From assembly GCF_001541345.2 (NCBI RefSeq), contig NZ_LMVL02000002.1:992001-1056000 (forward strand): a stretch of 64,000 nucleotides of DNA, read 5' to 3'. The notes under the pieces are model-generated. The model was not told the DNA's origin, did not search any database, and saw nothing but the letters and a program-made list of their open reading frames with translations. Position 1 is the first letter of the stretch, and every line of letters begins with the position of its first letter. A program made the position numbers and the translations under genes. This stretch comes from Gillisella vitis. GTDB taxonomy: Bacteria > Pseudomonadota > Alphaproteobacteria > Rhizobiales > Rhizobiaceae. Of the stretch, positions 1-64,000 are shown one piece after another.

Positions 1-779
1 TGGTGGCGCTGGGCGAAGGGGTGAACGATTTTGCCATTGGTGACAAGGTCTGCGGGCTGGCCAATGGCGGCGGTTATGCCGAGTTCTGCATACTGCCGGA
101 AGGGCAAAGCCTGCCATGGCCTAAGGGGTTCGATGCGGTGAAAGCGGCGGCGGTACCGGAAACCTTCTTCACCGTTTGGGCCAACCTGTTCCAGATGGCG
201 GGGCTGACCGAAGGCGAAACCGTGCTGATCCACGGTGGCTCGTCAGGCATCGGCACCACGGCCATCCAGCTTGCCCGCGCTTTCGGTGCCGATGTTCTGA
301 CCACGGTTGGCTCGGCTGAAAAGGCCGAGGCTTGCCTGAAGCTCGGCGCCCGCCGGGCGATCAATTATAAGACGGAGGATTTCGCCGAGGTGGTGAAGTC
401 CGAAACGGATGGTAAGGGTGTCGATATCATCCTCGACATGATTGGCGCCTCCTATTTCGAAAAGAATATTGCCTCGCTGGCCAAGGACGGCTGCCTGTCG
501 ATCATTGCTTTTCTGGGCGGTGCCGTGGCCGAAAAGGTCAATCTCGGCCCGATCATGGTCAAGCGCCTGACGGTGACGGGATCAACGATGCGCCCGCGCA
601 CGGCGGAAGAAAAACGCGCCATCCGCGACGACCTGTTGACGAGCGCCTGGCCGCTTCTGGAGCAGGGCACCGTCGCCCCGGTCATTCATACCGTTCTGGC
701 GTTCGACAAGGTGGCGGATGCGCATCGGCTGATGGAAGACAGCACGCATATCGGCAAGATCGTGCTGACGCTGGAATAA
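1..779 (+). CDS. NAD(P)H:quinone oxidoreductase (zinc-independent MDR family), 5' end outside window
   Basis: The last 259 or so codons of a medium-chain dehydrogenase/reductase; the reading frame is open from base 3 and the true start lies upstream of the window. The nucleotide-binding Rossmann motif is clear ([18 protein letters not shown], about residues 74-91 of the visible part). No catalytic-zinc cysteine cluster is visible, and the sequence has the look of the PIG3/quinone oxidoreductase branch, which reduces quinones with NADPH in the cytosol. The C-terminal GKIVL ending is typical of the family. No linked gene indicates a specific substrate. Family is secure; the physiological substrate is not. 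Confidence 0.88.
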
Positions 780-905
780 GTCCCCGCCAACGTTAAGTTG
801 ATCAATCACTCAGTAATGCAGCTTTTTACTTTATGTGCCTTGTCGATCTGCGATTCGTCACCTACCTTCTTATCAACGTCAACAGAAAGAAAGGAAGGTG
901 ATCCA

Positions 906-980
906 ATGTCTAATGAGATTTCGGTCTGCGTTAAAGGCTTTGGGAAGGTGATGGTCGGAAAGGGGCAGCCCTCGATTTGA
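906..980 (+). CDS. Possible 24-residue small protein
   Basis: A short ATG frame (begins MSNEISVCVKGFG, ends GQPSI) directly behind a good Shine-Dalgarno sequence, GGAAGG about 7 bases before the ATG. It is followed by a GC hairpin (995-1012) and then a canonical terminator (1067-1092), so the stretch looks like a small independent transcript. No family is recognised and 24 codons can be open by chance; the ribosome site is the main support. Confidence 0.35.
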   Translation: MSNEISVCVKGFGKVMVGKGQPSI

Positions 981-994
981 TCCCATCTTCCTTC

Positions 995-1012
995 GGCGGC
1001 ATCTATGCCGCC
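995..1012 (+). other. Short GC hairpin after the small ORF
   Basis: GGCGGCA and TGCCGCC form a 7-bp stem around TCTA. It has no T-run, so it is more likely an mRNA-end stabiliser or a weak terminator than a strong one. Confidence 0.45.
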
Positions 1013-1066
1013 GGGTCTTAAGTCAGGCCAAACTCATGCAAAATTCATGGCCGCAAGGCCAGGAGG

Positions 1067-1092
1067 AAAGGGTCGCGAAAGCGGCCCTTTTT
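1067..1092 (+). terminator. Rho-independent terminator
   Basis: AAAGGGTCGC, GAAA loop, GCGGCCCTTT then TT: ten base pairs (one G-T) with a tetraloop and a run of five T. It would end transcription coming from the small ORF or from the quinone oxidoreductase gene, isolating the glycosyltransferase cluster that starts at 1263. Confidence 0.8.
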
Positions 1093-1262
1093 GCTGTTCG
1101 GCTGATCGTTCCGCTTCATTCCATGATGTCTCTCCAGCCCCGCGCAAACTCTTGTTTTTATGGATGAGAGGGTCGGGCCTTCTGTATCCGGCGTTGGAAC
1201 CCGGTGTTGCCTTGCGAATTCGATAATTCCGGTGACACGGGTGTTTGTTGTTGGAGCATCGC

Positions 1263-3200
1263 GTGGCCACCCTGGAACTGGTACTTTCGGCCTATCAAAG
1301 CGGCGATCTGGCCGAGGCGCTGGCGCGGGCCGATGCGACGCAGGAGACGGAGCCGGATCGGATCGCCGATCTGGATTTCCTCACCGGCGGCATCCGGCTG
1401 AAGGTGGGCGACAGGGCCGGGGCGGCCAAGGCTTTCCTGAAAGTGGCGCAGAGCACATCGCTCAAGGCGAGTGACTGCCTGGTGATTGCCATCGATCTGC
1501 TTTTTGCCGAGGGCCAGTTCGAGGCGCTGGCCGGGCTTGCAGATCTCGTTGCAAAACGGCTTGCCGATCATCAGACGGCGGTGTTCAAGGTCGTGACCGC
1601 CTTGTCCACGCTTGGGCGGCTCGCCGAAGCCCATGCGATTATCGGCGGCCTGGATTGCCAAAAGCGCCCACATCTCAATCTTCTCATTGCTTTCCTTGCC
1701 ACATCGACGGACAGGGACGGGCTCTATGTCGTTCTGCTGGCCAATGCCGCGCGCTACCCCGATAATGCTTTTCTGCTCGCCGCCCTGGCGCAACGCGCCC
1801 AGGAGCGCTGCGATTTCGCTGTGACGGATCATTTTGCGGCCCGGTTGCAAGAACCAGGTTTCGGGGAGCGTCTGGCGGCTTTTGAGCTGGGTTTGGCAAG
1901 GATCATCCGCACCGATGACGAGCGTGAGGCGGCAAAGCCGTTTTTCGGAGCGCTCGAAGTCATGCGTCACCGCGCGCAAGTGGCAGAACCTCTTTCGCGT
2001 CGGATGATTCGCCCGCAAGGCCGGCTTCGCATCGCCTATTTTTCCAGCGATTTTCGCCTTCATCCGATGATGACGCTGATCTATGACGCCCTGTTGCAGC
2101 ATGATCGGTCGCGGTTCGATATTATCCTGTTGTGCAATTCTCCTGCCGGTTCAGAGGCTTATCAATCGACGTGGCCGGAGCAATTGCGCGGCGAAGTCGT
2201 CCGGGTTCGCGACCTGTCCAGCGCGGCCATCATCGAATGGATACGCCAAAATGAGGTGGATATCCTGGTGGATCTGAATGGGCATACGGCGCGGGCAAGG
2301 CTTGATGTCACCGACCTTTGCGATGCACCGATCAAAGTTACCTATATGGGATTTCCCGGTGCGGTGGTTGGGGTCGATCTGGACTATGCGATCACCGATC
2401 CGATCATCACGCCCGATAGCAGCAAGCTCCATTATCAGGAAAAGCTCTGCCGTTTGCCGGAAACCTATATGGCCAACAGCATATCAGGCCGGACCTGGCA
2501 AAAGAAGGCAAGCCGCGAGGTGGTTGGCTTGCCATCCGGTCGGTTCGTGTTCGGCTCGTTCAACGGGTCGCAGAAGATCGACCGCCAGGCGATCCGTATC
2601 TGGTCGCAGATTCTGAAGCGTGTGCCTGAAGCCGTCCTTTCCATAAGCTGCGCTCGACCTACGGTGGCCGACAATCTTCGCGTCGCCTTTGCGCAGCAGG
2701 GCATCGATGCCGGGCGATTGATCTTCTTCGATAATAGCCCGCTTGCGGAGTTTCTGGCCCGCATGTCGGCAACCGATCTGGTGCTCGACACCTTTATCTA
2801 CAACGGGCACACAACGACATCCGATGCGCTGTGGGCAGGCGTTCCTGTCTTGACGAAGAAGGGCAGGGCATTCGCGGGCCGTGTCTCCGAAAGCCTGCTG
2901 AAGGCTGTCGGCCTGCCGGAACTGGTGGCGCAGGATGCGGATGATTTTGTCGCCCGCGCTGTGGAGTTCGCCGAGCATCCGGACCGGCTGGAAGCGCTTC
3001 GGGTTCGTCTGCGCACCCAGATTTTAATCGCGCCGCTGTTTGATGCCGAGCGCTTCACGCGTCATCTGGAGCGCGGCTACGAGATGATGGCGGAGCGGGC
3101 GCGGGCGGGCCTTGCGCCCGATCATATCGATGTTCCAGCTTTGCCTGCGCGCAACGAACCGTTTTTCACGCCGCAAGAGTCAGTCCATGGCGACGTTTGA
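1263..3200 (+). CDS. TPR-GT41 glycosyltransferase (SPINDLY/OGT-like), module 1
   Basis: A 645-residue protein with a helical TPR-like N-terminal half (about 1-240) and a C-terminal GT41 catalytic half. OGT landmarks are visible: SSDFRLHP with the conserved His near residue 266, SFNGSQKI with the UDP-contacting Lys, and NGHTTTSDALWAG near 514 (counterpart of the OGT HTT/D nucleotide-binding loop). By family it transfers a sugar, typically GlcNAc, from UDP-sugar to protein Ser/Thr in the cytosol; the acceptor here is unknown. I chose the GTG at 1263 because GGAG lies 6 bases upstream and the resulting N-terminus lines up with that of the next gene. It overlaps the next gene by 14 bases, which suggests translational coupling. 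Confidence 0.85.
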   Translation: MATLELVLSAYQSGDLAEALARADATQETEPDRIADLDFLTGGIRLKVGDRAGAAKAFLKVAQSTSLKASDCLVIAIDLLFAEGQFEALAGLADLVAKRLADHQTAVFKVVTALSTLGRLAEAHAIIGGLDCQKRPHLNLLIAFLATSTDRDGLYVVLLANAARYPDNAFLLAALAQRAQERCDFAVTDHFAARLQEPGFGERLAAFELGLARIIRTDDEREAAKPFFGALEVMRHRAQVAEPLSRRMIRPQGRLRIAYFSSDFRLHPMMTLIYDALLQHDRSRFDIILLCNSPAGSEAYQSTWPEQLRGEVVRVRDLSSAAIIEWIRQNEVDILVDLNGHTARARLDVTDLCDAPIKVTYMGFPGAVVGVDLDYAITDPIITPDSSKLHYQEKLCRLPETYMANSISGRTWQKKASREVVGLPSGRFVFGSFNGSQKIDRQAIRIWSQILKRVPEAVLSISCARPTVADNLRVAFAQQGIDAGRLIFFDNSPLAEFLARMSATDLVLDTFIYNGHTTTSDALWAGVPVLTKKGRAFAGRVSESLLKAVGLPELVAQDADDFVARAVEFAEHPDRLEALRVRLRTQILIAPLFDAERFTRHLERGYEMMAERARAGLAPDHIDVPALPARNEPFFTPQESVHGDV

Positions 3201-5085
3201 TGCGGCGGTAAAGGCCTATCAGGCCGGGGATTTCGACGCGGCGCTGGGTGCGGCGCGTTTTGTGATTGCCAAAAAAGCGCCCAACCATGCGATGGCGCAG
3301 GCCCTGATTGGCAATATCCTGCTGAAACGCGGTGACAAGCCAGCCGCCGCCACCGCTTTTGTCCAGGCGGCACAGGCCAATCGCGCCGAGGCCCCCGCCT
3401 TTCTGAAACTGGCGGCGACTCTGTTTCTTCAGGCCGGACAGGCGGACGATGTCCGCCGGATCGGCTTGGAGGCAGCCCTTCTCAATCGCGCCGATCCGGC
3501 CTTCGTACTGGTTATGGCTCAAACCCTGCTGGCGCCCTGGGATGACCCGGCCCGTCAGGCGGTGACACAACTGATCCCTTATCTTGACCGGACGAGTGGT
3601 CCGGCGATGTTTTTTGCGGCCAGTTTCTACCGCGCCAATTGGCAATTGCCTGAGTTGAAAACGCTGCTGGACGAGGCCCGTGGCGGCGTGCCTGACGATG
3701 TCTCCATCGAAGGCCTGCGCTTTGCCAGCGCCCATGACCTGGTCGATCTCGCCACCATCGCCCGTCATCAGGCGTTGATGACTACCCCGGACGAGCCTTA
3801 CGCGCGCGCTGTCTTGCAGGTCGAGCAGGCGCTGTCCCGTGTGCTCTGGTGCGAAGACCAGAGTTTGCAGGCCAAGCCCGTGCGCGAGCATCTGGCGCTG
3901 GCGAAAAGCTTTGCCGCCCGCCAGCCGCGGCGGAAAATCGGAATGGCCGAACAACCCCTGCATATCGGCTATCTCTCCAGCGATTTTCACGCCCATGCAA
4001 CTATGACCCTGTTTCTCGACAGCCTGCTGGCCCATGATCGCAGCCGGTTCAGGATCACGCTGTTTTGCTATACCGCAAAGACCTACAGCGCCGATCAGCA
4101 GGCGATGCCGGAGCAGTTGCGCCGCGAACTTGTCAGCCTGCGCGATCTTTCCGACGAGGCGGCGGCTGGCGAAATCGACCGTCGGCAAGTCGATATTCTG
4201 GTCGATCTGAAAGGCCATACGCCGGGTGCCAGGCTCGGCATCGTCAATCTGTCGTCGGCGCCAGTTAAAGCAACCTATCTCGGCTTCCCCGGCCCGGTAT
4301 CCGGCGTCGATCTGGATTATGCCATCACCGATCCGGTGGTGACACCTGATAGTGCCGAGGCTTTTTACCAGGAAAAATTCTGCCGCCTGCCGGAGTGCTA
4401 TCAGGCCAACAGCGCTGCCAGCCGTCCGCAACCAAGGCCGTCGCGGCGTGCTGATCATGGGGTGCCGGAGCATGCCTTCGTTTTTGCGTCCTTCAACGGC
4501 GTCCACAAGATCACGCCGCAGACCATGTCCCTGTGGGCTAGAGTATTGCGGGCCGTACCCGATAGCCTGTTGTGGATGCTTTGCCCGGATGCCGTTGCAA
4601 GAACCAACCTGGAGGCGGGCTTTGTGGCGGAAGGCATTGATCCGGCCCGCATCCTGTTTGCCGCCAAGCGAGATTATGGCGACCACGTCCACCGGCTGCC
4701 GCTGGCCGATCTGGCGCTCGATACCTTCCCTTGCAACGGCCACACGACGACCTCCGATATGCTTTGGGGTGGGCTGCCGGTCTTGACCAAACGTGGGCAT
4801 TGTTTTGCCGGGCGGGTGTCGGAAAGCCTGTTGAAGGCTGTCGGCCTCGATCAACTGGTGGCTGATGATGAGGAGGCGTTCGTCAGTCTGGCCGCAGAGC
4901 TGGCCCGGAAACCGGACAAGATCGCGGCGCTGAAAAACCACCTTGCCGCCAGCCGCCATGCCGCGCCGCTGTTTGATACGCTTCGCTTTACCCGGCATCT
5001 GGAGCGAGCCTATGAGATGATGGCGGAGCGCGCCCGTGCTGGCCTTGCGCCCGCCCGCATCGACGTTCCGGCTTTGCCGGGGTAA
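3187..5085 (+). CDS. TPR-GT41 glycosyltransferase, module 2
   Basis: A 632-residue paralogue of the gene before it, co-linear over its whole length. N-terminal TPR-like helices begin MATFDAAVKAYQAGD, which matches the preceding protein after its GTG start. Catalytic-half motifs are SSDFHAHATM (conserved His near 265), SFNGVHKI and NGHTTTSDMLWGG near 517. The protein ends with the same ARAGLAP..IDVPAL tail that closes every module in this cluster. The ATG lies inside the 3' end of the preceding gene. Same predicted cytosolic protein O-glycosyltransferase activity; acceptor unknown. Tandem duplication is the simplest origin. Confidence 0.85.
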   Translation: MATFDAAVKAYQAGDFDAALGAARFVIAKKAPNHAMAQALIGNILLKRGDKPAAATAFVQAAQANRAEAPAFLKLAATLFLQAGQADDVRRIGLEAALLNRADPAFVLVMAQTLLAPWDDPARQAVTQLIPYLDRTSGPAMFFAASFYRANWQLPELKTLLDEARGGVPDDVSIEGLRFASAHDLVDLATIARHQALMTTPDEPYARAVLQVEQALSRVLWCEDQSLQAKPVREHLALAKSFAARQPRRKIGMAEQPLHIGYLSSDFHAHATMTLFLDSLLAHDRSRFRITLFCYTAKTYSADQQAMPEQLRRELVSLRDLSDEAAAGEIDRRQVDILVDLKGHTPGARLGIVNLSSAPVKATYLGFPGPVSGVDLDYAITDPVVTPDSAEAFYQEKFCRLPECYQANSAASRPQPRPSRRADHGVPEHAFVFASFNGVHKITPQTMSLWARVLRAVPDSLLWMLCPDAVARTNLEAGFVAEGIDPARILFAAKRDYGDHVHRLPLADLALDTFPCNGHTTTSDMLWGGLPVLTKRGHCFAGRVSESLLKAVGLDQLVADDEEAFVSLAAELARKPDKIAALKNHLAASRHAAPLFDTLRFTRHLERAYEMMAERARAGLAPARIDVPALPG

Positions 5086-5200
5086 GTGTTTAACGCTGCC
5101 GCCGGGCAAGCCTCGGGCAATGGTTTTCCTCTATCCGACATGACGCTACGGCAATTTTCTGCCGTCGCATGGATTTAACATGCAGGTGGCTTGGCGGATC

Positions 5201-8200
5201 ATGGCTCAAGATATGGATTTGGCGCTCACTGCCTACCGGCAGGGCGCGTTCGAAAAGGCTCTCAGTCATGCGCAGGCGGCAGCCAGGCAATTGGCGCGAG
5301 CCGGACAGGCCGAAATGTTGGCCGCCAATATCTATCTGAAGCTCGGCCAGAAGATCGAGGCGGCGCAAGCCTTTGCCCGGTCGGCAGCGGCTTTGCCGGA
5401 AAAGCGCGCCGAGTTTCTGAAATTCGCCGCCAAGCTCTATCTGGCCGAGCGGCGGGCCGATCTTCTGAAAGGCATTGCTGCTGCAGCAGCGCACGCCAAT
5501 GCAGACGATGCGGGTTTTGTCGGCGAGATCGCCAACATGCTGCTGGGGGCAGGCATGCATCCGCCACTGGATGAACTGGTGTCGCTTCTCGATCCGGCCA
5601 ATAATTGGCATTTGCAGATCATCGTCAACCACTACCAATTGACCCGCAAACCGGAAAAACTGAAGCCGATCATCGAAAAGCGCTATGCGGAAAGCCCCGA
5701 GGACAGTTTTATCGCGGTGAATTATTTCAAGTTCTGCCGCTCCAGCCTGGTCTTTCCGGTGGAAAGGCAATGGCTTGAGATGATGAAGACGCCTGATGAT
5801 CCATTGACGGCGGAAATTCTCTATCGCGACCAGCCTCTGTCGCGCTGCTACTGGAGTGACGATCAGGCGGTGATCAACGGTCCTTGCGGCGGCACTGACC
5901 TGCTTCAGCGTAATGTGAGCGCTGCGATGCCCCGGCGCACCATTCGTCCTTTGGGCGAAAAACTCAAGATCGGGTATCTCTCTTCGGATCTGACCATCCA
6001 CGCCACCATGTATCTTCTTTACGATGTCTTTCTGGCGCATGATCGCAGCCGTTTCGACATTACTTTCTTTTGCCATACGCCGCCTGGTCAGGCCGCCATC
6101 CAAAAGACCTGGGACCCGGTGCTGCAATCGGAAATCATCGCTGTCGGCCAGATGGACAATGACGGGATCGCCCAGGACATCAGCCGGCGCGGCATCGACA
6201 TTCTCATCGACTTGAAGGGGCACACGGCGGGCAACCGGCTCGCTGCCGTTGCTCTTTCGGATGCGCCGGTCAAGGCGACCTGGATCGGCTATCCCGGCTC
6301 GGTGCGTGGTGCGGGGCTCGATTATCACATTACCGACCCCATCGTCACACCTGACGATGCCAAGTCCTGGTTTGAGGAAAAGCTCTGCCGCCTGCCGGAA
6401 ACCTATCAGGGTAATTGCAGCCTGACCAAGCCGCGCCCCAAGCCATTGACGCGAGCCGATCACAGGCTGCCGGAAGGAGCTTTGGTGTTTGCGTCCTTCA
6501 ATTCTCCTGCCAAAATCAGCCCGCAAACTGTCGATTTATGGGCTAGCATTATGAAAGCCGTGCCGGACAGCCTGCTGTGGATATTGTGCAGCGGGCCGCA
6601 ATTGCAGGCTAATTTCGCTGATGAATTCGCCCGGCTCGGCATTGGCCGTGAGCGCATCGTCTTTGCCGAAGGGGCGGACTATCCCGATCATCTCAGCCGG
6701 GTGGGTCTGGCTGATCTGGCGCTCGACACCTTCCCCTATAACGGCCATACCACGACATCCGATCTGCTGTGGGGCGGCCTGCCGGTGCTGACGAAAAAGG
6801 GCCGTAGCTTTGCCGCCAGGGTGTCGGAAAGCCTGCTGACGGCCATCGGCCTGCCCGAACTGGTGGCCCTGGATGATGAGGATTTCGTCGAAAGGGCTAT
6901 AGATTTCGCCAGTCACCCGGAAAAGATCATTGCATTGAAACAGAAGCTCGAGGCGAACCGCCGCATCGCGCCGCTGTTTGACACCGAACGCTTCACCCGC
7001 CATTTGGAAAGCGCCTATGACATGATGGCCGCGCGCGCCCGGGCAGGGCTTGCGCCCGACCATATCGACGTGCCGGCCCTGGCGAAGCGGCAGACGCCGT
7101 TCCGGAACGAAAGCCTGCCGGAACTGCTGCTTGCCATGGCGGCGGGTTTTGAGCACGACAAGGCGTCAGCCTTCGCTTGCGTTGTCGCAGCCTATCGCCG
7201 TGGTGATCATAGGACGATCCTCGGTCTTGTCGATGTTCTCGACGCAAACGGTCAGGCAGACAACATGCCCGGCGTTCTGGCTGGGATGATTGCCGAGGCT
7301 TATGAAAATACAGGCCATGCCGAAAAGGCGGCGGCGCTCTATGCGATAGCCGGCATGGCGTCGGGAATCGGCAAGGGATGGGCAGACACTTGCCGGCTTC
7401 TTCTTGAAAAGGCGATGCTGCTTTATAATGGTCTGCTGGCTGACAGGAAAATCATCCATTTAGCCGGTTATGACGTGTCACGCCGTCTCCTGGAGATTGT
7501 GCCTCGTCACCCGGTTGCTTATCTTTATTTTCGACATGCCATGCATCAAATGGCGGCGATTGAAGATCTGAGACCTGCCAATGCCTTGGCGCTGGACAAA
7601 ATCCGGGCAGGCGATGCATTTTTCCGCCGCAATGAAATCCTGTTTGATCACGTGACCTGGTGTGGTGACGAGGCTGTCAACGCCATGATCGATGTCAGCG
7701 GCATCTATCGGCCTTTTAACGAGGACATGCGTCAGGCACGCCGTACCCGTCCGCATATTTATGGCCAAAAAATAAGATTGGGCTATGTGTTTTCCGATTT
7801 CCATCCCGGCCATCCGGTAATGCGGGTAATGCGCGGCGTCTTTGCCAGTCATGACACGTCGCGTTTCGATCTTTCCTTTTTCTGCATTGCCCGTAACAGC
7901 TTCAATGCTGAAGAAACGGCTTTTCGTGAGAATCTTGGCTCGATAATCCACCTTGGACATTTGTCACTTGATGCCGCACATCAGGCCATCCGCTCGGCGG
8001 CTATCGATGTTCTCGTCGATCTCAACGGCCCGACGGCGGGCGGTTGGCCGGACCTTATCAATAGCGGCCCAGCGCCCATTCAGGTTGCCTACATCGGGTT
8101 TCCCGGCAGCAGCCTTGGCATCGATTGTGATTATGTCATCGGCGATCGCTTCGTTACTCCCGATAGAAGCTCACCTTATTATCATGAGAAATTTTGCCGT

Positions 8201-8929
8201 CTGCCGGAAAGTTATCAGGCTAACGACAATCGCGATCGCCCGCAGCCTGAGCCCGTCCGCCGGGCAGATCTCGGCCTCGATCAGGGGTTTCTATTTTCCT
8301 CTTTCAACGATATTCGCAAGGTGACGCCGGAAAGCATTGATCTCTGGTCGCAGGTCCTGGCCCGGGTTCCTCAATCCAAGATGCTACTGATCCGCACCAA
8401 TCCGATACAAGAGCACAATATTATCGCCGCCTTTACCAAAAACGGCATTGCGGGCGAGAGGATCGTCTTTGGCGGAAGGCTTGACTATGCCAGCCATTTG
8501 TCGCGTATCGCGGCCACCGATCTTGGTCTCGACAGTACGCCTTACAATGGGCATGCCACCACTTCCGACATGCTGTGGGCCGGATTGCCGGTGCTGACCA
8601 TTAAGGGGACGCACTTCGCCTCGCGTGTTTCGCAAAGCCTGCTGAACGCTGTGGGACTTGCGGAACTGGTGGCTGAAACGCCGCAGGCATATGTCGAAAT
8701 GGCCGTGCGTCTTGCCAATACGCCGGAGGCCTTGGCCGGGTTGCGGCATAAGCTTGTCGCCAATCGCATGACGGCGCCGCTTTTCGACACCGAGCGCTTC
8801 ACCCGGCATCTGGAACGCGCTTTCGAGATGATGGTGGCACGGGCCAAGGCGGGGCTTGTTCCCGACCATATGGATGTGCCAGCCCTGGCGAAGCGGCAGA
8901 CGCCCTTCCTGTTGAAGGATACTGCATAA
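5201..8929 (+). CDS. Double TPR-GT41 glycosyltransferase (two fused modules)
   Basis: A 1242-residue protein containing two complete TPR-plus-GT41 units head to tail. Module A has SSDLTIHATM (His near 267), SFNSPAKI and NGHTTTSDLLWGG (near 513). Module B, from about residue 640, has FSDFHPGHPVM (near 869), SFNDIRKV and NGHATTSDMLWAG (near 1116). The module boundary is marked by PDHIDVPALAKRQTPF, nearly repeated at the C-terminus, so the fusion kept a whole module end. I chose the ATG at 5201, which gives an N-terminus (MAQDMDLALTAYRQG) matching the sister genes; an ATG at 5180 is also possible. The stop codon lies inside the left arm of a palindromic repeat. Module B is the most divergent of the four. 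Confidence 0.83.
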   Translation: MAQDMDLALTAYRQGAFEKALSHAQAAARQLARAGQAEMLAANIYLKLGQKIEAAQAFARSAAALPEKRAEFLKFAAKLYLAERRADLLKGIAAAAAHANADDAGFVGEIANMLLGAGMHPPLDELVSLLDPANNWHLQIIVNHYQLTRKPEKLKPIIEKRYAESPEDSFIAVNYFKFCRSSLVFPVERQWLEMMKTPDDPLTAEILYRDQPLSRCYWSDDQAVINGPCGGTDLLQRNVSAAMPRRTIRPLGEKLKIGYLSSDLTIHATMYLLYDVFLAHDRSRFDITFFCHTPPGQAAIQKTWDPVLQSEIIAVGQMDNDGIAQDISRRGIDILIDLKGHTAGNRLAAVALSDAPVKATWIGYPGSVRGAGLDYHITDPIVTPDDAKSWFEEKLCRLPETYQGNCSLTKPRPKPLTRADHRLPEGALVFASFNSPAKISPQTVDLWASIMKAVPDSLLWILCSGPQLQANFADEFARLGIGRERIVFAEGADYPDHLSRVGLADLALDTFPYNGHTTTSDLLWGGLPVLTKKGRSFAARVSESLLTAIGLPELVALDDEDFVERAIDFASHPEKIIALKQKLEANRRIAPLFDTERFTRHLESAYDMMAARARAGLAPDHIDVPALAKRQTPFRNESLPELLLAMAAGFEHDKASAFACVVAAYRRGDHRTILGLVDVLDANGQADNMPGVLAGMIAEAYENTGHAEKAAALYAIAGMASGIGKGWADTCRLLLEKAMLLYNGLLADRKIIHLAGYDVSRRLLEIVPRHPVAYLYFRHAMHQMAAIEDLRPANALALDKIRAGDAFFRRNEILFDHVTWCGDEAVNAMIDVSGIYRPFNEDMRQARRTRPHIYGQKIRLGYVFSDFHPGHPVMRVMRGVFASHDTSRFDLSFFCIARNSFNAEETAFRENLGSIIHLGHLSLDAAHQAIRSAAIDVLVDLNGPTAGGWPDLINSGPAPIQVAYIGFPGSSLGIDCDYVIGDRFVTPDRSSPYYHEKFCRLPESYQANDNRDRPQPEPVRRADLGLDQGFLFSSFNDIRKVTPESIDLWSQVLARVPQSKMLLIRTNPIQEHNIIAAFTKNGIAGERIVFGGRLDYASHLSRIAATDLGLDSTPYNGHATTSDMLWAGLPVLTIKGTHFASRVSQSLLNAVGLAELVAETPQAYVEMAVRLANTPEALAGLRHKLVANRMTAPLFDTERFTRHLERAFEMMVARAKAGLVPDHMDVPALAKRQTPFLLKDTA

Positions 8930-9027
8930 TTCCTTAAATCGGCATGGATTTAAGCAGAAAATTGTGCAGCAGATATAAAGCGCTACCGTGAACCTGAGTG
9001 CGCCATATATGGTGCACGGCGCTGTAA
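8922..9027. repeat. Dispersed palindromic intergenic element, copy A
   Basis: Two stem-loops in series. The first is an imperfect inverted repeat, CTGCATAATT..TTAAATC (8922-8940) against 8947-8969. The second is a near-perfect 20-base palindrome at 8998-9017 (GTGCGCCATATATGGTGCAC), followed by GGCGCTGTAA. A second full copy lies at 30299-30411, and the last part alone recurs at 38434-38460. The left arm overlaps the end of the double glycosyltransferase gene and provides its TAA stop. It resembles the short mosaic palindromic elements known from rhizobia, though I cannot assign it to a named family. Confidence 0.7.
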
Positions 9028-9133
9028 TCCGCGTGCGGGCTTGTTTCGCAATGCGCGGCATCGCATTGTGAAGCAACCGAGGTCAGTCAATCAAATTTAT
9101 CCTGTGACGTTCCCAAGATCCAAGGCCCCTGTT

Positions 9134-10141
9134 ATGACCAATCCCATTACCGTTGAAGTCACCCGAGGAAACCGCGTCGAAAGCCGCCATCATGGCGTGG
9201 CCGTGGTGGTGGATAGCGATGGACAGGTAGTGTTTTCCGCCGGAGATATCGAGGCTGGCGTGTTTCCCCGCTCGGCCTGCAAGGCCATGCAGGCCCTGCC
9301 TCTGGTGGAAAGTGGTGCGGCGGATGCCTATGGGTTTGGTGACAAGGAACTGGCGCTGGCCTGTTCCTCCCACTCCGGCGAGGATGAACATGTGGTTCTG
9401 GCGGCGCTGATGCTGGCCAGGGCCGGGCTGGATGTGGATGCGCTGGAGTGCGGCGCCCATTGGTCTTTCGACCAGAAAACCCTGATCCATCAGGCCCGCA
9501 CATTGGAAAAGCCGCAGGCGCTGCATAACAATTGCTCCGGTAAACATGCCGGTTTCGTGTGCGCCTGCGTGCATGCTGGCTATCAGGTCGAGGGCTATGT
9601 GGAATACGACCATCCCCTGCAACGCGATATCCGGGCGACCATGGAAAGCCTGACAGGCGCCGTGCTCGACCGCGACCATTGCGGCACTGATGGTTGTTCG
9701 ATCCCGACCTATGCGGTGCCGTTGAAGGCGCTGGCCCATGGTTTTGCCAGGATGGCAACGGGGCAGGGTCTGGAACCGCTGCGCGCCAAGGCCTCCAGAC
9801 GGTTGATCGATGCCTGCATGGCGGAGCCCTATTACGTGGCGGGGACTGCACGCGCCTGCACGAAGATGATGCAGGTCGCCCCGGGGCAGATCTTCGCCAA
9901 GACCGGGGCCGAAGGGGTGTTTTGCGCCGTTCTGCCGCAACAAGGCCTGTCGATTGCAGTCAAGGCGGATGACGGCACGACGCGCGCCGCCGAGGCGATG
10001 GTAACGGCGCTGCTGGCCCGCTATTTCGAAAAGGACAGTTGCGAGCGACTGGCCCTGATGGCCATAGCCAACAAGCCGATGCACAATTGGACAGGTCGCC
10101 ATGTCGGTGACGTGAGGGTGACGGACGTGCTGTTTTCCTGA
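9134..10141 (+). CDS. ansA: L-asparaginase II, rhizobial type (PF06089)
   Basis: A 335-residue cytosolic enzyme that hydrolyses L-asparagine to aspartate and ammonia. It belongs to the asparaginase II family characterised in Rhizobium etli, which is unrelated to the E. coli enzymes. Family residues are visible: the Ser-x-x-Lys pair in RSACKAMQ (about 47-52), the second serine in CSSHSGEDEH, and the metal-site cysteines and lysine in NNCSGKHAGF and HCGTDGCSIP. I chose the ATG at 9134 because the product then begins directly with the conserved VEVTRGNRVES segment; a longer frame from 9041 adds a non-conserved basic stretch that runs back towards the palindromic element. The gene stands alone between that repeat and the convergent DeoR gene. 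Confidence 0.87.
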   Translation: MTNPITVEVTRGNRVESRHHGVAVVVDSDGQVVFSAGDIEAGVFPRSACKAMQALPLVESGAADAYGFGDKELALACSSHSGEDEHVVLAALMLARAGLDVDALECGAHWSFDQKTLIHQARTLEKPQALHNNCSGKHAGFVCACVHAGYQVEGYVEYDHPLQRDIRATMESLTGAVLDRDHCGTDGCSIPTYAVPLKALAHGFARMATGQGLEPLRAKASRRLIDACMAEPYYVAGTARACTKMMQVAPGQIFAKTGAEGVFCAVLPQQGLSIAVKADDGTTRAAEAMVTALLARYFEKDSCERLALMAIANKPMHNWTGRHVGDVRVTDVLFS

Positions 10142-10188
10142 TCCGACGCATCTTCATGCTCTGAAGACTGACATATTCTGAAGACTGA

Positions 10189-10944
10189 TCACGCCTGAAA
10201 AAGCGCGATCCCTGTTGCCTGATAGGGAGTAAGGCGCGCCGCCTCCACGCTGGGCCCGACGATCAATCCCGCTAGAGCCGAGAGCGGCAGGATCTGACAG
10301 GGCGACAGCGTATCGAGCTTTTCCGCCGTCAGGCAGAGATAGGTTTCGGCGCTAACCGAGGCGATCAGCCGTTTGATTGCCGCTTCCTCGGCGTCGCCGG
10401 TGGTGACGCCGTGCTGAGGGTGGACGGATGTCGCACCTAGGAAGAACAGATGCGGGCGCAGCCTTGCAATCGCCTCCGCGGCCACCGCACCCACCGCCAC
10501 CATCGAATGCCGATAGAGCCGCCCGCCAATCAGGATGACCTCGATATCGCTGCGCCTTTCCAGCTCGATGGCAATGGTCGGGCTATGGGTCATTACCGTC
10601 AGGCCGAGATTTTGTGGCAGCAGCCGGGCAATTTCGGCATTGGTCGTGCCGCCATCCAGAAAGATCATCTGTCCCGGCTGGACCAGTTCCACGGCTCGGG
10701 TCGCCAAAGCCTGTTTCTCACTGCCCGCCCGGCTTTTCCGGGTCGAAAAATCCGGCAGATCAGGCGAAAGCGGCAGCACACCGCCATGCACGCGGGTGAG
10801 CAATCCTGCCGCCGCCATGTCGCGCATATCACGGCGAATGGTGTCCTCCGACAGGTCGAGTTCAGCGGCGAAATCCTTGGCGATCACCCGCCCATCGCGT
10901 TGCAAACGGGAGAGAATGAGAGCCTTGCGTTGGTGAGTCAGCAT
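10189..10944 (-). CDS. DeoR-family transcriptional regulator
   Basis: A 251-residue DeoR protein. The N-terminal helix-turn-helix (about 1-57) carries the family signature LSEDTIRRDMRDM, and the C-terminal DeoRC sugar-phosphate sensor domain (about 75-235) has the DGGTTNAEIARLL loop. Members usually repress neighbouring sugar or nucleoside genes and release DNA on binding a phosphorylated sugar. It is transcribed divergently from the DUF4406-like gene at 11058. TGCACGAAAT motifs lie on both sides of the shared promoter, one touching its own start codon, which suggests autoregulation together with control of that gene. Confidence 0.9.
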   Translation of the reverse strand: MLTHQRKALILSRLQRDGRVIAKDFAAELDLSEDTIRRDMRDMAAAGLLTRVHGGVLPLSPDLPDFSTRKSRAGSEKQALATRAVELVQPGQMIFLDGGTTNAEIARLLPQNLGLTVMTHSPTIAIELERRSDIEVILIGGRLYRHSMVAVGAVAAEAIARLRPHLFFLGATSVHPQHGVTTGDAEEAAIKRLIASVSAETYLCLTAEKLDTLSPCQILPLSALAGLIVGPSVEAARLTPYQATGIALFQA

Positions 10945-11050
10945 TGCACGAAATTACCTGAAAATTTACATAATCACATATATTGACGATTTTGACTCGA
11001 CTCTCAAGTAAAATCGTGCAGATTTATGGACGTTCGTGCAGATTTATGGA
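10945..11050. promoter_or_regulatory. Divergent control region with repeated TGCACGA-type half-sites
   Basis: TGCACGAAATT at 10945-10955 faces AAATCGTGCA at 11011-11020, and TTCGTGCA recurs at 11033-11040. The second and third sit in a 17-bp direct repeat, TCGTGCAGATTTATGGA, at 11014-11030 and 11034-11050 (20-bp period, about two helical turns). The sites flank the AT-rich promoter between the DeoR gene and 11058, as expected for a DeoR operator array. Inference from position and symmetry. Confidence 0.6.
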
Positions 11051-11057
11051 GAGAGAA

Positions 11058-11417
11058 ATGCTGATTTTGATTGCAGGCCCTTATCGCTCGGGTACCGGTG
11101 ACGACCCGGTAAAAATGGCGGCCAATCTCAAAGCACTGGAGGCCCCGTCCCACGCGTTGTTTCAGGCCGGACATGTGCCGATGATCGGGGAATGGGTGGC
11201 GTTGCCAATCTGGCACGCAGCGGGTGGTACGGCTGTCGGCGATGCGCTTTATGAGGAGATTTTCCACCCGGTCGCGGGTCGGCTGCTGGCGCTTTGCGAT
11301 GGTGTCTTGCGCTTGCCCGGCGCGTCCAAAGGCGCAGACAACGACGTGCGGATTGCCAACGAACGCGGCATTCCCGTGTGGACCCGGCTGGAGGATGTGC
11401 CAGGTGTGGGTGTGTAA
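11058..11417 (+). CDS. DUF4406 / nucleoside 2-deoxyribosyltransferase-like protein
   Basis: A 119-residue protein beginning MLILIAGPYRSG, the hallmark N-terminus of the small nucleoside 2-deoxyribosyltransferase-like/DUF4406 group. Such proteins bind nucleoside or nucleotide ligands in a Rossmann-like fold. Further hallmarks are GEWVALPIW, a central LCDGVLRLPGASKGADNDVR segment and a short C-terminus. The ATG at 11058 has GGAGAGAGA just upstream. Divergent pairing with a DeoR regulator supports a role in nucleoside or sugar metabolism, but no reaction can be assigned. Confidence 0.7.
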   Translation: MLILIAGPYRSGTGDDPVKMAANLKALEAPSHALFQAGHVPMIGEWVALPIWHAAGGTAVGDALYEEIFHPVAGRLLALCDGVLRLPGASKGADNDVRIANERGIPVWTRLEDVPGVGV

Positions 11418-11674
11418 TATGAGGATGCGCGATAGCGAACCTTCGTAGAACAGACGAGCCGAAGCCGGGCATTTGCCCGGTTTTGGCCGGAGATCATAAA
11501 GGAGGCGCGGTTGCAAATCCAATAGAACACATGAGCTAATGGATTCCCTCTATCTCCCATGCCACTGGATGATCCGGGATGACCCCGCAAGATTGCGGCG
11601 GTGAGCGGCAGGAGCGATCAAATCGTCGTTTCTGCCAGGATTGTGGCCAGGATTGTGGAGAGAGTAGGGGACAG

Positions 11675-11986
11675 ATGTTGATGAGAAGAGTGTTGCACGG
11701 GCTTTTTATTCTGGTGATTTTGTCCGGTCTGGTTTCATGCCAGACGCCGCAGGAATCGGCCAATAGCGCGGAAATGACCTGTAGCGCTCAAGGCTTGAAG
11801 CCGGGAACAGCGCGCTATCGCAAGTGCGTCGGGGCGACCTATCAAAGCAATCGCATGCAGGCCAAGCAGGCTGAAAGCAATGTGGCTGCCGGGGCGGCGA
11901 TCGGCGTCCTCGGAGGCGCGGTTATTGGCGCAAGCCTCGACCGGCACCGTTACTACCATCGCTGCGGGCCTTGGGGCTGCTATTGA
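11675..11986 (+). CDS. Small glycine-zipper lipoprotein
   Basis: A 103-residue predicted lipoprotein. It has a basic N-terminus (MLMRRVLHG), a hydrophobic segment and a lipobox LVSC, giving an acylated cysteine at about residue 24. Near the C-terminus an alanine/glycine-rich segment (AAGAAIGVLGGAVIGASLD) resembles a glycine zipper that could insert in or lie on a membrane, followed by an aromatic/His/Cys-rich tail. The ATG at 11675 follows a purine-rich AGTAGGGGACAG. Function unknown; envelope location is inferred from the signal. Confidence 0.7.
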   Translation: MLMRRVLHGLFILVILSGLVSCQTPQESANSAEMTCSAQGLKPGTARYRKCVGATYQSNRMQAKQAESNVAAGAAIGVLGGAVIGASLDRHRYYHRCGPWGCY

Positions 11987-12073
11987 GCATAGGGGCTAAG
12001 TGGTCCTGGCATCGGCAAGACGACGCTGATGCCAGGGCGAAGATGCAGACCATACCTGCCTTCCGATCATTTC

Positions 12074-12108
12074 AAATACCTCAAACTCTTCAAAAGTCTG
12101 AGGTATTT
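12074..12108. repeat. Palindrome family 2, copy 1
   Basis: AAATACCTCA (12074-12083) pairs with TGAGGTATTT (12099-12108) across a 15-base loop. It lies between the convergent lipoprotein and DUF5666-like genes. The same layout recurs at 22874-22916 and 37751-37793, with paired changes in the stem (ATACCT here, ATATCT in the others). Confidence 0.65.
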
Positions 12109-12149
12109 AAACGCAGAATGCGGGCGATGCTTTCCAACGGGTCATTGTC

Positions 12150-12779
12150 TTACATCGGTGGCACGACGCCCTTGGTACCGACAACCACGCGGCTCGAGGC
12201 GATTGTGCCATCCTCGGCTTTTTCGGCATTCACGAACACGGTGGCGCCGCTCTTCAGGTCGGCTTCGACGGCAGGGGCGAAGGTGACGATGGGCGTGCCT
12301 TCGGGAATGGAGATGGTTTTTTCACCGCCCTTATAGGTCAGGGTCAGGGTCGGGCCATCGACAGCTTTGACGGCATTGGCCACGGTGGCATTGGTCATCG
12401 TGCTGCCGGGCTGAAGATCCCAGGGGCGGCTGCCTTCGCCGGTGCCTTTCATGGCGGCGGGGAAGATCACCACTTCCAGCGCATTGTTGCCGCCATCCGA
12501 TTTGGGGGCCGAGGCAATGCCGACAAAATCGCCGGGCTTGATGGCATCGGCGGAGGCCTTGGCGACGCTGGAGATTTTCCAGCCGTCCTTCAGGGCAATC
12601 TTCGCGGTCTCGCCCTCGCGGGTCTTGACCGTCAGCACCTTGCCCTCAAAGTTTTCAACCGTGCCGCGAATGCGCAGCGCTTCCGCCGCCTCTGCACTCA
12701 TGCCGATACCCAGTGCCAGCAGGGTGCCTGCTAAAAGGGAGAGGGTGGTTTTCGATCGTACCATCTTTGTGCGTAGCAT
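12150..12779 (-). CDS. Exported DUF5666-like protein
   Basis: A 209-residue protein with a Sec signal peptide (hydrophobic segment about 12-30, cleavage likely after SAEA). Two similar beta-rich units follow, around RIRGTVENFEGKVLTVKTREG and a later TLTLTYKGGEKTISIPEG, a pattern seen in DUF5666/OB-like periplasmic proteins. The start at 12779 has AGAAAGAG upstream; an in-frame Met five codons on is also possible. No enzyme motif is visible. It is convergent with the lipoprotein gene and shares its strand with eptA, but is probably separate from it (gap 112 bases). Confidence 0.6.
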   Translation of the reverse strand: MLRTKMVRSKTTLSLLAGTLLALGIGMSAEAAEALRIRGTVENFEGKVLTVKTREGETAKIALKDGWKISSVAKASADAIKPGDFVGIASAPKSDGGNNALEVVIFPAAMKGTGEGSRPWDLQPGSTMTNATVANAVKAVDGPTLTLTYKGGEKTISIPEGTPIVTFAPAVEADLKSGATVFVNAEKAEDGTIASSRVVVGTKGVVPPM

Positions 12780-12891
12780 GGTGCTGCTCTTTCTGTTGAA
12801 CCTGTCGCCATAATCCTAACAGATCTGACCTCTGCCGCTGCTCTTTCAAGGCGCGGACACGAATAGTTGAGAGCACAGACGTTGGTGTCGG

Positions 12892-14565
12892 TTACTTGAC
12901 CGGCTCAGCCGTTGCCACGGTTCCTGGTGCGCGCCGGCAGCCGGAAAACACGTCGAGGGCGGGATTATAGACCTTGGTCGCCACATCCATCAGGCCCAGC
13001 ACGCTGTGGAATAGATTGTCGTGGGAGCGCGGTTCGGCTGTGGTCTTTGCCAGACAGGCCCGATCATAACCGGCATCCTGGGCGAGATCGTCGGCCAGCC
13101 AGAACAGCAGCGGCACATGAGTTTGCTCCGTTGGAGCGACCATATACGGCATGCCGTGCAGGTAAATGCCGTTTTCGCCCAGCGACTCGCCATGATCGGA
13201 CAGATAGACAACGGCGCCAGCCAGCGTGGCGGACCGCTGTTTCAGCGCGTCGATCACCTCGGCAACGATATGATCGGTGTAGAGAATAGTGTTGTCATAG
13301 GCATTGCGGATTTCCTGCGCGCTGCATTTGCCAAAATCATTGGCCCGGCAATCCGGCTTGAACCGGCGAAACTCCTCCGGATAGCGCGCGTAATAGGCAG
13401 GCCCATGGCTGCCCAACTGATGCAGCACCAGCACGCTGTCGCCCTTGATCCCGTCCAGCCAGCCATTCAGCTTGTCGGTCAGGATACCATCCAGACATTC
13501 ACCATCCTTGCAAAAGCGCGGATCGGCAGACGGAGGCAGAAACGTATAAGGCACCCGGTCGGCGACATTGTAATGGCCGGTGTCATTGTCCAGCCAGGTC
13601 ACGGAGACCTTGGCATAGCCCAGCACATCCAGCAGGTTTTGCCGTTCGGCGGCCTTGCGGTGGCTATAGCTTGCCCGCGTCAGGTCGGAGAACATGCAGG
13701 GGATGGACACCGCCGTTGCCGTGCCGCAGCTGGTCGTGTCGCTGAAATAGGTCACGCCCCGGGCTTTCAGTTGCGGATTGGTGTCGCGGTCATAGCCGCC
13801 CAGCGAGAAATTTGCCGCCCGTGCGGTTTCCCCGGCAACGATGACCGTGACGCGCGGCTTGGTGATGGCGGCGGTATTGATCCGGTGGGCGTCGGTGCCG
13901 ATCGGTTGAGCGACGATATTGCGGTCCCGGTTGGCGTCGATGGTATAGCGCGCCGCATTGGCAATCGGCAGGAACGGGTTCAGTCGGTCGAGAATATCAT
14001 TATGGGCGCGTCCGACGCCTGCAAAGGTTCGGTAATCGCTGAAGCCGGCGGCGGCAAACACCGCGACGCAGGCGATGATGATGCCAGCATTATGGGCAAG
14101 CTTGCTGAGGAAGGGCCGGTGGCGGACCCGCAGCCAGACAATCAGCAGCGAGGGCAAAAGACCGGTCAGAACCACATGCATCAGAAAACGGGGCGTGAGC
14201 AGATGGGCCGTCTCCGCCCCGGTCGAAACGGCGGCATTGCGGATCATTTCGCGGTCGATGATCGTGCCGAACTGGTCGGTAAACCAGGATGATAACGAGG
14301 CGGTGATCACCAGGAAGATCAGCACCGGCTTTACCAGATATTTTGCCGAGAACAGCGTGAGGATCGCCAGGCACATGGCGGAAATGCCGAGCGCAAACAG
14401 ACCGAAGGCCAATGGTGAGGTATCGGCCAGATAGCCATGCGCCTTGATCCAAAAGGTGGCGTTGGTCACCGCCAGCAGATAGGCAGTGGTCAGAATACAC
14501 AGCGTCACGCTGCCGATCTGCGGTCTGAACGGGAAGACGCTGGTTTTTCCGGCACGATAATTCAA
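12892..14565 (-). CDS. eptA: Phosphoethanolamine transferase, EptA/PmrC type
   Basis: A 557-residue inner-membrane enzyme that moves phosphoethanolamine from phosphatidylethanolamine to lipid A or core sugars, lowering surface charge and polymyxin sensitivity. About five transmembrane helices fill residues 20-175, followed by a periplasmic sulfatase-fold domain. Zinc/catalytic landmarks are VAGETAR (Glu246), CGTATAVSIPCMFS with the Thr nucleophile at 282 or 284, and SDHGES (Asp457, His458). Periplasmic cysteines are placed as in the family. No two-component regulator is adjacent. Substrate preference (lipid A against other glycans) cannot be read from sequence. Confidence 0.9.
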   Translation of the reverse strand: MNYRAGKTSVFPFRPQIGSVTLCILTTAYLLAVTNATFWIKAHGYLADTSPLAFGLFALGISAMCLAILTLFSAKYLVKPVLIFLVITASLSSWFTDQFGTIIDREMIRNAAVSTGAETAHLLTPRFLMHVVLTGLLPSLLIVWLRVRHRPFLSKLAHNAGIIIACVAVFAAAGFSDYRTFAGVGRAHNDILDRLNPFLPIANAARYTIDANRDRNIVAQPIGTDAHRINTAAITKPRVTVIVAGETARAANFSLGGYDRDTNPQLKARGVTYFSDTTSCGTATAVSIPCMFSDLTRASYSHRKAAERQNLLDVLGYAKVSVTWLDNDTGHYNVADRVPYTFLPPSADPRFCKDGECLDGILTDKLNGWLDGIKGDSVLVLHQLGSHGPAYYARYPEEFRRFKPDCRANDFGKCSAQEIRNAYDNTILYTDHIVAEVIDALKQRSATLAGAVVYLSDHGESLGENGIYLHGMPYMVAPTEQTHVPLLFWLADDLAQDAGYDRACLAKTTAEPRSHDNLFHSVLGLMDVATKVYNPALDVFSGCRRAPGTVATAEPVK

Positions 14566-14768
14566 GCAACGTCCTCCACATGACCGTTTTATGTCGGTCG
14601 CATGGCACGCAGTCCTGACAGGAAGCTGAACATTGGAAAATACTAAATAACGAATTCAGGCGCTAGAAACTGACCTTTCCACAGAATGTATCGGCGGTAA
14701 AAGCAATTTCAGGTTGTTTTTAGGGGTGTAGGCTGGCCCAACCTGCTGGTGAGCCACTATCGGACAGA

Positions 14769-15257
14769 TCAAAGCTCCAGCCGCATCAGGATCTGCGGCC
14801 CGGCCTTGCCGCCGAGATAGGTTTGGCCGGTATCCTGCCAGCCGCTTTTTGTGTAAAGGCTTATCGCCGCCGGATTGCGCAGGTTGACGGTGAGAAAACA
14901 GTGTCTGGCCGGATAATGGCGGGCGAGATAGGCGGGCAGGGCGGCCATGGCTGCCGTGCCATAGCCTTTTCCCTGAAATTGGCTGCCGACAATCAGCGCC
15001 CGCAGGCCGAGATCGCCGGGCTGGAAACCGTGCTCCGCCAAGTCAAAACCGGAAAGGCGGGCATGATAGTCCCGGTCGATCTTGAAGAAGCAGATAGGGT
15101 CATCGCTGACACTGCCGATGTGAAAATCCACCGTTTGATCGTTATCGTCGATAACGTTTTCGATGGGCCCAGCAAAGATCTGCTGCTCTAGCGGCAAGGA
15201 TAGATGCAGGGCGCGGTCGTCGCGCGCCAGCGGCGCCAGGGTCAGAGCCGGGCGCAT
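14769..15257 (-). CDS. GNAT N-acetyltransferase
   Basis: A 162-residue single-domain GNAT protein. The acetyl-CoA loop appears as GSQFQGKGYGTAAM (about 110-123), followed by the typical NLRNPAAISLYTKSGW helix. It starts 3 bases after the stop of the glutathione S-transferase gene, so the two probably share a transcript. Acceptor unknown. Confidence 0.82.
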   Translation of the reverse strand: MRPALTLAPLARDDRALHLSLPLEQQIFAGPIENVIDDNDQTVDFHIGSVSDDPICFFKIDRDYHARLSGFDLAEHGFQPGDLGLRALIVGSQFQGKGYGTAAMAALPAYLARHYPARHCFLTVNLRNPAAISLYTKSGWQDTGQTYLGGKAGPQILMRLEL

Positions 15258-15260
15258 CGC

Positions 15261-15914
15261 TTACTCCGCAGCCCGCCTTTCCCACATGGCCTTGAAGGCC
15301 GGGCGGCTCTGGCAGCGGCCAAGCCAGGCACTGACGCTCGGATGGGCGTCCATCACCGGCGTATAAGGCTGGGCGTAGCGAACGATTTCGGCGAGATTGA
15401 TGTCGGCTACGGTGAAACGGTCGGAAACGGCGAATTCCTTGGCCGAGAAATGCTTTTCCAGCACGGCCATCGGCCGTTTCAACAACCGGGCGGCAGCCGC
15501 AGCTTCCGATTGGCCCGCTTCGCTGTCCAACCGGCCATCCATGGAGATCCGGGAGATTTTCAGCGCATTGCCTTCGATTTCGGTGGCAGCAAACAGCGAC
15601 CACTGCATCATCAGCGCATCTTCCTCCAGATCCCTCGGACCGATCTCGCCGCCATATTGCTTGGCAAGATAGAGGGTGATGGCAAGCGATTCGAACAGAA
15701 CCAACCCGTCATCTTCAATGGCGGGGATAGCCCCGAACGGATTGATCGCCAGAAAGGCCGGAGATTGCGTATTGATCGGCGCATCCGGTGCCAGCGGATT
15801 GTCCACCTTCACCGCCTGCAACACCGGGATATGATCGAAGGCCAGCTCAAGCTCTTCCGCAAGCCATATGACGCGCGTGGCGCGGGATTTATAGCAGCCA
15901 TAGACTTTCAACAT
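15261..15914 (-). CDS. Glutathione S-transferase
   Basis: A 217-residue cytosolic GST. The thioredoxin-like N-domain begins MLKVYGCYKSRATRVIWLAEE and has the cis-Pro/glutathione region PFGAIPAIEDDGLVLFES at about 55-72. The all-helical C-domain carries FTVADINLAEIVRY, the conserved N-capping motif of the GST fold. Class cannot be fixed by eye. Conjugation of electrophiles to glutathione is the family reaction. It is the first gene of a likely two-gene unit with the GNAT gene. Confidence 0.88.
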   Translation of the reverse strand: MLKVYGCYKSRATRVIWLAEELELAFDHIPVLQAVKVDNPLAPDAPINTQSPAFLAINPFGAIPAIEDDGLVLFESLAITLYLAKQYGGEIGPRDLEEDALMMQWSLFAATEIEGNALKISRISMDGRLDSEAGQSEAAAAARLLKRPMAVLEKHFSAKEFAVSDRFTVADINLAEIVRYAQPYTPVMDAHPSVSAWLGRCQSRPAFKAMWERRAAE

Positions 15915-16165
15915 GGATGGGCTCCCTAGATGATGTTGGCGCAGAGGCTATCCTTGAAATGCCACCTTGGGAAGCACGGGATTGACACTGAAAACAGTTT
16001 GCTCCTATCAATCTTAACAGGGTCCGCAGTTCACCCAGACGTCACCGCTCCTGGAAAGGAGAGCTAAACCTGCATCATCCAAGATCCACGGCACGCTTTA
16101 TTGCGCCCGCTGGCAGGACGGTGGCTACCGGCATGGCATGGGCGCATGTATCGAAGGATAAAGCG

Positions 16166-16690
16166 ATGTCGCGTCTGACTTACTCTTATGAAATTGCAGA
16201 TGTTTCCGATCTTGCCCGCCGTCTTGGCCGCGAACTTCAAAAGCATGAGGGAGCACCCGGCCATGTCGAGCTTCTCAATATGCTTGCCCGTGCCTCGGGC
16301 CACACCAACTTCCAGCACTGGAAAGCGTCGCGTGCGGCCCAGGCGAGGCTGGCTTTGCCAAAGGCTGCCGACCCGCCGGTTGATTACCGGCTTGTCGAGG
16401 CAGTGGCGCGCTGCTTTGATGGCAAGGGCGCGCTGATCCGCTGGCCATCGAAAACCAGCCACCAGCGGCTGAGCCTCTGGAAGCTTTGGGCGGTCTTTCC
16501 CGCCGATAGGGACATGCCCGAAGCGGCGGTCAATGCCTTGCTTAAAAGCTTGAACGGCTTTGGCGATCATGTCCTGCTGCGCCGGGAAATGGTCAACAAC
16601 AGGCTGTTATCGCGCACTCCCGATTGCCGTTTCTACCGGCGGATGGAAAGCCGCCCGCCGCCGGATGCTCTGGCCTTGATCGGACTGTGA
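16166..16690 (+). CDS. DUF2087 domain protein
   Basis: A 174-residue protein. The C-terminal half (about 80-165) has the DUF2087 pattern: ALIRWPSKTSHQRLSLWKLW, EAAVNALLKSL, HVLLRREMVNNRLLSRTPD and YRR. These domains often sit in ArsR/MarR-like regulators or stand alone. The N-terminal half (ELQKHEGAPGHVELLNMLARASGHTNFQHW) looks like a small helical domain seen in other DUF2087 proteins. The start at 16166 has GAAGGA upstream. Function is not established; DNA binding is possible but not shown. Confidence 0.75.
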   Translation: MSRLTYSYEIADVSDLARRLGRELQKHEGAPGHVELLNMLARASGHTNFQHWKASRAAQARLALPKAADPPVDYRLVEAVARCFDGKGALIRWPSKTSHQRLSLWKLWAVFPADRDMPEAAVNALLKSLNGFGDHVLLRREMVNNRLLSRTPDCRFYRRMESRPPPDALALIGL

Positions 16691-16727
16691 CGGCGGCTCC
16701 GGCCACCGTCATCGTCGGCAAGCCCCG

Positions 16728-18494
16728 TCAATAGCCCTTGGCGGAACCGGCCACGGCCCGGGTGTCGATGGCGCCAAAATAGCCGGATGCCTTGTCCCCG
16801 GCCTTGGCAATGTCGGCTACGCTTTTGCCGCCGACCAGAATGCCGGCGGCCTGGCCCCAGACCGGGCCGTCATTGCCGCCATCAAGCGTATAGCCCATGT
16901 CCTTCAGCTTCTGGAGCGTATCGGGCGATAGCGCGTAGGGCTCGTAATAGATCTTGTCCGGCTGCCATTGATGGTGAATGCGTGGTGCGTTGACGGCGGC
17001 GGAAATGTCCATGCCGAAATCCACCACGTTGAGGATTGATTCCAGCGTGATGGTGATGATGCGCGAGCCGCCGGGGCTGCCGATCACCATGAACGGCTTA
17101 CCATCCTTGGTAACGATGGTCGGGCTCATCGAGGACAGCGGGGTTTTCTTCGGGGCAATCGCATTGGCCTCGCCCTGCACCAGGCCGTAGAGATTGGCCA
17201 CACCGGGCTTGGAGGTGAAATCGTCCATCTCGTTGTTGAGCAGAATACCGGTGCCGGGGGCGACCACGCCCGCGCCGAACGAGCCGTTCAGCGTATAGGT
17301 GACGGAGACCGCGTTGCCCTGACCGTCGATGATCGAATATTGCGTGGTCTCGGTGCTTTCCTTGCCGCCGAACGGCTTCAGATTGGCGGATTGACCGGCT
17401 TTACCAGGAGTGATCTTGGCGCGGATCTCGGCGGCATAGGCCTTGTCCAGCATTTTTGGCAGCGGATTGTTGACGAAATCAGGATCGCCCAGCGCCGCAT
17501 TGCGGTCGACATAGGCATAGCGCATCGCCTCAACCATCTGGTGCACGGTGGTGGCCGCGCCATAGCCCTGCTCGGCGAGCGGATAGGCCTCTAGAATGTT
17601 GAGGATTTCGCAGATGATCACCCCACCCGAGGATGGCGGTGGCGAGGAGATGATGTGGTAGCCGCGATAGTCGCACTCGACCGGCTTTAGCTCTCGCACC
17701 GCATAGGTTTCGAAATCGGCGGCGGTCAATATGCCCTTGCCATCGGCGCTGGCCTTGGCAATCGCCTGGGCGGGCATGCCCTTGTAGAAAGCGTCGGGGC
17801 CTTTTTCGGCAATGCTGGCCAGCACTTGGGCAAGATCCGGCTGTTTCAGCACTTCGCCTGCGCCATAGGGCGCGCCATCGGCTTTCAGGAAGATTTTTGC
17901 CGCCGCCGGGTCTTTGGCCAGCCGCTTGGCGCCACCGGCCAGAATGGCGGCATCGCCCTGGTTGAGCGTAAACCCGTCGCGGGCCAGCGCAATCGCCGGG
18001 GCAAGCAGGGCGGTACGGTCCTTGGCGCCGTATTTTTCCCGCGCCAGTTCCAGCCCCTTGACGGTGCCGGGTACGCCGACGGCCAGATAGCCATCCAGGC
18101 TGGCACGCGGCACGATCTCGCCCTTGTCGTCGAGATACATATCCTTCTTGGCGGCCAGCGGCGCCTTTTCACGGAAATCGATGAAATCGGTGCTGCCATC
18201 TTTGAGGCGAATGGTCATGAAGCCGCCGCCGCCGATATTGCCGGCGGTCGGATAGGTCACAGCCAGCGCGTATCCGACGGCCACGGCGGCATCGACGGCA
18301 TTGCCGCCGGATTTCAGCACCGCAACGCCGATATCGGTGGCCAGATGCTGGGCCGTGACCACCATGCCATTGCGGCCTTCGACCGGAGCAGGCGAGGCGG
18401 CATGAAGCGATGTCATCGGCGCAAGCACCAGTGCCAGCGCCGTCAATAGGCCCGATGATGGGAACAACCAAGATCTGGAGCGGAACATAATCAT
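16728..18494 (-). CDS. ggt: Gamma-glutamyltranspeptidase
   Basis: A 588-residue periplasmic Ntn-hydrolase that cleaves glutathione and other gamma-glutamyl compounds. A Sec signal peptide ends near HAASP. The precursor self-cleaves before the Thr in STETTQYSIIDGQGNA (about residue 382), giving large and small subunits. Small-subunit motifs NPLSS-type (KTPLSSMSPTIV) and GSPGGSRIITI are present. I start it at 18494 (MIMFRSRSW), where AGAGG lies upstream; an upstream in-frame extension to 18572 would bury the signal peptide. A GST lies nearby but in another transcription unit. Confidence 0.92.
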   Translation of the reverse strand: MIMFRSRSWLFPSSGLLTALALVLAPMTSLHAASPAPVEGRNGMVVTAQHLATDIGVAVLKSGGNAVDAAVAVGYALAVTYPTAGNIGGGGFMTIRLKDGSTDFIDFREKAPLAAKKDMYLDDKGEIVPRASLDGYLAVGVPGTVKGLELAREKYGAKDRTALLAPAIALARDGFTLNQGDAAILAGGAKRLAKDPAAAKIFLKADGAPYGAGEVLKQPDLAQVLASIAEKGPDAFYKGMPAQAIAKASADGKGILTAADFETYAVRELKPVECDYRGYHIISSPPPSSGGVIICEILNILEAYPLAEQGYGAATTVHQMVEAMRYAYVDRNAALGDPDFVNNPLPKMLDKAYAAEIRAKITPGKAGQSANLKPFGGKESTETTQYSIIDGQGNAVSVTYTLNGSFGAGVVAPGTGILLNNEMDDFTSKPGVANLYGLVQGEANAIAPKKTPLSSMSPTIVTKDGKPFMVIGSPGGSRIITITLESILNVVDFGMDISAAVNAPRIHHQWQPDKIYYEPYALSPDTLQKLKDMGYTLDGGNDGPVWGQAAGILVGGKSVADIAKAGDKASGYFGAIDTRAVAGSAKGY

Positions 18495-18745
18495 GAAAAC
18501 GACCTCTGGAGCACAACAGGTTTTCGTTTGTCTTTTCGGAAAAATCGGATTTCCCTTTTCCGGGACAATCATTGGCCGGAAGAGAATACGGTCATCCAGC
18601 GAGGTCGAAAGGTATCACCCATAACGGATCTTGCAACCACGGCAGCGGCAAGATCGGACCGATTTTCAGATCGATCGTTTCATGCGCACCCGATGTCATG
18701 CAAAACCGGCGGCGATCTGCGGTAGAATGGAAGACGCCCTTCGTA

Positions 18746-19315
18746 TTAAATCTTATCCCCGGCCTCTTTGGCCAGTATCGTTCCCCGGCATTCCAGCCCG
18801 CAGATGAAGCGGTCGAACAGGGTTTCGAATGTGATGATGTCCTCGGTGCTCCAGTCTTCCACGGTCTGGCCGATCACCTCGCGGCGCACACTGTCGAAGT
18901 GGTGCAGCAATTCCTCGCCGATTGGCGTCAGGGCCACGATGGTGCGCCGCGCATCGGCCTGGGAAGCCTCGCGCCGCAGGGCGCCGCGCCGGACGAGATC
19001 GGCCACGACACGACTGGCCCGCGACGGATCGATGCGCATCTGCTCGGCAATCACCCCGACGGTTACTTCCTGGCCACGCGCGGCATGGGAAACGACCTTC
19101 ACCACATCGAAATGGGAAAGCTCCATGCCGTGGCCCTCGCCCATCCGGCTGAGCGCGATGCGCGACATGAAGCGGCGACCCATCATCATGCGCAGCCGGG
19201 CCATGGTCTGGGAAATGCCGTCCAAAGCATTTTCGACGCCCGCAGGGGCTTGATCACCAGCAAGATCGGCGCCTTGGGCTGTGACATGTTCGGCGCGGTC
19301 TTGAGGTTGGGTCAT
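18746..19315 (-). CDS. MarR-family regulator of the adjacent efflux pump
   Basis: A 189-residue MarR protein. The winged helix-turn-helix at about 75-140 contains VTVGVIAEQMRIDPSRASRVVADLVRRGALRREASQADARRT by segments, ending in the typical beta-wing D-x-R. MarR dimers bind palindromes and are displaced by small phenolic or drug-like ligands. It diverges from the DHA2 pump at 19519, with two matching 24-bp operators between. A TTG six bases upstream could be the start; the ATG is preferred. No redox cysteine is placed as in OhrR. Confidence 0.87.
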   Translation of the reverse strand: MTQPQDRAEHVTAQGADLAGDQAPAGVENALDGISQTMARLRMMMGRRFMSRIALSRMGEGHGMELSHFDVVKVVSHAARGQEVTVGVIAEQMRIDPSRASRVVADLVRRGALRREASQADARRTIVALTPIGEELLHHFDSVRREVIGQTVEDWSTEDIITFETLFDRFICGLECRGTILAKEAGDKI

Positions 19316-19347
19316 GCGCAAGCCAGTGCAGATCGGAGTTCACGAAA

Positions 19348-19415
19348 ATATGTGCTTTTATCACATATGTGCACGTTGACAATAAAATGCAATATATGCT
19401 TTTATCATATATATG
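19348..19415. promoter_or_regulatory. Twin MarR-type operator over the pump promoter
   Basis: Two 24-bp sites, 19348-19371 and 19392-19415, differ at only three positions. Each holds an inverted repeat around CTTTTAT: ATATGTG/CACATAT in the first and ATATATG/CATATAT in the second. Two of the differences are paired across the dyad, so symmetry is kept. A TTGACA (19376-19381) lies between them and a TTTTAT-type -10 would fall inside the second site, so binding there would block the pump promoter. Confidence 0.75.
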
Positions 19416-19518
19416 ACAAGAGCAACGAACCTTTCGTTCTCCGCTCGTTCAGGCCATAGCACCCCAGACAATCGCGCCTTTCCAGCTCCTTCTGCCTTGC
19501 AACCAAAGAGATTTCTGC

Positions 19519-21081
19519 ATGGATACTGCCCTGTCCGATCCGGCCGTCGCTCCCAAGACGGTGGAGCCGCCACCCTTCCAGTCACTGGTGCCGGACCCGC
19601 GCCTGCGGATGATGTTGTTTCTGTTCCTGATGACGGCGCTGTTCATGGCGACGCTGGACAATCAGATTGTTTCCACGGCATTGCCGACTATTGTGGGCGA
19701 GTTCGGCCAGTTGGAGCGATTCGGCTGGGTGGGGTCCGCCTATCTTCTGGCCACCAGCGCGGTCATGCCGCTCTATGGCAAGCTGGGCGATCTGTTTGGC
19801 CGCAAATATGTAATGATGACGGCCATCGCGATTTTTACCGTCGGCTCGCTGATCTGCGGCTCGGCGGTCTCGATGAACACGCTGATTGCGGCGCGGGTGC
19901 TGCAAGGGCTTGGCGGCGGCGGCATCATGGTGTCGATCTTTTCCATCAATGCCGATCTGTTCGAGCCGCGGGTGCGGGCCCGTTACCAGAGCTATTCCAG
20001 CCTGGTGCTGATGGCATCAGGCGCGGTTGGCCCCACATTGGGCGGCACGATGAGCGACCTGTTCGGCTGGCGGTCGATCTTTCTCGTCAATTTGCCCATC
20101 GGCATTCTGGTGCTGGTCGGGCTTGGCCTCTATCTGCCCTATCGCAAGCCGCATCGCCGTCCAAAGATCGACTATGCCGGCGCGCTGCTGTTGGCCTGTG
20201 CTGTGACCAGCGTGGTGTTCTGGGCCGATAGCGGCCAGATTTTCGGTTCGCTGGTGGCTCCGGGAAGCCTCGGCGTCGTTGCCTTCGGCTTGGTCTGCGC
20301 CGTGCTGTTCGTGCAAGTGGAAAAGCGGGCTGCAGAACCCATGGTGCCGATCAGCCTGATGCGTAATTCCACTGCCCGGCTGCTGTGGATCATATCGCTG
20401 GCCAGCGGTGCTGTCGGTATCGGCTCTGTCAATTATGTTGCGCTCTATCTGCAAACCACCACCGGGCTGTCGCCGACGCTGGCTGGTCTGTTGTTCATTG
20501 CTGTGACGGGCGGCATCGCCATCGGATCACTCAGCAGCGGACGGCTGATTTCCTCGACTGGACGCTACAAGATCTTCGGTATCATCGGCGGCGCGGGCAG
20601 CTGCATTGCCTTTACCCTGTTCAGCCAATTGCCTGTTGGCACGCCGATTGCGGTCATCGGTGCGCTGATGCTGATGCATGGCATCAGCGTCGGTATCGGC
20701 CAGCAGATCCCGGTGATTGGCGTGCAGAATGCGGTGGCGCAGAAGGATGTCGGAGCGGCGACCGGCACTGTGACATTGACCCGGATGGGCGGCGCCTCCA
20801 TCGCCATTTCCATCTATGGCGCTGTGCTATCAGCTTTCATGACCGGCGGCGCAGTGATCCCCGGCGTCGGTAATATTGAAAGCCTGACACCGGCGGCCAT
20901 AGCGGCGCTGGACCCGGCTGCCCGCGCGGCGGTGTCGGCCAGCTATGCCCATGCGTTCGGGCCGGTGTTTATCAGCATGGCGCTGATTATCGGCTGCGGC
21001 TTTATCGCGTCCTGCTGCTTGAAAAATGTCCGTTTGCCGACCGGCGGAACGCCGAAACCGGTCGAGGCCGTGGCGGAGTGA
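19519..21081 (+). CDS. DHA2-family (EmrB/QacA) MFS efflux transporter
   Basis: A 520-residue inner-membrane proton antiporter with 14 predicted helices. Family marks are ATLDNQIVSTALPTI in helix 1 (motif D of DHA2), LYGKLGDLFGRK (motif A, about 75-86) and the antiporter segment RVLQGLGGGGI followed by GPTLGGTMSDLFGWR (motif C region). The predicted role is drug or toxic-compound export under control of the divergent MarR gene. Substrate unknown; no linked periplasmic adaptor (EmrA) is visible. Confidence 0.9.
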   Translation: MDTALSDPAVAPKTVEPPPFQSLVPDPRLRMMLFLFLMTALFMATLDNQIVSTALPTIVGEFGQLERFGWVGSAYLLATSAVMPLYGKLGDLFGRKYVMMTAIAIFTVGSLICGSAVSMNTLIAARVLQGLGGGGIMVSIFSINADLFEPRVRARYQSYSSLVLMASGAVGPTLGGTMSDLFGWRSIFLVNLPIGILVLVGLGLYLPYRKPHRRPKIDYAGALLLACAVTSVVFWADSGQIFGSLVAPGSLGVVAFGLVCAVLFVQVEKRAAEPMVPISLMRNSTARLLWIISLASGAVGIGSVNYVALYLQTTTGLSPTLAGLLFIAVTGGIAIGSLSSGRLISSTGRYKIFGIIGGAGSCIAFTLFSQLPVGTPIAVIGALMLMHGISVGIGQQIPVIGVQNAVAQKDVGAATGTVTLTRMGGASIAISIYGAVLSAFMTGGAVIPGVGNIESLTPAAIAALDPAARAAVSASYAHAFGPVFISMALIIGCGFIASCCLKNVRLPTGGTPKPVEAVAE

Positions 21082-21144
21082 TTTGCCCGGTATAGTGGGG
21101 CTGTGCTAACCAAGGATCAAAGTTCTCTTTGGTTGAAGGCAAGC

Positions 21145-22170
21145 ATGGCCCCGGTATACCGTATCATTTTCGCCCTTGCGGCGGCTGCCTTGTCTGGCCT
21201 GTTTGCTGCCGTCTCCACCATGGCGGCGGAACCTTTCACCGCCCGCGATCCCGGCTTTCTGGGTGATGGGGATGCAGCACGGATCGTCGAGAAGGTCGGC
21301 GATCTGGAAAAGGCGCTGGGGGATGAAGCGGTTCTGGCCGCGCATTTCGCCGGTCTGGTCTCCCCGCCGGAAGAAACCGCCAGCCTGCACCAGTTGACCG
21401 GCAATGTGCCGGGTCTGGTCTATGTCCTGCCAGTCGCTCATGACGAGGTGCGCGGCACGCTGATCGACATGCGGTTTACGGGCAAGGCGGCAGCGGATGG
21501 TTTTCGCCAAAAGCTCGATCAAACCTTCGGCCCATCCGATCCCACCTGCAGCGATGATACTCACGCCTATTGGGCGGTTCGTAAGGACCGTTCGCTGGCC
21601 TTGCGGGTCGATGTCTACGAGACGGAAGCCACCGCGCAACTGACATTGTTTGCGTCGGCACCTCCGGATGCCAATTGCAAGATCAATTCCGCGCCGCCCA
21701 ATGCGCTGGTGGACAAGGTGGCATTGACGGGATTGCTCACCCGGCTGAAGACTGAGCCGCCGCCATGGAGTGATGCGAATGCCATGGAGGCCTGGCTGAA
21801 GTCTTATGGTGAAGTCGCCGTTGAAAGGCCGGACAATTGCTCGGCACAACTGGATATCGCCAAACCGCAGCAGCAGCTTGGCGGCATCGGCACGTTTTCG
21901 GCCAGCCTGCGCCTTTGCATCGTCTCCAGGTTTGGCAAGCCGTCTAGCCTGTTTCTTTACGCCGGTGAAAACGATCTGTTCGGTTTTCGCAAGACGGAAC
22001 AATCGCTGGAAGCCGCCCTTGGCCCCCGCCATGCGCAATGCAGTGGCGAGGGCCGGGAAGTTTGGGTTGTCAGTCCCGAAGTGACGGCGGTTCTCAGCCG
22101 GCTCTATCCCTCGTTCGGAGTGTTGATCGTCAACGCGCCGGTCACGGCGCTGGCCGATTGCCGGGAATGA
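21145..22170 (+). CDS. Exported protein of unknown function
   Basis: A 341-residue protein with a Sec signal peptide (about 1-28, ending STMAAEP). I chose the ATG at 21145 because GAAGG is 6 bases upstream. The mature part holds several cysteines and two loosely similar alpha/beta halves (RFTGKAAADGFRQKLDQTFGPSDPTCSDD... and FGFRKTEQSLEAALGPRHAQCSGEG...), suggesting an internal duplication. I recognise no family. The upstream leader contains a small AACCAA/TTGGTT hairpin. It follows the efflux pump gene on the same strand by 63 bases and could be co-transcribed. Confidence 0.6.
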   Translation: MAPVYRIIFALAAAALSGLFAAVSTMAAEPFTARDPGFLGDGDAARIVEKVGDLEKALGDEAVLAAHFAGLVSPPEETASLHQLTGNVPGLVYVLPVAHDEVRGTLIDMRFTGKAAADGFRQKLDQTFGPSDPTCSDDTHAYWAVRKDRSLALRVDVYETEATAQLTLFASAPPDANCKINSAPPNALVDKVALTGLLTRLKTEPPPWSDANAMEAWLKSYGEVAVERPDNCSAQLDIAKPQQQLGGIGTFSASLRLCIVSRFGKPSSLFLYAGENDLFGFRKTEQSLEAALGPRHAQCSGEGREVWVVSPEVTAVLSRLYPSFGVLIVNAPVTALADCRE

Positions 22171-22185
22171 GGAGGAAAGATCCTC

Positions 22186-22854
22186 TCACTTCACCTCGAT
22201 AACGAAGTCTTCACGGGCGCGGCGGACCTTTTTCAGGTTGACCAGCCAGTCACCGTCCGGCTGGCGATAGCCGAGCGGCAGGATGGCGACGGAGCGCAAT
22301 CCCTTGGCGCGCAGGTCGAGGATTTCATCCAGCGCTGCCGGGTCGAAACCTTCCATCGGTGTTGAATCCACCTCTTCGAAGGCAGCAGCCGTTAGGGCCA
22401 GCCCCAGCGCAATATAGGCCTGGCGGGCCGCATGTTCGAAGTTTACCTGGGGGTCGCGCGGCGGATAGGTATCCAGCAGCATCTTGCGATAGTTTTCCCA
22501 GCCTTCATTGGTGAAATTGCGCTCGGCATTGGTGAGATCGAACATCGTGTTGATCCGTTCCGCCGTGTAATTGTCCCAGGCGGCAAACACCAGCAGATGC
22601 GAGCAATCGGTGATCTGGCCCTGGTTCCAGGCGATTGGCTTGATGCGCTCGCGGATCTCCTTGTTGGTCACGACAAGCACGGAAAACGGCTGCAAGCCGC
22701 TGGAGGTTGGCGCCAGCCGGGCCGCCTCGACAATACGCTCGACCTTGTCTTCAGCAACAGTTTTCGACGGGTCCATTTTCTTGGCGGCATAACGCCAGTT
22801 CAATTTATCAAGCAGCACGATAATATCCTTATGCGAAGGCTTGAAGATGCTCAC
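22186..22854 (-). CDS. NfsB-like NAD(P)H nitroreductase / flavin reductase
   Basis: A 222-residue FMN enzyme of the nitroreductase family. N-terminal RYAAKKMDPSKTV and the FMN-phosphate segment ARLAPTSSGLQPFSVLVV match NfsB-type proteins, as does the C-terminal GLRSVAILPLGYR. It reduces nitroaromatics, quinones or flavins in the cytosol. GAGG lies about 10 bases upstream of the ATG. A palindrome of family 2 sits directly upstream, in the 5' leader. Confidence 0.88.
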   Translation of the reverse strand: MSIFKPSHKDIIVLLDKLNWRYAAKKMDPSKTVAEDKVERIVEAARLAPTSSGLQPFSVLVVTNKEIRERIKPIAWNQGQITDCSHLLVFAAWDNYTAERINTMFDLTNAERNFTNEGWENYRKMLLDTYPPRDPQVNFEHAARQAYIALGLALTAAAFEEVDSTPMEGFDPAALDEILDLRAKGLRSVAILPLGYRQPDGDWLVNLKKVRRAREDFVIEVK

Positions 22855-22873
22855 GCATCCTCGCCTTGAAGAA

Positions 22874-22916
22874 TTTCGAATATCTCAAATGCAGCAAAGG
22901 CTTGAGATATTCGAAA
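22874..22916. repeat. Palindrome family 2, copy 2
   Basis: A perfect 15-bp stem, TTTCGAATATCTCAA (22874-22888) against TTGAGATATTCGAAA (22902-22916), around a 13-base loop. It shares CTTGAAG.ATTT upstream and the ATATCTCAA core with copy 3, but has CG where copy 3 has GC in the outer stem, a compensated change. Confidence 0.7.
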
Positions 22917-22920
22917 AGGA

Positions 22921-22994
22921 AATACGAACTGCCGTCTTCGATGGCAGTTCGTATTATGGAAGTACAATTGCCTGCCCGATGTAGGCGGGCAGGC
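22921..22994. other. Two strong hairpins in the nitroreductase/nuclease gap
   Basis: AATACGAACTGCC (22921-22933) pairs perfectly with GGCAGTTCGTATT (22943-22955), loop 9. GCCTGCCCG (22970-22978) pairs with CGGGCAGGC (22986-22994), loop 7. Both lie downstream of the minus-strand nuclease gene; on that strand the first is followed by TCCTTTT, so one of them probably terminates or stabilises the nuclease mRNA. Confidence 0.6.
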
Positions 22995-23074
22995 GGGCTT
23001 CGGCAACCGGCGGGATGATGAATACAGCGTTCACCCTCTAGGGATTACCGAGGGTTTTTCATGGCGGAACAAAG

Positions 23075-23965
23075 CTACTTTTCGACGAAAACCGCCTGGG
23101 TCAGGTCGGCATCGAAACGGTAGCGGTCGTTTTCCCGGCGCAGCAATTGCGACAGCGGCACTTCGGTGCGGTTGTCGATAATCACCTTGTCGTTTTCGCT
23201 CTCCGTCTTGCGCAACCATTCCACCAGATCGGTCTCACCAGATTTGAGAAAATCGCAGCCACGCCGAAATAGTTTCGGGAAAATCAGTTGGGCCTTGCCG
23301 GTGCCGTCTTCCTCTTCTTCGCCCGGCTTGCTGCCGCTCGCCCAGCCAAGATCGGTGAGGTCGGTGAGGGCAAACCGTTCCGTCTTGTCCACCGCCCAGA
23401 CGCCGAGGCCCGCATCCCGCGCCTGTCTTGCGGCCTCGGAAATCGTCTGGCGCTGGTCCACCGGCGCGGAACTATAGAGCATGGGATAGGCCATGCCGCT
23501 GGAGATCAGCCGGTAATTGGCGCTGGCCTCCAGGGTCTTGGTTGAAATCGCGCCCGTATCGCCGGAGGAAAACGGATTGCCGTCAAACGTCAGATAGGAA
23601 ATTGGCCGCCCATGAACATCGGCGGAGGCCGTCAGAATACCGGCCTGGATGGTTTGCGGCTCGGCGGCGGTGACGGTTTCTTTCGACAGCGAAAAGGAGG
23701 AAAAGCCGATGAGATCGCGCAGCAGATAATCCCGCGCCACCCCGCCGCGCGGCTGCGCCTTGCTCTCGTAATGGGTTTCGGGCGTATCGATGCCTTCCAG
23801 CCGCAGTTGATGGCTGCCATCCTTGGCGGGGCGCAGCAGATGGGCGCGGTAGATATCGGCCAGCAGGCTTTCATCATCCGGGCGAAACCGCACCGAATCG
23901 CCATCCGGCTGCTTGCCGATGATGATGATCGTGCCGGGAACGTAGCGATAATTCTGCAAGGCCAT
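23075..23965 (-). CDS. Staphylococcal-nuclease-like (TNase) domain protein
   Basis: A 296-residue protein whose N-terminal 200 residues look like an SNase OB-fold: GKQPDGDSVRFRP, LRLEGIDTPETHY (the D/E active-site loop of the family) and later RDAGLGVWA. There is no signal peptide, unlike many thermonucleases, so it may act inside the cell. The C-terminal 90 residues (FPKLFRRGCDFLKSG...) are not recognised. AAAGGAGG precedes the ATG by 7 bases. Two small Ser/Thr-rich genes lie upstream on the same strand. Nuclease activity is inferred from the fold only. Confidence 0.7.
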   Translation of the reverse strand: MALQNYRYVPGTIIIIGKQPDGDSVRFRPDDESLLADIYRAHLLRPAKDGSHQLRLEGIDTPETHYESKAQPRGGVARDYLLRDLIGFSSFSLSKETVTAAEPQTIQAGILTASADVHGRPISYLTFDGNPFSSGDTGAISTKTLEASANYRLISSGMAYPMLYSSAPVDQRQTISEAARQARDAGLGVWAVDKTERFALTDLTDLGWASGSKPGEEEEDGTGKAQLIFPKLFRRGCDFLKSGETDLVEWLRKTESENDKVIIDNRTEVPLSQLLRRENDRYRFDADLTQAVFVEK

Positions 23966-24044
23966 GGGCGATCCTCCTTTGCCATCAATGGTTGGGAAGG
24001 AGCAAACCGCAGATCTGTGTCATGGGTGAGACAGAGAAGGGTAA

Positions 24045-24437
24045 TCAGGCGGCTGTGGATTGCACTTGCGATGTGCTGGTGGCTGACGCGACCGAGGCAC
24101 TCGCTTGCGCCCCATCCGCCTCTTCGTCTGAGGGCAGTAAGCCCTCTTCCAGGCTTTCACCGGAACTGGTAATCAACATCCGGTCCACCAGCGCATCGCT
24201 GCTGAGCATCTTGCTCATCAGTTCGCTGGTCAGGCTCTTGTCGCCGCTTTCGACAGAGCTTGCGGTGAATTTGCCGCCGTGTTTTTCCATGATGGCGGCG
24301 GCGCGTTCTTCCGGGGTGTCAAGGTTTTCCCAATCGATACCCTCACCCCATTGCGAAAAGTCGGTTCCCTGTTCGTACGGATTGTATCTGGAGCCGCCTT
24401 CATTATAGAGCGTTACAGTTCCCGTGCTGAGACGCAA
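24045..24437 (-). CDS. Acidic Ser-rich protein of unknown function
   Basis: A 130-residue acidic protein with no signal peptide or membrane segment. It contains a tryptophan/glycine patch (FSQWGEGIDWENLDTPEE) and a low-complexity Ser/Ala/Thr tail (SASVASATSTSQVQSTAA). The likely start is TTG at 24437, 6 bases after the stop of the 52-residue frame, so translation may be coupled. No family recognised. It could also be the second part of one gene broken by a frameshift. Confidence 0.5.
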   Translation of the reverse strand: MRLSTGTVTLYNEGGSRYNPYEQGTDFSQWGEGIDWENLDTPEERAAAIMEKHGGKFTASSVESGDKSLTSELMSKMLSSDALVDRMLITSSGESLEEGLLPSDEEADGAQASASVASATSTSQVQSTAA

Positions 24438-24443
24438 TACGCC

Positions 24444-24602
24444 CTATACGGTGGCTGGTTCGCTGTTGGTATCTTCAGCGGGAAGATCTTCCAGCTTTGT
24501 GTATTCGGTTTCGTAAAAATCGTCGGGCAGCCGTGGCGTCTGCTTTGATTGATAAACGCTGCTGGGCGATGTCGTGGTGGTGGATGAAATCGTTGTGCTC
24601 AA
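24444..24602 (-). CDS. Ser/Thr-rich 52-residue protein (TTG start)
   Basis: A short frame from a TTG at 24602 with an excellent ribosome site (GGAGG, 5 bases upstream). The product starts with a Ser/Thr run (LSTTISSTTTTSPSSVYQ) and continues with acidic, aromatic residues (DDFYETEYTKLEDLPAED). A Ser/Thr-rich flexible N-terminus is seen in some secreted effectors, but nothing here proves secretion. It precedes the 130-residue gene and the nuclease gene on the same strand. Confidence 0.5.
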   Translation of the reverse strand: MSTTISSTTTTSPSSVYQSKQTPRLPDDFYETEYTKLEDLPAEDTNSEPATV

Positions 24603-24810
24603 CTCGACCTCCGACTTCAATTTTTAACCGAATTATCAATCAAAACTTGCGTGTAATATTCTATCTTTGATTGTGTTCCGATGTTTCTCCATGGTGATTG
24701 GGGCTGCGGCCTCATCGTTTTCGTTGCGCTCAAAGCTCACCCCTTCACCAGCTTCGCGCCAGCCGCGTCTGTCAGTCTTGTGGCAATCTCGAACCAGGCC
24801 AGGTTGCGCA

Positions 24811-25644
24811 ATGTCGTCCACTGTTTTTATCCGCCCGTTTTCCCGTGTCGCTCGCGCCCTGTTGGCAGGGCTTGGCTGCCTGTCGCTGTCTGTGCTCGGC
24901 GGCTGCTATTTCGTCACGGATACGCAGCGGATGAATACGGAAGTGTTTGCGGCCCAGACCGCGCCGACCTGGAACCAGCCGATGGCTGCGCCGCCGACGG
25001 AAAAGCCTAATAAATTCATGGGCCTGTTCACCACGCCTTTCCACCAGACCTATGGGATGCCAGCAGCCGAGCCCTATGTTTCGCCGTTTGCCACGCCGAT
25101 GCAGAAGGCGATTTATGGGCAGATGAGCGATGACGGCCACACGCTGACTGCCATTCCGCTCGACCGGGTGGACAAGCGCTTCCTGCGGCAGGAGGTTGAT
25201 TATCCGACCACGGAACGGCCCGGCACCATCGTGGTCGATACCAAGGCGCATTATCTCTATCTGGTTGAGGCCAATGGCCGGGCGATGCGCTATGGCGTTG
25301 GCCTCGGCAAGCAGGGCTTTGCCTGGCAGGGCCGGGGCGTCATTCAATTCAAGAAGACCTGGCCGCGCTGGACCCCAAGCGACGACATGGTCGAGCGCCA
25401 GCCCGACATGCGCCAGTTTGCCGCCGCGCAAGGCGGGCTGGAGCCGGGCCTGCGCAATCCGCTCGGTGCGCGCGCGCTGTATATCTTCCAGAATGGCCGC
25501 GACACGCTTTACCGCATCCATGGCACGCCCGATTGGCAATCCGTCGGCAAGGCCGTTTCGTCAGGTTGCGTGCGGATGTTCAATCAGGATGTGATTGATC
25601 TTTATTCCCGCGTGCGCGACAAGGCCGAAATCGTGGTTATGTAA
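24811..25644 (+). CDS. L,D-transpeptidase lipoprotein (YkuD/ErfK family)
   Basis: A 277-residue periplasmic, lipid-anchored enzyme that links meso-diaminopimelate residues in peptidoglycan or attaches proteins to it. The signal ends in a lipobox, VLGGC (about residue 31). The YkuD domain occupies about 135-277 and shows the catalytic His and Cys in HGTPDWQSVGK...SSGCVRM. The ATG at 24811 is chosen because it gives a regular lipoprotein signal; an upstream frame to 24667 would not. A close paralogue follows at 25837. Confidence 0.88.
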   Translation: MSSTVFIRPFSRVARALLAGLGCLSLSVLGGCYFVTDTQRMNTEVFAAQTAPTWNQPMAAPPTEKPNKFMGLFTTPFHQTYGMPAAEPYVSPFATPMQKAIYGQMSDDGHTLTAIPLDRVDKRFLRQEVDYPTTERPGTIVVDTKAHYLYLVEANGRAMRYGVGLGKQGFAWQGRGVIQFKKTWPRWTPSDDMVERQPDMRQFAAAQGGLEPGLRNPLGARALYIFQNGRDTLYRIHGTPDWQSVGKAVSSGCVRMFNQDVIDLYSRVRDKAEIVVM

Positions 25645-25836
25645 GGCTGTGGGCCGCCACGGTCGAGGTTCGCCTATCAGCCTGTTGCCGGAACGACACG
25701 CTATGGCGCAAATGTGAACATGTGTGTGCGCTATTGGCAGTGAAATTCATGCGATGCGTTATAGACTGGATCTTGCGGAACAAAACCGTACAGCGTGCGT
25801 TTGTGCGCTGCTGACCAGCAGGATGTACCATCGTTT

Positions 25837-26550
25837 ATGACAAGCCCCGATTTTTCCCGCCGTGCCTTTCTCTCTTTTTCCGGCCTTGGAGCGGCAGCTC
25901 TTCTCTCCAGTTGCGCCTCTTCCTATCGCCCTCCGGTTTATGACCAGGGGTCGCTGGGTGGCATGGTGCAGCCCATGGGGTCGATGGCGCCATCTACGCC
26001 GGAGCTGGACGCCATGTATGGCGAAGTGGTCGATGGCGGCTTCGTCATCCCGGCCATTCCCTACCAGCAGATCCCGCCGCGCTACTATCGCCAGCGCGTC
26101 AGCGATCCGACCGGCTATCCGGCAGGCTCCATCGTCGTCGATACGCCCAACCGCTTCCTCTATCTGGTGGAACAGGGCGGCACGGCCATGCGCTACGGCG
26201 TCGGCATTGGCCGGGAGGGCTTTGCCTGGCAGGGCGAAGGCGTGATACAATGGCGTCAGAAATGGCCAAAATGGACGCCGCCGGATGAAATGGTCGCCCG
26301 CCAGCCGCAACTGGCCAAATATTCCTCCGCCAATGGCGGCATGGGACCGGGCCTGATGAACCCGCTGGGCGCGCGCGCTCTCTACATCTTCCAGAACGGT
26401 CAGGACACGCTTTACCGCCTGCACGGCTCGCCGGAATGGAACTCCATCGGCAAGGCGATGTCCTCGGGCTGCGTGCGGTTGATGAACCAGGACATTATCG
26501 ACCTCTATGACCGGGTGCCGAACAAGGCGCGGATCATCGTCCTGCAATAG
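25837..26550 (+). CDS. L,D-transpeptidase with twin-arginine-like signal, paralogue
   Basis: A 237-residue paralogue of the preceding gene, co-linear through the YkuD domain (GTIVVDT/GSIVVDT, YGVGIGREGFAWQG) and with the same catalytic segment HGSPEWNSIGK..SSGCVRL. Its N-terminus differs: SRRAFLSFSG resembles a Tat motif, and LLSSC is a lipobox at about residue 26. If real, the two enzymes reach the same membrane face by different export routes. The start has a weak ribosome site, so the 5' end is less certain. Tandem duplication is the likely origin. Confidence 0.86.
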   Translation: MTSPDFSRRAFLSFSGLGAAALLSSCASSYRPPVYDQGSLGGMVQPMGSMAPSTPELDAMYGEVVDGGFVIPAIPYQQIPPRYYRQRVSDPTGYPAGSIVVDTPNRFLYLVEQGGTAMRYGVGIGREGFAWQGEGVIQWRQKWPKWTPPDEMVARQPQLAKYSSANGGMGPGLMNPLGARALYIFQNGQDTLYRLHGSPEWNSIGKAMSSGCVRLMNQDIIDLYDRVPNKARIIVLQ

Positions 26551-26553
26551 GGA

Positions 26554-27000
26554 TCAGCAGTCCTGCGCGGCGGCATTCAGCTTGCCGCGCAAATCCTGCA
26601 ATTGATCGCGCAGCGCCGCGATCTCTTCCAGGCTACAGCCAGTGGCCGTGCCAATTGCAGCCATCACCTCCAACGCATTTTCCTGTAATGCAGCGCCCTT
26701 ATTTGTCAGCGAGACGGTCACTTGCCGCTCATCCTGGCTTTGGCGCTGGCGGGTGACGAAGCCGGCCTGTTCCAGCCGCTTCAAAAGCGGCGATAGCGTG
26801 CCACTGTCCAGCCCCAGGCGCTCACCCAGTGCCTTGACCGCCAGATGGTCGGTTTCCCACAGCACCATCATCACAAGATATTGCGGATAGGTCAGGCCCA
26901 GCGGCTCCAGCAGCGGCTTGTAAGTGCGCGTCAGCGCCAGCGATGCGCCGTAAAGTGCAAAGCAGAGCTGCTTGTCCAGCACCAGATTCGTCTTGTCCAT
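26554..27000 (-). CDS. ohrR: OhrR organic-peroxide sensor (MarR family)
   Basis: A 148-residue MarR-type repressor with the OhrR sensing cysteine near the N-terminus (KQLCFALYGAS, Cys13). Organic hydroperoxides oxidise this cysteine and release the repressor from DNA. The winged helix shows GERLGLDSGTLSPLLKRLEQAGFVTRQRQSQDERQ by segments. It is divergent from its expected target ohr, with perfect palindromes between them. Confidence 0.93.
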   Translation of the reverse strand: MDKTNLVLDKQLCFALYGASLALTRTYKPLLEPLGLTYPQYLVMMVLWETDHLAVKALGERLGLDSGTLSPLLKRLEQAGFVTRQRQSQDERQVTVSLTNKGAALQENALEVMAAIGTATGCSLEEIAALRDQLQDLRGKLNAAAQDC

Positions 27001-27070
27001 CGGCCTTATCCTTCATGCAGGTGAGGGCACATTCTCCCAGTCTTGTCATAAAAATGCAATGTGCAAAAAA

Positions 27071-27092
27071 CAATTGCGCGCAATTGAATTGC
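27071..27092. promoter_or_regulatory. OhrR operator
   Basis: CAATTGCGCGCAATTG (27071-27086) is a perfect 16-bp palindrome, and GCAATTGAATTGC (27080-27092) overlaps it as a second one. It lies in the ohrR/ohr divergent promoter and fits the AATT-rich dyads known for OhrR proteins. Confidence 0.75.
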
Positions 27093-27182
27093 GTGATACT
27101 AACAATGCAGACGCAGCGGCTGGCACACTGTTCCGGCCTTCAACCAACCAAAACGCCCAGTTTTCAAAAAGGAGACTCTCTC

Positions 27183-27605
27183 ATGGCTATTCTCTACACA
27201 ACCAAGGCATCCGCAACCGGTGGTCGTGAAGGCCGCGCTGTCAGCGACAACGGCGTTCTGGATGTAACGCTGACGACGCCGAAGGAATTGGGCGGCAATG
27301 GCGCCACCGGCACCAATCCCGAGCAGCTGTTTGCCGCTGGCTATTCCGCCTGCTTCCTCGGCGCGCTGAAGTTTGCCGCTGGCCAGCAGAAGGTGAAGGT
27401 GCCTGAAGACGCCAAGGTCACCGCCACGGTTGGCATCGGCCCCCGCGAAGACGGCACCGGCTTCGGCATCGAAGTCTCCATCAGCGTCGACCTGCCAGGC
27501 ATCGACCGCGAAACCGGCGAAAAACTCGTCGCCGCCGCCCACATCGTCTGCCCCTACAGCCACGCCATGCGCACGGCAACAGAAGTATCCGCTACGCTGG
27601 CCTGA
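27183..27605 (+). CDS. ohr: Ohr organic hydroperoxide reductase
   Basis: A 140-residue OsmC/Ohr-family thiol peroxidase that detoxifies organic hydroperoxides in the cytosol, using lipoylated proteins as reductant. The two catalytic cysteines are in GYSACFLGAL (Cys57) and HIVCPYSHAMR (Cys123). AAGGAG sits 8 bases before the ATG, and the length is normal for the family. Controlled by the divergent OhrR. Confidence 0.95.
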   Translation: MAILYTTKASATGGREGRAVSDNGVLDVTLTTPKELGGNGATGTNPEQLFAAGYSACFLGALKFAAGQQKVKVPEDAKVTATVGIGPREDGTGFGIEVSISVDLPGIDRETGEKLVAAAHIVCPYSHAMRTATEVSATLA

Positions 27606-27625
27606 GGCTGAGGTAACGGATATGC

Positions 27626-27655
27626 GAAAGGCCGGTCTGGCGGGACCGGCCTTTC
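27626..27655 (+). terminator. Terminator of ohr
   Basis: GAAAGGCCGGT and ACCGGCCTTTC form a perfect 11-bp stem with an 8-base loop, 20 bases after the ohr stop, followed by a T-rich GTCGTTT. The symmetric A/T ends would allow action in both directions. Confidence 0.75.
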
Positions 27656-27870
27656 GTCGTTTGGGACCAAGGAGGTTTTGGGGTGTTCCTTGATGTCAAC
27701 TTTACGCCAGAAGCGGGCCTCGAAGGTGCGTGCTGAGTACTCACGGTTCAGCAAAAGGAAGTGTCTTTCGAAATTGATGGGACGGTAAAAACACTGGACA
27801 GCTAGGGCAGGGACATTATGCCTTACTTAAAAGGTTGGCGTGTGCATGTGAATTGAGGGGTGGAGACGGC

Positions 27871-28368
27871 ATGTTTCGTTTTAAGTGTGCAGCTTGTGAC
27901 GAATGGCATGAAGGCATGCCGAGTTTTTCCATCGACGCGCCATGTTATTACCTTGGAATGCCTGAAGAGCAACGCAGTGCTCGGTGTGAGTTGACCACCG
28001 ATCTGTGCGTCATAGATGGCGAATATTTCTTCGCACGTGGACTTATCGAGATACCTGTACAGGGGAGTTCGGAACCCTTTACCTGGGGCGTTTGGGTGTC
28101 GCTGAGCAACAAGAGTTTCGCCGAGTTTTCGTATCTCTACGAAACGTCAGCGCGCGATATATATGGTCCCTACTTCGGTTGGCTATCGTCGCAGCTCTCG
28201 ATTTACCCGGACACGATAAACTTGGCGGTAGAAGTTCATCTCAGGAATAATGGTGTCAGGCCCAGTATTGTACTGGAACCAAGCAATCATCCCCTTTCTA
28301 TTGAGCAGCGGAACGGAATGAGCATCGAGCGTGTCGCTGAGATCTATGCTGCCTACATGCACAAATGA
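27871..28368 (+). CDS. DUF2199 domain protein
   Basis: A 165-residue protein beginning FRFKCAACDEWHEGMPSFS, a CxxC-containing start typical of DUF2199, followed by DLCVIDGEYFFARGLIEIPV and WGVWVSLSNKSF, the most conserved part of that family. GGAG lies 7 bases before the ATG. DUF2199 genes are often found near polymorphic-toxin immunity genes, and here an Imm40-like gene follows at 28530. Function unknown. Confidence 0.75.
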   Translation: MFRFKCAACDEWHEGMPSFSIDAPCYYLGMPEEQRSARCELTTDLCVIDGEYFFARGLIEIPVQGSSEPFTWGVWVSLSNKSFAEFSYLYETSARDIYGPYFGWLSSQLSIYPDTINLAVEVHLRNNGVRPSIVLEPSNHPLSIEQRNGMSIERVAEIYAAYMHK

Positions 28369-28529
28369 AAAATGGTAATCAAAGTGAGGCATAGTCAGCA
28401 GGGAAGTAGGGCGGTAATTGCTTTGGGTCACAGGCAGGCCGGCTGCTTCGGCAGCTTTGCCAAGTCCGGGTACTGATAAATTGGCTACAGCCATTGTAGA
28501 GTTGTGTTAGGTTCGCCAGGAGGAACAGC

Positions 28530-28859
28530 GTGCAGATCATCTGGTCCGATAAAGCAGATCGAATACTGGCGGTTGGGGTCTGGCTGGGGCCGGAACGTAG
28601 TAACTGGGCTCTCACCAAAGAGCAGGTTCTCAATGCGATTGGCGAGCTGCGTGACGCCGACATTGTCATTCTGGGCGGAGACGTCCTGAGCGGACCCGAC
28701 AAGTGCTTTCGTGACACTTATGCAAACTGGTACTTCGAACCTTCGACTTCGTGTATCGACAGTGACGCAGTATTAGCCAGCGCTTTGAAGGCAAGCAGCT
28801 ATGTGAGGAATTATCCTGACGATGATGCCTACTTCGTGATTGTAACTAGTGATGCATGA
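28530..28859 (+). CDS. Imm40-like immunity protein
   Basis: A 109-residue protein with GVWLGPERSNWALTKEQVL, VILGGDVLSGPDK and NWYFEP, the pattern of the Imm40 immunity family from polymorphic toxin systems. The GTG start is set by a strong AGGAGG about 6 bases upstream. No intact toxin gene lies next to it, so it looks like an orphan immunity gene or part of a decayed module. Family assignment is by motif memory, hence moderate confidence. Confidence 0.6.
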   Translation: MQIIWSDKADRILAVGVWLGPERSNWALTKEQVLNAIGELRDADIVILGGDVLSGPDKCFRDTYANWYFEPSTSCIDSDAVLASALKASSYVRNYPDDDAYFVIVTSDA

Positions 28860-29122
28860 CCGCAGCAGGCTGATAACTGGTACCCTGGCACGCCCGGTGC
28901 AGCCCGGCTCCTATCAACGGACCAGCCAACATCGTATCACCGAAAAGCGCGCTTGCCCTGAACCCTTTGACAGGGCTGCGCTCAAGTTGGGCGATTTGAT
29001 GCAACAATCACGCGTCAGGCGTGTTACAGTGACAGCGTTGGACTTGACGTCATCGATTTTCCGACGCTGCCTGCCGAGTCATGGCTTGCTCCGCAAGTCT
29101 TCGGCCCTAGAGGGCCTGTTTT

Positions 29123-30175
29123 ATGCCACAAATACCGACAATCCATTTTGAAGCGGCGAGCACGCTTGCCGTGGTGATGTCTTCCAACGAACCGTTGTTG
29201 TTTCTGTCTGACGATCTTAGAATTATTGCGGCGAGCACATCATTTTGCCGGGCATTCGAGATCGACCCTACATCCGTCCCCGGTAGGCACCTCGGCGAGC
29301 TTGGAAGCGGGGAATGGGCGATGCCCAGGCTTTTGTCGCTGTTAACGGCGACTGCGACCGGCAGTGCGAGCATCGATGCCTATGAGCTCGACCTGAAGCG
29401 ACCAAACCAGAAAACGCGGCGTTTGGTCGTCAATGCACGCACGCTCGACGATGGCGACCTCGACCATATTCGTCTGCTTCTGGCCATAACCGACGTGACC
29501 GAGATGCGTGCCGAAGCGCGCCTGAAAGACGATCTGGTGCGTGACAAGGCTATCCTGTTGCAGGAGGTCCAGCATAGGGTCGCCAACAGTCTGCAAATCA
29601 TCGCCAGCGTGCTGATGCAGAGCGCCCGTCGGGTTCAGTCGGAGGAGGCGCGCGGACATCTGCACGATGCTCGTCAGCGCATCATGTCTATTGCGGCGCT
29701 GCAACGGCAGCTTTCCGCATCCCCCGGCGGCAGCGTTGAACTCAGAGCCTACTTCACGCAACTCTGCCAAAGCCTCGGCGCATCGATGATCGCCGACCCC
29801 GAGAGGCTATCGATCCAGGTGAAGGTCGATGATAGCGCCGTAGAGGCGGACGTATCGATAAGTCTGGGTCTGGTCGTAACCGAACTGGTGATCAATGCCC
29901 TCAAACATGCCTTCACCGACGGGCGGGCCGGGACAATCGTCATTGACTATCGGTCGGCGGGCAAGGACTGGACGCTTACCATTGCCGACAACGGGATAGG
30001 AATGCCGGTGGGCAACGATGCACCCAAGGCGGGATTGGGAACGGGTATTGTCGAGGCGCTGGTGAGAAACATGAACGGCGAGATTACGTTAAGCAGCGCG
30101 GAGCCAGGGACGATTGTCACAATCAGTCATCGGGAAAGCTCGGACCTTCAGGCCGACTTTTTTCCAGCGGCTTAA
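29123..30175 (+). CDS. Histidine kinase, HWE/HisKA_2 type with N-terminal PAS-like domain
   Basis: A 350-residue soluble sensor kinase. Residues about 15-130 look like a PAS domain (LFLSDDLRIIAASTSFCRAF ending ITDVTEMRAEARLK). The phosphoacceptor box is LLQEVQHRVANSLQIIAS, with His151. The ATPase domain has VTELVINALKHAF (N box) and ADNGIGMP (G1 box). No transmembrane segment, so it senses a cytosolic cue. The single-domain response regulator at 30453 is the obvious partner. Kinases of this class often act in light or general stress signalling in rhizobia, but the input here is unknown. Confidence 0.9.
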   Translation: MPQIPTIHFEAASTLAVVMSSNEPLLFLSDDLRIIAASTSFCRAFEIDPTSVPGRHLGELGSGEWAMPRLLSLLTATATGSASIDAYELDLKRPNQKTRRLVVNARTLDDGDLDHIRLLLAITDVTEMRAEARLKDDLVRDKAILLQEVQHRVANSLQIIASVLMQSARRVQSEEARGHLHDARQRIMSIAALQRQLSASPGGSVELRAYFTQLCQSLGASMIADPERLSIQVKVDDSAVEADVSISLGLVVTELVINALKHAFTDGRAGTIVIDYRSAGKDWTLTIADNGIGMPVGNDAPKAGLGTGIVEALVRNMNGEITLSSAEPGTIVTISHRESSDLQADFFPAA

Positions 30176-30298
30176 GGAACAAAAATGCTCTCTAAACGCT
30201 ATAGATGTTGTGCAGAAAAACGACCTTGTAGGATGCATATAGTTTTACTTTCGCATCGTATTTTTCGAAAACTGCTTTCCACTTTTCCAAAAATAAAC

Positions 30299-30411
30299 TC
30301 TGCTGCGTAATTTTCTGCTTAAACCGGACCCGATTTAAGCAGAAAATTACGCAGCAGATATAACGTGTTGCAGCGTCCTTTGTGCGTTTTATAAAATGCA
30401 CGGCGCTGTAA
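30299..30411. repeat. Dispersed palindromic intergenic element, copy B
   Basis: A perfect 25-bp stem (30299-30323 with 30334-30358) around a 10-base loop, then a 20-base palindrome at 30382-30401 (GTGCGTTTTATAAAATGCAC), then GGCGCTGTAA. Copy A (8922-9027) has the same order, but its second palindrome is CCATATATGG where this one has TTTTATAAAA: the sequence changed while pairing was kept. It sits between the kinase gene and its response regulator and could end or modulate the transcript. Confidence 0.75.
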
Positions 30412-30452
30412 AGGCCGCAGTATTGTGGATAGCTTCATAGATCGAGTGAACA

Positions 30453-30845
30453 ATGAAAAACGGCAGACCGGTTATCCTGGTCGTAGAAGACAGTCCATTG
30501 ATAAGAATGGGTGCCATCGATCTTGTCCTATCGGCGGGCTACGAAGCGCTGGAGGCTGGCGACGCGGACGAGGCAATCCGCATCCTCGAATCGCGAGACG
30601 ACATTGACCTTGTGTTCACCGATGTTCAGATGCCGGGGACGATGGACGGTATCAAATTGTCTCATTATATCCGTGATCGGTGGCCGCCGGTAAAGCTGAT
30701 CGTCGCATCCGGTGCTGCCGTTCTCGAGGAAAGCATGCTGCCTGGCGGAAGTCGCTTCTTCTCGAAGCCCTACGACGAACTCACCATTACCGAGGCAATG
30801 GCACATCTGCTTTCGAGCGAGAATCCGCACGCCCGTATCACGTGA
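30453..30845 (+). CDS. Single-domain response regulator
   Basis: A 130-residue CheY-like receiver without output domain. The acidic pair Glu12/Asp13, phospho-acceptor Asp57 (LVFTDVQMPG) and Lys105 (FFSKPYDE) are all in place. It likely receives phosphate from the upstream kinase and acts by protein contact or as a phosphate sink. Its last 8 bases overlap the end of the convergent P-loop kinase gene at 30838. Confidence 0.92.
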   Translation: MKNGRPVILVVEDSPLIRMGAIDLVLSAGYEALEAGDADEAIRILESRDDIDLVFTDVQMPGTMDGIKLSHYIRDRWPPVKLIVASGAAVLEESMLPGGSRFFSKPYDELTITEAMAHLLSSENPHARIT

Positions 30846-31371
30846 CGCTGTTCTTTAGCCCCAGCAAAATCAATTCTACAACCTCGGCAACCGGCACCGT
30901 CGCATCAATAATCGTCGCATTCGCGGGAATGTCTTCCTTCGTCGCATGCAGCCGCATAATCAGATCCCGCTCGGCTTGTTTTCCGCCGAACTCGTCTTCG
31001 GGTCTGCTGGCCAGCCGGTTTTTCAGGGTATGTTGATCGACGTCGAGAACGAACACTCCGTCAAACAGATCGATAAACCGGAGGAAATTGCGGGAGCCGC
31101 CGGAAAAGAAGGTGATCGGCTGGCTGTGGTCGGCGATCAGCGCTTTGACCTTGCCGACATCCCACAGGTGGTGTCTGTGACCGAAGGTTACATCCAGAAG
31201 ACCCTGCGCCCGTGTGGACGCATCCAGCGGTTCTCCGGTTTGCGGGTCGCCCTGGTAGGCCAGTTCACGGTCACCGTGGATGACGTGGTAGCCGCGCCGT
31301 TGCAGTTCGGTAGCAACGGAGGTTTTACCGGCTCCTGAAACGCCTTCGATCAGAATATTGCGTAGGCCCAT
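30838..31371 (-). CDS. P-loop nucleoside/shikimate-kinase-like ATPase
   Basis: A 177-residue protein with a Walker A loop GVSGAGKTS at about 9-17, a GDRELAYQGDP segment and a C-terminal VVELIL helix, as in small AAA_18/adenylate-kinase-like proteins. Substrate is unknown. Convergent with the response regulator, sharing 8 bases at the stop codons. Confidence 0.75.
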   Translation of the reverse strand: MGLRNILIEGVSGAGKTSVATELQRRGYHVIHGDRELAYQGDPQTGEPLDASTRAQGLLDVTFGHRHHLWDVGKVKALIADHSQPITFFSGGSRNFLRFIDLFDGVFVLDVDQHTLKNRLASRPEDEFGGKQAERDLIMRLHATKEDIPANATIIDATVPVAEVVELILLGLKNSVT

Positions 31372-31565
31372 GCTTGCTTCCCTTCATTCATCCGTCCGGC
31401 GGTGATTGTTTCGAAACATCACCCGGCTACTGCTTCGGTTCAGTTTCATACAAGCCAGAGCTGGCACATCAGGTTGTGCAATTTATTGGCTCCTCCATGA
31501 CAGCAAAGCGGAGAGGGTCAGTCTTGGCCTGGATCGGGCCATATCCAGGCGAGGAAATTGAAAAC

Positions 31566-32294
31566 ATGTTCAGACGCAATCATCAAGGCCCTGGTTACCG
31601 TGACTTCATTGCCGCGATTGCTGCCAAGAAACAGGCGCGCGGCTATCTCGAAGTCGGGGTCCGGGATGGCGGCACGCTGTCAGGGGTTGGATGCGAGGCC
31701 ATCGGCGTCGATCCGGAATTCAAGATCCGCTACGACATACTCGCCAACAAGAATGCGGTTCATCTCTACAGCATGACCAGCGACGTGTTTTTCCGCGATC
31801 ACGATCCGCGCGTGATCCTGGGCCGGTCGCCGGACGTGATTTTCCTCGATGGCCTGCACCAGTTCGAATATCTGCTGCGCGATTTCATCAACAGCGAGCG
31901 GATCGCCCACCGCGACACGGTTGTCATGCTGGACGATTGCCTGCCGATCAACGCGGAAATGACCGAGCGCGTCTTTAACATGGCTGGCCGGCTTGATCGC
32001 GACAATGCCCCGTCCTGGACCGGCGATGTCTGGAAAATCATTCCGATCCTCAAGACCTACCGGCCAGACCTGCATATCACCCTCGTCGATACTCAGCCGA
32101 CTGGCACCGTTTGTGTCACCAATCTCGATCCGGATTCAACCGTGCTGCGGGACCACTACTACCAGATCATCCAGGCGTATATTCTAGAGATGATGGACGA
32201 TGCCGCAATCGAGCGGTTTTACGACAGCAACCCGGTCGCCTCGGGCGAGGTGATCTTGAGCGATTTCAACGCCTCGATCTTCGTCGGCCCCTGA
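31566..32294 (+). CDS. Class I SAM-dependent methyltransferase-like protein
   Basis: About 242 residues. The first Rossmann strand reads ARGYLEVGVRDGGTLSGVGCEAIGVDPEF in pieces, giving a G-x-G-like SAM loop and an acidic residue at the end of strand 2 (VDPE). PDVIFLDGLHQFEYLLRDF matches the cap region of Methyltransf_24 proteins, which often act on sugars of surface polysaccharides. I chose the ATG at 31566 (GAGGAAA upstream); TTG 31524 (GGAGAGGG upstream) and ATG 31498 are alternatives. Acceptor unknown. Confidence 0.65.
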   Translation: MFRRNHQGPGYRDFIAAIAAKKQARGYLEVGVRDGGTLSGVGCEAIGVDPEFKIRYDILANKNAVHLYSMTSDVFFRDHDPRVILGRSPDVIFLDGLHQFEYLLRDFINSERIAHRDTVVMLDDCLPINAEMTERVFNMAGRLDRDNAPSWTGDVWKIIPILKTYRPDLHITLVDTQPTGTVCVTNLDPDSTVLRDHYYQIIQAYILEMMDDAAIERFYDSNPVASGEVILSDFNASIFVGP

Positions 32295-32325
32295 GCCGGG
32301 CCCTTGACCGGTCCAAGGTTCGGGG

Positions 32326-32862
32326 TCACTTCTCCAGATCGGCGGCGGTGAAAACCGGGAAGACCGGAAGGTCGGGCGCGTTTGTGATATGAGGATTGCC
32401 GTTCCCACGCCAGATTGCGCACACCACAGCAAGAATGTCTGCTTGTTCCGCTAAGGCCAATTGGTGGGCATCGGCGACGGCGCCGCCTGTGGTGATCACG
32501 TCTTCTATGAAGGTGATCCGGCGTCCCCTGATGTCCTGTCCTTCGATGGCGCGGCAGGTTCCATAGGTTTTTGCCTCCTTACGAACAAAGGCGGCGGGAA
32601 GTCCTGTTTCCAAAGACAATGCGGTGACAAGCGGAATGCCACCGAGTTCCAGGCCAGCAAGGATTTCGGTTGTTGGCGGAATAAGAGAGGCCATGGCCTT
32701 CGCCAGCTCTCTTAAGAGAACCGGGTTTCCCTCGAAGCGATATTTATCGAAGTAACGTTTGGAGACCAGGCCGGAGCGCAACACGAATTCGCCCTCAAGG
32801 CTCGCCGTGGCTGCTATTTGTCTGGCGAGTTCCGCCAATGGGGAGGGCGCATTTCCGGTCAT
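32326..32862 (-). CDS. pyrE: Orotate phosphoribosyltransferase
   Basis: A 178-residue type I phosphoribosyltransferase that makes OMP from orotate and PRPP in pyrimidine synthesis. The PRPP loop is ITFIEDVITTGGAV, preceded by VRKEAKTYGTCRAIEG, the flexible catalytic loop. The ATG at 32862 has AGAGG 7 bases upstream. No other pyr gene is adjacent, which is usual in these bacteria. Confidence 0.93.
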   Translation of the reverse strand: MTGNAPSPLAELARQIAATASLEGEFVLRSGLVSKRYFDKYRFEGNPVLLRELAKAMASLIPPTTEILAGLELGGIPLVTALSLETGLPAAFVRKEAKTYGTCRAIEGQDIRGRRITFIEDVITTGGAVADAHQLALAEQADILAVVCAIWRGNGNPHITNAPDLPVFPVFTAADLEK

Positions 32863-33015
32863 TTTCGGCCTCTCTAAACCTGTCGCAAATGCCGGATGGC
32901 TACACCGATTATGCGCATGCAACAAGCGGAAGTTGATAGACGTGTGCGCCCTTTATCAACTGAATATTGTGTGCGAGGCAGGGAGGGGGCAGCATTGCCG
33001 CCCCCTTGTTTAATC

Positions 33016-35202
33016 TCAAGACGCCATCGCATATCGCTGCTGTTGGCCATAGCTTCCGGCATTGGTGCGGAAGCGCTGGACCATCTGGGCGAGGTGCTCG
33101 GTTTCCTGGGTCAGGCTTTGGGCCGCTGCGGTGGTTTGCTCCACCATGGCGGCGTTCTGCTGGGTGACCTTGTCCATCTGGTCGCCAGCGGCGGTGACTT
33201 CGCGCAGCGAGGTCGCCTGTTCGCGGGCGGCGTTGGCGATGTCGGTGATGGTGGTGCTCATCTCGACCACCTGCTCGACGATTTCCTTCAGCGAGGCGCC
33301 GGATGCGGTGACGAGGCCGACGCCGGTCTCGACTTGGGCGCTGGAGGTGGAAATCAAGGCCTTGATCTCCTTGGCGGCATTGGCGGATCGCTGGGCGAGT
33401 TCGCGCACTTCCTGGGCAACCACCGCAAATCCCTTGCCAGCTTCACCAGCGCGGGCGGCTTCCACACCGGCATTCAGGGCCAGGAGATTGGTCTGGAAGG
33501 CAATCTCATCAATGACGCCGATTATGTTGCCGATCTTTTCCGAGGAGCCCTGGATGGCGGTCATCGCTTCCACGGCCCGGGCGACGATGTCGCCGCCCTT
33601 GGCGGCATTGTCACGGGCGGCGGTAACGGCGTGTTGGGCGCGGCCTGCGCCTTCGGCGGTGCCGTTGACGCCGCGCGACACATCGCCCAGTGCAGCAATG
33701 GTTTCTTCCAGCGAGGCGGCCTGCTGTTCGGTGCGGCGTGCCAGGTCGTTGGAGGCGGCCGAGATTTCGCCAAGGCCGGAACGGATCGTGCTGACGGTGG
33801 AAACCACCGAGCCCATCGCGTCCTCAAGCGCTGCGACCGAGGTGTTGAAATTCTGACGGATCGCCTCGAATTCCGGTGCGACATGGGTGTTCATCCGCAC
33901 GGTCAGGTCGCCTGCGGCCAGCGCGTCGAAGCCCGCCTGGACCTGCTGGACGAAATGGCGAAGATCTTCCGCCTTGGCCAGTTCCAACGCGGTCTGGTGC
34001 TCGCGGTCGCTCTCGACGCTGGCTCTGAGTTTTTCCTGTTCCGCCTGCATGGACCGGCCATTGGCGAGATCAAGGCGGAAACTGTCGAGTGCCGAAGCCA
34101 GCATGCCGAATTCGTCGCTGCGGGTCTTGCCGGTCACTTCGGTCTGGTAATCGCCACTGCCCATGCGGCGCACGGCTTCCACCACGTCACCCAGCGGGCG
34201 GCGCACGATGAGGATGGACACGCCGTAGATCATCACCAGGGCAATGACCAGCAGGATCAGCCCGCTGATGGCCGTGGATGTCACCTGCGCGACGACCGGT
34301 TCAGAAAAGGTTTTGGCGGGAACATCGAGAACAGCGGCCCAGGTCTTGTTCATGCCCGGCGCCGTGAAAGGAAAGACCAGCCGCGTCGCACCATCCGGCA
34401 GGCCGTGGAGGATGCGCATCCTGCCATCGGCAAGCGCGGCTTTGACATCGGCGGCACCGGTGTCGCCATAGGGCTTCATCAGCGTGTCCTTGTCAGGATG
34501 CACCAGCCAGTTGCCGTTATCGGCCACCAGCATCACCCGCCCGCCGTCAAACGGGGTCATGGCGCTGATCGACGCGGAAAGATCGCCCAGTTGCACGTCC
34601 ACACCGGCAAGACCGATGATCTTGCCCTTGACAACGACAGGAGTTGAAACCGAGGTCAACAGCTTGCCCGTGGTGGAAATATAGGGCTGGGTGATCAACC
34701 CCTTGCCGGTTGACAAGGGTTCCGCATACCATTGGTCGGCGGTCTTGGTGACCCAGGTGGAAAATTCCAGGTTACCGCTATCATCCTTGGTCCAGTAAGC
34801 GGCGAAAATCCCGACCTTGTTGCTGCCTTCGGTGCCTTGCAGTTTCAGCTCCTGCGGGGCTTCCGGCACTTCGGTCATCCAGGCGCCGAACATGGTTTTG
34901 TAATGGGTGGGAACGCCCTTCAACAGCGCAATCACATCGGTGCGGTTGCGGGAGCCGTTTTCGATCAGGCCGGACAGGCTGCCGGCCACACTGGTTCCGG
35001 CAGACACGACATCGGTGATCTGCACGGCCACCTGATTGGCGACCGATGCCGCCTTTTCGGAGGCGAGCGCCACCACTTGTTCATTGACGCGCTTGCTGGT
35101 TTCCCAGCCGCTAAATGCTGTATAGGACGCAATCAGCGCCGCCATCGCGGCGCCTGCCGCCAGCATAAGTTTTCCTGAAACAGTCCTTACCTGCATACTC
35201 AT
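33016..35202 (-). CDS. Methyl-accepting chemotaxis protein with dCache sensor (1)
   Basis: A 728-residue chemoreceptor. Order: TM1 at about 9-28, periplasmic dCache_1 domain at about 35-295 ([37 protein letters not shown]), TM2 at about 300-325, a HAMP domain ([19 protein letters not shown]) with a second HAMP-like stretch near 430-480, then the signalling hairpin with [21 protein letters not shown]. No C-terminal CheR-tether pentapeptide is evident. I start at the ATG 35202, with a GAGGGGG site upstream. A close paralogue lies immediately upstream. The ligand is unknown; classical amino-acid-binding residues of dCache_1AA are not clearly complete. Confidence 0.92.
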
Positions 35203-35337
35203 TGCAACCAACCCCCTCGGTTTGCCGAATTTAAGCTAGGGTTGCATAGAGGTTCTAACGAAAGTCTAAGGCCGGACCTGTATTACCGCACCGCACCAAC
35301 CTTTTCTGTGAAAAAAATATTCCACGGGCGAAACCGC

Positions 35338-35378
35338 GCAGATAAATGCCGCCAAGTCATCAGGCGGCATTTATCTGC
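35338..35378. terminator. Strong hairpin between the two chemoreceptor genes
   Basis: A perfect 16-bp stem, GCAGATAAATGCCGCC (35338-35353) with GGCGGCATTTATCTGC (35363-35378), loop 9. It lies 30 bases after the stop of the upstream (minus-strand) chemoreceptor gene. No T-run follows directly, though ATATTTTTTT occurs further downstream on that strand. It could terminate transcription or protect a 3' end. Confidence 0.6.
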
Positions 35379-35408
35379 ATGCAGATGATCGAAAACCCGA
35401 TGCCAATC

Positions 35409-37604
35409 TCACGACGCCTTGGCGTAGCGCTGGGGCTGGCCGGAATTGGTGGAATTGGTGGAATTGGTCCGGAAACGCCGGACCATATGGGCGAGATTTT
35501 CGGTTTCCTGGGCAAGGTTCTGGGCTGCGGCGGTGGTTTCCTCCACCATGGCAGCATTCTGCTGGGTGACCTTGTCCATCACATCGCCCGCATTCGTCAC
35601 TTCGCGCAGCGATGTGGCCTGTTCGCGGGCCGAATTGGCAATGTCTGTTATTGTCGAGCTCATATTGGCGACCTGATCGACGATCTGTTGCAGCGAGGTC
35701 CCCGAGGCGCTGACAAGATCGACCCCCGTTTCCACCTGGGCGCTGGAAGTGGAGATCAGCGCCTTGATTTCGCGGGCTGCATTGGCGGAGCGCTGGGCGA
35801 GTTCGCGAACTTCCTGCGCCACCACGGCAAACCCCTTGCCGGATTCCCCGGCGCGGGCCGCTTCCACCCCGGCGTTTAGCGCCAGGAGATTGGTCTGGAA
35901 GGCGATCTCGTCGATCACGCCGATGATATTGCCGATCTTTTCGGATGAGCCCTGGATGGCGGTCATCGCTTCGATGGCGCGGGAGACAATATCTCCACCC
36001 TTGGCGGCATTGTCGCGGGTGGCGGTCACAACCGTCTGCGCCCGGCCAGCCCCGTCGGCCGTGCCGTCGATGGCGCGCGACACATCGCCGAGCGCTGCAA
36101 TGGTTTCTTCCAGCGATGCGGCCTGCTGTTCGGTGCGCCGGGCCAGATCGTTGGAGGCAGCCGAGATTTCGCCAAGACCAGACCGGATCGTGCCAATTGC
36201 GTGGACAACGGCGCCGATTGCCTCTTCAAGGCTTGACACCGAGGTGTTGAAATTCTGGCGGATTGCTTCAAATTCCGGGGCGACACTGTCTTGCATGCGC
36301 ACGGTCAGATCGCCTGCAGCCAGGGCATTGAAGCCAGCCTGGACCTGCTGCACAAACCGCAGCAAATCGTCAGCCTTGGCTTTTTCCAGCGCGCTCTGGC
36401 GTTCCCGGTCCTGTTCCACACTTTTGCGCAAGGAATCCTGCTCCTGCTGCACGCGCAGGCCATTGGCGAGTTCGCGGCGGAACTGGTCGAGCGCTGTCGC
36501 CAAGGTGCCAAATTCATCCTGACGCTTCGTTCCGACAATTGGTTTATCGTAATCGCCACCCGCCATCACACGCACGCCTGCCACCACATTGGCCAATGGC
36601 CGGCGCACGATCAGCGTCGAGACAAAGTAAATCAGGCAAAGCCCGATCGTCAGCATCAGCAGGCAACTGGAGAATATGGCGATGATCTGTTCCTTGATCG
36701 GCCCCGTAAAGGTCTTTTCCGGAATGTCCAGAACCGTAGCCCAGGTCTTGTTCATACCGGGGCTGGTGAAGGGAAAGACAATCCGTGTTGCGCCATCGGG
36801 CAGGCCATGGATGATGCGCGTCTTGCCATCGGCAAGGGCCGCCTTGACCTCGGCAGCCCCGGTATCGGCATAGTCCTTCATCATCAGGGACTTGTCGGTA
36901 TTGACAAGCCATTTGCCGTTATCGGCCAGCAGCATGATGCGGCCATCTTCGAAGGGCCGCAAAGCGCTGATTGTCGCGGCGAGATCGTCCAGCTTGATGT
37001 CGACGCCCGCCAGGCCGACAATCTTGCCATTCACCTTTACCGGCAGGGATATCGATGTCAGCAACTGACCGGTGGTCGAGATATAAGGCTGGGTAATCAG
37101 GCTCTTGCCGGTTGCCAGAGGTTCGGCATACCATTGCTCGTTGGTTTTGATGTCCCAGGTGGAAAATCCCAGCTTGCCGCTGTCGTCTTTGGTCCAATAG
37201 GCCGTGAACCGACCCTGTTTATTGGTGCCCTCAGCGCCTTGCAGTTTGAGATCCGCCGGGACATCAGGCAATTCGGTCATCCATGCACCGAACATGCTTG
37301 GATACTGCGGCGGAATGTTTTTCAGCGAGGCGATGACATCGGCGCGGCTGCCTGCGCCGTTTTCGATCAGTCCCGACAGGCTGGCCGCGGCGCTTGTGCC
37401 AGCGGAAACCACATTGGTAATATCTGCCGACACCTGCCTGGAAGCCAGCTCGGCCTTTTGCGTGGCCACGGCGACGATATTGTTGTTCAGTTGGGTTTTG
37501 GTGGCAAATATGCCGACAATTGAGAATCCGCCCAGAGAGATCGTTATCACGACCCCTGCTGCCAGCAGGAGCTTTGCTGAAACCGATTGCACTGGCATTT
37601 TCAT
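35409..37604 (-). CDS. Methyl-accepting chemotaxis protein with dCache sensor (2)
   Basis: A 731-residue paralogue of the receptor at 33016, co-linear over sensor, HAMP and signalling domains, with the same hairpin tip [21 protein letters not shown]. The sensor differs most near the membrane-distal pocket ([19 protein letters not shown]). Close to the C-terminus it carries [10 protein letters not shown], produced by a 9-bp unit repeated three times (35442-35468), which the paralogue lacks. The ATG at 37604 has GGAG 8 bases upstream. Tandem duplication with divergent ligand range is likely. Confidence 0.92.
35442..35468. repeat. 9-bp tandem repeat inside a chemoreceptor gene
   Basis: GGAATTGGT is present three times in a row (plus strand). 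On the coding strand it adds Asn-Ser-Thr units in frame just before the C-terminus of the receptor at 35409. Copy number could vary by slippage without breaking the frame. Confidence 0.85.
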
Positions 37605-37750
37605 CAAATGACTCCGACTGGTTGTAAGGCCTGCGGAACCATATCTTTGATTTTCTAAATAAATGCTAATGTTCGGTGTTCAAATCCAAATAGCCTGCCG
37701 AAATAGCGTCACGGATGGCAAGGATACGCCTGCGCCCAGCCTTGAAGGAT

Positions 37751-37793
37751 TTGCAAATATCTCAAATGCATCAGGTGTTTGAGATATTTGCAA
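37751..37793. repeat. Palindrome family 2, copy 3
   Basis: A perfect 16-bp stem, TTGCAAATATCTCAAA (37751-37766) with TTTGAGATATTTGCAA (37778-37793), loop 11. It begins with the same CTTGAAG.ATTT lead-in as copy 2. It lies in the gap between the chemoreceptor start and the end of the DUF2267/2780-like gene. Confidence 0.7.
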
Positions 37794-37814
37794 GGAGAGC
37801 GTGACAGGTCCGTC

Positions 37815-38204
37815 TTAGACGAACTGGCTAAGGCCCGGTACGGATGCCACGACCTTGTCCACCACTTCATCACCAGCATGTTCGCGGGCAATGGCCATGG
37901 TTTCCTTGGCAAGGGCCGAAATCTCTCCCATGCCAAGCCCAAGGCTCATCAATTGCTGGCCGAGACCCATGATGCCGCCACCGCCGATGGCGCTCATCAG
38001 GCCACCCAGCAGGCCGCCGCTTTTGCCTTCGCCATTGTGCTGGGCCACCAGTTCAGGCGCGCCGGGCATGGCTTCGATCATCCGGGCAACCGCGCCGTCA
38101 TCGGCTTCGCGCTGCAAAAAGCCCAGCATCATGCCAAGCGCCTTTTCCGCCGTGTCCGGGGCGATGCCGACATTGTCGGAAATGCGGGTGACCAATTCGC
38201 TCAT
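37815..38204 (-). CDS. DUF2267/DUF2780-like small protein
   Basis: A 129-residue protein. A helical N-terminal half (MSELVTRISDNVGIAPDTAEKAL) is followed by a glycine-rich central stretch (SGGLLGGLMSAIGGGGIMGLG) and a C-terminal helix ending VVASVPGLSQFV. This layout matches small DUF2267/DUF2780-type proteins of unknown role. No signal peptide. The glycine-rich stretch could be membrane-associated. Confidence 0.6.
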   Translation of the reverse strand: MSELVTRISDNVGIAPDTAEKALGMMLGFLQREADDGAVARMIEAMPGAPELVAQHNGEGKSGGLLGGLMSAIGGGGIMGLGQQLMSLGLGMGEISALAKETMAIAREHAGDEVVDKVVASVPGLSQFV

Positions 38205-38433
38205 GGGATGCTCCTCAAAGGTTTTTTGACGTTCACGTCAACGTAATTGACTCAGACCGCAAACTCAAGCGGCAAGCACGTTCAATCTGCTCAAAGCCGT
38301 GTGAAGACGCTGACGGAGTTGAGGATGTTCCATATTCTGCTAAGAACAACAAGTGCATGACCGAAGGGGCATTCGGCGCCTGCACACGCCCTTCAGTCGA
38401 AACCGGCTGAGGGCGAAGACCACGAAGAGCTTA

Positions 38434-38460
38434 TGTGTTTGGTTAAACGCACGGCGCTGT
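38434..38460. repeat. Partial copy C of the palindromic element
   Basis: TGTGTTT and AAACGCA (one G-T pair) form a hairpin around GGTT, followed by C and GGCGCTGT, the same terminal motif as copies A and B. The first stem-loop of the element is missing. It lies 35 bases before the HerA-like ATPase gene, in its leader. Confidence 0.55.
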
Positions 38461-38495
38461 TTCGTCGTGGGAGCGTGTCGAGGGGATGTGATGCG

Positions 38496-40079
38496 ATGCT
38501 TGAAGATGGAAAATTGTTTCTCGGTGCCAGCCGCAAGCCGGATGATGCGTTCAACGCACCTGAATATCTGGATCTGAAACTGGCCAACCGGCATGGCCTG
38601 ATCACCGGTGCTACCGGGACCGGCAAGACCGTGACGCTGCAAATCCTGGCGGAAGGTTTCGCTAGTGCGGGCGTACCGGTGTTCTGCGCCGACATCAAGG
38701 GTGATCTGTCGGGCATCGCCGCGCCGGGGGAGGCCAAGGATTTCCTGATCAAGCGCGCGGAGGAGATCGGGCTTTCACCCTATCCCTTCGCGGAATTTCC
38801 GGTCACCTTCTGGGATCTCTACGGCGAAAAGGGTCATAGGGTCCGCACCACCATCGCCGAAATGGGGCCGCTTCTGCTGGCCCGGCTGATGGAGGCCTCG
38901 GAAGCCCAGGAGGGCGTGCTGAACATTGCCTTCAAAATCGCCGATAAGGGTGGGCTGGCGCTGCTGGATCTCAAGGATTTGCAGGCGCTGCTGACCTATA
39001 TGGCGGAAAATTCCAGTGAACTATCGGGCCAATTCGGGCTGGTGTCGAAGTCCTCGGTCGGCTCGCTGCAACGGGCGCTGCTGCTGCTGGAAAGCCAGGG
39101 CGCTGATCAGTTCTTTGGCGAACCGGCGCTGTCTATCCAGGATATCATGCGGGTCGCGCCGGATGGGCGCGGGACGATTTCGGTGCTGGCCGCCGACCGG
39201 CTGATGATGAACCCACGGCTTTATGCCACTTTCCTGCTCTGGCTGCTGTCGGAACTGTTCGAGGAACTGCCTGAGGTTGGCGATCTGGCGCAGCCCAAAC
39301 TGGTGTTCTTCTTCGATGAGGCGCATCTGCTGTTTCGCGATGCGCCAAGCGTTCTTGTTGAGCGGGTGGAGCAGGTGGTGCGGTTGATCCGCTCCAAAGG
39401 CGTCGGCGTTTATTTTGTCACGCAAAATCCGCTGGATGTGCCGGAAACCATTCTGGCGCAATTGGGCAACCGGGTGCAGCACGCCCTGCGCGCCTATACG
39501 CCCCGCGAACAGAAGGCGGTGAAGACCGCCGCCGAAACCTTCCGGCCCAATCCGGCCTTTTCCTGCGAAGAGGCGATTACGGCACTTGGCACCGGTGAAG
39601 CCCTGGTCTCGACCCTTCAGGGCAAGGGCGTACCCTCGATGGTCGAGCGCACCCTGATCCGCCCGCCCTCCGCCCGCATTGGCCCGCTGACCGACAGCGA
39701 ACGGGCGACAATCATCGGCGCCAGCCCCATGGCGAACCTCTATGATCGCACCATCGACCGGCACTCGGCCTTCGAAATCCTGGCGGAACGGGCCGAAAAA
39801 GCCACGGGGCGCAGCGGGGCCGACGATAGAGCCGATGACGGCACCGAGGACAGCAGCGCCGCCAGCCGCTGGAAATTGCCGGGCTTTGGCGATGAAGCAC
39901 CAGAGCAAAAAACCACCACCACCCGCCAAGCGCCTGACCGCACCGCACCCCCCGGCCGCCAACGCCAAACGGTGATTGAGGCAGCGATGAAAAGTGCTGC
40001 CCGCTCTCTCGCCAGCCAAGTCGCCAACCAGCTCGGGCGGGCGCTGGTGCGGGGGATTTTGGGGAGTTTGAAACGGTAG
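38496..40079 (+). CDS. HerA/FtsK-like ATPase, DUF853 family
   Basis: A 527-residue P-loop ATPase with Walker A GATGTGKT (about 38-45), Walker B KLVFFFDEAHLLF (about 267-279) and a VYFVTQNPLDVPETILAQLGNRVQHALRAYTPREQKA segment, characteristic of DUF853 proteins related to the HerA translocase. The role of the family is poorly defined (DNA translocation or helicase is inferred). The C-terminal 90 residues are Asp/Thr/Arg-rich linker plus an amphipathic helix. GAGGGG precedes the ATG. It adjoins the TIR accessory operon, but its composition matches the core genome. Confidence 0.85.
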   Translation: MLEDGKLFLGASRKPDDAFNAPEYLDLKLANRHGLITGATGTGKTVTLQILAEGFASAGVPVFCADIKGDLSGIAAPGEAKDFLIKRAEEIGLSPYPFAEFPVTFWDLYGEKGHRVRTTIAEMGPLLLARLMEASEAQEGVLNIAFKIADKGGLALLDLKDLQALLTYMAENSSELSGQFGLVSKSSVGSLQRALLLLESQGADQFFGEPALSIQDIMRVAPDGRGTISVLAADRLMMNPRLYATFLLWLLSELFEELPEVGDLAQPKLVFFFDEAHLLFRDAPSVLVERVEQVVRLIRSKGVGVYFVTQNPLDVPETILAQLGNRVQHALRAYTPREQKAVKTAAETFRPNPAFSCEEAITALGTGEALVSTLQGKGVPSMVERTLIRPPSARIGPLTDSERATIIGASPMANLYDRTIDRHSAFEILAERAEKATGRSGADDRADDGTEDSSAASRWKLPGFGDEAPEQKTTTTRQAPDRTAPPGRQRQTVIEAAMKSAARSLASQVANQLGRALVRGILGSLKR

Positions 40080-40137
40080 GGGAGTGAGGTATTCGGTGGG
40101 GGGGGGGCCGGAGCGGGCGAGGTTCTATCAATGGGAG

Positions 40138-40251
40138 TCAGCTTTGCGCCTTCTCATCGGTCATATAGCCAGTCGTCGCCTCTACCCGATAGCGGTTGGC
40201 AATGGCTACATCGCCGTCTCGCCACGAGCGACCAGCGATGACAACGGCCAC
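40138..40251 (-). CDS. Possible 37-residue small protein at the end of the TIR operon
   Basis: A GTG frame beginning 2 bases after the stop of the 242-residue gene (product starts MAVVIAGRSWRDGDVAIANR and ends TDEKAQS). A G-run (GGGGGG) about 8 bases upstream could serve as ribosome site. The composition is protein-like but no family is recognised; it may be a gene remnant. An overlapping 15-codon ATG frame is less likely. Confidence 0.35.
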   Translation of the reverse strand: MAVVIAGRSWRDGDVAIANRYRVEATTGYMTDEKAQS

Positions 40252-40253
40252 AT

Positions 40254-40982
40254 CTAGAGCCCCCCTAAGAACTGAGCCAGTTGTTCCCATAGCCGCTTCA
40301 ACACAAAGCCGAGCCCCATCTCGGCACCTTTTTTTACGGTAGCGACAGCGCCTTCACCTGCCGCGTCCCCAAGCTTCCTAAGTAGGCCCTTTTCTACCAG
40401 TGGGCCCTTGAGCATCTGCACGGCCGTCTCAAGCAGATCGATCAGCGCCTTCCTCTGAAACTCTGTGAACGCTGCCTTGTCGGGTGGCAAGTTGGTTCCG
40501 CTAGCGCGAGTTGCAGCCTCATCCAGCAATGCAGTTAGCGTAGCGATGAGCTCGGAATTCTTTATGCGATCATTCCATACCCATTCGATGCCTATAACTT
40601 GCACAGCTGTCTCGGCCGACACTGCCTGCGGTGTATCGGGCGAGCCGGCCGGTATCGGTGGCGCAGCCATCGATCGAATGGCCCCCTCCGCCTCCCGCAG
40701 TAAACTCTTCAAGCGTCCGGTCATTTGACGAAGGACCGCGTTGTCGATTGTGCCAGACATGCGTTGGAATTTGTCGAGGTCCATCGCAGATAAACCTAAC
40801 CGACCCGCCATCCCTAGTTCATCCAAAAAACTGATCGCCTCAAAGATGCCCTGGTACAAGAAGACATTTACTCGCTCTCGCCTCGCGCCCTCTAGATCCT
40901 TGATATCCTCTTCGAGCATCTCTAAGATGTCGTAGAGTTGGTCAATAGCGCCAATTCCTTCGGCTTCCGCTTCTTCCGACAA
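40254..40982 (-). CDS. Helical protein of the TIR operon, function unknown
   Basis: A 242-residue protein. The N-terminal half is strongly helical and charged (QLYDILEMLEEDIKDLEGARRERVN), with a coiled-coil look. A proline-rich linker (AAPPIPAGSPDTPQ) leads to a second helical domain, ending in an amphipathic, glycine-rich tail (GEGAVATVKKGAEMGLGFVLKRLWEQLAQFLGGL in segments) that might contact a membrane. No family recognised. It lies 75 bases downstream of the zinc-ribbon gene on the same strand. By analogy with two-gene TIR systems it is a candidate effector, but this is only inference. Confidence 0.6.
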   Translation of the reverse strand: MSEEAEAEGIGAIDQLYDILEMLEEDIKDLEGARRERVNVFLYQGIFEAISFLDELGMAGRLGLSAMDLDKFQRMSGTIDNAVLRQMTGRLKSLLREAEGAIRSMAAPPIPAGSPDTPQAVSAETAVQVIGIEWVWNDRIKNSELIATLTALLDEAATRASGTNLPPDKAAFTEFQRKALIDLLETAVQMLKGPLVEKGLLRKLGDAAGEGAVATVKKGAEMGLGFVLKRLWEQLAQFLGGL

Positions 40983-41057
40983 TGAGACCTCCTCGGCACC
41001 GATGCCGTTCCAAAGCTACACCTACAGTCAAGTTTATCGGCGAGGCCCGAACGGCGC

Positions 41058-41222
41058 CTAGCCCCAGCCAGACCTTACGTCAGTGCGCTGGCATTGCGGG
41101 CAAGCCACTGGGTAGACCGGCTCGTCTTTCCTCCTCGCCTCCTTTTTCTCATCCGGCGTTAACACGTCAATCTCGAAGCGATGACCGCAGTTCAGGCATT
41201 GGAAGCGCTTCACCTCAGTCAT
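41058..41222 (-). CDS. Small zinc-ribbon protein of the TIR operon
   Basis: A 54-residue protein with two CxxC knuckles (FQCLNCGHRF and VACPQCQRTDV), as in zinc ribbons. Its ATG lies inside the TIR gene (8-base overlap) behind AGGGA, so translation is almost certainly coupled to the TIR gene. Zinc-ribbon partners of this size may act as nucleic-acid or protein adaptors. No specific family is recognised. Confidence 0.65.
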   Translation of the reverse strand: MTEVKRFQCLNCGHRFEIDVLTPDEKKEARRKDEPVYPVACPQCQRTDVRSGWG

Positions 41223-42168
41223 ATTCGATCCCTGCCTGATTGGTGAATTCGAGCCAGAGGACGTCGGCGACCTGTTTCGCGTCATAACGTTTCTCCTCGC
41301 TGTTCATGAAATCGTTCAGCGAGAGGAACATGTTGTACTCGTCTGCGTCGACTCGAACGTGACCATTTGACGTGTTTGATTCGCTATGGGATTGCCATGA
41401 GTAATTGATGTCACCGAAGTGATGACGGCTGCCCTTGCTGTTGTGGACCGTGATGTGCGCGTCACGGCCGCCTTTGTAGCCGCGATTTACTACAGTACAC
41501 GTGAAAGAGTTGTCGCTCATGCTCTCAAAGCGGGCTCGGAGGTCCTCGGCCTGGTTCAGTTCCTCGCAGGAAGTCTTGAAGTAATCCCGGATGACACGGA
41601 AGGCCTCGTCCGCGAAGTCTCGCCGTTGGATGGTGTCGAACTCCTGCTTGATCTTTAGGCGACGACCGCGAACGTCCGCTGCGTCCCGTTCGCCAGCCGG
41701 ACCCAAGGGCTTTTTGCACGAGGATGTCGCTACTACACGAAGCCCCTGGATGACGTTTAGGTATGCGACATTCTCGTTTGTCCACTCCGGGATCGGTTTC
41801 CCGTCCTTCGGCAGCGCCATGCGGCTCTTTAGGGGCGACGAGAGCCAGTCGCAGGGTTCCACAATTACCGGCACGATGTGTAGGCGGCCTTCGGCTTCAA
41901 GCTTTTGCGCCTCTTCGAATTCCTTCTCGTAGCAGTAATTCGAAGCAAGGTAATCGGGGCTGACCAATGCGATGAAAACTTGGCTAGCATGCAAGGCCGT
42001 GAAGACCTCGCTGTCGAGGTTCGATCCAGGCACAATTACGTGGTCGGTCCAGGTCTCGAAGACGCCATCCCTGTGCAATTGGGCCATATGCTTGTGAAGT
42101 CTTTCCAGATGCTTCGTGTCGGCATGCGAGTAAGAAATGAAAGCGGTGACAGCCAACTCAGACCTCAC
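41215..42168 (-). CDS. TIR-domain protein
   Basis: A 317-residue protein with an N-terminal TIR domain (about 5-140). It has AFISYSHAD at the first strand, a VFIALVSPDYLASNYCYEKEFEEA segment with the putative NADase glutamate (Glu81 or Glu83), and HIVPVIVEPCDW. Bacterial TIR domains of this kind cleave NAD+ or make cyclic ADP-ribose signals in anti-phage defence. The C-terminal 170 residues hold a helical linker and an unrecognised beta-rich domain (SFTCTVVNRGYKGGRDAHITVHNS, LNDFMNSEEKRYDAKQVADVLWLEF) that could sense a trigger. First gene of an operon with the zinc-ribbon and helical genes. Confidence 0.8.
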   Translation of the reverse strand: MRSELAVTAFISYSHADTKHLERLHKHMAQLHRDGVFETWTDHVIVPGSNLDSEVFTALHASQVFIALVSPDYLASNYCYEKEFEEAQKLEAEGRLHIVPVIVEPCDWLSSPLKSRMALPKDGKPIPEWTNENVAYLNVIQGLRVVATSSCKKPLGPAGERDAADVRGRRLKIKQEFDTIQRRDFADEAFRVIRDYFKTSCEELNQAEDLRARFESMSDNSFTCTVVNRGYKGGRDAHITVHNSKGSRHHFGDINYSWQSHSESNTSNGHVRVDADEYNMFLSLNDFMNSEEKRYDAKQVADVLWLEFTNQAGIEYD

Positions 42169-42751
42169 GGATACTGTTTGTATGAAGGGCCTAATATAAG
42201 CTTTCGAAAGTTCCCCGCCAAGTAGCTAGGCGAGAGTTTCACACGTAATCCACCGTACGGATACAGCCGTCCGCCTCTGGAGAAGCAAGGTGGTCTAGAC
42301 GTTCTCGCTTCTTGCGTTCGGGAAGCTGTCAGGCCGCCCCCCCGCAACGGAATCCATTTCCGCATTCGCCCTCATGGCGGTCGATCAGCCCATCAGGATT
42401 GAGCCCTAAACCTGCGGCATGGCATCGGCCTAAAAGGACCTGCCTCCGGGGTCTAGGCGCACTTGGAGGCGATGAACGGCGGATTCCAGAGTGAAGCAGC
42501 TTTGTGAACATCCGAAAGAATGTCCGCTTAGCCCATCAGGCTGCCCGAAATCTGCCTGACCGCAAGCGGCCCCAAAGCGGCGATATTGGCGCTCGCACCT
42601 CAGTTCCCAAAGACATCCAGCCCACCGCAACCGTCTATGCAGCTTCGCCTCCTCATCCGCCTGCTGCGCCTCCCCCCAATTTCTCAAGCAGGGAGGGAGG
42701 GTACGAGAGTCGTCCGCGCTTCACCAACCAGCCAACCCCCCTCACGTCAGC
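42169..42751. other. Gene-poor 583-base stretch beside the TIR operon
   Basis: No convincing gene. Several frames are open on both strands, but with poor starts and low-complexity products, and none has a recognisable domain. The stretch near 42500-42690 looks like decayed coding DNA. The promoter of the TIR operon must lie in the first part (near 42170-42230, AT-richer). It may mark the edge of an inserted segment. Confidence 0.4.
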
Positions 42752-44569
42752 TTACGCCGAATAACGGTTGTCGAAACCTCGGGCATTGCCGGGAACGATG
42801 AAGCGGGAGACCAGTTGTTGCAAGCGCACGCTTTCCTGCGCAAGGTTGGCGCTGGCGGCGCTGGTTTCTTCCACCATGGCGGCGTTTTGCTGGGTGACCT
42901 GGTCCATCTGGTTGACTGCGGTATTGACCTCCGACAGGCCGACCGATTGTTCGCGCGAGGAGGTGGCAATCGCATCCATCAGGCCGTTGATTGTCGTGAC
43001 GTGATGTTCGATGGCTTTCAGAACGTCGCCGGTTTCCTGCACCTGACGCACGCCGTTTTCCACTTCCTGGGTGGATTTGTTGATCAGTTCCTTGATTTCG
43101 CGCGCGGCCTTGGCCGAGCGTTGCGCCAGTTCGCGCACTTCTGTGGCGACCACCGCAAAGCCACGGCCCGCTTCGCCCGCACGGGCGGCTTCGACACCGG
43201 CATTCAGGGCGAGAAGATTGGTCTGGAAGGCAATCTCGTCGATGACGGTGATGATGTTGGAAATCTGGTTGGAGGACTGCTCGATCCGCTGCATGGCGTT
43301 GATGGCTTCACTCACCACCTGACCGGAATGCACCGCGCTGCTGTTGGCTTCCTTCGCCACGCCACGCGCTTCTTCGACACGCCGTGAGGAATTGCTGACA
43401 TTGACGGTGATCTGGTCGAGGGCGGCGGCTGTTTCTTCCAGGGATGCGGCCTGCTGTTCCGTGCGCTTGGAAAGATCGTCCGCACTCTGGCTGACTTCGC
43501 GTGAGCCGTCGCTAATAGCGTTGGCAGAGGTGGCAACGGTTGCAATCGTGCTGCCCAATTGGGCGACAGCGGCATTCAGATCGAGGCGCAGAGCCTCGAA
43601 TTCCGGTGCGAAAGGTTCTTTCAGTTCAAAGCCGAGGTCACCAGCAGCCAGCCGCTTCAGGCCGGAGGCAAGACCTGCCGTGGCTTCCTGCAATTTCTTC
43701 TGCGCTGCGGCTTCGGCGTCCTGCTGAAGGCGGAGCTTTTCGGATTCGGCCTTTTCGCGGGCGCTGGCGGCTTCGGCTTCCAGGGCGCGGTTGCGCAATA
43801 TTCCGTCTTTAAACACCTGAAGCGCTGCGGCCATCGCGCCGACTTCGTCCTTGCGGCTCATGTAAGGCACGCTGCCGCTGGTATCGCCGGAAGACAGGGT
43901 GCGCATATTCTCCGTGATCCGCTTCAAGGGGCGCACAACCCGCAGACTGCTGATCAGTGCCGCACCGATGCCGATGCTGAACGCCAGAGCAAGAGCGATA
44001 TAGGTCACGGTCGTGGCCAGGGAAATTTGCTCTGCGCTGGAGGCGCCCTCGTCTTTAACGTTGCTGGCCAGATCGTCAACAGCAGCCTGGATATCGTCAC
44101 CGGCCTTGGCATAGGTCGCCAGGGATTCTCCCAGAAACAGCTGTTTTGCCTCATCGGCACTGCCGCTGTCCGTCAATGTCTTGACCGTCTGCCACAATTG
44201 CTCGGCCTTGGCCCAGTCCTTGGAGAAGGTGTCGTAAAGCTCTTGGTCTTCTTTGTCGACGATCAGCGGCTCATACTGCTTTCTAGACTGCGCGAGTGCG
44301 TCATAGGCCTTGTTCAGTGATCCCAGAAAGATGGCTCGTTGCTCAGGTGTGGCGGCGCTGCGATAATTGCTCTGCGCAACGCGGATATCGCCCAGGTCGG
44401 CATTGATCTGCCCCATGAGGATGAAGGAGGGAACCCGCTTATCAACGATCTGGTTGGTCCCGTCCGATATGGTGTTCAGCGACGTCACCGCATAAATGCC
44501 CTGGCCAACTACCACCAGAAGAATGACTGCGAACAGTGATATGAGAAGTTGACCAAGCGAGATGCGCAT
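42752..44569 (-). CDS. Methyl-accepting chemotaxis protein with four-helix-bundle sensor
   Basis: A 605-residue chemoreceptor. TM1 at about 8-30, a periplasmic four-helix-bundle domain (about 35-185, IRVAQSNYRSAATPEQRAIFL), TM2 at about 190-212, HAMP (RVVRPLKRITENMRTLSSGD), then the cytoplasmic hairpin with [21 protein letters not shown]. It differs from the two dCache receptors in sensor type and is not a tandem copy of them. Ligand unknown. Confidence 0.92.
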   Translation of the reverse strand: MRISLGQLLISLFAVILLVVVGQGIYAVTSLNTISDGTNQIVDKRVPSFILMGQINADLGDIRVAQSNYRSAATPEQRAIFLGSLNKAYDALAQSRKQYEPLIVDKEDQELYDTFSKDWAKAEQLWQTVKTLTDSGSADEAKQLFLGESLATYAKAGDDIQAAVDDLASNVKDEGASSAEQISLATTVTYIALALAFSIGIGAALISSLRVVRPLKRITENMRTLSSGDTSGSVPYMSRKDEVGAMAAALQVFKDGILRNRALEAEAASAREKAESEKLRLQQDAEAAAQKKLQEATAGLASGLKRLAAGDLGFELKEPFAPEFEALRLDLNAAVAQLGSTIATVATSANAISDGSREVSQSADDLSKRTEQQAASLEETAAALDQITVNVSNSSRRVEEARGVAKEANSSAVHSGQVVSEAINAMQRIEQSSNQISNIITVIDEIAFQTNLLALNAGVEAARAGEAGRGFAVVATEVRELAQRSAKAAREIKELINKSTQEVENGVRQVQETGDVLKAIEHHVTTINGLMDAIATSSREQSVGLSEVNTAVNQMDQVTQQNAAMVEETSAASANLAQESVRLQQLVSRFIVPGNARGFDNRYSA

Positions 44570-44898
44570 TTTTTAATCTCCAGAGCCGCACGGCCCGCTT
44601 TCTTTCAGAGTTACCATTATGGTGGGCTAATCCTAAGTTTAATGGCAAATAGGTTTAAACATTAATAATGTTGAATAATATCAAGAAATCTCAGCCAACA
44701 CACTGATTTTCACGCAAAAATAGAAGGGGAGGGTGCGCGCTCGTCTTGAGAGATCAGCGTCAGCGCAAATCGCGTACTTGCTGTACTGTTTTTGGTATTC
44801 TGTCACGATCCCGCAATATACTGTCTTGCTTATGCCATGGTCACGGTTTCAAAACACCTGTCGTTTGATGCCGTAACAGGCAAGGCAAGGGGTAGAAG
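44570..44898. promoter_or_regulatory. AT-rich divergent intergenic region, chemoreceptor / uppP
   Basis: A 329-base region carrying both promoters. It includes AACATTAATAATGTT (44658-44672), a perfect palindrome with a 3-base centre that could bind a regulator. No RNA gene or further frame is evident. Confidence 0.4.
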
Positions 44899-45771
44899 AT
44901 GGCGGATGCGTGCGTGGTGGGTTCGGCAACGGGTTTTGTCGATCTGAGTTTTATCCAGACCGCATTTCTAGGCGTCGTGCAGGGGGTGACGGAACTGGTG
45001 CCGGTGTCTTCCTCGGCCCATATGCGGGTGGTGCCAGCGCTGCTGGGCTGGCCCGATCCGGGTGCCGCCTTTTCCGCTGCCATGCAGATGGCCGCACTGG
45101 TTGGTGTGATCAGCTATTTCTGGCGCGACATTTACGGACTGGCCAGTGGTTCGATCAGCGCCGTGAAACGCCGCGACTTTGAGAATTTCGATTTCCAGCT
45201 GGTCTTGTGGATTCTGATCGCCACGCTGCCGATCATCGTCGCCGGGCTGGCGCTGTCGCATACGCTGAACAGCTGCGGTTCGCCGCTGCGCAGCCTCTGG
45301 GCCGTGGGGCTGGCCTGTCTCGTCATGGGTGGGCTGCTGGCCGCTACCGAGCTTCTGGCCAAACACCGCCGCGACCTGCCCAGCATTCGTCCGCTGGATA
45401 TTCTTCTGGTCGGCATCGCCCAGGTTGGCGCGCTGATCCCCGGCGTGTCGCGTTCCGGCGCGACGATGACGGCGGCGCTGGCCCTTGGCTTCAAGCGTGA
45501 GGAAGCAGCGCGCTTTTCCTTCCTGCTTGGCTTGCCAGCCATTGTTTTGGCCGGTCTCAAGGAGGTCTGGGAATTGCACAAGCTGGCTCTGGACAGCCAT
45601 GGCTGGGCGCTGCTCGGTGTCGGCCTGGTGGCGGGTGGTATCTCCTCGCTCATCGCCATCTGGGGCCTGATGCGCTTCCTGGAACGCTTCTCCACTTGGC
45701 CCTTCGTGATCTACCGGATCATTCTGGGCGTGGTCCTGCTGGCGGCTGCCGCCTCGGGCATGGCGTCCTAA
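44899..45771 (+). CDS. uppP: Undecaprenyl-diphosphatase UppP (BacA)
   Basis: A 290-residue integral membrane phosphatase that recycles undecaprenyl pyrophosphate, the lipid carrier of wall and surface-sugar synthesis; overproduction gives bacitracin resistance. Both active-site segments are present: [18 protein letters not shown] (about 29-46, consensus GxTEFLPxSSxxH) and [10 protein letters not shown] (about 177-186). Eight or so helices fit the family. AAGGGG precedes the ATG. Convergent with the xyl transporter genes, 9 bases apart. Confidence 0.92.
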
Positions 45772-45780
45772 ACCTGGGTC

Positions 45781-46566
45781 TCACACCACCTGCATCGCGC
45801 CGGGGCCAGGCACGGCACCCGGCGGCACCTTGCCCATGATGATCATGCCCAGCACTTCATCCTTTGTCACATCCTGCGTGCGGGCATGGCCGACCACTTT
45901 GCCGTTTTTCATCACGAAGACCCGGTCGGCGAGATCGAAGACGTCGTGAATGTCGTGGCTGATCAGGAAAATGCCGATGCCTTCCTTTTTCAGTTGCAGG
46001 ATCAGCTCACCTACCTGAGCGGTTTCCTGCGGGCCGAGCGCTGCTGTCGGCTCATCCATGATCAGGATGCGGGCATCGAACAGGATGGCGCGGGCAATGG
46101 CTACCGATTGCCGCTGGCCGCCTGACAGCGCTTTCACCGGCTCCTTGAAGCGCTGGAAATTCGGATTGAGCCGCCCCATCACCTCGCGCGCCTTGGCCTC
46201 CATGGCCACGTCATCAAGCGTGCCCCAGGGGGTGCGCAGCTCGCGTCCAAGATAAAGATTGGCGGCGGCATCGACATTGTCGGCAACGGCCAGCGTCTGG
46301 TAGATAGTCTCGATGCCATGGCGCTTGGCATCACGCGGATTGCTGATATCGGCTGGCTGTCCATTGATCAGGATTTCGCCGGTATCGCGTTTATAGGCAC
46401 CCGACAGGATCTTGATCAGCGTCGATTTGCCTGCACCATTATGGCCGAGCAGGGCGACGACCTCGCCTGCGTGAAGATCCACCGAGGCATCATCGACGGC
46501 ATGAATACCGCCGAAGGAGATGGAAATATTCTTCATTTCCACAAGAGGCGTGTTCTGTTGTGTCAT
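45781..46566 (-). CDS. xylG: Sugar ABC transporter ATP-binding protein (XylG/FrcA-like, single domain)
   Basis: A 261-residue ABC ATPase with Walker A GHNGAGKS (about 40-47), signature LSGGQRQ and Walker [13 protein letters not shown]. Unlike E. coli XylG or RbsA it has only one ABC domain, as in rhizobial FrcA-type systems, so it would act as a homodimer. It follows the permease gene by 17 bases. Sugar specificity is inferred from the XylF-like binding protein. Confidence 0.88.
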
Positions 46567-46583
46567 AACGTTTCTCCTGCGTT

Positions 46584-47897
46584 TTATCGGGTGCGGGCGC
46601 GGTAAACCGTATCCAGCCAGACCGCGACGACCAGCACCATGCCGATGACGATGCTTTGCAGCGGCGTATCCATGCCCAGCAGCACCATGCCAGAATTCAG
46701 CGACTGCATGACGATGGCCCCCAGCACCGCACCGGCAATGGTGCCAGCCCCACCGGCCAGCGATGTGCCGCCAATCACCGCTGCGGCAATGGTGTAAAGC
46801 TCATCCAGCGTGCCTTGCGCATTGGTGGCGGCATTGAGACGGGCGGTGGAAATTGCTGCGGCAATGGCGCAGAGCGCGCCCATCAGCGCAAAGATCCGCA
46901 CCGTCACCCAGCGGGTCTTGATGCCCGCCAGTACGGCAGCTTCCGGATTGCCGCCAATGGCAAATACATAGCGGCCAAACCGGGTGCGGTTGGTGATGAA
47001 GTTCATGACCATGGCAATGCCAAGCGCGATCAGCACCGGAATGGCGATGCCCAATGAAATCTCCAGCCCGCCGTCCGGCCAGGCGATGTTGTTTGCCTCG
47101 GCATATTTACGGGCCAGATTGACGGGCATGTAATAGCTGTTGAGCACGCTGACGGAGCCGAGCACCGCGCCGCAGCCGATCAGCCCCATGAAATATTCGG
47201 CCCAGATGGGCTTCAGCGGAAAGCCGAACCGCTTGCGTTGACGGCGGGAATGCAGGATCGACAACACGATGAACACGCAGGCGATGATCCCCACCACCCA
47301 GCTGGCAGTGGCCCCGATTGAGCCGTCCGCGCCGCCGCCCATCAGGCGAAAGCGGGTATCCATCGGCGCGACGGTCGCACCGCTGGTCACCATCCAGGCG
47401 CAGCCGCGCCAGACCAGCAGGCCGCCCAGCGTGACGATGAAGGACGGCACGTTGAGAAAAGCGATGATCGCGCCCTGAAACGCGCCGATTGCCGCGCCGA
47501 TGACAATGCCGAGCGAGAGCGCCAAAACCCACATCAGCGGATGATCGTAGCCCAGCAGAACCGGCAGAAACTTGGTCTGCGTCACCGCCATCATCATGCC
47601 GACAAAGCCCAGGATCGATCCGACGGACAGATCGATATTACGGGTAACGATAACCAGCACCATGCCCGTGGCCATGACAGAGACCGACGCGGCCTGGACC
47701 GACAGGTTCCACAGGTTGCGCGGCGTCAGAAACAGTCCATCCGACAGAATATGAAAGCCGAACCAGATGAGCAGCAGCGCGACCACCATGCCCATCAGCC
47801 GGGTGTCGATTTCGGTGGCGTTCAAAAACCGCCGCCAGGGACTGACCGTTGACGGACGCGCACTGCTGGATGCTGCGCCAAGTGTGTGATCCACCAT
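46584..47897 (-). CDS. xylH: Xylose-type ABC permease XylH
   Basis: A 437-residue inner-membrane permease with about 11-12 helices. Family marks are [32 protein letters not shown] and [16 protein letters not shown], typical of CUT2 sugar permeases; the length suits XylH rather than RbsC. It lies between the binding protein and ATPase genes, behind a 332-base gap that holds a large inverted repeat. Confidence 0.88.
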
Positions 47898-47987
47898 GGA
47901 TCGGGTACTCCTCTATGATCTTAAAGATCTGCCGCTAAGTGCCGCTTTCGTGCCAGCGTTGGTGGCGCGTATGGGATGCGTTTGAGG

Positions 47988-48193
47988 GGCGGTGTGCGGG
48001 GTTGCCCCCCTCTGTCCTGCCGGACATCTCCCCCTCAAGGGGGGGAGATCGACTCGCGGGTTATCCCTAGCAGTTCATTTCAGTGTTTCGGGTTCAGCGA
48101 CGGGTGATGGAAAAGGAGCATTTAACTCTATCCAATCTCCCCCCATGAGGGGGAGATGCCCGGCAGGGCAGAGGGGGGTAAGCCACACACCGC
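47988..48193. repeat. Large inverted repeat between xylF and xylH
   Basis: Two arms of about 58 bases, 47988-48049 and 48135-48193, are inverted copies of the rhizobial-type motif CCCCCCTCTG.CCTGCCGG followed by CATCTCCCCCTC. Each arm also folds on itself (ATCTCCCCC with GGGGGAGAT). The two together can form a long stem in the xylFHG mRNA. Similar sequences are common between genes of this family of bacteria. Placed after the binding-protein gene, it probably protects the xylF message and lowers xylHG expression. Confidence 0.75.
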
Positions 48194-48229
48194 AGCGCAT
48201 GTTTCCAATGCGCGACCCCCCAACAGCCC

Positions 48230-49270
48230 TTACTTGCAGACCGCCACGGCCCCGGCTTTCACGCCCTGGCACAACTCGCTCTTGGTGATCCACTTGGCAT
48301 CGAGAACGACGTTGAGATTGTCCTTGGTGATGGCTTGCGGCATCAGGAATTGCGATTCCATTTCCACACCCTTGGTGCCGCCCTTGAACTTGGCGGTGCC
48401 GGGGATTTCGCTCATCTTCTTGCCGCCAGCCAATGCCACGGCCACATCACCGGCCTTCTTGCCCAGCATGCGGCTGTCTTTCCACACCGAGACCGTCTGG
48501 GTGCCAAGCGCCACGCGGTTCAGCGCTGCCTTGTCGCCATCCTGACCGGAAACCGGCACGGAACCGGCAAGCCCCTGTGCTTCCAGCGCGGCGACAACGC
48601 CGCCCGCCATGCCGTCATTGGACGAGACGACCGCATCGACCTTGTTGTTGTTGGCGGTCAAAAACTGCTCCATGTTCTTCTGGGCAATTTCCGGCTTCCA
48701 GCCATCGGTATAGGCTTCGCCGACATTCTTGATCTTGCCGCTGGCCATGGCGTCTTTCAGCACTTCCATCTGGCCGGAAAATACAAAATCGGCGTTCGGG
48801 TCGGTGGAGCCGCCCTTGATGAACACGTAATTGCCTGTTGGCTTGACCTTCATCACTTCCTTAGCCTGCAAGCGACCGACTTCCTTGTTGTCGAAGGTGA
48901 TGTAATAGGTGTTCGGGTTCTCAATCAGGCGATCGTAGCCGATTACGGGAATGCCTTCCGCCGCAGCCTTTTCGATGGCCGGGCCGATGGCGCTCGAATC
49001 CTGCGCCAGTACGATCAGCGCATTGGCGCCTTGAGAAATCAGGCTTTCGATATCGGTCAGCTGCTTGGCGGCGGATGTCTGGGCGTCGGCGGAAATATAC
49101 TTAGCACCATGCGCTTTCAGCGCTTCCTTGATGGCGGCCTCATCGGTCTTCCAGCGCTCTTCCTGGAAGTTGGACCAGGACACGCCAACCACCAGATCCT
49201 TGGCATGAACGGGACCATAGGCAGACGTCATGACGGCAGCCACTGCCATCAGTTTCAAAACGGATTTCAT
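48230..49270 (-). CDS. xylF: D-xylose-type periplasmic binding protein XylF
   Basis: A 346-residue periplasmic binding protein with a Sec signal peptide (about 1-23, ending VHAKD). Family segments are [36 protein letters not shown] and [22 protein letters not shown], very close to the XylF layout. It delivers the sugar, probably D-xylose, to XylH/XylG. GGGGAGG is 6 bases before the ATG at 49270. First gene of the operon. Confidence 0.9.
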
Positions 49271-49383
49271 TGTAAACCTCCCCAGGTGAAGGCAGCGCGG
49301 GCAGACCTCCTCGTCCGCCGCCACGCTGCCAGAAAACTGCCTCTGTTCCCCAATCACCAGGCTGTTTGAAGCCAGCTGATTGT

Positions 49384-49404
49384 TTTTCTCGACAGTCGAG
49401 AAAA
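49384..49404. promoter_or_regulatory. Probable ROK-regulator operator for the xyl operon
   Basis: TTTTCTCGA and TCGAGAAAA form a perfect 9-bp inverted repeat around CAG. It lies 114 bases before xylF in the 399-base gap shared with the divergent ROK gene, the expected place for that regulator's site. The rest of the gap shows no further gene. Confidence 0.65.
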
Positions 49405-49669
49405 TAACTGGCAGAAGAAATTCACCCTGTCAATATGCCTGTGGGGACCATAAACGGGTGCATGGCGCGGGACCTGCAACACCTGTGAGTTTGCCCAGGG
49501 CGAAAGGAAGAGCGCTTTTCCCAAAATGACAAATGGGTCATAGAGAAATCAGCACTTGCTGGTTCAGGATGACCCAGAAGAACAGGGGCGTTGCAGTGAA
49601 ACAGATGCTTTGGGAGGGGCATGTGGTTCAGGCAGAGATAACAGAAGATAGGAACAGGTCGGCGCATCG

Positions 49670-50875
49670 ATGCTGATGAAATCCAGCACCGAACAGATCC
49701 GCCGCCAGAATTCAGCCCTGGCTCTCGCCGCTTTGCGGGTGGAGCAGGCCATGTCCCATACCCAGATCGCCGCCGTGACCGGTCTTGCCTCGGCAACGGT
49801 GACCGCCATTACCAGTGAGCTGGAACAGGCCGGTGTGATCGAGCGGCATGAACAGCAGATCGCTGGCGCACGGGGCAGGCCACGGGTACTGCTATCGCGC
49901 CGCCGGGATTTCGCCTATGTGATGTCGGTCAGGATTTCCTCCGACCGGCTGAATTACACGCTGTCGGATTATCGCGGCACGTTGATGGACCGTTTCGAGG
50001 AGCCACGCCCGCTCGATGTGTCGGCGGCGGGCTTTATCGACGGACTTGGCCGCAACCTTGCCCGTCTGGCCGTCCGCTCGAAATTGCCGCCGGAAAAGGT
50101 CGCCGTTCTCTCCGTCAGTTCCAAGGGTATCGTCGATGCAGGCGGCGCAAGACTGCTCTGGACACCGGTGTTCGGTCAGCAACCGCTCGACCTCAAGGCG
50201 GGCCTTGGTGATTTTGATGGGGCGATGGCTCTGCTCAGCAACGAGACATTGCTGGTGGCCCACGGTCTCAGCCGCCGCATGGATGCCCAGGATGGCACGT
50301 TTCGCGGCCTGATCGCGCTGTCGCTCGGCCACAGCATCGGCCTTGGCATTGCAAGGCCGGTGCCGGATGGCACGGTGGCGGTCAGCGCCCCGAATTTCGG
50401 CCATATGCTCAATACCGCGGACAGCAAATTGTGCCGCTGCGGGGCGCGGGGCTGTATCGAGGCTTCCGCCGGATTCTATGGCATCCTGCGCATGGCGTTT
50501 GAAGTGCGGCCCGATACCATTCCAGCCAAATTTGTGCCAATCACCGAAATGGACAAGATCGCGCTCTCGGCCCGCCAGGGCAATCGCATGGCCCAATACG
50601 CCTTCCGCCAGGCGGGGCTGGCGCTTGGCCAGGGCCTGTCACGGGTGTTCAGCCTCCACGAAACGCTCCCCGTCATCATCACCGGCCCCGGCACCCGCTA
50701 CTATGACCTGCTGGCGCAGGGCATGGAGGAGGGGCTTGTCCAATCCCTGCAAGTGCGCCTCGATGGCGCGCCGCCGATTACTCTCGTTGGTGACGAGGCC
50801 GATCTGGTGCAGGAGGGGCATGTGGATCATGCACTGAGGGCGATTGATGAGCGGTTGTTTGGGGGTGGAGGATGA
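49670..50875 (+). CDS. ROK-family regulator, XylR/NagC-like
   Basis: A 401-residue regulator. An N-terminal helix-turn-helix (about 20-65, SHTQIAAVTGLASATVTAITSEL) is followed by a ROK sugar-kinase-like domain with the zinc motif LCRCGARGCIEA. It most likely represses or senses sugar for the divergent xylFHG operon. The kinase function is probably lost, as is usual in HTH-ROK proteins. Start at 49670 or at the ATG two codons on. Confidence 0.88.
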   Translation: MLMKSSTEQIRRQNSALALAALRVEQAMSHTQIAAVTGLASATVTAITSELEQAGVIERHEQQIAGARGRPRVLLSRRRDFAYVMSVRISSDRLNYTLSDYRGTLMDRFEEPRPLDVSAAGFIDGLGRNLARLAVRSKLPPEKVAVLSVSSKGIVDAGGARLLWTPVFGQQPLDLKAGLGDFDGAMALLSNETLLVAHGLSRRMDAQDGTFRGLIALSLGHSIGLGIARPVPDGTVAVSAPNFGHMLNTADSKLCRCGARGCIEASAGFYGILRMAFEVRPDTIPAKFVPITEMDKIALSARQGNRMAQYAFRQAGLALGQGLSRVFSLHETLPVIITGPGTRYYDLLAQGMEEGLVQSLQVRLDGAPPITLVGDEADLVQEGHVDHALRAIDERLFGGGG

Positions 50876-50915
50876 TGCAGCCGTTTTGCGGTTCAGTCAT
50901 GCGAACCATCATGGA

Positions 50916-51326
50916 TCAATCGACTTTGAGGGCGTTCATTCGCTTTGCTCTGACCATTGCAGCGAGTTTCTTGCGAATCTCAAGAAAGAAGCTCTCTGGA
51001 ACCATGCCATAGTCGCAACGGGTTTGATCGTGCGGTAAGGGGGCCAGCCGATCCGAGGGCCATACGAACTGGTTGATTTCAGATACGCGGACGTAATTAG
51101 CCTCCTGATCCAATCCGATAGCCTTGCAGATGTCCTCTGGGATAAGAATGGATTGGTCTTCTTCTCCGACTTCTGGATAGGAATGGGTGATTGGAACCAC
51201 CGTGACCGTGCCTGACTCCTGTGACGTCAGCACGATCGCGCAGGGCCTATCCTTTCTGAAGCGGTCTTTATGCCAAGTGTAGCCAAAACGGATCACAAGA
51301 CCCGGAACAGGGTCCGGCAGATTCAC
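50916..51326 (-). CDS. PemK/MazF-like toxin
   Basis: A 136-residue protein starting VPGLVIRFGYTWHKDRFRKDRPCAIVLTSQE and continuing TVTVVPITHSYP, the SH3-like beta-barrel pattern of PemK/MazF mRNA-cleaving toxins. It is longer than typical MazF (about 110), with a C-terminal helix. It follows the antitoxin gene with a 4-base ATGA overlap, as in type II toxin-antitoxin operons. Confidence 0.75.
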   Translation of the reverse strand: MNLPDPVPGLVIRFGYTWHKDRFRKDRPCAIVLTSQESGTVTVVPITHSYPEVGEEDQSILIPEDICKAIGLDQEANYVRVSEINQFVWPSDRLAPLPHDQTRCDYGMVPESFFLEIRKKLAAMVRAKRMNALKVD

Positions 51327-51571
51327 TTGGAAATTACGCCATATTCAGCGCTCTCGATGTCGCTCAAGAGATCATCATCGATTTCGCTCGCATGCAGAAC
51401 TCGGACTTCCTGACTTTTCAATCTGTTGAAGTGCTCCAACTCCTTCGGGCTGATATAGGCACCGACCACGCGGTCGTGCGAGGTGACCTCGATCACGCCG
51501 GCTTCGTAGACGTCCTCGCGGATCTTGCCGAATTGCCGCGAAAATGCACTGGCTGGAACTTGATGGGCCAT
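51323..51571 (-). CDS. Phd/YefM-like antitoxin
   Basis: An 82-residue protein. The N-terminal half (VPASAFSRQFGKIREDVYEAGVIEVTSHDRVVGAYISP in segments) matches the Phd/YefM DNA-binding fold, and the acidic C-terminus (HASEIDDDLLSDIESAEYG) would wrap the toxin. The ATG at 51571 has AGGAG 8 bases upstream. It should autoregulate the operon with the toxin. Confidence 0.75.
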   Translation of the reverse strand: MAHQVPASAFSRQFGKIREDVYEAGVIEVTSHDRVVGAYISPKELEHFNRLKSQEVRVLHASEIDDDLLSDIESAEYGVISK

Positions 51572-51701
51572 CGTTGAACTCCTGAAGTAATTGCGTAAAA
51601 TACGTAATTTTCGCAAATTTGTCAACGGATGCGGCTTGGCTCCGCGCACCTCACCAAATGCTTGACCGTCTCTCTATTGAGCAGGCGCCGAATAGTTAGA
51701 C

Positions 51702-52757
51702 TCACGCTTCGCAGTAACGCTTCGCCGTTACACGCAGGCGCTCACTATATTCGTAAATCTCATCCAGCGAATTGATGATGACCCGTTCTTCCTGCTCTCC
51801 GTCAAAAAGGCCTATATACTTGACAGACCGATTGAACCAAAGGCGTGCCAAAGGTTTTCGATTGTTGTTGTCGATCAAGATGCCGCAATAGGTCTTTTGA
51901 TCGCGCATAACCACTCTTGAGGGGCCGATAACCTCCCGGGCAATCGCCTTCACGATCATGTAGCCCTCCCGTTCTTCGTCTGTGGTGATGACGTCCTGGG
52001 CCTCTTCAACGGGTTGATCGATGGTCTCGATAACCTGCTCGGTTTCCGCAAGGGCGCTCGACAACCTGTTCTTGACCGTATCCATAATGACTTCGCGGAA
52101 GGCGGACCGGACGACCCCAGTTAGCATCTCCCGGACCTGGGACGTTATCCGGCCTTCGTAGATACCACTCGATACGATCCGAACGAAGTCCTCGCTTGGA
52201 TCTTCAATGAGCTTTGCGATGACCTGCTTGATGCCCGACGTATATTTCAGCCTCTCTGCCGTTGCGAGAATGGCTGTTACATCGAAAGAGGCTTTCTCGA
52301 ATTTTTTCAGTTCCGCGATAATGCTGGAATTGAAATCGGCGATATCGAAGACAAGGAACGGTCGAGTGTCCAATTTGTTCGGGGCGTCGAGGTCTGTATA
52401 AAAATTAAACGTCCGCCCATTGGTCAAAATTGCGAACTTGGCGTTCGTAACGCTGAAGTAGCGATATAATTGATCGAGATGTTTCTTCTCCAGCAATGTC
52501 GAGATCGGTTTGCACTCGATCAGTATGCGGATTTCATTGTCGATATTGATCGCGTAATCGACCTTCTCGCCTTTTTTCCCAACGGCGTCGGCGGTGAATT
52601 CGGGGACAACTTCGCCGGGGTCGAAGACATCATAGCCAAGGGCTCGTAAAAACGGCAGAACGACGGCTGTCTTCACGGCTTCTTCGGTTGCCATACTGCT
52701 GGAATGCGATTTCACTCTTTCGGAAATCGCTCTCAAACTTTCTTCGATTGTGCTCAT
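51702..52757 (-). CDS. Solo HsdR_N-like PD-(D/E)xK nuclease
   Basis: A 351-residue protein whose first 170 residues match the N-terminal nuclease domain of type I restriction R subunits. KVDYAINIDNEIRILIECKP supplies Asp67 and the Glu81-x-Lys83 pair of the PD-(D/E)xK site, followed by LDQLYRYFSVTNAKFAILTNG. There is no helicase domain and no hsdM/hsdS gene nearby. The C-terminal 110 residues (IVKAIAREVI, KTYCGILIDNNNRKPLARLWFN) form a second conserved-looking domain. A G-run lies before the ATG at 52757. Probably a stand-alone defence or DNA-processing nuclease. Confidence 0.75.
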   Translation of the reverse strand: MSTIEESLRAISERVKSHSSSMATEEAVKTAVVLPFLRALGYDVFDPGEVVPEFTADAVGKKGEKVDYAINIDNEIRILIECKPISTLLEKKHLDQLYRYFSVTNAKFAILTNGRTFNFYTDLDAPNKLDTRPFLVFDIADFNSSIIAELKKFEKASFDVTAILATAERLKYTSGIKQVIAKLIEDPSEDFVRIVSSGIYEGRITSQVREMLTGVVRSAFREVIMDTVKNRLSSALAETEQVIETIDQPVEEAQDVITTDEEREGYMIVKAIAREVIGPSRVVMRDQKTYCGILIDNNNRKPLARLWFNRSVKYIGLFDGEQEERVIINSLDEIYEYSERLRVTAKRYCEA

Positions 52758-52845
52758 GATGCCCCCGCAAACTATGGTCGCATAGTTCGCGCATAGCGCG
52801 TTCGTCGTCAATAGCTCAAGTCAGTCATGTGTCTACATAAACATC

Positions 52846-53601
52846 TCACACCAACGCCCCATCGACAATCACCTGCAAGCGCCCCTGGCTGCATGCTTCG
52901 ATGCGGGCATCGACGCGGTAGACGTCGCGCAAGAGGGTGGGGGTGATGACGTCTTCGGTGGGGCCGGAGGCGATCAGCTTGCCGCCGCCTATGACAAGGG
53001 TGCGGCTGCAATAGCGCAGGGCGTGGTTTAGGTCGTGCAGCGCGATCAGCACGGCAATGCCTTCGCGGGTGGCGATCTTGCGCATGAATTCCAGAACTTC
53101 GATCTGCCGGAACAGGTCGAGCGCCGAGGTCGGCTCGTCCATCAGCAGCACTTCGGGTTTGCGCACCAGCGCCTGGGCAATTGCCACCAATTGCCGCTGG
53201 CCGCCCGACAGCGCGCCGAGGTCGCGGAAGGCGAGATCGGAGATGCGCAGAGCGGCCAGAATCCGGTCGATATCGTTGAGTTCGCCATCGGCCACCCGCC
53301 AGCCGCCGCCTTGCTTGGCGGCCAGCAGCACGCTTTCGTAGACGGTCAGCACCGCATTGGCGCCGGTATCCTGTGGCATGTAACAGATCGGGCGGTGGCC
53401 CTCGCGCACGTCTTCTACGGCAACCACGCCGGGGCCGGAAATCAGCCCGGCAATGCGCTTGAACAGGGTGGATTTTCCCGCTGCATTCGGGCCGATCAGC
53501 GCGGTCATTTCGCCGCCGGTCAGCCAATCCGTGCTGATATCCTGGAAGACCTGGGCGCGGCCATAGCGGGCGCCGACATCCTGAAGTTTCAGGCTTACCA
53601 T
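52846..53601 (-). CDS. Iron-siderophore-type ABC transporter ATPase
   Basis: A 251-residue ATPase of the FecE/FhuC group with Walker A GPNAAGKS, signature LSGGQRQ and Walker B VLLMDEPTSALDLF. It energises uptake of the ligand bound by the upstream binding proteins. Its start overlaps the permease gene by 7 bases. Last gene of the operon. Confidence 0.9.
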   Translation of the reverse strand: MVSLKLQDVGARYGRAQVFQDISTDWLTGGEMTALIGPNAAGKSTLFKRIAGLISGPGVVAVEDVREGHRPICYMPQDTGANAVLTVYESVLLAAKQGGGWRVADGELNDIDRILAALRISDLAFRDLGALSGGQRQLVAIAQALVRKPEVLLMDEPTSALDLFRQIEVLEFMRKIATREGIAVLIALHDLNHALRYCSRTLVIGGGKLIASGPTEDVITPTLLRDVYRVDARIEACSQGRLQVIVDGALV

Positions 53602-54674
53602 GCGCGCCTCCTGTTGGTGAAAATCAGCGAGAAGAAGAAGGGAACGCCGACCAGTGCGGTGATCACCCCGATGGGGAGAATGGCACCGGGGATCAGCATT
53701 TTCGACACGACTGAGGTGACGGACAGCAGCAAGGCCCCGCAGATGACCGAGCCGGGCAGGAAGAACCGCTGGTCTTCACCAACCAACATGCGGGCGATAT
53801 GCGGCCCGACCAGACCGACAAAGCCGATGGTGCCGACAAAGGACACTGGAATGGCGGCCAGTAGGCTGACCAGCATCATGGTTTCCAGCCTGAGCGCCCT
53901 GACATTGACACCAAGGCTCGCAGCCTTGTCATCGCCCAACCGCAGCGCTGTCAGCGCCCAGGCGCGGCGCGCAAACAGCGGAACCGAGATAACCAGCACG
54001 GCCAGCGTTACGCCAACCTTCATCCACGTCGCCTTGGTCAGGCTGCCCATGGTCCAGAACACCACGGCGGCCAGCGCCTGTTCCGAGGCCAGATATTCGA
54101 GCAGCGACAACAGCGCGTTGAAGGTGAAAACCAGCGCAATGCCCAGCAGCACGATGGTTTCCACCGTCACGCCGCGCATGGTCGATACGCCGTAGATGAA
54201 CAGCGAGGCGAGCATCGCCATCAGGAAGGCATTGATCGGCACCATAAATTCGATGGCGGCGGGAAACACCGCGACGCCACCCACCAGCGCCAGCGCCGCG
54301 CCGAAACCGGCGGCGGCTGAAATACCGAGGGTAAACGGGCTTGCCAGCGGATTGGCGAGAATGGTCTGCATCTGCGCACCCGCCAGCGACAGACAGGCAC
54401 CGACAGTGACCGCCATCAGCGCAATCGGCATGCGGATATCCCAGATCACCACCCGGATCTGGTTGGAGACGCTATCAGGGGTGAAAATGGCCGAAAGCAC
54501 CTGGGATAGCGTGTAGCGGGCCGGGCCAAGCGCCATATCAACGGCAACGCTTGTGGCCAGAGCCGCCAGCAGGCACAGGAGAATGGTGACGCGCCGGGCG
54601 GTCAGCGCGCGGTATTGGCTGCGCCCCTTTCCTTCATCCTGCACCTCAGCGGCGCTCTCAATGGCAACAGTCAT
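53595..54674 (-). CDS. FecCD-family ABC permease
   Basis: A 359-residue permease with about 9-10 helices, including GACLSLAGAQMQTILANPLASPFTLGISAAAGFGAAL and FVGLVGPHIARMLVG, diagnostic of FecCD/BtuC permeases. The start overlaps the stop of the binding-protein gene by one base (TGATG). It is a single permease, so the channel would be a homodimer. Confidence 0.92.
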   Translation of the reverse strand: MTVAIESAAEVQDEGKGRSQYRALTARRVTILLCLLAALATSVAVDMALGPARYTLSQVLSAIFTPDSVSNQIRVVIWDIRMPIALMAVTVGACLSLAGAQMQTILANPLASPFTLGISAAAGFGAALALVGGVAVFPAAIEFMVPINAFLMAMLASLFIYGVSTMRGVTVETIVLLGIALVFTFNALLSLLEYLASEQALAAVVFWTMGSLTKATWMKVGVTLAVLVISVPLFARRAWALTALRLGDDKAASLGVNVRALRLETMMLVSLLAAIPVSFVGTIGFVGLVGPHIARMLVGEDQRFFLPGSVICGALLLSVTSVVSKMLIPGAILPIGVITALVGVPFFFSLIFTNRRRAW

Positions 54675-55825
54675 CAGTTTGATCCTTTTTCGTCATCCGA
54701 CGGGTTCATTGAGACGAAATAGCCCGGCTTATAGGCGACCGGCAGGAATTTCTGGTGAAACTCCCGGAATGTCCTGTCGGGGTCGAGATCGGCAAACAGC
54801 TCCGGGTGGAACCATTTGGCAAATTGCTGGATAGGAACAAATTCATAAGGCACGCCGTAGAACTGATGCCATGCGGCATGAACCTGGCGATTGCGCACGG
54901 CGGCAAGCCCGTCGAAGCCGGTGCGCTCGATCAAGGTTTGCAGCTTGGCGCGGGCCTTCTCGGGATCGGCGCCCCGCCCGACATGCACGAAACGGTTGGT
55001 CTTGGATTCGGCCAGCCAGTTGGAGCCGGTGACGATGATCTGTGCCGGATCGGAGGCGATCAGCTGTTCGATGCCGATTTCGCCAAAGGTGGTGGAGATG
55101 ATGTCGGAGGCAATATTATGCCCACCGGCGATATCGATCATCTGGCCGAAATTGGCCGGGCCGAACGTGCGGCAGCAGCCGCCTTCCGCATCATTGCCCG
55201 GCGCGCGTTCCATGAATACGTTGGGCCGTTTCAGGTCTTTCACTGCGGCCAGCCGGTCGGTGACAACTGCGATCTGCTGACGGCGATAGGCGATCAGCTC
55301 CTTGGCCTTGTCCTCTGCGCCAAAAATCTGGCCGAGAATTTCAATGGATTTCTCGGTATTCTTATCGGGGTCGAGACGGAAATCGACATAGACGACCTGA
55401 ATGCCCGCCGCTGCCGCCTTTTCTTCCAGCCCGCTTTCCCGCGCTGCCTGCAACACTTCCAGATTAAGCGTCATCACATCGGGATGCAGGGCAATAGCCG
55501 CTTCGAGGCTGAAACCGCCTTGCGGCAGATAGCCGAATTGCGGCAGCTTGGCGATCTCCGGGAAGCGCTCGACATAGGCGGCGTAGCTGTCGGGGTCCTT
55601 TTTCACCATGTCATCGCGCCAGCCGACAATGGTATCGAAGGTCTTGTTCCCGGCCAGCGCTGCGATGGTGTGGATCTGCCGGGCTTCGCCGACCAGAACC
55701 CGCTTGGCGGGCAGCTCCAGCGTCACCGTGCGGCCAGCGACATCAGTGATCTCGGCGGCTAGCGCAGGTGCGGTCATAAACGGCAAAAGGGCGACGAGCG
55801 CCCGCATGATCATCCTGAAAGTCAT
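54674..55825 (-). CDS. Iron-type ABC periplasmic binding protein (1)
   Basis: A 383-residue exported protein with a signal peptide (about 1-24, ending ALAAE) and two lobes of the class III (FecB/BtuF-like) fold. Shared marks with the upstream paralogue are GRxVTLELPAKRVLVGEARQ, VVYVDFR and FMERAPG. An unusual GGCCRTFG motif carries two adjacent cysteines. The ATG at 55825 has AAGAGG upstream. Ligand unknown; iron chelate is inferred from the transporter class. Confidence 0.85.
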   Translation of the reverse strand: MTFRMIMRALVALLPFMTAPALAAEITDVAGRTVTLELPAKRVLVGEARQIHTIAALAGNKTFDTIVGWRDDMVKKDPDSYAAYVERFPEIAKLPQFGYLPQGGFSLEAAIALHPDVMTLNLEVLQAARESGLEEKAAAAGIQVVYVDFRLDPDKNTEKSIEILGQIFGAEDKAKELIAYRRQQIAVVTDRLAAVKDLKRPNVFMERAPGNDAEGGCCRTFGPANFGQMIDIAGGHNIASDIISTTFGEIGIEQLIASDPAQIIVTGSNWLAESKTNRFVHVGRGADPEKARAKLQTLIERTGFDGLAAVRNRQVHAAWHQFYGVPYEFVPIQQFAKWFHPELFADLDPDRTFREFHQKFLPVAYKPGYFVSMNPSDDEKGSN

Positions 55826-55846
55826 CAACAAGCCTCTTGATATAAA

Positions 55847-55874
55847 TTCCGGCGGCACGTTCCAGCCGCCGGAA
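55847..55874. other. Hairpin between the two binding-protein genes
   Basis: TTCCGGCGGC (55847-55856) and GCCGCCGGAA (55865-55874) form a perfect 10-bp stem, loop 8. On the coding (minus) strand TTTATAT follows. It could act as a partial terminator or 3' protector, giving more of the first binding protein than of the downstream genes. Confidence 0.6.
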
Positions 55875-55887
55875 GCCTTTGAAAGTA

Positions 55888-57027
55888 TTACAGCCCCGTA
55901 TTCAGTGAGACGAAGTAGCCCGAGCGATAAGGAACTGGCAGGAAACGCTCATGTAATTCCTTGAAAGTCGCTTCCGGGTCCAGATCTCCAAACAGCTCTG
56001 GATGCAGCCATTTGGCGATCTGCTGCACAGCGACGAACTGATAGGGATTGTTGTAGAACTGGTGCCAGATGGCGTGGACATTGCCATCCTTCACCGCCTT
56101 GATATCGGTAAAGGCGGGGCGCTGCATCAGGGCGGCCAGCTTCTTGGTCGCCAATGCCTTGTCGGCACCGGGACCGACGCCAACCCATTTGCCGCCTGGA
56201 ACATACAGTTCCCAATTGGCGCCTGTCACGATCACCTGATCTGGGTTGGAGGCGATGATCTGCTCCGGATTGACGGTGCCGAACGTGCCGGGAATGATGG
56301 TTCCGGCCATGTTGACGCCACCGGCCAGCTCGACCATCTTGCCGAAATTCTCATTGCCGAACGACATGCAGCAATCGTCGCTATAGCCGCCGGCCCGTTC
56401 CATGAACACGACAGGCTTTTTCAGATTCTTGGCCTTGGCCAGCGTCTCGGTGACGCGCTTGATCTGCGTATCGTGGAACTCAACGAATTCTTCGGCGCGC
56501 TTTTCCTTGCCGTAGAGCTTGCCGATCAGCCGCATCGACGGATCGGTGTTTTCCATCGCCTTTTCGCGGAAGTCGACATAAACGAGCGGAATGCCAACCT
56601 TCGCAAGCTTTTCGATATAGCCGCTTTCTTCCGTTGCCGATTTGGCATCAATATTCATGATGATCACGTCGGGCTTCAGCGTCACGGCCTGTTCGATATC
56701 GAACGTGCCGTCCTTCATGCCGCCAAAGGTCGGGATTTTTGCCATCTCAGGGAATTTTTCCAGATAGGCGTTGTATCCGTCCAGATCGGCCTTCTGAAAA
56801 TCGTCGCGCCAGCCAACGATGCGCTTGAACGGTGTTTCTGTGTCGAGGGCGGCGGTGAAATAGATCTGGCGGCCTTCGCCGAGGATCACCCGCTCCACCG
56901 GCACGCTGACCTCGACCTCACGACCGGTGATATCCTTGATCTTCACCAGATCTCCGGCGTTTGCGACGCTTGAAAAAAGCGTCAGCGAAAGTGCTGCGGC
57001 GCAAGCCACCCCATGAACGTTGAACAC
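55888..57027 (-). CDS. Iron-type ABC periplasmic binding protein (2), paralogue
   Basis: A 379-residue paralogue of the binding protein at 54674, co-linear throughout, with a DDCCMSFG motif in place of GGCCRTFG. The GTG start at 57027 is fixed by a strong GGAGG 5 bases upstream. The signal peptide (MFNVHGVACAAALSLTLFSS) lacks a basic residue near the start, which is unusual. Two binding proteins feeding one permease suggests two ligand forms. First gene of the operon. Confidence 0.85.
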   Translation of the reverse strand: MFNVHGVACAAALSLTLFSSVANAGDLVKIKDITGREVEVSVPVERVILGEGRQIYFTAALDTETPFKRIVGWRDDFQKADLDGYNAYLEKFPEMAKIPTFGGMKDGTFDIEQAVTLKPDVIIMNIDAKSATEESGYIEKLAKVGIPLVYVDFREKAMENTDPSMRLIGKLYGKEKRAEEFVEFHDTQIKRVTETLAKAKNLKKPVVFMERAGGYSDDCCMSFGNENFGKMVELAGGVNMAGTIIPGTFGTVNPEQIIASNPDQVIVTGANWELYVPGGKWVGVGPGADKALATKKLAALMQRPAFTDIKAVKDGNVHAIWHQFYNNPYQFVAVQQIAKWLHPELFGDLDPEATFKELHERFLPVPYRSGYFVSLNTGL

Positions 57028-57152
57028 GTTTGCCTCCAAATATAATATGCTGTTGCGCAAGTCTCATGCACAAGTCCGATTGCGGGATGGCGTCCCCACC
57101 GGTCCCCGCTTTCTCGACCTGCGCAGTGTTTCGTCGTGGATTTATGTTTTTA

Positions 57153-57167
57153 TGACTTTAACAGTCA
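57153..57167. promoter_or_regulatory. Candidate iron-responsive operator (TGA-N9-TCA)
   Basis: TGACTTTAACAGTCA is an inverted repeat (TGACT/AGTCA) and fits the TGA-N9-TCA pattern described for RirA iron-responsive operators in rhizobia. It lies in the divergent promoter between the binding-protein operon and the methyltransferase. The pattern is short, so a chance match is possible. Confidence 0.4.
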
Positions 57168-57216
57168 AGAAATATCTTTTAGAAGAATTCCAGAGATTTT
57201 GAGGGGTTTTGCGGGT

Positions 57217-58020
57217 ATGACGCAGACGGCAATGCAACAGAATTACAACCTGAAAGACGAGATCAAGGCCTATTGGTCGGCCCGTGCCGAAACCTTCGAC
57301 AGCCAGCCGGGCCATGAGATCTTCTCAGACGAGGAGCGCGTTGCCTGGCATGCGCTGATTGTGAAGCATCTGGGTGAGGGTGAAGGGCGCAAGGTGCTGG
57401 ACCTCGCCTCGGGCACCGGCGTCGTCTCGCATCTGCTGGATGATCTCGGGTTTTCAGTGACCGGCATGGACTGGGCTGAACCGATGCTGGAACGCGCCCG
57501 CGCCAAGGCCAAATCGCGTGGCCGCGATATCCGCTTCCTGATCGGCGATGCCGAAAACACCATGGAGGCGGATGCAAGTTACGACGCTATCACCAATCGC
57601 CATCTGGTGTGGACGCTGGTCGATCCGCTCGCAGCCTTCAGGGAATGGCACCGCGTGCTGAAACCCGGCGGCAAATTGCTGATCGTCGATGGTGATTTCG
57701 TCAATCCCAGCCCGCTTGCCAAACTCACTGGCCTGCTGGCCAAGCTGGCGTCACGCCTTGGCATTGGCAAATCGCTTGCCCATCATGGCCCGGCATCGTC
57801 GCTGGTGGAAACCCACAGGAGCATTCTCTCACGGGTGTATTTTTCCCAAGGCGCCAGGGCTGACGCCGTGGTGGCCCTGCTGAAACAGGCAGGTTTTTCC
57901 TCCGTAACGGTTGATACGGACCTGCGCGCCATCAACCGGGCACAACGCGCCAATTTCGGATTTTTGAAGGGTCTGGAACGGGCAACTCAGCACAGGTATG
58001 CGATCTGCGCGGTGCGGTGA
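57217..58020 (+). CDS. SAM-dependent methyltransferase (Methyltransf_11/UbiE-like)
   Basis: A 267-residue class I methyltransferase. KVLDLASGTGVVSHLL (motif I, about 63-78), VTGMDWAEPMLERAR and FREWHRVLKPGGKLLIVDGDF (about 137-157) are clear. GAGGGG precedes the ATG at 57217 by about 10 bases. It is divergent from the iron-type transporter and may share its control; a role in making or modifying the transported chelate is possible but not shown. Confidence 0.85.
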   Translation: MTQTAMQQNYNLKDEIKAYWSARAETFDSQPGHEIFSDEERVAWHALIVKHLGEGEGRKVLDLASGTGVVSHLLDDLGFSVTGMDWAEPMLERARAKAKSRGRDIRFLIGDAENTMEADASYDAITNRHLVWTLVDPLAAFREWHRVLKPGGKLLIVDGDFVNPSPLAKLTGLLAKLASRLGIGKSLAHHGPASSLVETHRSILSRVYFSQGARADAVVALLKQAGFSSVTVDTDLRAINRAQRANFGFLKGLERATQHRYAICAVR

Positions 58021-58173
58021 TCAGTTGGATCTATGCACCCTTGTCATTATCTTTGTTGTGTTGAATAACATTTAGTTGAGATCGTGTTGTCGTCTGCATC
58101 ATTCCGTCGTTTGCAGCGGCATGAGGGTATCATCACGTCCAATAGTGCAACCCTTAGCGTTCAGGTTGGAGAA

Positions 58174-59088
58174 ATGGACACTGTTAATTACACACACCAT
58201 CTTTCCACCTTTGTTGATGTCGTGCGGGCGGGTTCATTTTCGGCGGTGGCAAGACGTCAAGGCATGAAGCCTTCTTCTATTGCCCGCAAGATTGACATGC
58301 TTGAGGACTATTTTGGAGCCGCACTCTTCGTGCGGTCCACACGGGCGCTGATGCTGACGGATGTTGGCGAAGTGCTCGTGGCGCGCGCAGAGGTTATCCT
58401 GAACGAGCTGAACGCCATGCGCGTTGAGATCAAATCCATCAAGGACAATCTCGATGGGCCGCTTCGTATCAGTTGCCTGCCCACATTTGGCAAGCTGCAT
58501 ATTTTGCCTTGGTTGCCAAAACTGCGTGAGAATTTTCCCCGCATGACGGTTGAGCTGGATTTGACCGAGCGCATTGCCAATCCGTCCATTGAACGGCTTG
58601 ATGCCGTTTTGCGTATCGGTCCTTTGAACGACAGCGGGCTCTATGCGAAAACCATTGGCGTTCAGCGTTGGCTTGTTTGCGCAAGCCCCGCCTATCTTGA
58701 TCGATATGGAAAACCAGCGAGTTGGAACGAGCTTGCTGGACATGCGATTGTTGACAAGTTGCATGATCCTGCTGGAATTTGTTGGCGTGGAGCGCTTGAT
58801 CCGCAAGGGTATTCGGCCATGTCCAATGGCTTTCGTTGCAATGATTTTGACGGGTTGCGGCAGGCAGCGCTTGGTGGTCTCGGTCTGGCCTATTTACCGG
58901 ATTGGGTAGCGTTGCCGGATATCACGGCTGGAAGGCTGGTGAAACTTTTCGACGATAGCAAACGGGGTGACGAGCCTATCCATCTGTTGCGGGCGTCTTC
59001 CAAACCTTCGGCCAGACTCCAAATTTTTCATGATGCGCTCCTTGACCACTTGCGCAGTTTTTCTGAAGCTGGGCGTTGCACAAAGTGA
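58174..59088 (+). CDS. LysR-family transcriptional regulator
   Basis: A 304-residue LysR protein with an N-terminal winged helix (FVDVVRAGSFSAVARRQGMKPSSIARKIDMLED) and a C-terminal type 2 periplasmic-binding-like sensor domain. GGAG is 5 bases before the ATG at 58174. It is convergent with the MFS gene at 59110 and may control the MFS/reductase unit. Codon use is slightly more AT-rich than in the surrounding core genes. Confidence 0.87.
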   Translation: MDTVNYTHHLSTFVDVVRAGSFSAVARRQGMKPSSIARKIDMLEDYFGAALFVRSTRALMLTDVGEVLVARAEVILNELNAMRVEIKSIKDNLDGPLRISCLPTFGKLHILPWLPKLRENFPRMTVELDLTERIANPSIERLDAVLRIGPLNDSGLYAKTIGVQRWLVCASPAYLDRYGKPASWNELAGHAIVDKLHDPAGICWRGALDPQGYSAMSNGFRCNDFDGLRQAALGGLGLAYLPDWVALPDITAGRLVKLFDDSKRGDEPIHLLRASSKPSARLQIFHDALLDHLRSFSEAGRCTK

Positions 59089-59109
59089 TATGCTTTTAAA
59101 ACAGCAGGA

Positions 59110-60297
59110 TCATTTCTGATCCTGTCCATGCGCTGGGCTGAGTGCACTCTTAGGCCGGCTGGCGAAGTTCAGTCCGATCACGCTGAACGATGCGATCAGG
59201 CCTAATCCGGCAATCCCGAACCAGCCATACTGTGCACCGACACTGGCACCCAAATTGGTTCCCACAGCGCCTCCAAGGAAATAAATCGACATGAAAACGG
59301 TGTTGAGGCGGCTACGCGCGCGCGGGTCCAATGAAAGTGCGCGGATTTGGTTTCCGACAAGACCCGCTCTGCCGCCGAGATCAAGAATAATCATTCCGAT
59401 AATCAGGAACAACAGTTGATGTGTGGTGAAGGCTATCAAAATGAACGCCAGCACATTGAGGCTTGCACCGGATAAAACAACGCGGCGTGCACCAATTTTA
59501 TCCGCCAATTTGCCGATGAAAGGGGCTGAAAGTGTTCCTATGATACCAGCAAAGCCGAACGCACCGATCTGCGCGCTGTTTAAATGGTATGGGGCTTGGC
59601 CCGCCAGAAGGGCAAGGCTCCCCCAAAGCGCACTGAAGGAGCCAAACATCAAAGCGCCGCTGAGGGCGGGGAGGTGTAACTCCGGCTGCTTGGCCAAATG
59701 CCACAGGGATTTCATGAATGTAGCATATGGCTCTTTGACGTCAGGGACATTTTTCGGAATGATCGTCATAGCGAAAGGTACGAGTGCCAGGTTGATCGCT
59801 GTTGCGACGACATACATTGCGCGCCAGCCTTCATACTCGCCAATGATGCCCGACAGTGCACGCGCAATCAGCACACCTGCAAGCAAGCCGCTGGTGACAA
59901 TACCCATCGCATGGCCACGCCGGTTTTCACGTGCATAGAGAGAAACGGCGGGAATAATGATCTGCCCACCAACAGAGGTCATACCGATCACGATGTTCGA
60001 CACGCCTAAAGCAAAAAGGCTGGTTGCAAATGCTGCGCAAAGTGACCCTATTGCGTTTAACGTGATAAGGCCAACAAGCAGGTTGCGCCGCGAGAGCCGA
60101 TCACCGAGAGGCACAAAAAACACCAGGCCGCTAGCATAAGAGAGTTGGACGATGGTGGCGATGACACTGACTGAGCCTCCATCTCCGCCAAACTCTCGGG
60201 CAATAAGCCCTAACATAGGTTGACTGTAGTAGATATTTGCGACGCAGAAGGCACAGATTGTGGCGAGAAAAAAGAGATTCCTGTTTGAATCAAGCAT
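59110..60297 (-). CDS. MFS transporter (DHA1-like)
   Basis: A 395-residue transporter with 12 helices. GLVFFVPLGDRLSRRNLLVG (motif A) and TSVGGQIIIPAVSLYARENRRGHAMGIVTSGLLAG are typical of the sugar-efflux/DHA1 group. I prefer the ATG at 60297 (AAGG upstream); a longer form from 60357 would overlap the reductase gene. It lies downstream of the reductase on the same strand and could export its product. Confidence 0.85.
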   Translation of the reverse strand: MLDSNRNLFFLATICAFCVANIYYSQPMLGLIAREFGGDGGSVSVIATIVQLSYASGLVFFVPLGDRLSRRNLLVGLITLNAIGSLCAAFATSLFALGVSNIVIGMTSVGGQIIIPAVSLYARENRRGHAMGIVTSGLLAGVLIARALSGIIGEYEGWRAMYVVATAINLALVPFAMTIIPKNVPDVKEPYATFMKSLWHLAKQPELHLPALSGALMFGSFSALWGSLALLAGQAPYHLNSAQIGAFGFAGIIGTLSAPFIGKLADKIGARRVVLSGASLNVLAFILIAFTTHQLLFLIIGMIILDLGGRAGLVGNQIRALSLDPRARSRLNTVFMSIYFLGGAVGTNLGASVGAQYGWFGIAGLGLIASFSVIGLNFASRPKSALSPAHGQDQK

Positions 60298-60346
60298 GGC
60301 GAGAAGCCTTAAAATAACCAACGGGTTGGTCCGATTGGAAGTTCCA

Positions 60347-61495
60347 TTATGCCGCACATGATTCCATCATGGTTGGTGCGGGTAAAAATTCCTGCCTCTG
60401 CAAGTAGTTCAAATAGGTATCTAGTAACTCGAACTTGAGTCTGGGGGGCCAGACATCATTTTCGATCGTTGCAGCGCAGACATTGTCGTAGCGGTATCTG
60501 TGTATCTCTCGTCCAAAACGTAGGATTTTTTCGTGAGCATTGTCGCTGCCGTAAAGTGGTAGCAGACGATAAAGTGGATTCCTTTCGCCATCAGACAAAA
60601 GTAACTTCTGCCATTCATAGAAAGGAATCATCGATATTTCATATCCTCGTGCATTTAGCCACTGAACGATATTTTTCCACTCGATCAAACCTGTAAAATT
60701 GAATAGATTTAAGACGTGTCCACCCTCAATAGTGTACTTTGGGGCATTCATAATTTTTACTGTGTAGTCAACGGGCGTGAAATTGATTGTTCTATCCAGG
60801 TCTGGCGCATAGCCAAGCTGAATGCAGCTTTTTATGAAAAGCATAAACTGGTTGTTTTCAAACAAAGAAACGCCAGACGTACTGTGTCCGGATATATAGC
60901 CGAGGCGAAACAGGTTTGTTTTACCCCCTTCGGCTATGAATTTCGCTTGTAATTTTTCTCCTTCCCATTTCGAAAGCAGATATCCCATATCGGATTCTAG
61001 AGGTGTGTTGTCTGGGAAGTCCTCTAGATAATTGCCGTTGTCATCGCGCGTCACAGCGGAGCCTAATGTTGACACGAAATTCACGATTTTTGGCTTTCCA
61101 TGGGAAGCCATAAGAATAGCATCTGACATGCTATCTACGTTGGGTTTCCTGAGCAATTCATAGGGCTGGATGTGATTCACGCGCGCGGCGACATGATGGA
61201 TGACATCTGCTTCCTGGCATATCATTTCGTAAGTGGTGTCAGATAGTCCAAACCGGGGCATCGTTATGTCGCCCTCTACAACTTGAATCTGGTCAGTATA
61301 GAAACAATCGATATTCGTCTCTATGGAGAATTTCTTGAATGAAGACAGAATTCTGTCTCGGTCGTTTTGTGGATCAAACCTGCGGCACAATGTATAAATT
61401 TTCCCGATATGAGAACTTTTGAGCATTTCGGTAAGAAGGTATGCGCCTATGAAACCAGTTGCACCTGTAAGAAAAACGTTTTTATTTTCGCTCAT
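60347..61495 (-). CDS. Stand-alone thioester-reductase-like (NAD_binding_4) protein
   Basis: A 382-residue extended short-chain dehydrogenase related to NRPS/carboxylic-acid-reductase R domains. VFLTGATGFIGAYLLTEML binds NAD(P)H, STLGSAV and YLLSKWEGE supply the catalytic Ser/Thr-Tyr-Lys set, and FTPVDYTVKIM is typical of the R-domain C-terminus. The gene is clearly AT-richer than the flanks. No carrier protein, adenylation or condensation gene is visible, so its acyl substrate must come from elsewhere. Likely horizontally acquired. Confidence 0.8.
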   Translation of the reverse strand: MSENKNVFLTGATGFIGAYLLTEMLKSSHIGKIYTLCRRFDPQNDRDRILSSFKKFSIETNIDCFYTDQIQVVEGDITMPRFGLSDTTYEMICQEADVIHHVAARVNHIQPYELLRKPNVDSMSDAILMASHGKPKIVNFVSTLGSAVTRDDNGNYLEDFPDNTPLESDMGYLLSKWEGEKLQAKFIAEGGKTNLFRLGYISGHSTSGVSLFENNQFMLFIKSCIQLGYAPDLDRTINFTPVDYTVKIMNAPKYTIEGGHVLNLFNFTGLIEWKNIVQWLNARGYEISMIPFYEWQKLLLSDGERNPLYRLLPLYGSDNAHEKILRFGREIHRYRYDNVCAATIENDVWPPRLKFELLDTYLNYLQRQEFLPAPTMMESCAA

Positions 61496-61785
61496 ATCAA
61501 ATACCCTTTATATTGAGAGATCTGAACTCCAAGGTTGAGGGCATGTCACATCATTGTGCGGAGCAACAAAAGAGCCGTGCAATGCAAAACAGCTTCCAAT
61601 TTTTCACGCAAGTAGATTGACGGATTGCGTATCAATGGTTGTAAAAATGAAAAAATCTACTATAGGAATACATCGGAAGGCCTACTTCATGTGGTGAAAC
61701 GGTGCTGCTGTGTACTGGTTGTGTCGGAGGAACATGCCATAATGACCGCTTGACTTTTCCTCTATAAGGAGGGATCATTGCGGAC
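61496..61785. other. AT-rich gap upstream of reductase and attenuator
   Basis: The divergent gap holds the reductase promoter and that of the attenuator transcript. I see no convincing gene in it; one minus-strand frame (61632-61817) has no sensible start or domain and overlaps the leader peptide. No clear -35/-10 pair with normal spacing can be fixed by eye. Confidence 0.4.
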
Positions 61786-61839
61786 ATGATCAACACGCGC
61801 ACAACCATTTCCTGCACGTATTTTTGGGCCTACCGGTAG
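61786..61839 (+). CDS. Leader peptide of 17 residues (attenuator)
   Basis: MINTRTTISCTYFWAYR, then TAG. An AAGGAGGG lies upstream (13 bases before the ATG; an ATT codon four triplets earlier has better spacing). The stop codon abuts the first strand of a set of competing hairpins (61841-61896) before the GNAT gene, the layout of a ribosome-mediated attenuator. The peptide is rich in Thr (4), aromatic residues (Tyr, Phe, Trp, Tyr) and Arg, but has no run of one amino acid. Confidence 0.6.
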   Translation: MINTRTTISCTYFWAYR

Positions 61840-61840
61840 C

Positions 61841-61918
61841 CGGCGGCCTGACAGATCACTATGTCAACAGGCCGCCGTCAGGCGGCCTTGTTGTTTGAAC
61901 GAGCTTCCCTGACGGCGG
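61841..61918 (+). promoter_or_regulatory. Transcription attenuator: antiterminator and terminator hairpins
   Basis: Strand 1 (CGGCGGCCTGACA, 61841-61853) pairs with strand 2 (61862-61877, TGTCA...GGCCGCCG, three-base bulge, loop 8). Strand 2 instead pairs with strand 3: CAACAGGCCGCC (61865-61876) with GGCGGCCTTGTTG (61881-61893), loop GTCA, one bulge, then TTTG. The two folds exclude each other. A further complement, CCTGACGGCGG (61908-61918), can also pair with 61872-61882. A ribosome finishing the leader peptide would cover strand 1 and let the terminator form. Confidence 0.65.
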
Positions 61919-61939
61919 TATTTCAAGAGGGAAGCAGCC

Positions 61940-62428
61940 ATGACTGAAGATAGCGACATTACCCTGCCAAGACCAACGATGGTCAGCATTCGCAATGCTC
62001 AACCCGGCGACCTGCCGGAGTTGAATGAGATGATTGCGGCGTTGGCCGCCCATCACGGCGATGCCTCGGACATGACTCCGCAAACACTGAAGCGCGACCT
62101 GTTCGGCCCGATGCCGTGGATCACAGCGCTGGTGGCCGATGGTGGTGAACAGTTGATCGGCTACGCCATTCTGATGCCGCTTTACAGGGCTCATGAAGGC
62201 AAGCGGGGCATGGAACTGCTGCATCTCTACGTGCGCGATGGCCAGCGGGGAAATGGCATCGGCCAACACCTGATAGCCCGCGCCCGTGACGTGGCGCGCC
62301 AGTCCGGCTGCGATTACCTCTCGGTGTCCGCCGCCACCGGCAATTTCGCCGCCCATCGCTTCTACGAGCAGATGGACTTCTCCGCCCGGCCTGTAACCGG
62401 CATGCGCTACATTCAGGCGCTGGCCTGA
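61940..62428 (+). CDS. GNAT N-acetyltransferase under attenuator control
   Basis: A 162-residue GNAT enzyme. The acetyl-CoA loop is RDGQRGNGIGQHLI (about 98-111), preceded by the strand MELLHLYV and followed by NFAAHRFYEQMDF. GAGGGA is 8 bases before the ATG. The upstream leader peptide and competing hairpins suggest induction when translation of the leader stalls. Substrate unknown: an amino acid, polyamine or antibiotic are all possible. Confidence 0.85.
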   Translation: MTEDSDITLPRPTMVSIRNAQPGDLPELNEMIAALAAHHGDASDMTPQTLKRDLFGPMPWITALVADGGEQLIGYAILMPLYRAHEGKRGMELLHLYVRDGQRGNGIGQHLIARARDVARQSGCDYLSVSAATGNFAAHRFYEQMDFSARPVTGMRYIQALA

Positions 62429-62529
62429 CAGCCGTTACCCGACATTCATAGGCCGAAAACGGCATGCCTGGAGCAAGCCCGGCCTTCTATATTAGACCTT
62501 CTTGAAGAAGGTGAAAGTGACGATATCGC

Positions 62530-62802
62530 ATGACTTCGGCAATGCTCAAGAAAACAGACCAGATAAGGGTTCAGACACTCGCCATGGAAAACCGGCGGAT
62601 CGAAAGCGCCATCCGCAGCCTGCTGGATCGGCATTCCGACCCGGCCTTGCATCGCTGGGTGCGCGAAACCGTGGGGGCATTTGAGGCGCGGCTGGCCGGT
62701 ATCGTCGATCCGCACGAGCGCGACCAGGCCCGCCATGCGGCCCTGGTGCTGATCAGGACGACATTGCAGGAATGGTCGAGAAACCCGGTTTCGCAGCACT
62801 GA
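62530..62802 (+). CDS. Small hypothetical protein, 90 residues
   Basis: A charged, helical protein (ENRRIESAIRSLLDRHSDPALHRWVRETVGAFEARL) with GC-rich third positions like real genes here. Unrecognised family. The start at 62530 is uncertain; ACCTTCTTGAAGAAGGT (62496-62512) is a palindrome just upstream whose right half (AAGAAGG) is Shine-Dalgarno-like and could be masked. No signal peptide. Confidence 0.55.
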   Translation: MTSAMLKKTDQIRVQTLAMENRRIESAIRSLLDRHSDPALHRWVRETVGAFEARLAGIVDPHERDQARHAALVLIRTTLQEWSRNPVSQH

Positions 62803-62854
62803 CCTCGGGTTCCCAACTTTGAAACTGCAGGCGTCTGCGGGTCAAAAAACCATT

Positions 62855-63775
62855 TTACTTCGCTGGAATGGCTTTCAGATAGGCGGCAATCGCTGCGCGG
62901 TCTTCGGCTGGCAGTTCGGCCAGGTTTTTCTGCACCTCGACCATCGAGCCGCCCACACTGTCGAAATCGGGGGTGAATCCGGTTTCCAGATAGCTGGCGA
63001 TTTCGTCTTTTGACCATTTACCCATGCTGTCGGAGCCGGGGGTGATATCGGGGATGCGGCCTTCGCCTTCGGGGTTCGGTCCACCGGCCAGCCATTCATC
63101 CGCCTTCAGCCCGCCGATCACGTTGCGAGGTGTGTGGCATTCGCCGCAATGGCCGGGGCCTTCGACCAGATATTGGCCGCGCTGGATCTGCGCATCCGCA
63201 GAGGCCAAAGTGACGCGGGGTTTATCGTTTAGAAACAGCAGTTTCCAGCCGGTCAGCGCAAGGCGCTGGTTGAAGGGAAAGCCCAGCTCATGCGGCGGCG
63301 CGACATTGCCGCTGACGGGCAGGGTTTTCAGATAGCCATAGAGATCGGCGACATCCTGCGGCTTCATCCGCGCATAGGATGTGTAGGGAAAGGCCGGATA
63401 AAGGTTTTCGCCGGAAGGACCGATCCCACGGGTGACGGCATCGCCAAATTCCGCCAGCGTCCATTCGCCGATCCCGGCCTTCGGGTCCGGCGAAATATTG
63501 GGAACATGAAACGTGCCGAACTGGGTTTTCAGCGCCACGCCACCGGTGAGCAGCAGGCGCGCATCGCCGGTCGCCCCAGGGGCGGCATGGCAGCTGGAAC
63601 AGCCGCCAGCAAAAAACATCCGTTTGCCATTGGTAAGGTCGGGTGTCGTCGTCGCGGCCCAGACGGCAGCGGGCTGGCGGTGCGGTGCGACGGCAAAAAC
63701 ATAGGTGCCGACCAGTGCTACACCCAAGACGAGTGCCGCCGCGATGCCGAATTTTGCCGTTCCAGCCATGCTCAT
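62855..63775 (-). CDS. Diheme cytochrome c
   Basis: A 306-residue membrane-anchored or exported cytochrome with an N-terminal hydrophobic segment (about 8-30) and two heme sites, CSSCH and CGECH. Likely Met axial ligands are in the ARMKPQD and SMVEV regions. The layout matches two-domain cytochromes that pass electrons from periplasmic dehydrogenases. Start ATG 63775 or 63769. It lies 63 bases downstream of the cytochrome c'-type gene, probably one operon. No dehydrogenase partner is visible inside the window. Confidence 0.87.
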   Translation of the reverse strand: MSMAGTAKFGIAAALVLGVALVGTYVFAVAPHRQPAAVWAATTTPDLTNGKRMFFAGGCSSCHAAPGATGDARLLLTGGVALKTQFGTFHVPNISPDPKAGIGEWTLAEFGDAVTRGIGPSGENLYPAFPYTSYARMKPQDVADLYGYLKTLPVSGNVAPPHELGFPFNQRLALTGWKLLFLNDKPRVTLASADAQIQRGQYLVEGPGHCGECHTPRNVIGGLKADEWLAGGPNPEGEGRIPDITPGSDSMGKWSKDEIASYLETGFTPDFDSVGGSMVEVQKNLAELPAEDRAAIAAYLKAIPAK

Positions 63776-63838
63776 CCCCAATTTCTTTATATATCAAACC
63801 CGCCCGGTTGCCCGGACAGGTCTCTTCATGGGATGAAA

Positions 63839-64000
63839 TTATTTCTTCAGCCTGAACGTCTGGTGGCAATCGCCACAGGTGCCGCCAATGCTCTTCAGCG
63901 CGGCGCCAACGCCAGCCTGATCGGCGGGCAGGGTGGCGAGCTGCGTGGCGGCGGCGGTTTCAAGCGCCTTGGCCTTGGTCTTGAAGGTGGCCGGGTCTTC
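63839..64000 (-). CDS. Cytochrome c'/c556-type protein, 5' end outside window
   Basis: The last 53 codons of a small cytochrome with its heme motif, CGDCHQTFRLKK, at the very C-terminus, as in class II cytochromes (c', c556). The visible part before it is an Ala-rich helix (ALETAAATQLATLP). The upstream part lies beyond 64000. Same strand as the diheme cytochrome gene. Confidence 0.85.
   Translation of the reverse strand, partial: EDPATFKTKAKALETAAATQLATLPADQAGVGAALKSIGGTCGDCHQTFRLKK

Follow-up and report, generated by a model that had tools for sequence, protein, structure and literature searches.

What signal governs the gene for a GNAT acetyltransferase in Gillisella vitis, and why should such an enzyme stand behind an attenuator? 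The gene (61940-62428, + strand; 162 residues, PF00583, E 3.1e-15) lies near the end of the stretch of 64,000 nucleotides that was analysed, referred to here as the window. An initial annotation recognized the logic of trp-type attenuation in front of it and suggested that a ribosome stalled by an antibiotic or by the nascent peptide provides the signal. The locus is better read as a ribosome-mediated transcription attenuator that senses the supply of charged aromatic tRNA, a reading to which we assign a probability of about 0.78, and the signal would then likely be a shortage of charged aromatic tRNA. This reading rests on the conservation of the leader, on its codons, and on the covariation of strands 1 and 2, of the terminator apex with a fourth strand, and of a helix that contains the Shine-Dalgarno (SD) sequence of the GNAT gene.

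The leader ORF (61786-61839, +) has 17 codons, from the ATG at 61786 to the TAG at 61837-61839, and encodes the peptide MINTRTTISCTYFWAYR, in which the aromatic codons TAT TTT TGG are read at 61819-61827. A promoter is predicted at 61750-61785 (+), with a -35 box TTGACT at 61750-61755 and a -10 region at about 61773-61780. Two alignments of such leaders were used: A1, which contains the window and 28 of 29 other loci (L023, where the full leader is absent, was dropped), and A3, which has 45 rows (10 loci among the 50 inspected were omitted, nine with a same-genus relative that was kept and one a false match). TTGAC stands 34-36 nt ahead of the leader ATG in 41 of the 42 GNAT leaders of A3; the remaining one has a spacing of 39 nt. 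An SD-like 4-mer precedes the ATG in 7 of the 42. This spacing and the rarity of SD-like letters predict a leaderless message, the transcript starting on the leader AUG or no more than about 2 nt away from it.

Three RNA strands follow on the same (+) strand. Strand 1 (61842-61853), supported by the antiterminated fold and by a swap test, is the 5' arm of the antiterminator; the loop between strands 1 and 2 contains GATCAC (61854-61859); strand 2 (61862-61876) is common to the folds of antiterminator and terminator; and the terminator loop GTCA, evident in the sequence at 61877-61880, leads to strand 3, the terminator 3' arm, which together with a short T-tract occupies 61881-61896 (strand 3 proper, 61881-61893). 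The frame of 17 codons, the three strands, their coordinates and the attenuator logic had all been described correctly in the initial annotation. Some details differ. Strands 1 and 2 had been given 13 bp; in the antiterminated fold their pairing (61842-61853 with 61862-61876) amounts to 12 bp and is interrupted by a bulge of 3 nt. Strands 2 and 3 can form the 12 bp claimed for them around the GTCA loop, with one bulged U (61865-61876 with 61881-61893). The T-rich tail is present but short in the window (TTT, 61894-61896); across the 42 GNAT rows of A3, without exception, the 10 nt past GGCGGC hold 6-9 T. Antiterminator and terminator are mutually exclusive, as in a trp-type attenuator. The folding energy of the window element is mildly unusual (z -2.25, equalled by 2 of 200 shuffles), and folding alone is weak evidence; a chance origin is excluded because the element is conserved.

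At the DNA level the element was matched in 34 of 36 genomes of the same genus, the two misses being genomes that are 66% and 88% complete, and in none of 24 other genomes of the order. The covariance model R1 reached further, with matches in 104 of 394 family genomes. The match lies directly upstream of a GNAT orthologue in 103 of them; that in the 104th, G326, was judged false. On reading, the R1 locus L097 was judged a false match. The window's genome holds one good copy (E 4.4e-29), its next match (E 0.0115) showing no attenuator on reading. GNAT orthologues are present in 114 of the 394 family genomes (E <=5.7e-37), and the further matches to the GNAT query, which begin at E 5.5e-20, are taken as paralogues. 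All 114 orthologues, distributed over 23 genera, have the leader in front of them, 103 as found by R1 and 11 as recognized by eye (eight in Martelella, genus g103, two in genus g91 and one in genus g74). No leader was seen at the four GNAT paralogues that were read, nor at the sole GNAT homologue found outside the family (E <=1e-25, 347 genomes of the order). A pattern scan that detects the YFW type alone named as hosts, among the matches listed, Agrobacterium, Rhizobium, Sinorhizobium/Ensifer, Neorhizobium, Shinella, Martelella, Ciceribacter and Peteryoungia. One metagenome-assembled genome labelled Arenimonas (L140, JAIBEK010000028.1) has an Allorhizobium-type locus, and the name of the record looks wrong.

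Covariation was assessed by swap tests on 21 rows, a single representative per genus, with 5000 swaps each. The pairing of strands 1 and 2 was equalled by 25 and by 5 of the 5000 swaps under two choices of genus representative, the upper part of this stem being weak under one choice (200/5000) and not under the other (4/5000). A hairpin at the stop codon is weak (475/5000). The terminator stem gave 139/5000; covariation barely tests it because the stem is almost invariant. Unrelated segment pairs, used as controls, gave 1585/5000 and 4870/5000. The comparison of orthologous loci, which the initial annotation had proposed as a check, upholds the leader itself and the covariation of strands 1 and 2, and leaves the nearly invariant terminator little tested. 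Conservation, together with the covarying antiterminator, backs the trp-type logic ahead of the GNAT gene.

The nature of the signal is indicated by the leader codons. In stating that the peptide has no run of one amino acid, the initial annotation did not take into account the run of aromatic residues of different kinds in TYFWAY. Conservation of the peptide is confined to this aromatic end (YFWAYR, YFWLFR, YFWAFL and similar); the N-terminal half drifts, and even the order of the aromatic residues changes. In every one of the 45 rows of A3, 23-24 nt separate the first aromatic codon from the core of strand 1, a distance that suits a stalled ribosome that leaves strand 1 unpaired, as in established attenuation logic. 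An antibiotic acting on the ribosome, or the peptide itself, could also arrest translation of the leader and induce a resistance GNAT; the strongly conserved end YFW[AL][YF], with its likewise conserved codons (TAT in 40/42, TTT in 42/42), and the distant relationship of the GNAT to resistance acetyltransferases would be in keeping with such an arrest. However, the order is WYF in seven loci of three genera (WYFTLLP, WYFTLHS, WYFTAHR), a change that is hard to square with a fixed arrest peptide, and is different again in one locus that ends in CWFYYANLP; the final residue varies among R, L, P, Q and S; and sister leaders at genes of aromatic metabolism share the RNA plan and not the peptide, the residues being YY where tyrS or a tyrA-like gene follows and FWYFYY where the gene for a DAHP synthase follows. 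Drug or peptide stalling, the signal first proposed, is consequently very improbable. The drug-induced translational attenuators of the erm/cat type have no terminator, and their stall site is set by a conserved arrest peptide. They are not matched by the GNAT leaders, in which the hairpin is followed by 6-9 T (42/42 of A3) and the peptide order is variable; the Martelella leaders, which are without the T-tract, come nearer to them in layout. One leader, L295, ends in RYFTLFR and has no Trp.

The sister leaders came from R2, a broader model that matched 63 of 397 genomes at E <=1e-3 in an order-wide search. Reading of 19 of its loci (L118-L136) gave 13 clear attenuators of the same RNA plan and two unclear cases (L127, L130); the other four (L126, L128, L131, L136) were rejected as chance terminators. 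Ten of the 13 precede tyrS, and their leaders include NYYATLP, FVYFYYVTSIP and VYYYAPDIS; two precede genes resembling that of prephenate dehydrogenase (tyrA-like), with SYYRLSS and SYYRTNP; and one precedes the gene for DAHP synthase (aroG), where SFWYFYYSS provides Phe-Trp-Tyr-Phe-Tyr-Tyr. In a scan that covered 8 of the 13 proteins encoded downstream, five TyrS and the DAHP synthase exceeded curated cut-offs, and the two tyrA-like dehydrogenases were above the cut-off of Pfam PDH_N and below that of NCBIfam; a genome search recovered all ten tyrS genes in place and above cut-off. R1 also has a second match elsewhere in seven genomes, and three of these loci, in Sinorhizobium/Ensifer, were read. 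L098 lies ahead of an intact second tyrS, L073 (G297:C14) is a Tyr-Tyr attenuator ahead of a truncated tyrS, and L081 (G127:C1:2250917-2251063) is a Tyr-Tyr attenuator without tyrS behind it. L098 is in another genome of the genus of L081, and the intact second tyrS is retained there.

The products of these sister genes act in the synthesis or the charging of the very amino acid that is sensed. Their leaders point to charged aromatic tRNA as what this RNA family senses, and the GNAT is counted as part of that response. Two copies of tyrS are present in all 11 genomes that have a clear leader ahead of a full-length tyrS (L098, L118-L120, L122-L125, L129, L134 and L135), and also in a twelfth genome, G759, whose leader is unclear; each of the three genomes with tyrA-like or aroG leaders has one copy. 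No leader was seen at the other tyrS copy in the eight Rhizobiaceae genomes inspected. Since the two copies go together with the leader in 11 of 11 genomes, the leader-controlled one is probably a back-up, and back-up TyrRS enzymes that are inducible seem to be spread through the order. In the Firmicutes, a second, inducible tyrosyl-tRNA synthetase such as tyrZ is under T-box control. The sister loci resemble this arrangement in controlling one of two tyrS copies (11/11 genomes) and differ in using a leader-peptide attenuator and no T-box. A single RNA plan ties the GNAT response to a second TyrRS, TyrA and DAHP synthase.

In the proposed mechanism, the mRNA would begin at or beside the leader AUG. 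A scarcity of Tyr-, Phe- or Trp-tRNA would halt the first ribosome at TAT-TTT-TGG; strand 1, left unoccupied, would then be available to strand 2, no terminator would form and the GNAT gene would be transcribed. With all three tRNAs in ample supply, the ribosome would reach the stop codon and mask strand 1, strand 2 would form the terminator with strand 3, and transcription would stop near 61896. Both the premature termination and the leaderless start, like the aromatic-tRNA signal itself, are inferred. That the GNAT itself is not among the known genes of aromatic biosynthesis counts against this reading.

Beyond what a textbook attenuator contains, the aligned leaders carry a conserved extra layer, overlooked in the initial annotation and composed of a fourth strand and of the SD helix. 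Strand 4, CCTGACGGC (61908-61916, +), is the complement of the terminator apex GCCGTCAGG (61874-61882). In the SD helix (61903-61935, +), GCTTCCC (61903-61909) pairs with GGGAAGC (61929-61935) and hides the Shine-Dalgarno sequence AGGGA of the GNAT gene (61928-61932). On A3 the apex and strand 4 pair in 393 of 404 cells and none of 2000 block permutations did as well; with one row per genus, no swap out of 5000 was as good, and the same was true (0/5000) of eight tyrS, tyrA and aroG leaders, these being the 13 clear ones with near-duplicates omitted. The loop and strand 4 change together, as GTCA/TGAC, ATCA/TGAT, TTCG/CGAA, GCAA/TTGC and GCCA/TGGC. On the GNAT tree, which has 42 rows and whose support is poor on 17 of the 39 inner branches, letters changed at least 12 times in the loop and at least 13 times in strand 4. 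The pairing is mismatched in L040, L062, L075, L088, L089, L093, L094, L095 and L096 and has a gap in L087, and the complementarity of L295 is no better than chance (285 of 500 shuffles as good). For the SD helix, none of 5000 swaps among 21 genus representatives was as good, and the native pairing beats the mean swap in 39 of 44 rows.

The 5' part of strand 4 belongs to the arm that pairs with the SD sequence, so the apex:strand 4 pairing and the SD helix compete. In read-through RNA, strand 4 could pair with the apex of the unused terminator, which would disrupt the anti-SD arm and open the antiterminated transcripts for translation; in transcripts that leak past a formed terminator, the ribosome-binding site of the GNAT gene would remain closed. 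With the antiterminator and the apex:strand 4 pairing imposed, the mean openness of the SD is 0.58, against 0.24 in the terminator fold, and the SD gains openness in 41 of 44 leaders and loses it in one (L081, where no SD was found, was dropped from this set), a release that is in part a product of the construction. That antitermination alone opens the ribosome-binding site was considered and rejected, equilibrium folding leaving the SD unpaired at 0.24 versus 0.28. The existence of a second, translational lock on the GNAT gene, as read from these alignments, is an evenly balanced proposition.

A plain trp-type attenuator acting on transcription only, in which strand 4 and the SD helix serve some other purpose such as mRNA protection or loop-loop contact with the terminator, is a serious alternative, although somewhat short of an even chance. 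At equilibrium the SD is mostly paired in both states (the same 0.24 and 0.28), and folding disfavours the apex:strand 4 pairing, which costs 6.3 kcal/mol on average (nothing in the window, -49.2 vs -49.3) and has a mean probability of 0.25 when the RNA is antiterminated. Weighing against a plain attenuator are the flanks of strand 4 (GCC:GGC and GG:CC), which are conserved to the same degree as the loop letters, and the location of the 5' part of strand 4 within the anti-SD arm. Strand 4 is transcribed ahead of the SD, which makes a kinetic switch possible, and the pairing could thus be one that kinetics only would favour. Martelella also stands against the plain attenuator. In all eight of its loci (L287-L294) the hairpin is kept and the T-tract is lost, with 2-4 T per 10 nt, and yet the complementarity of apex and strand 4 is retained (0-13 of 500 shuffles as good). 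Control of transcription is doubtful there, and the switch may act on translation only, as the loss of the T-tract and the retention of strand 4 would allow.

These observations in Martelella add weight to a double-lock reading, in which the choice made by the leader ribosome would take effect at two levels: transcription would end or continue, and a fourth strand that registers whether the terminator hairpin has been used would then leave the ribosome-binding site closed or open it, with the second lock alone left in Martelella. If the second lock is real, it would keep the leaky read-through of the attenuator from being translated, and Martelella would show transcriptional control turning into translational control. 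The fuller proposal joins the double lock, with Martelella using the second lock only, to an alarm regulon for aromatic tRNA in rhizobia and their relatives (the GNAT, the back-up TyrRS, TyrA and DAHP synthase) and to a GNAT that disarms a natural inhibitor of aromatic supply or charging; taken jointly, these parts are put forward tentatively, as a combination with the odds against it.

The 5' end of the transcript, AUGAUC (61786-61791), is complementary to GATCAC in the loop between strands 1 and 2. In the alignment 249 of 270 cells pair, 41 and 71 of 5000 swaps were as good, and the outermost A:C of the helix is unpaired in the window; the covariation gives this pairing moderate backing. The constancy of TAT TTT at 61819-61824 and at the equivalent positions exceeds what the peptide needs: of the 42 GNAT rows of A3, 40 use TAT for Tyr and all 42 use TTT for Phe, whereas the usage in seven ORFs of the window is 45:25 for TAT and TAC and 48:61 for TTT and TTC. 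Slow codons, or the seed of a trans-acting RNA, are perhaps the reason. A codon count over 263 loci (TAT 260, TAC 3) was discarded, many of the loci having been fetched with a pattern that fixes TAT and some genomes being contained twice, and A3 was used instead.

In Sinorhizobium meliloti, the trp leader is reported to give rise to a trans-acting small RNA and peptide, rnTrpL/peTrpL, and rnTrpL is described as leaderless, with its ORF starting from the first base of the transcript (PMC7298713, PMC10117765). The near-constant TAT-TTT and the predicted leaderless start of the GNAT leader recall rnTrpL (PMC7298713), and the leader might serve chiefly to yield a trans-acting RNA or peptide, control of the GNAT gene being secondary. 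A trans-acting RNA has no need of one particular gene, yet the leader is linked to the GNAT gene in 114 of 114 cases; the orphan Tyr leader L081, which has no tyrS behind it, is the only hint of independence observed. Such a role as the main function is unlikely.

The same papers (PMC7298713, PMC10117765) also allow a comparison with the rhizobial trpE(G) attenuator, which likewise places the sensed codons shortly ahead of the stop and has alternative antiterminator and terminator structures. The GNAT leader differs in its mixed aromatic codons, in its target gene, and in its conserved strand 4 and SD helix. WWW leaders precede trpE in the window's genome and five relatives. Complementary stretches occur in six rhizobial trpE leaders, but a strand 4 is unsupported there: 50 of 720 permutations were as good, and in shuffling tests 14-515 of 1000 were. 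In the window's genome the leader upstream of trpE (L318, G000:C22) looks like an ordinary trp attenuator, with the peptide MNSAMKIVLSMNAWWWVR. In the enterobacterial trp, phe and his attenuators, the position of the ribosome on the leader codons selects antiterminator or terminator, a choice that the GNAT leader shares. To our knowledge these attenuators have runs of one amino acid and no layer of the strand 4/SD kind.

What the GNAT acetylates can be approached from its relatives. Its predicted structure has a good GNAT fold (pLDDT 86.8). By profile, human SSAT2 (E 1.2e-17) leads the nearest solved relatives, followed by a Pseudomonas acetyltransferase (2.9e-13) and by a thialysine acetyltransferase (3.5e-13); the Foldseek list has an uncharacterised Lactobacillus GNAT on top and consists mostly of spermine/spermidine, thialysine and ornithine-type acetyltransferases. 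In sequence and fold the protein thus resembles the thialysine/diamine N-acetyltransferases (SSAT2, the bacterial thialysine acetyltransferase and NATA), which are the closest solved proteins by profile and among the top fold matches, but differ in that identity with the GNAT is about 20-30% and in having no known tie to aromatic amino acids. Thialysine is an analogue of lysine, and by analogy an aromatic analogue would be a plausible target of the GNAT. RimL and MccE acetylate synthetase inhibitors of the aminoacyl-adenylate type, and an inhibitor of this type is a plausible guess as well. Our preferred guess, a doubtful one drawn from these analogies, is that the GNAT detoxifies an aromatic amino-acid analogue or an inhibitor of an aromatic synthetase. 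If the GNAT is an inducible detoxification enzyme, the inducer would be something that lowers aromatic aminoacyl-tRNA. With an orphan acetyltransferase and its switch from 23 genera of Rhizobiaceae placed in the response to aromatic amino acids, the substrate becomes searchable.

The surroundings of the gene were also inspected. A divergent cytochrome c gene (window 62855-63781, -) recurs beside the GNAT gene in 24 of 39 loci and says little about the function of the GNAT. On the other side, a stand-alone thioester-reductase-domain protein (TIGR01746) is encoded at 60347-61495 (-), and its gene adjoins frames that resemble, by eye, an MFS transporter and a periplasmic binding protein. A survey of proteobacterial attenuators was reportedly made by Vitreschak and co-workers in 2004. 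Leaders of the present type at GNAT, tyrS, tyrA or aroG genes in Rhizobiales were not found in the titles and abstract openings listed by searches of open-licence papers. At the GNAT locus, Rfam gave no match at gathering score, T-box included, the best sub-threshold match having E 0.87. The only match in the window at gathering level is a COG3860 RNA (RF02940, 66.6 bits) at 16020-16075 (+).
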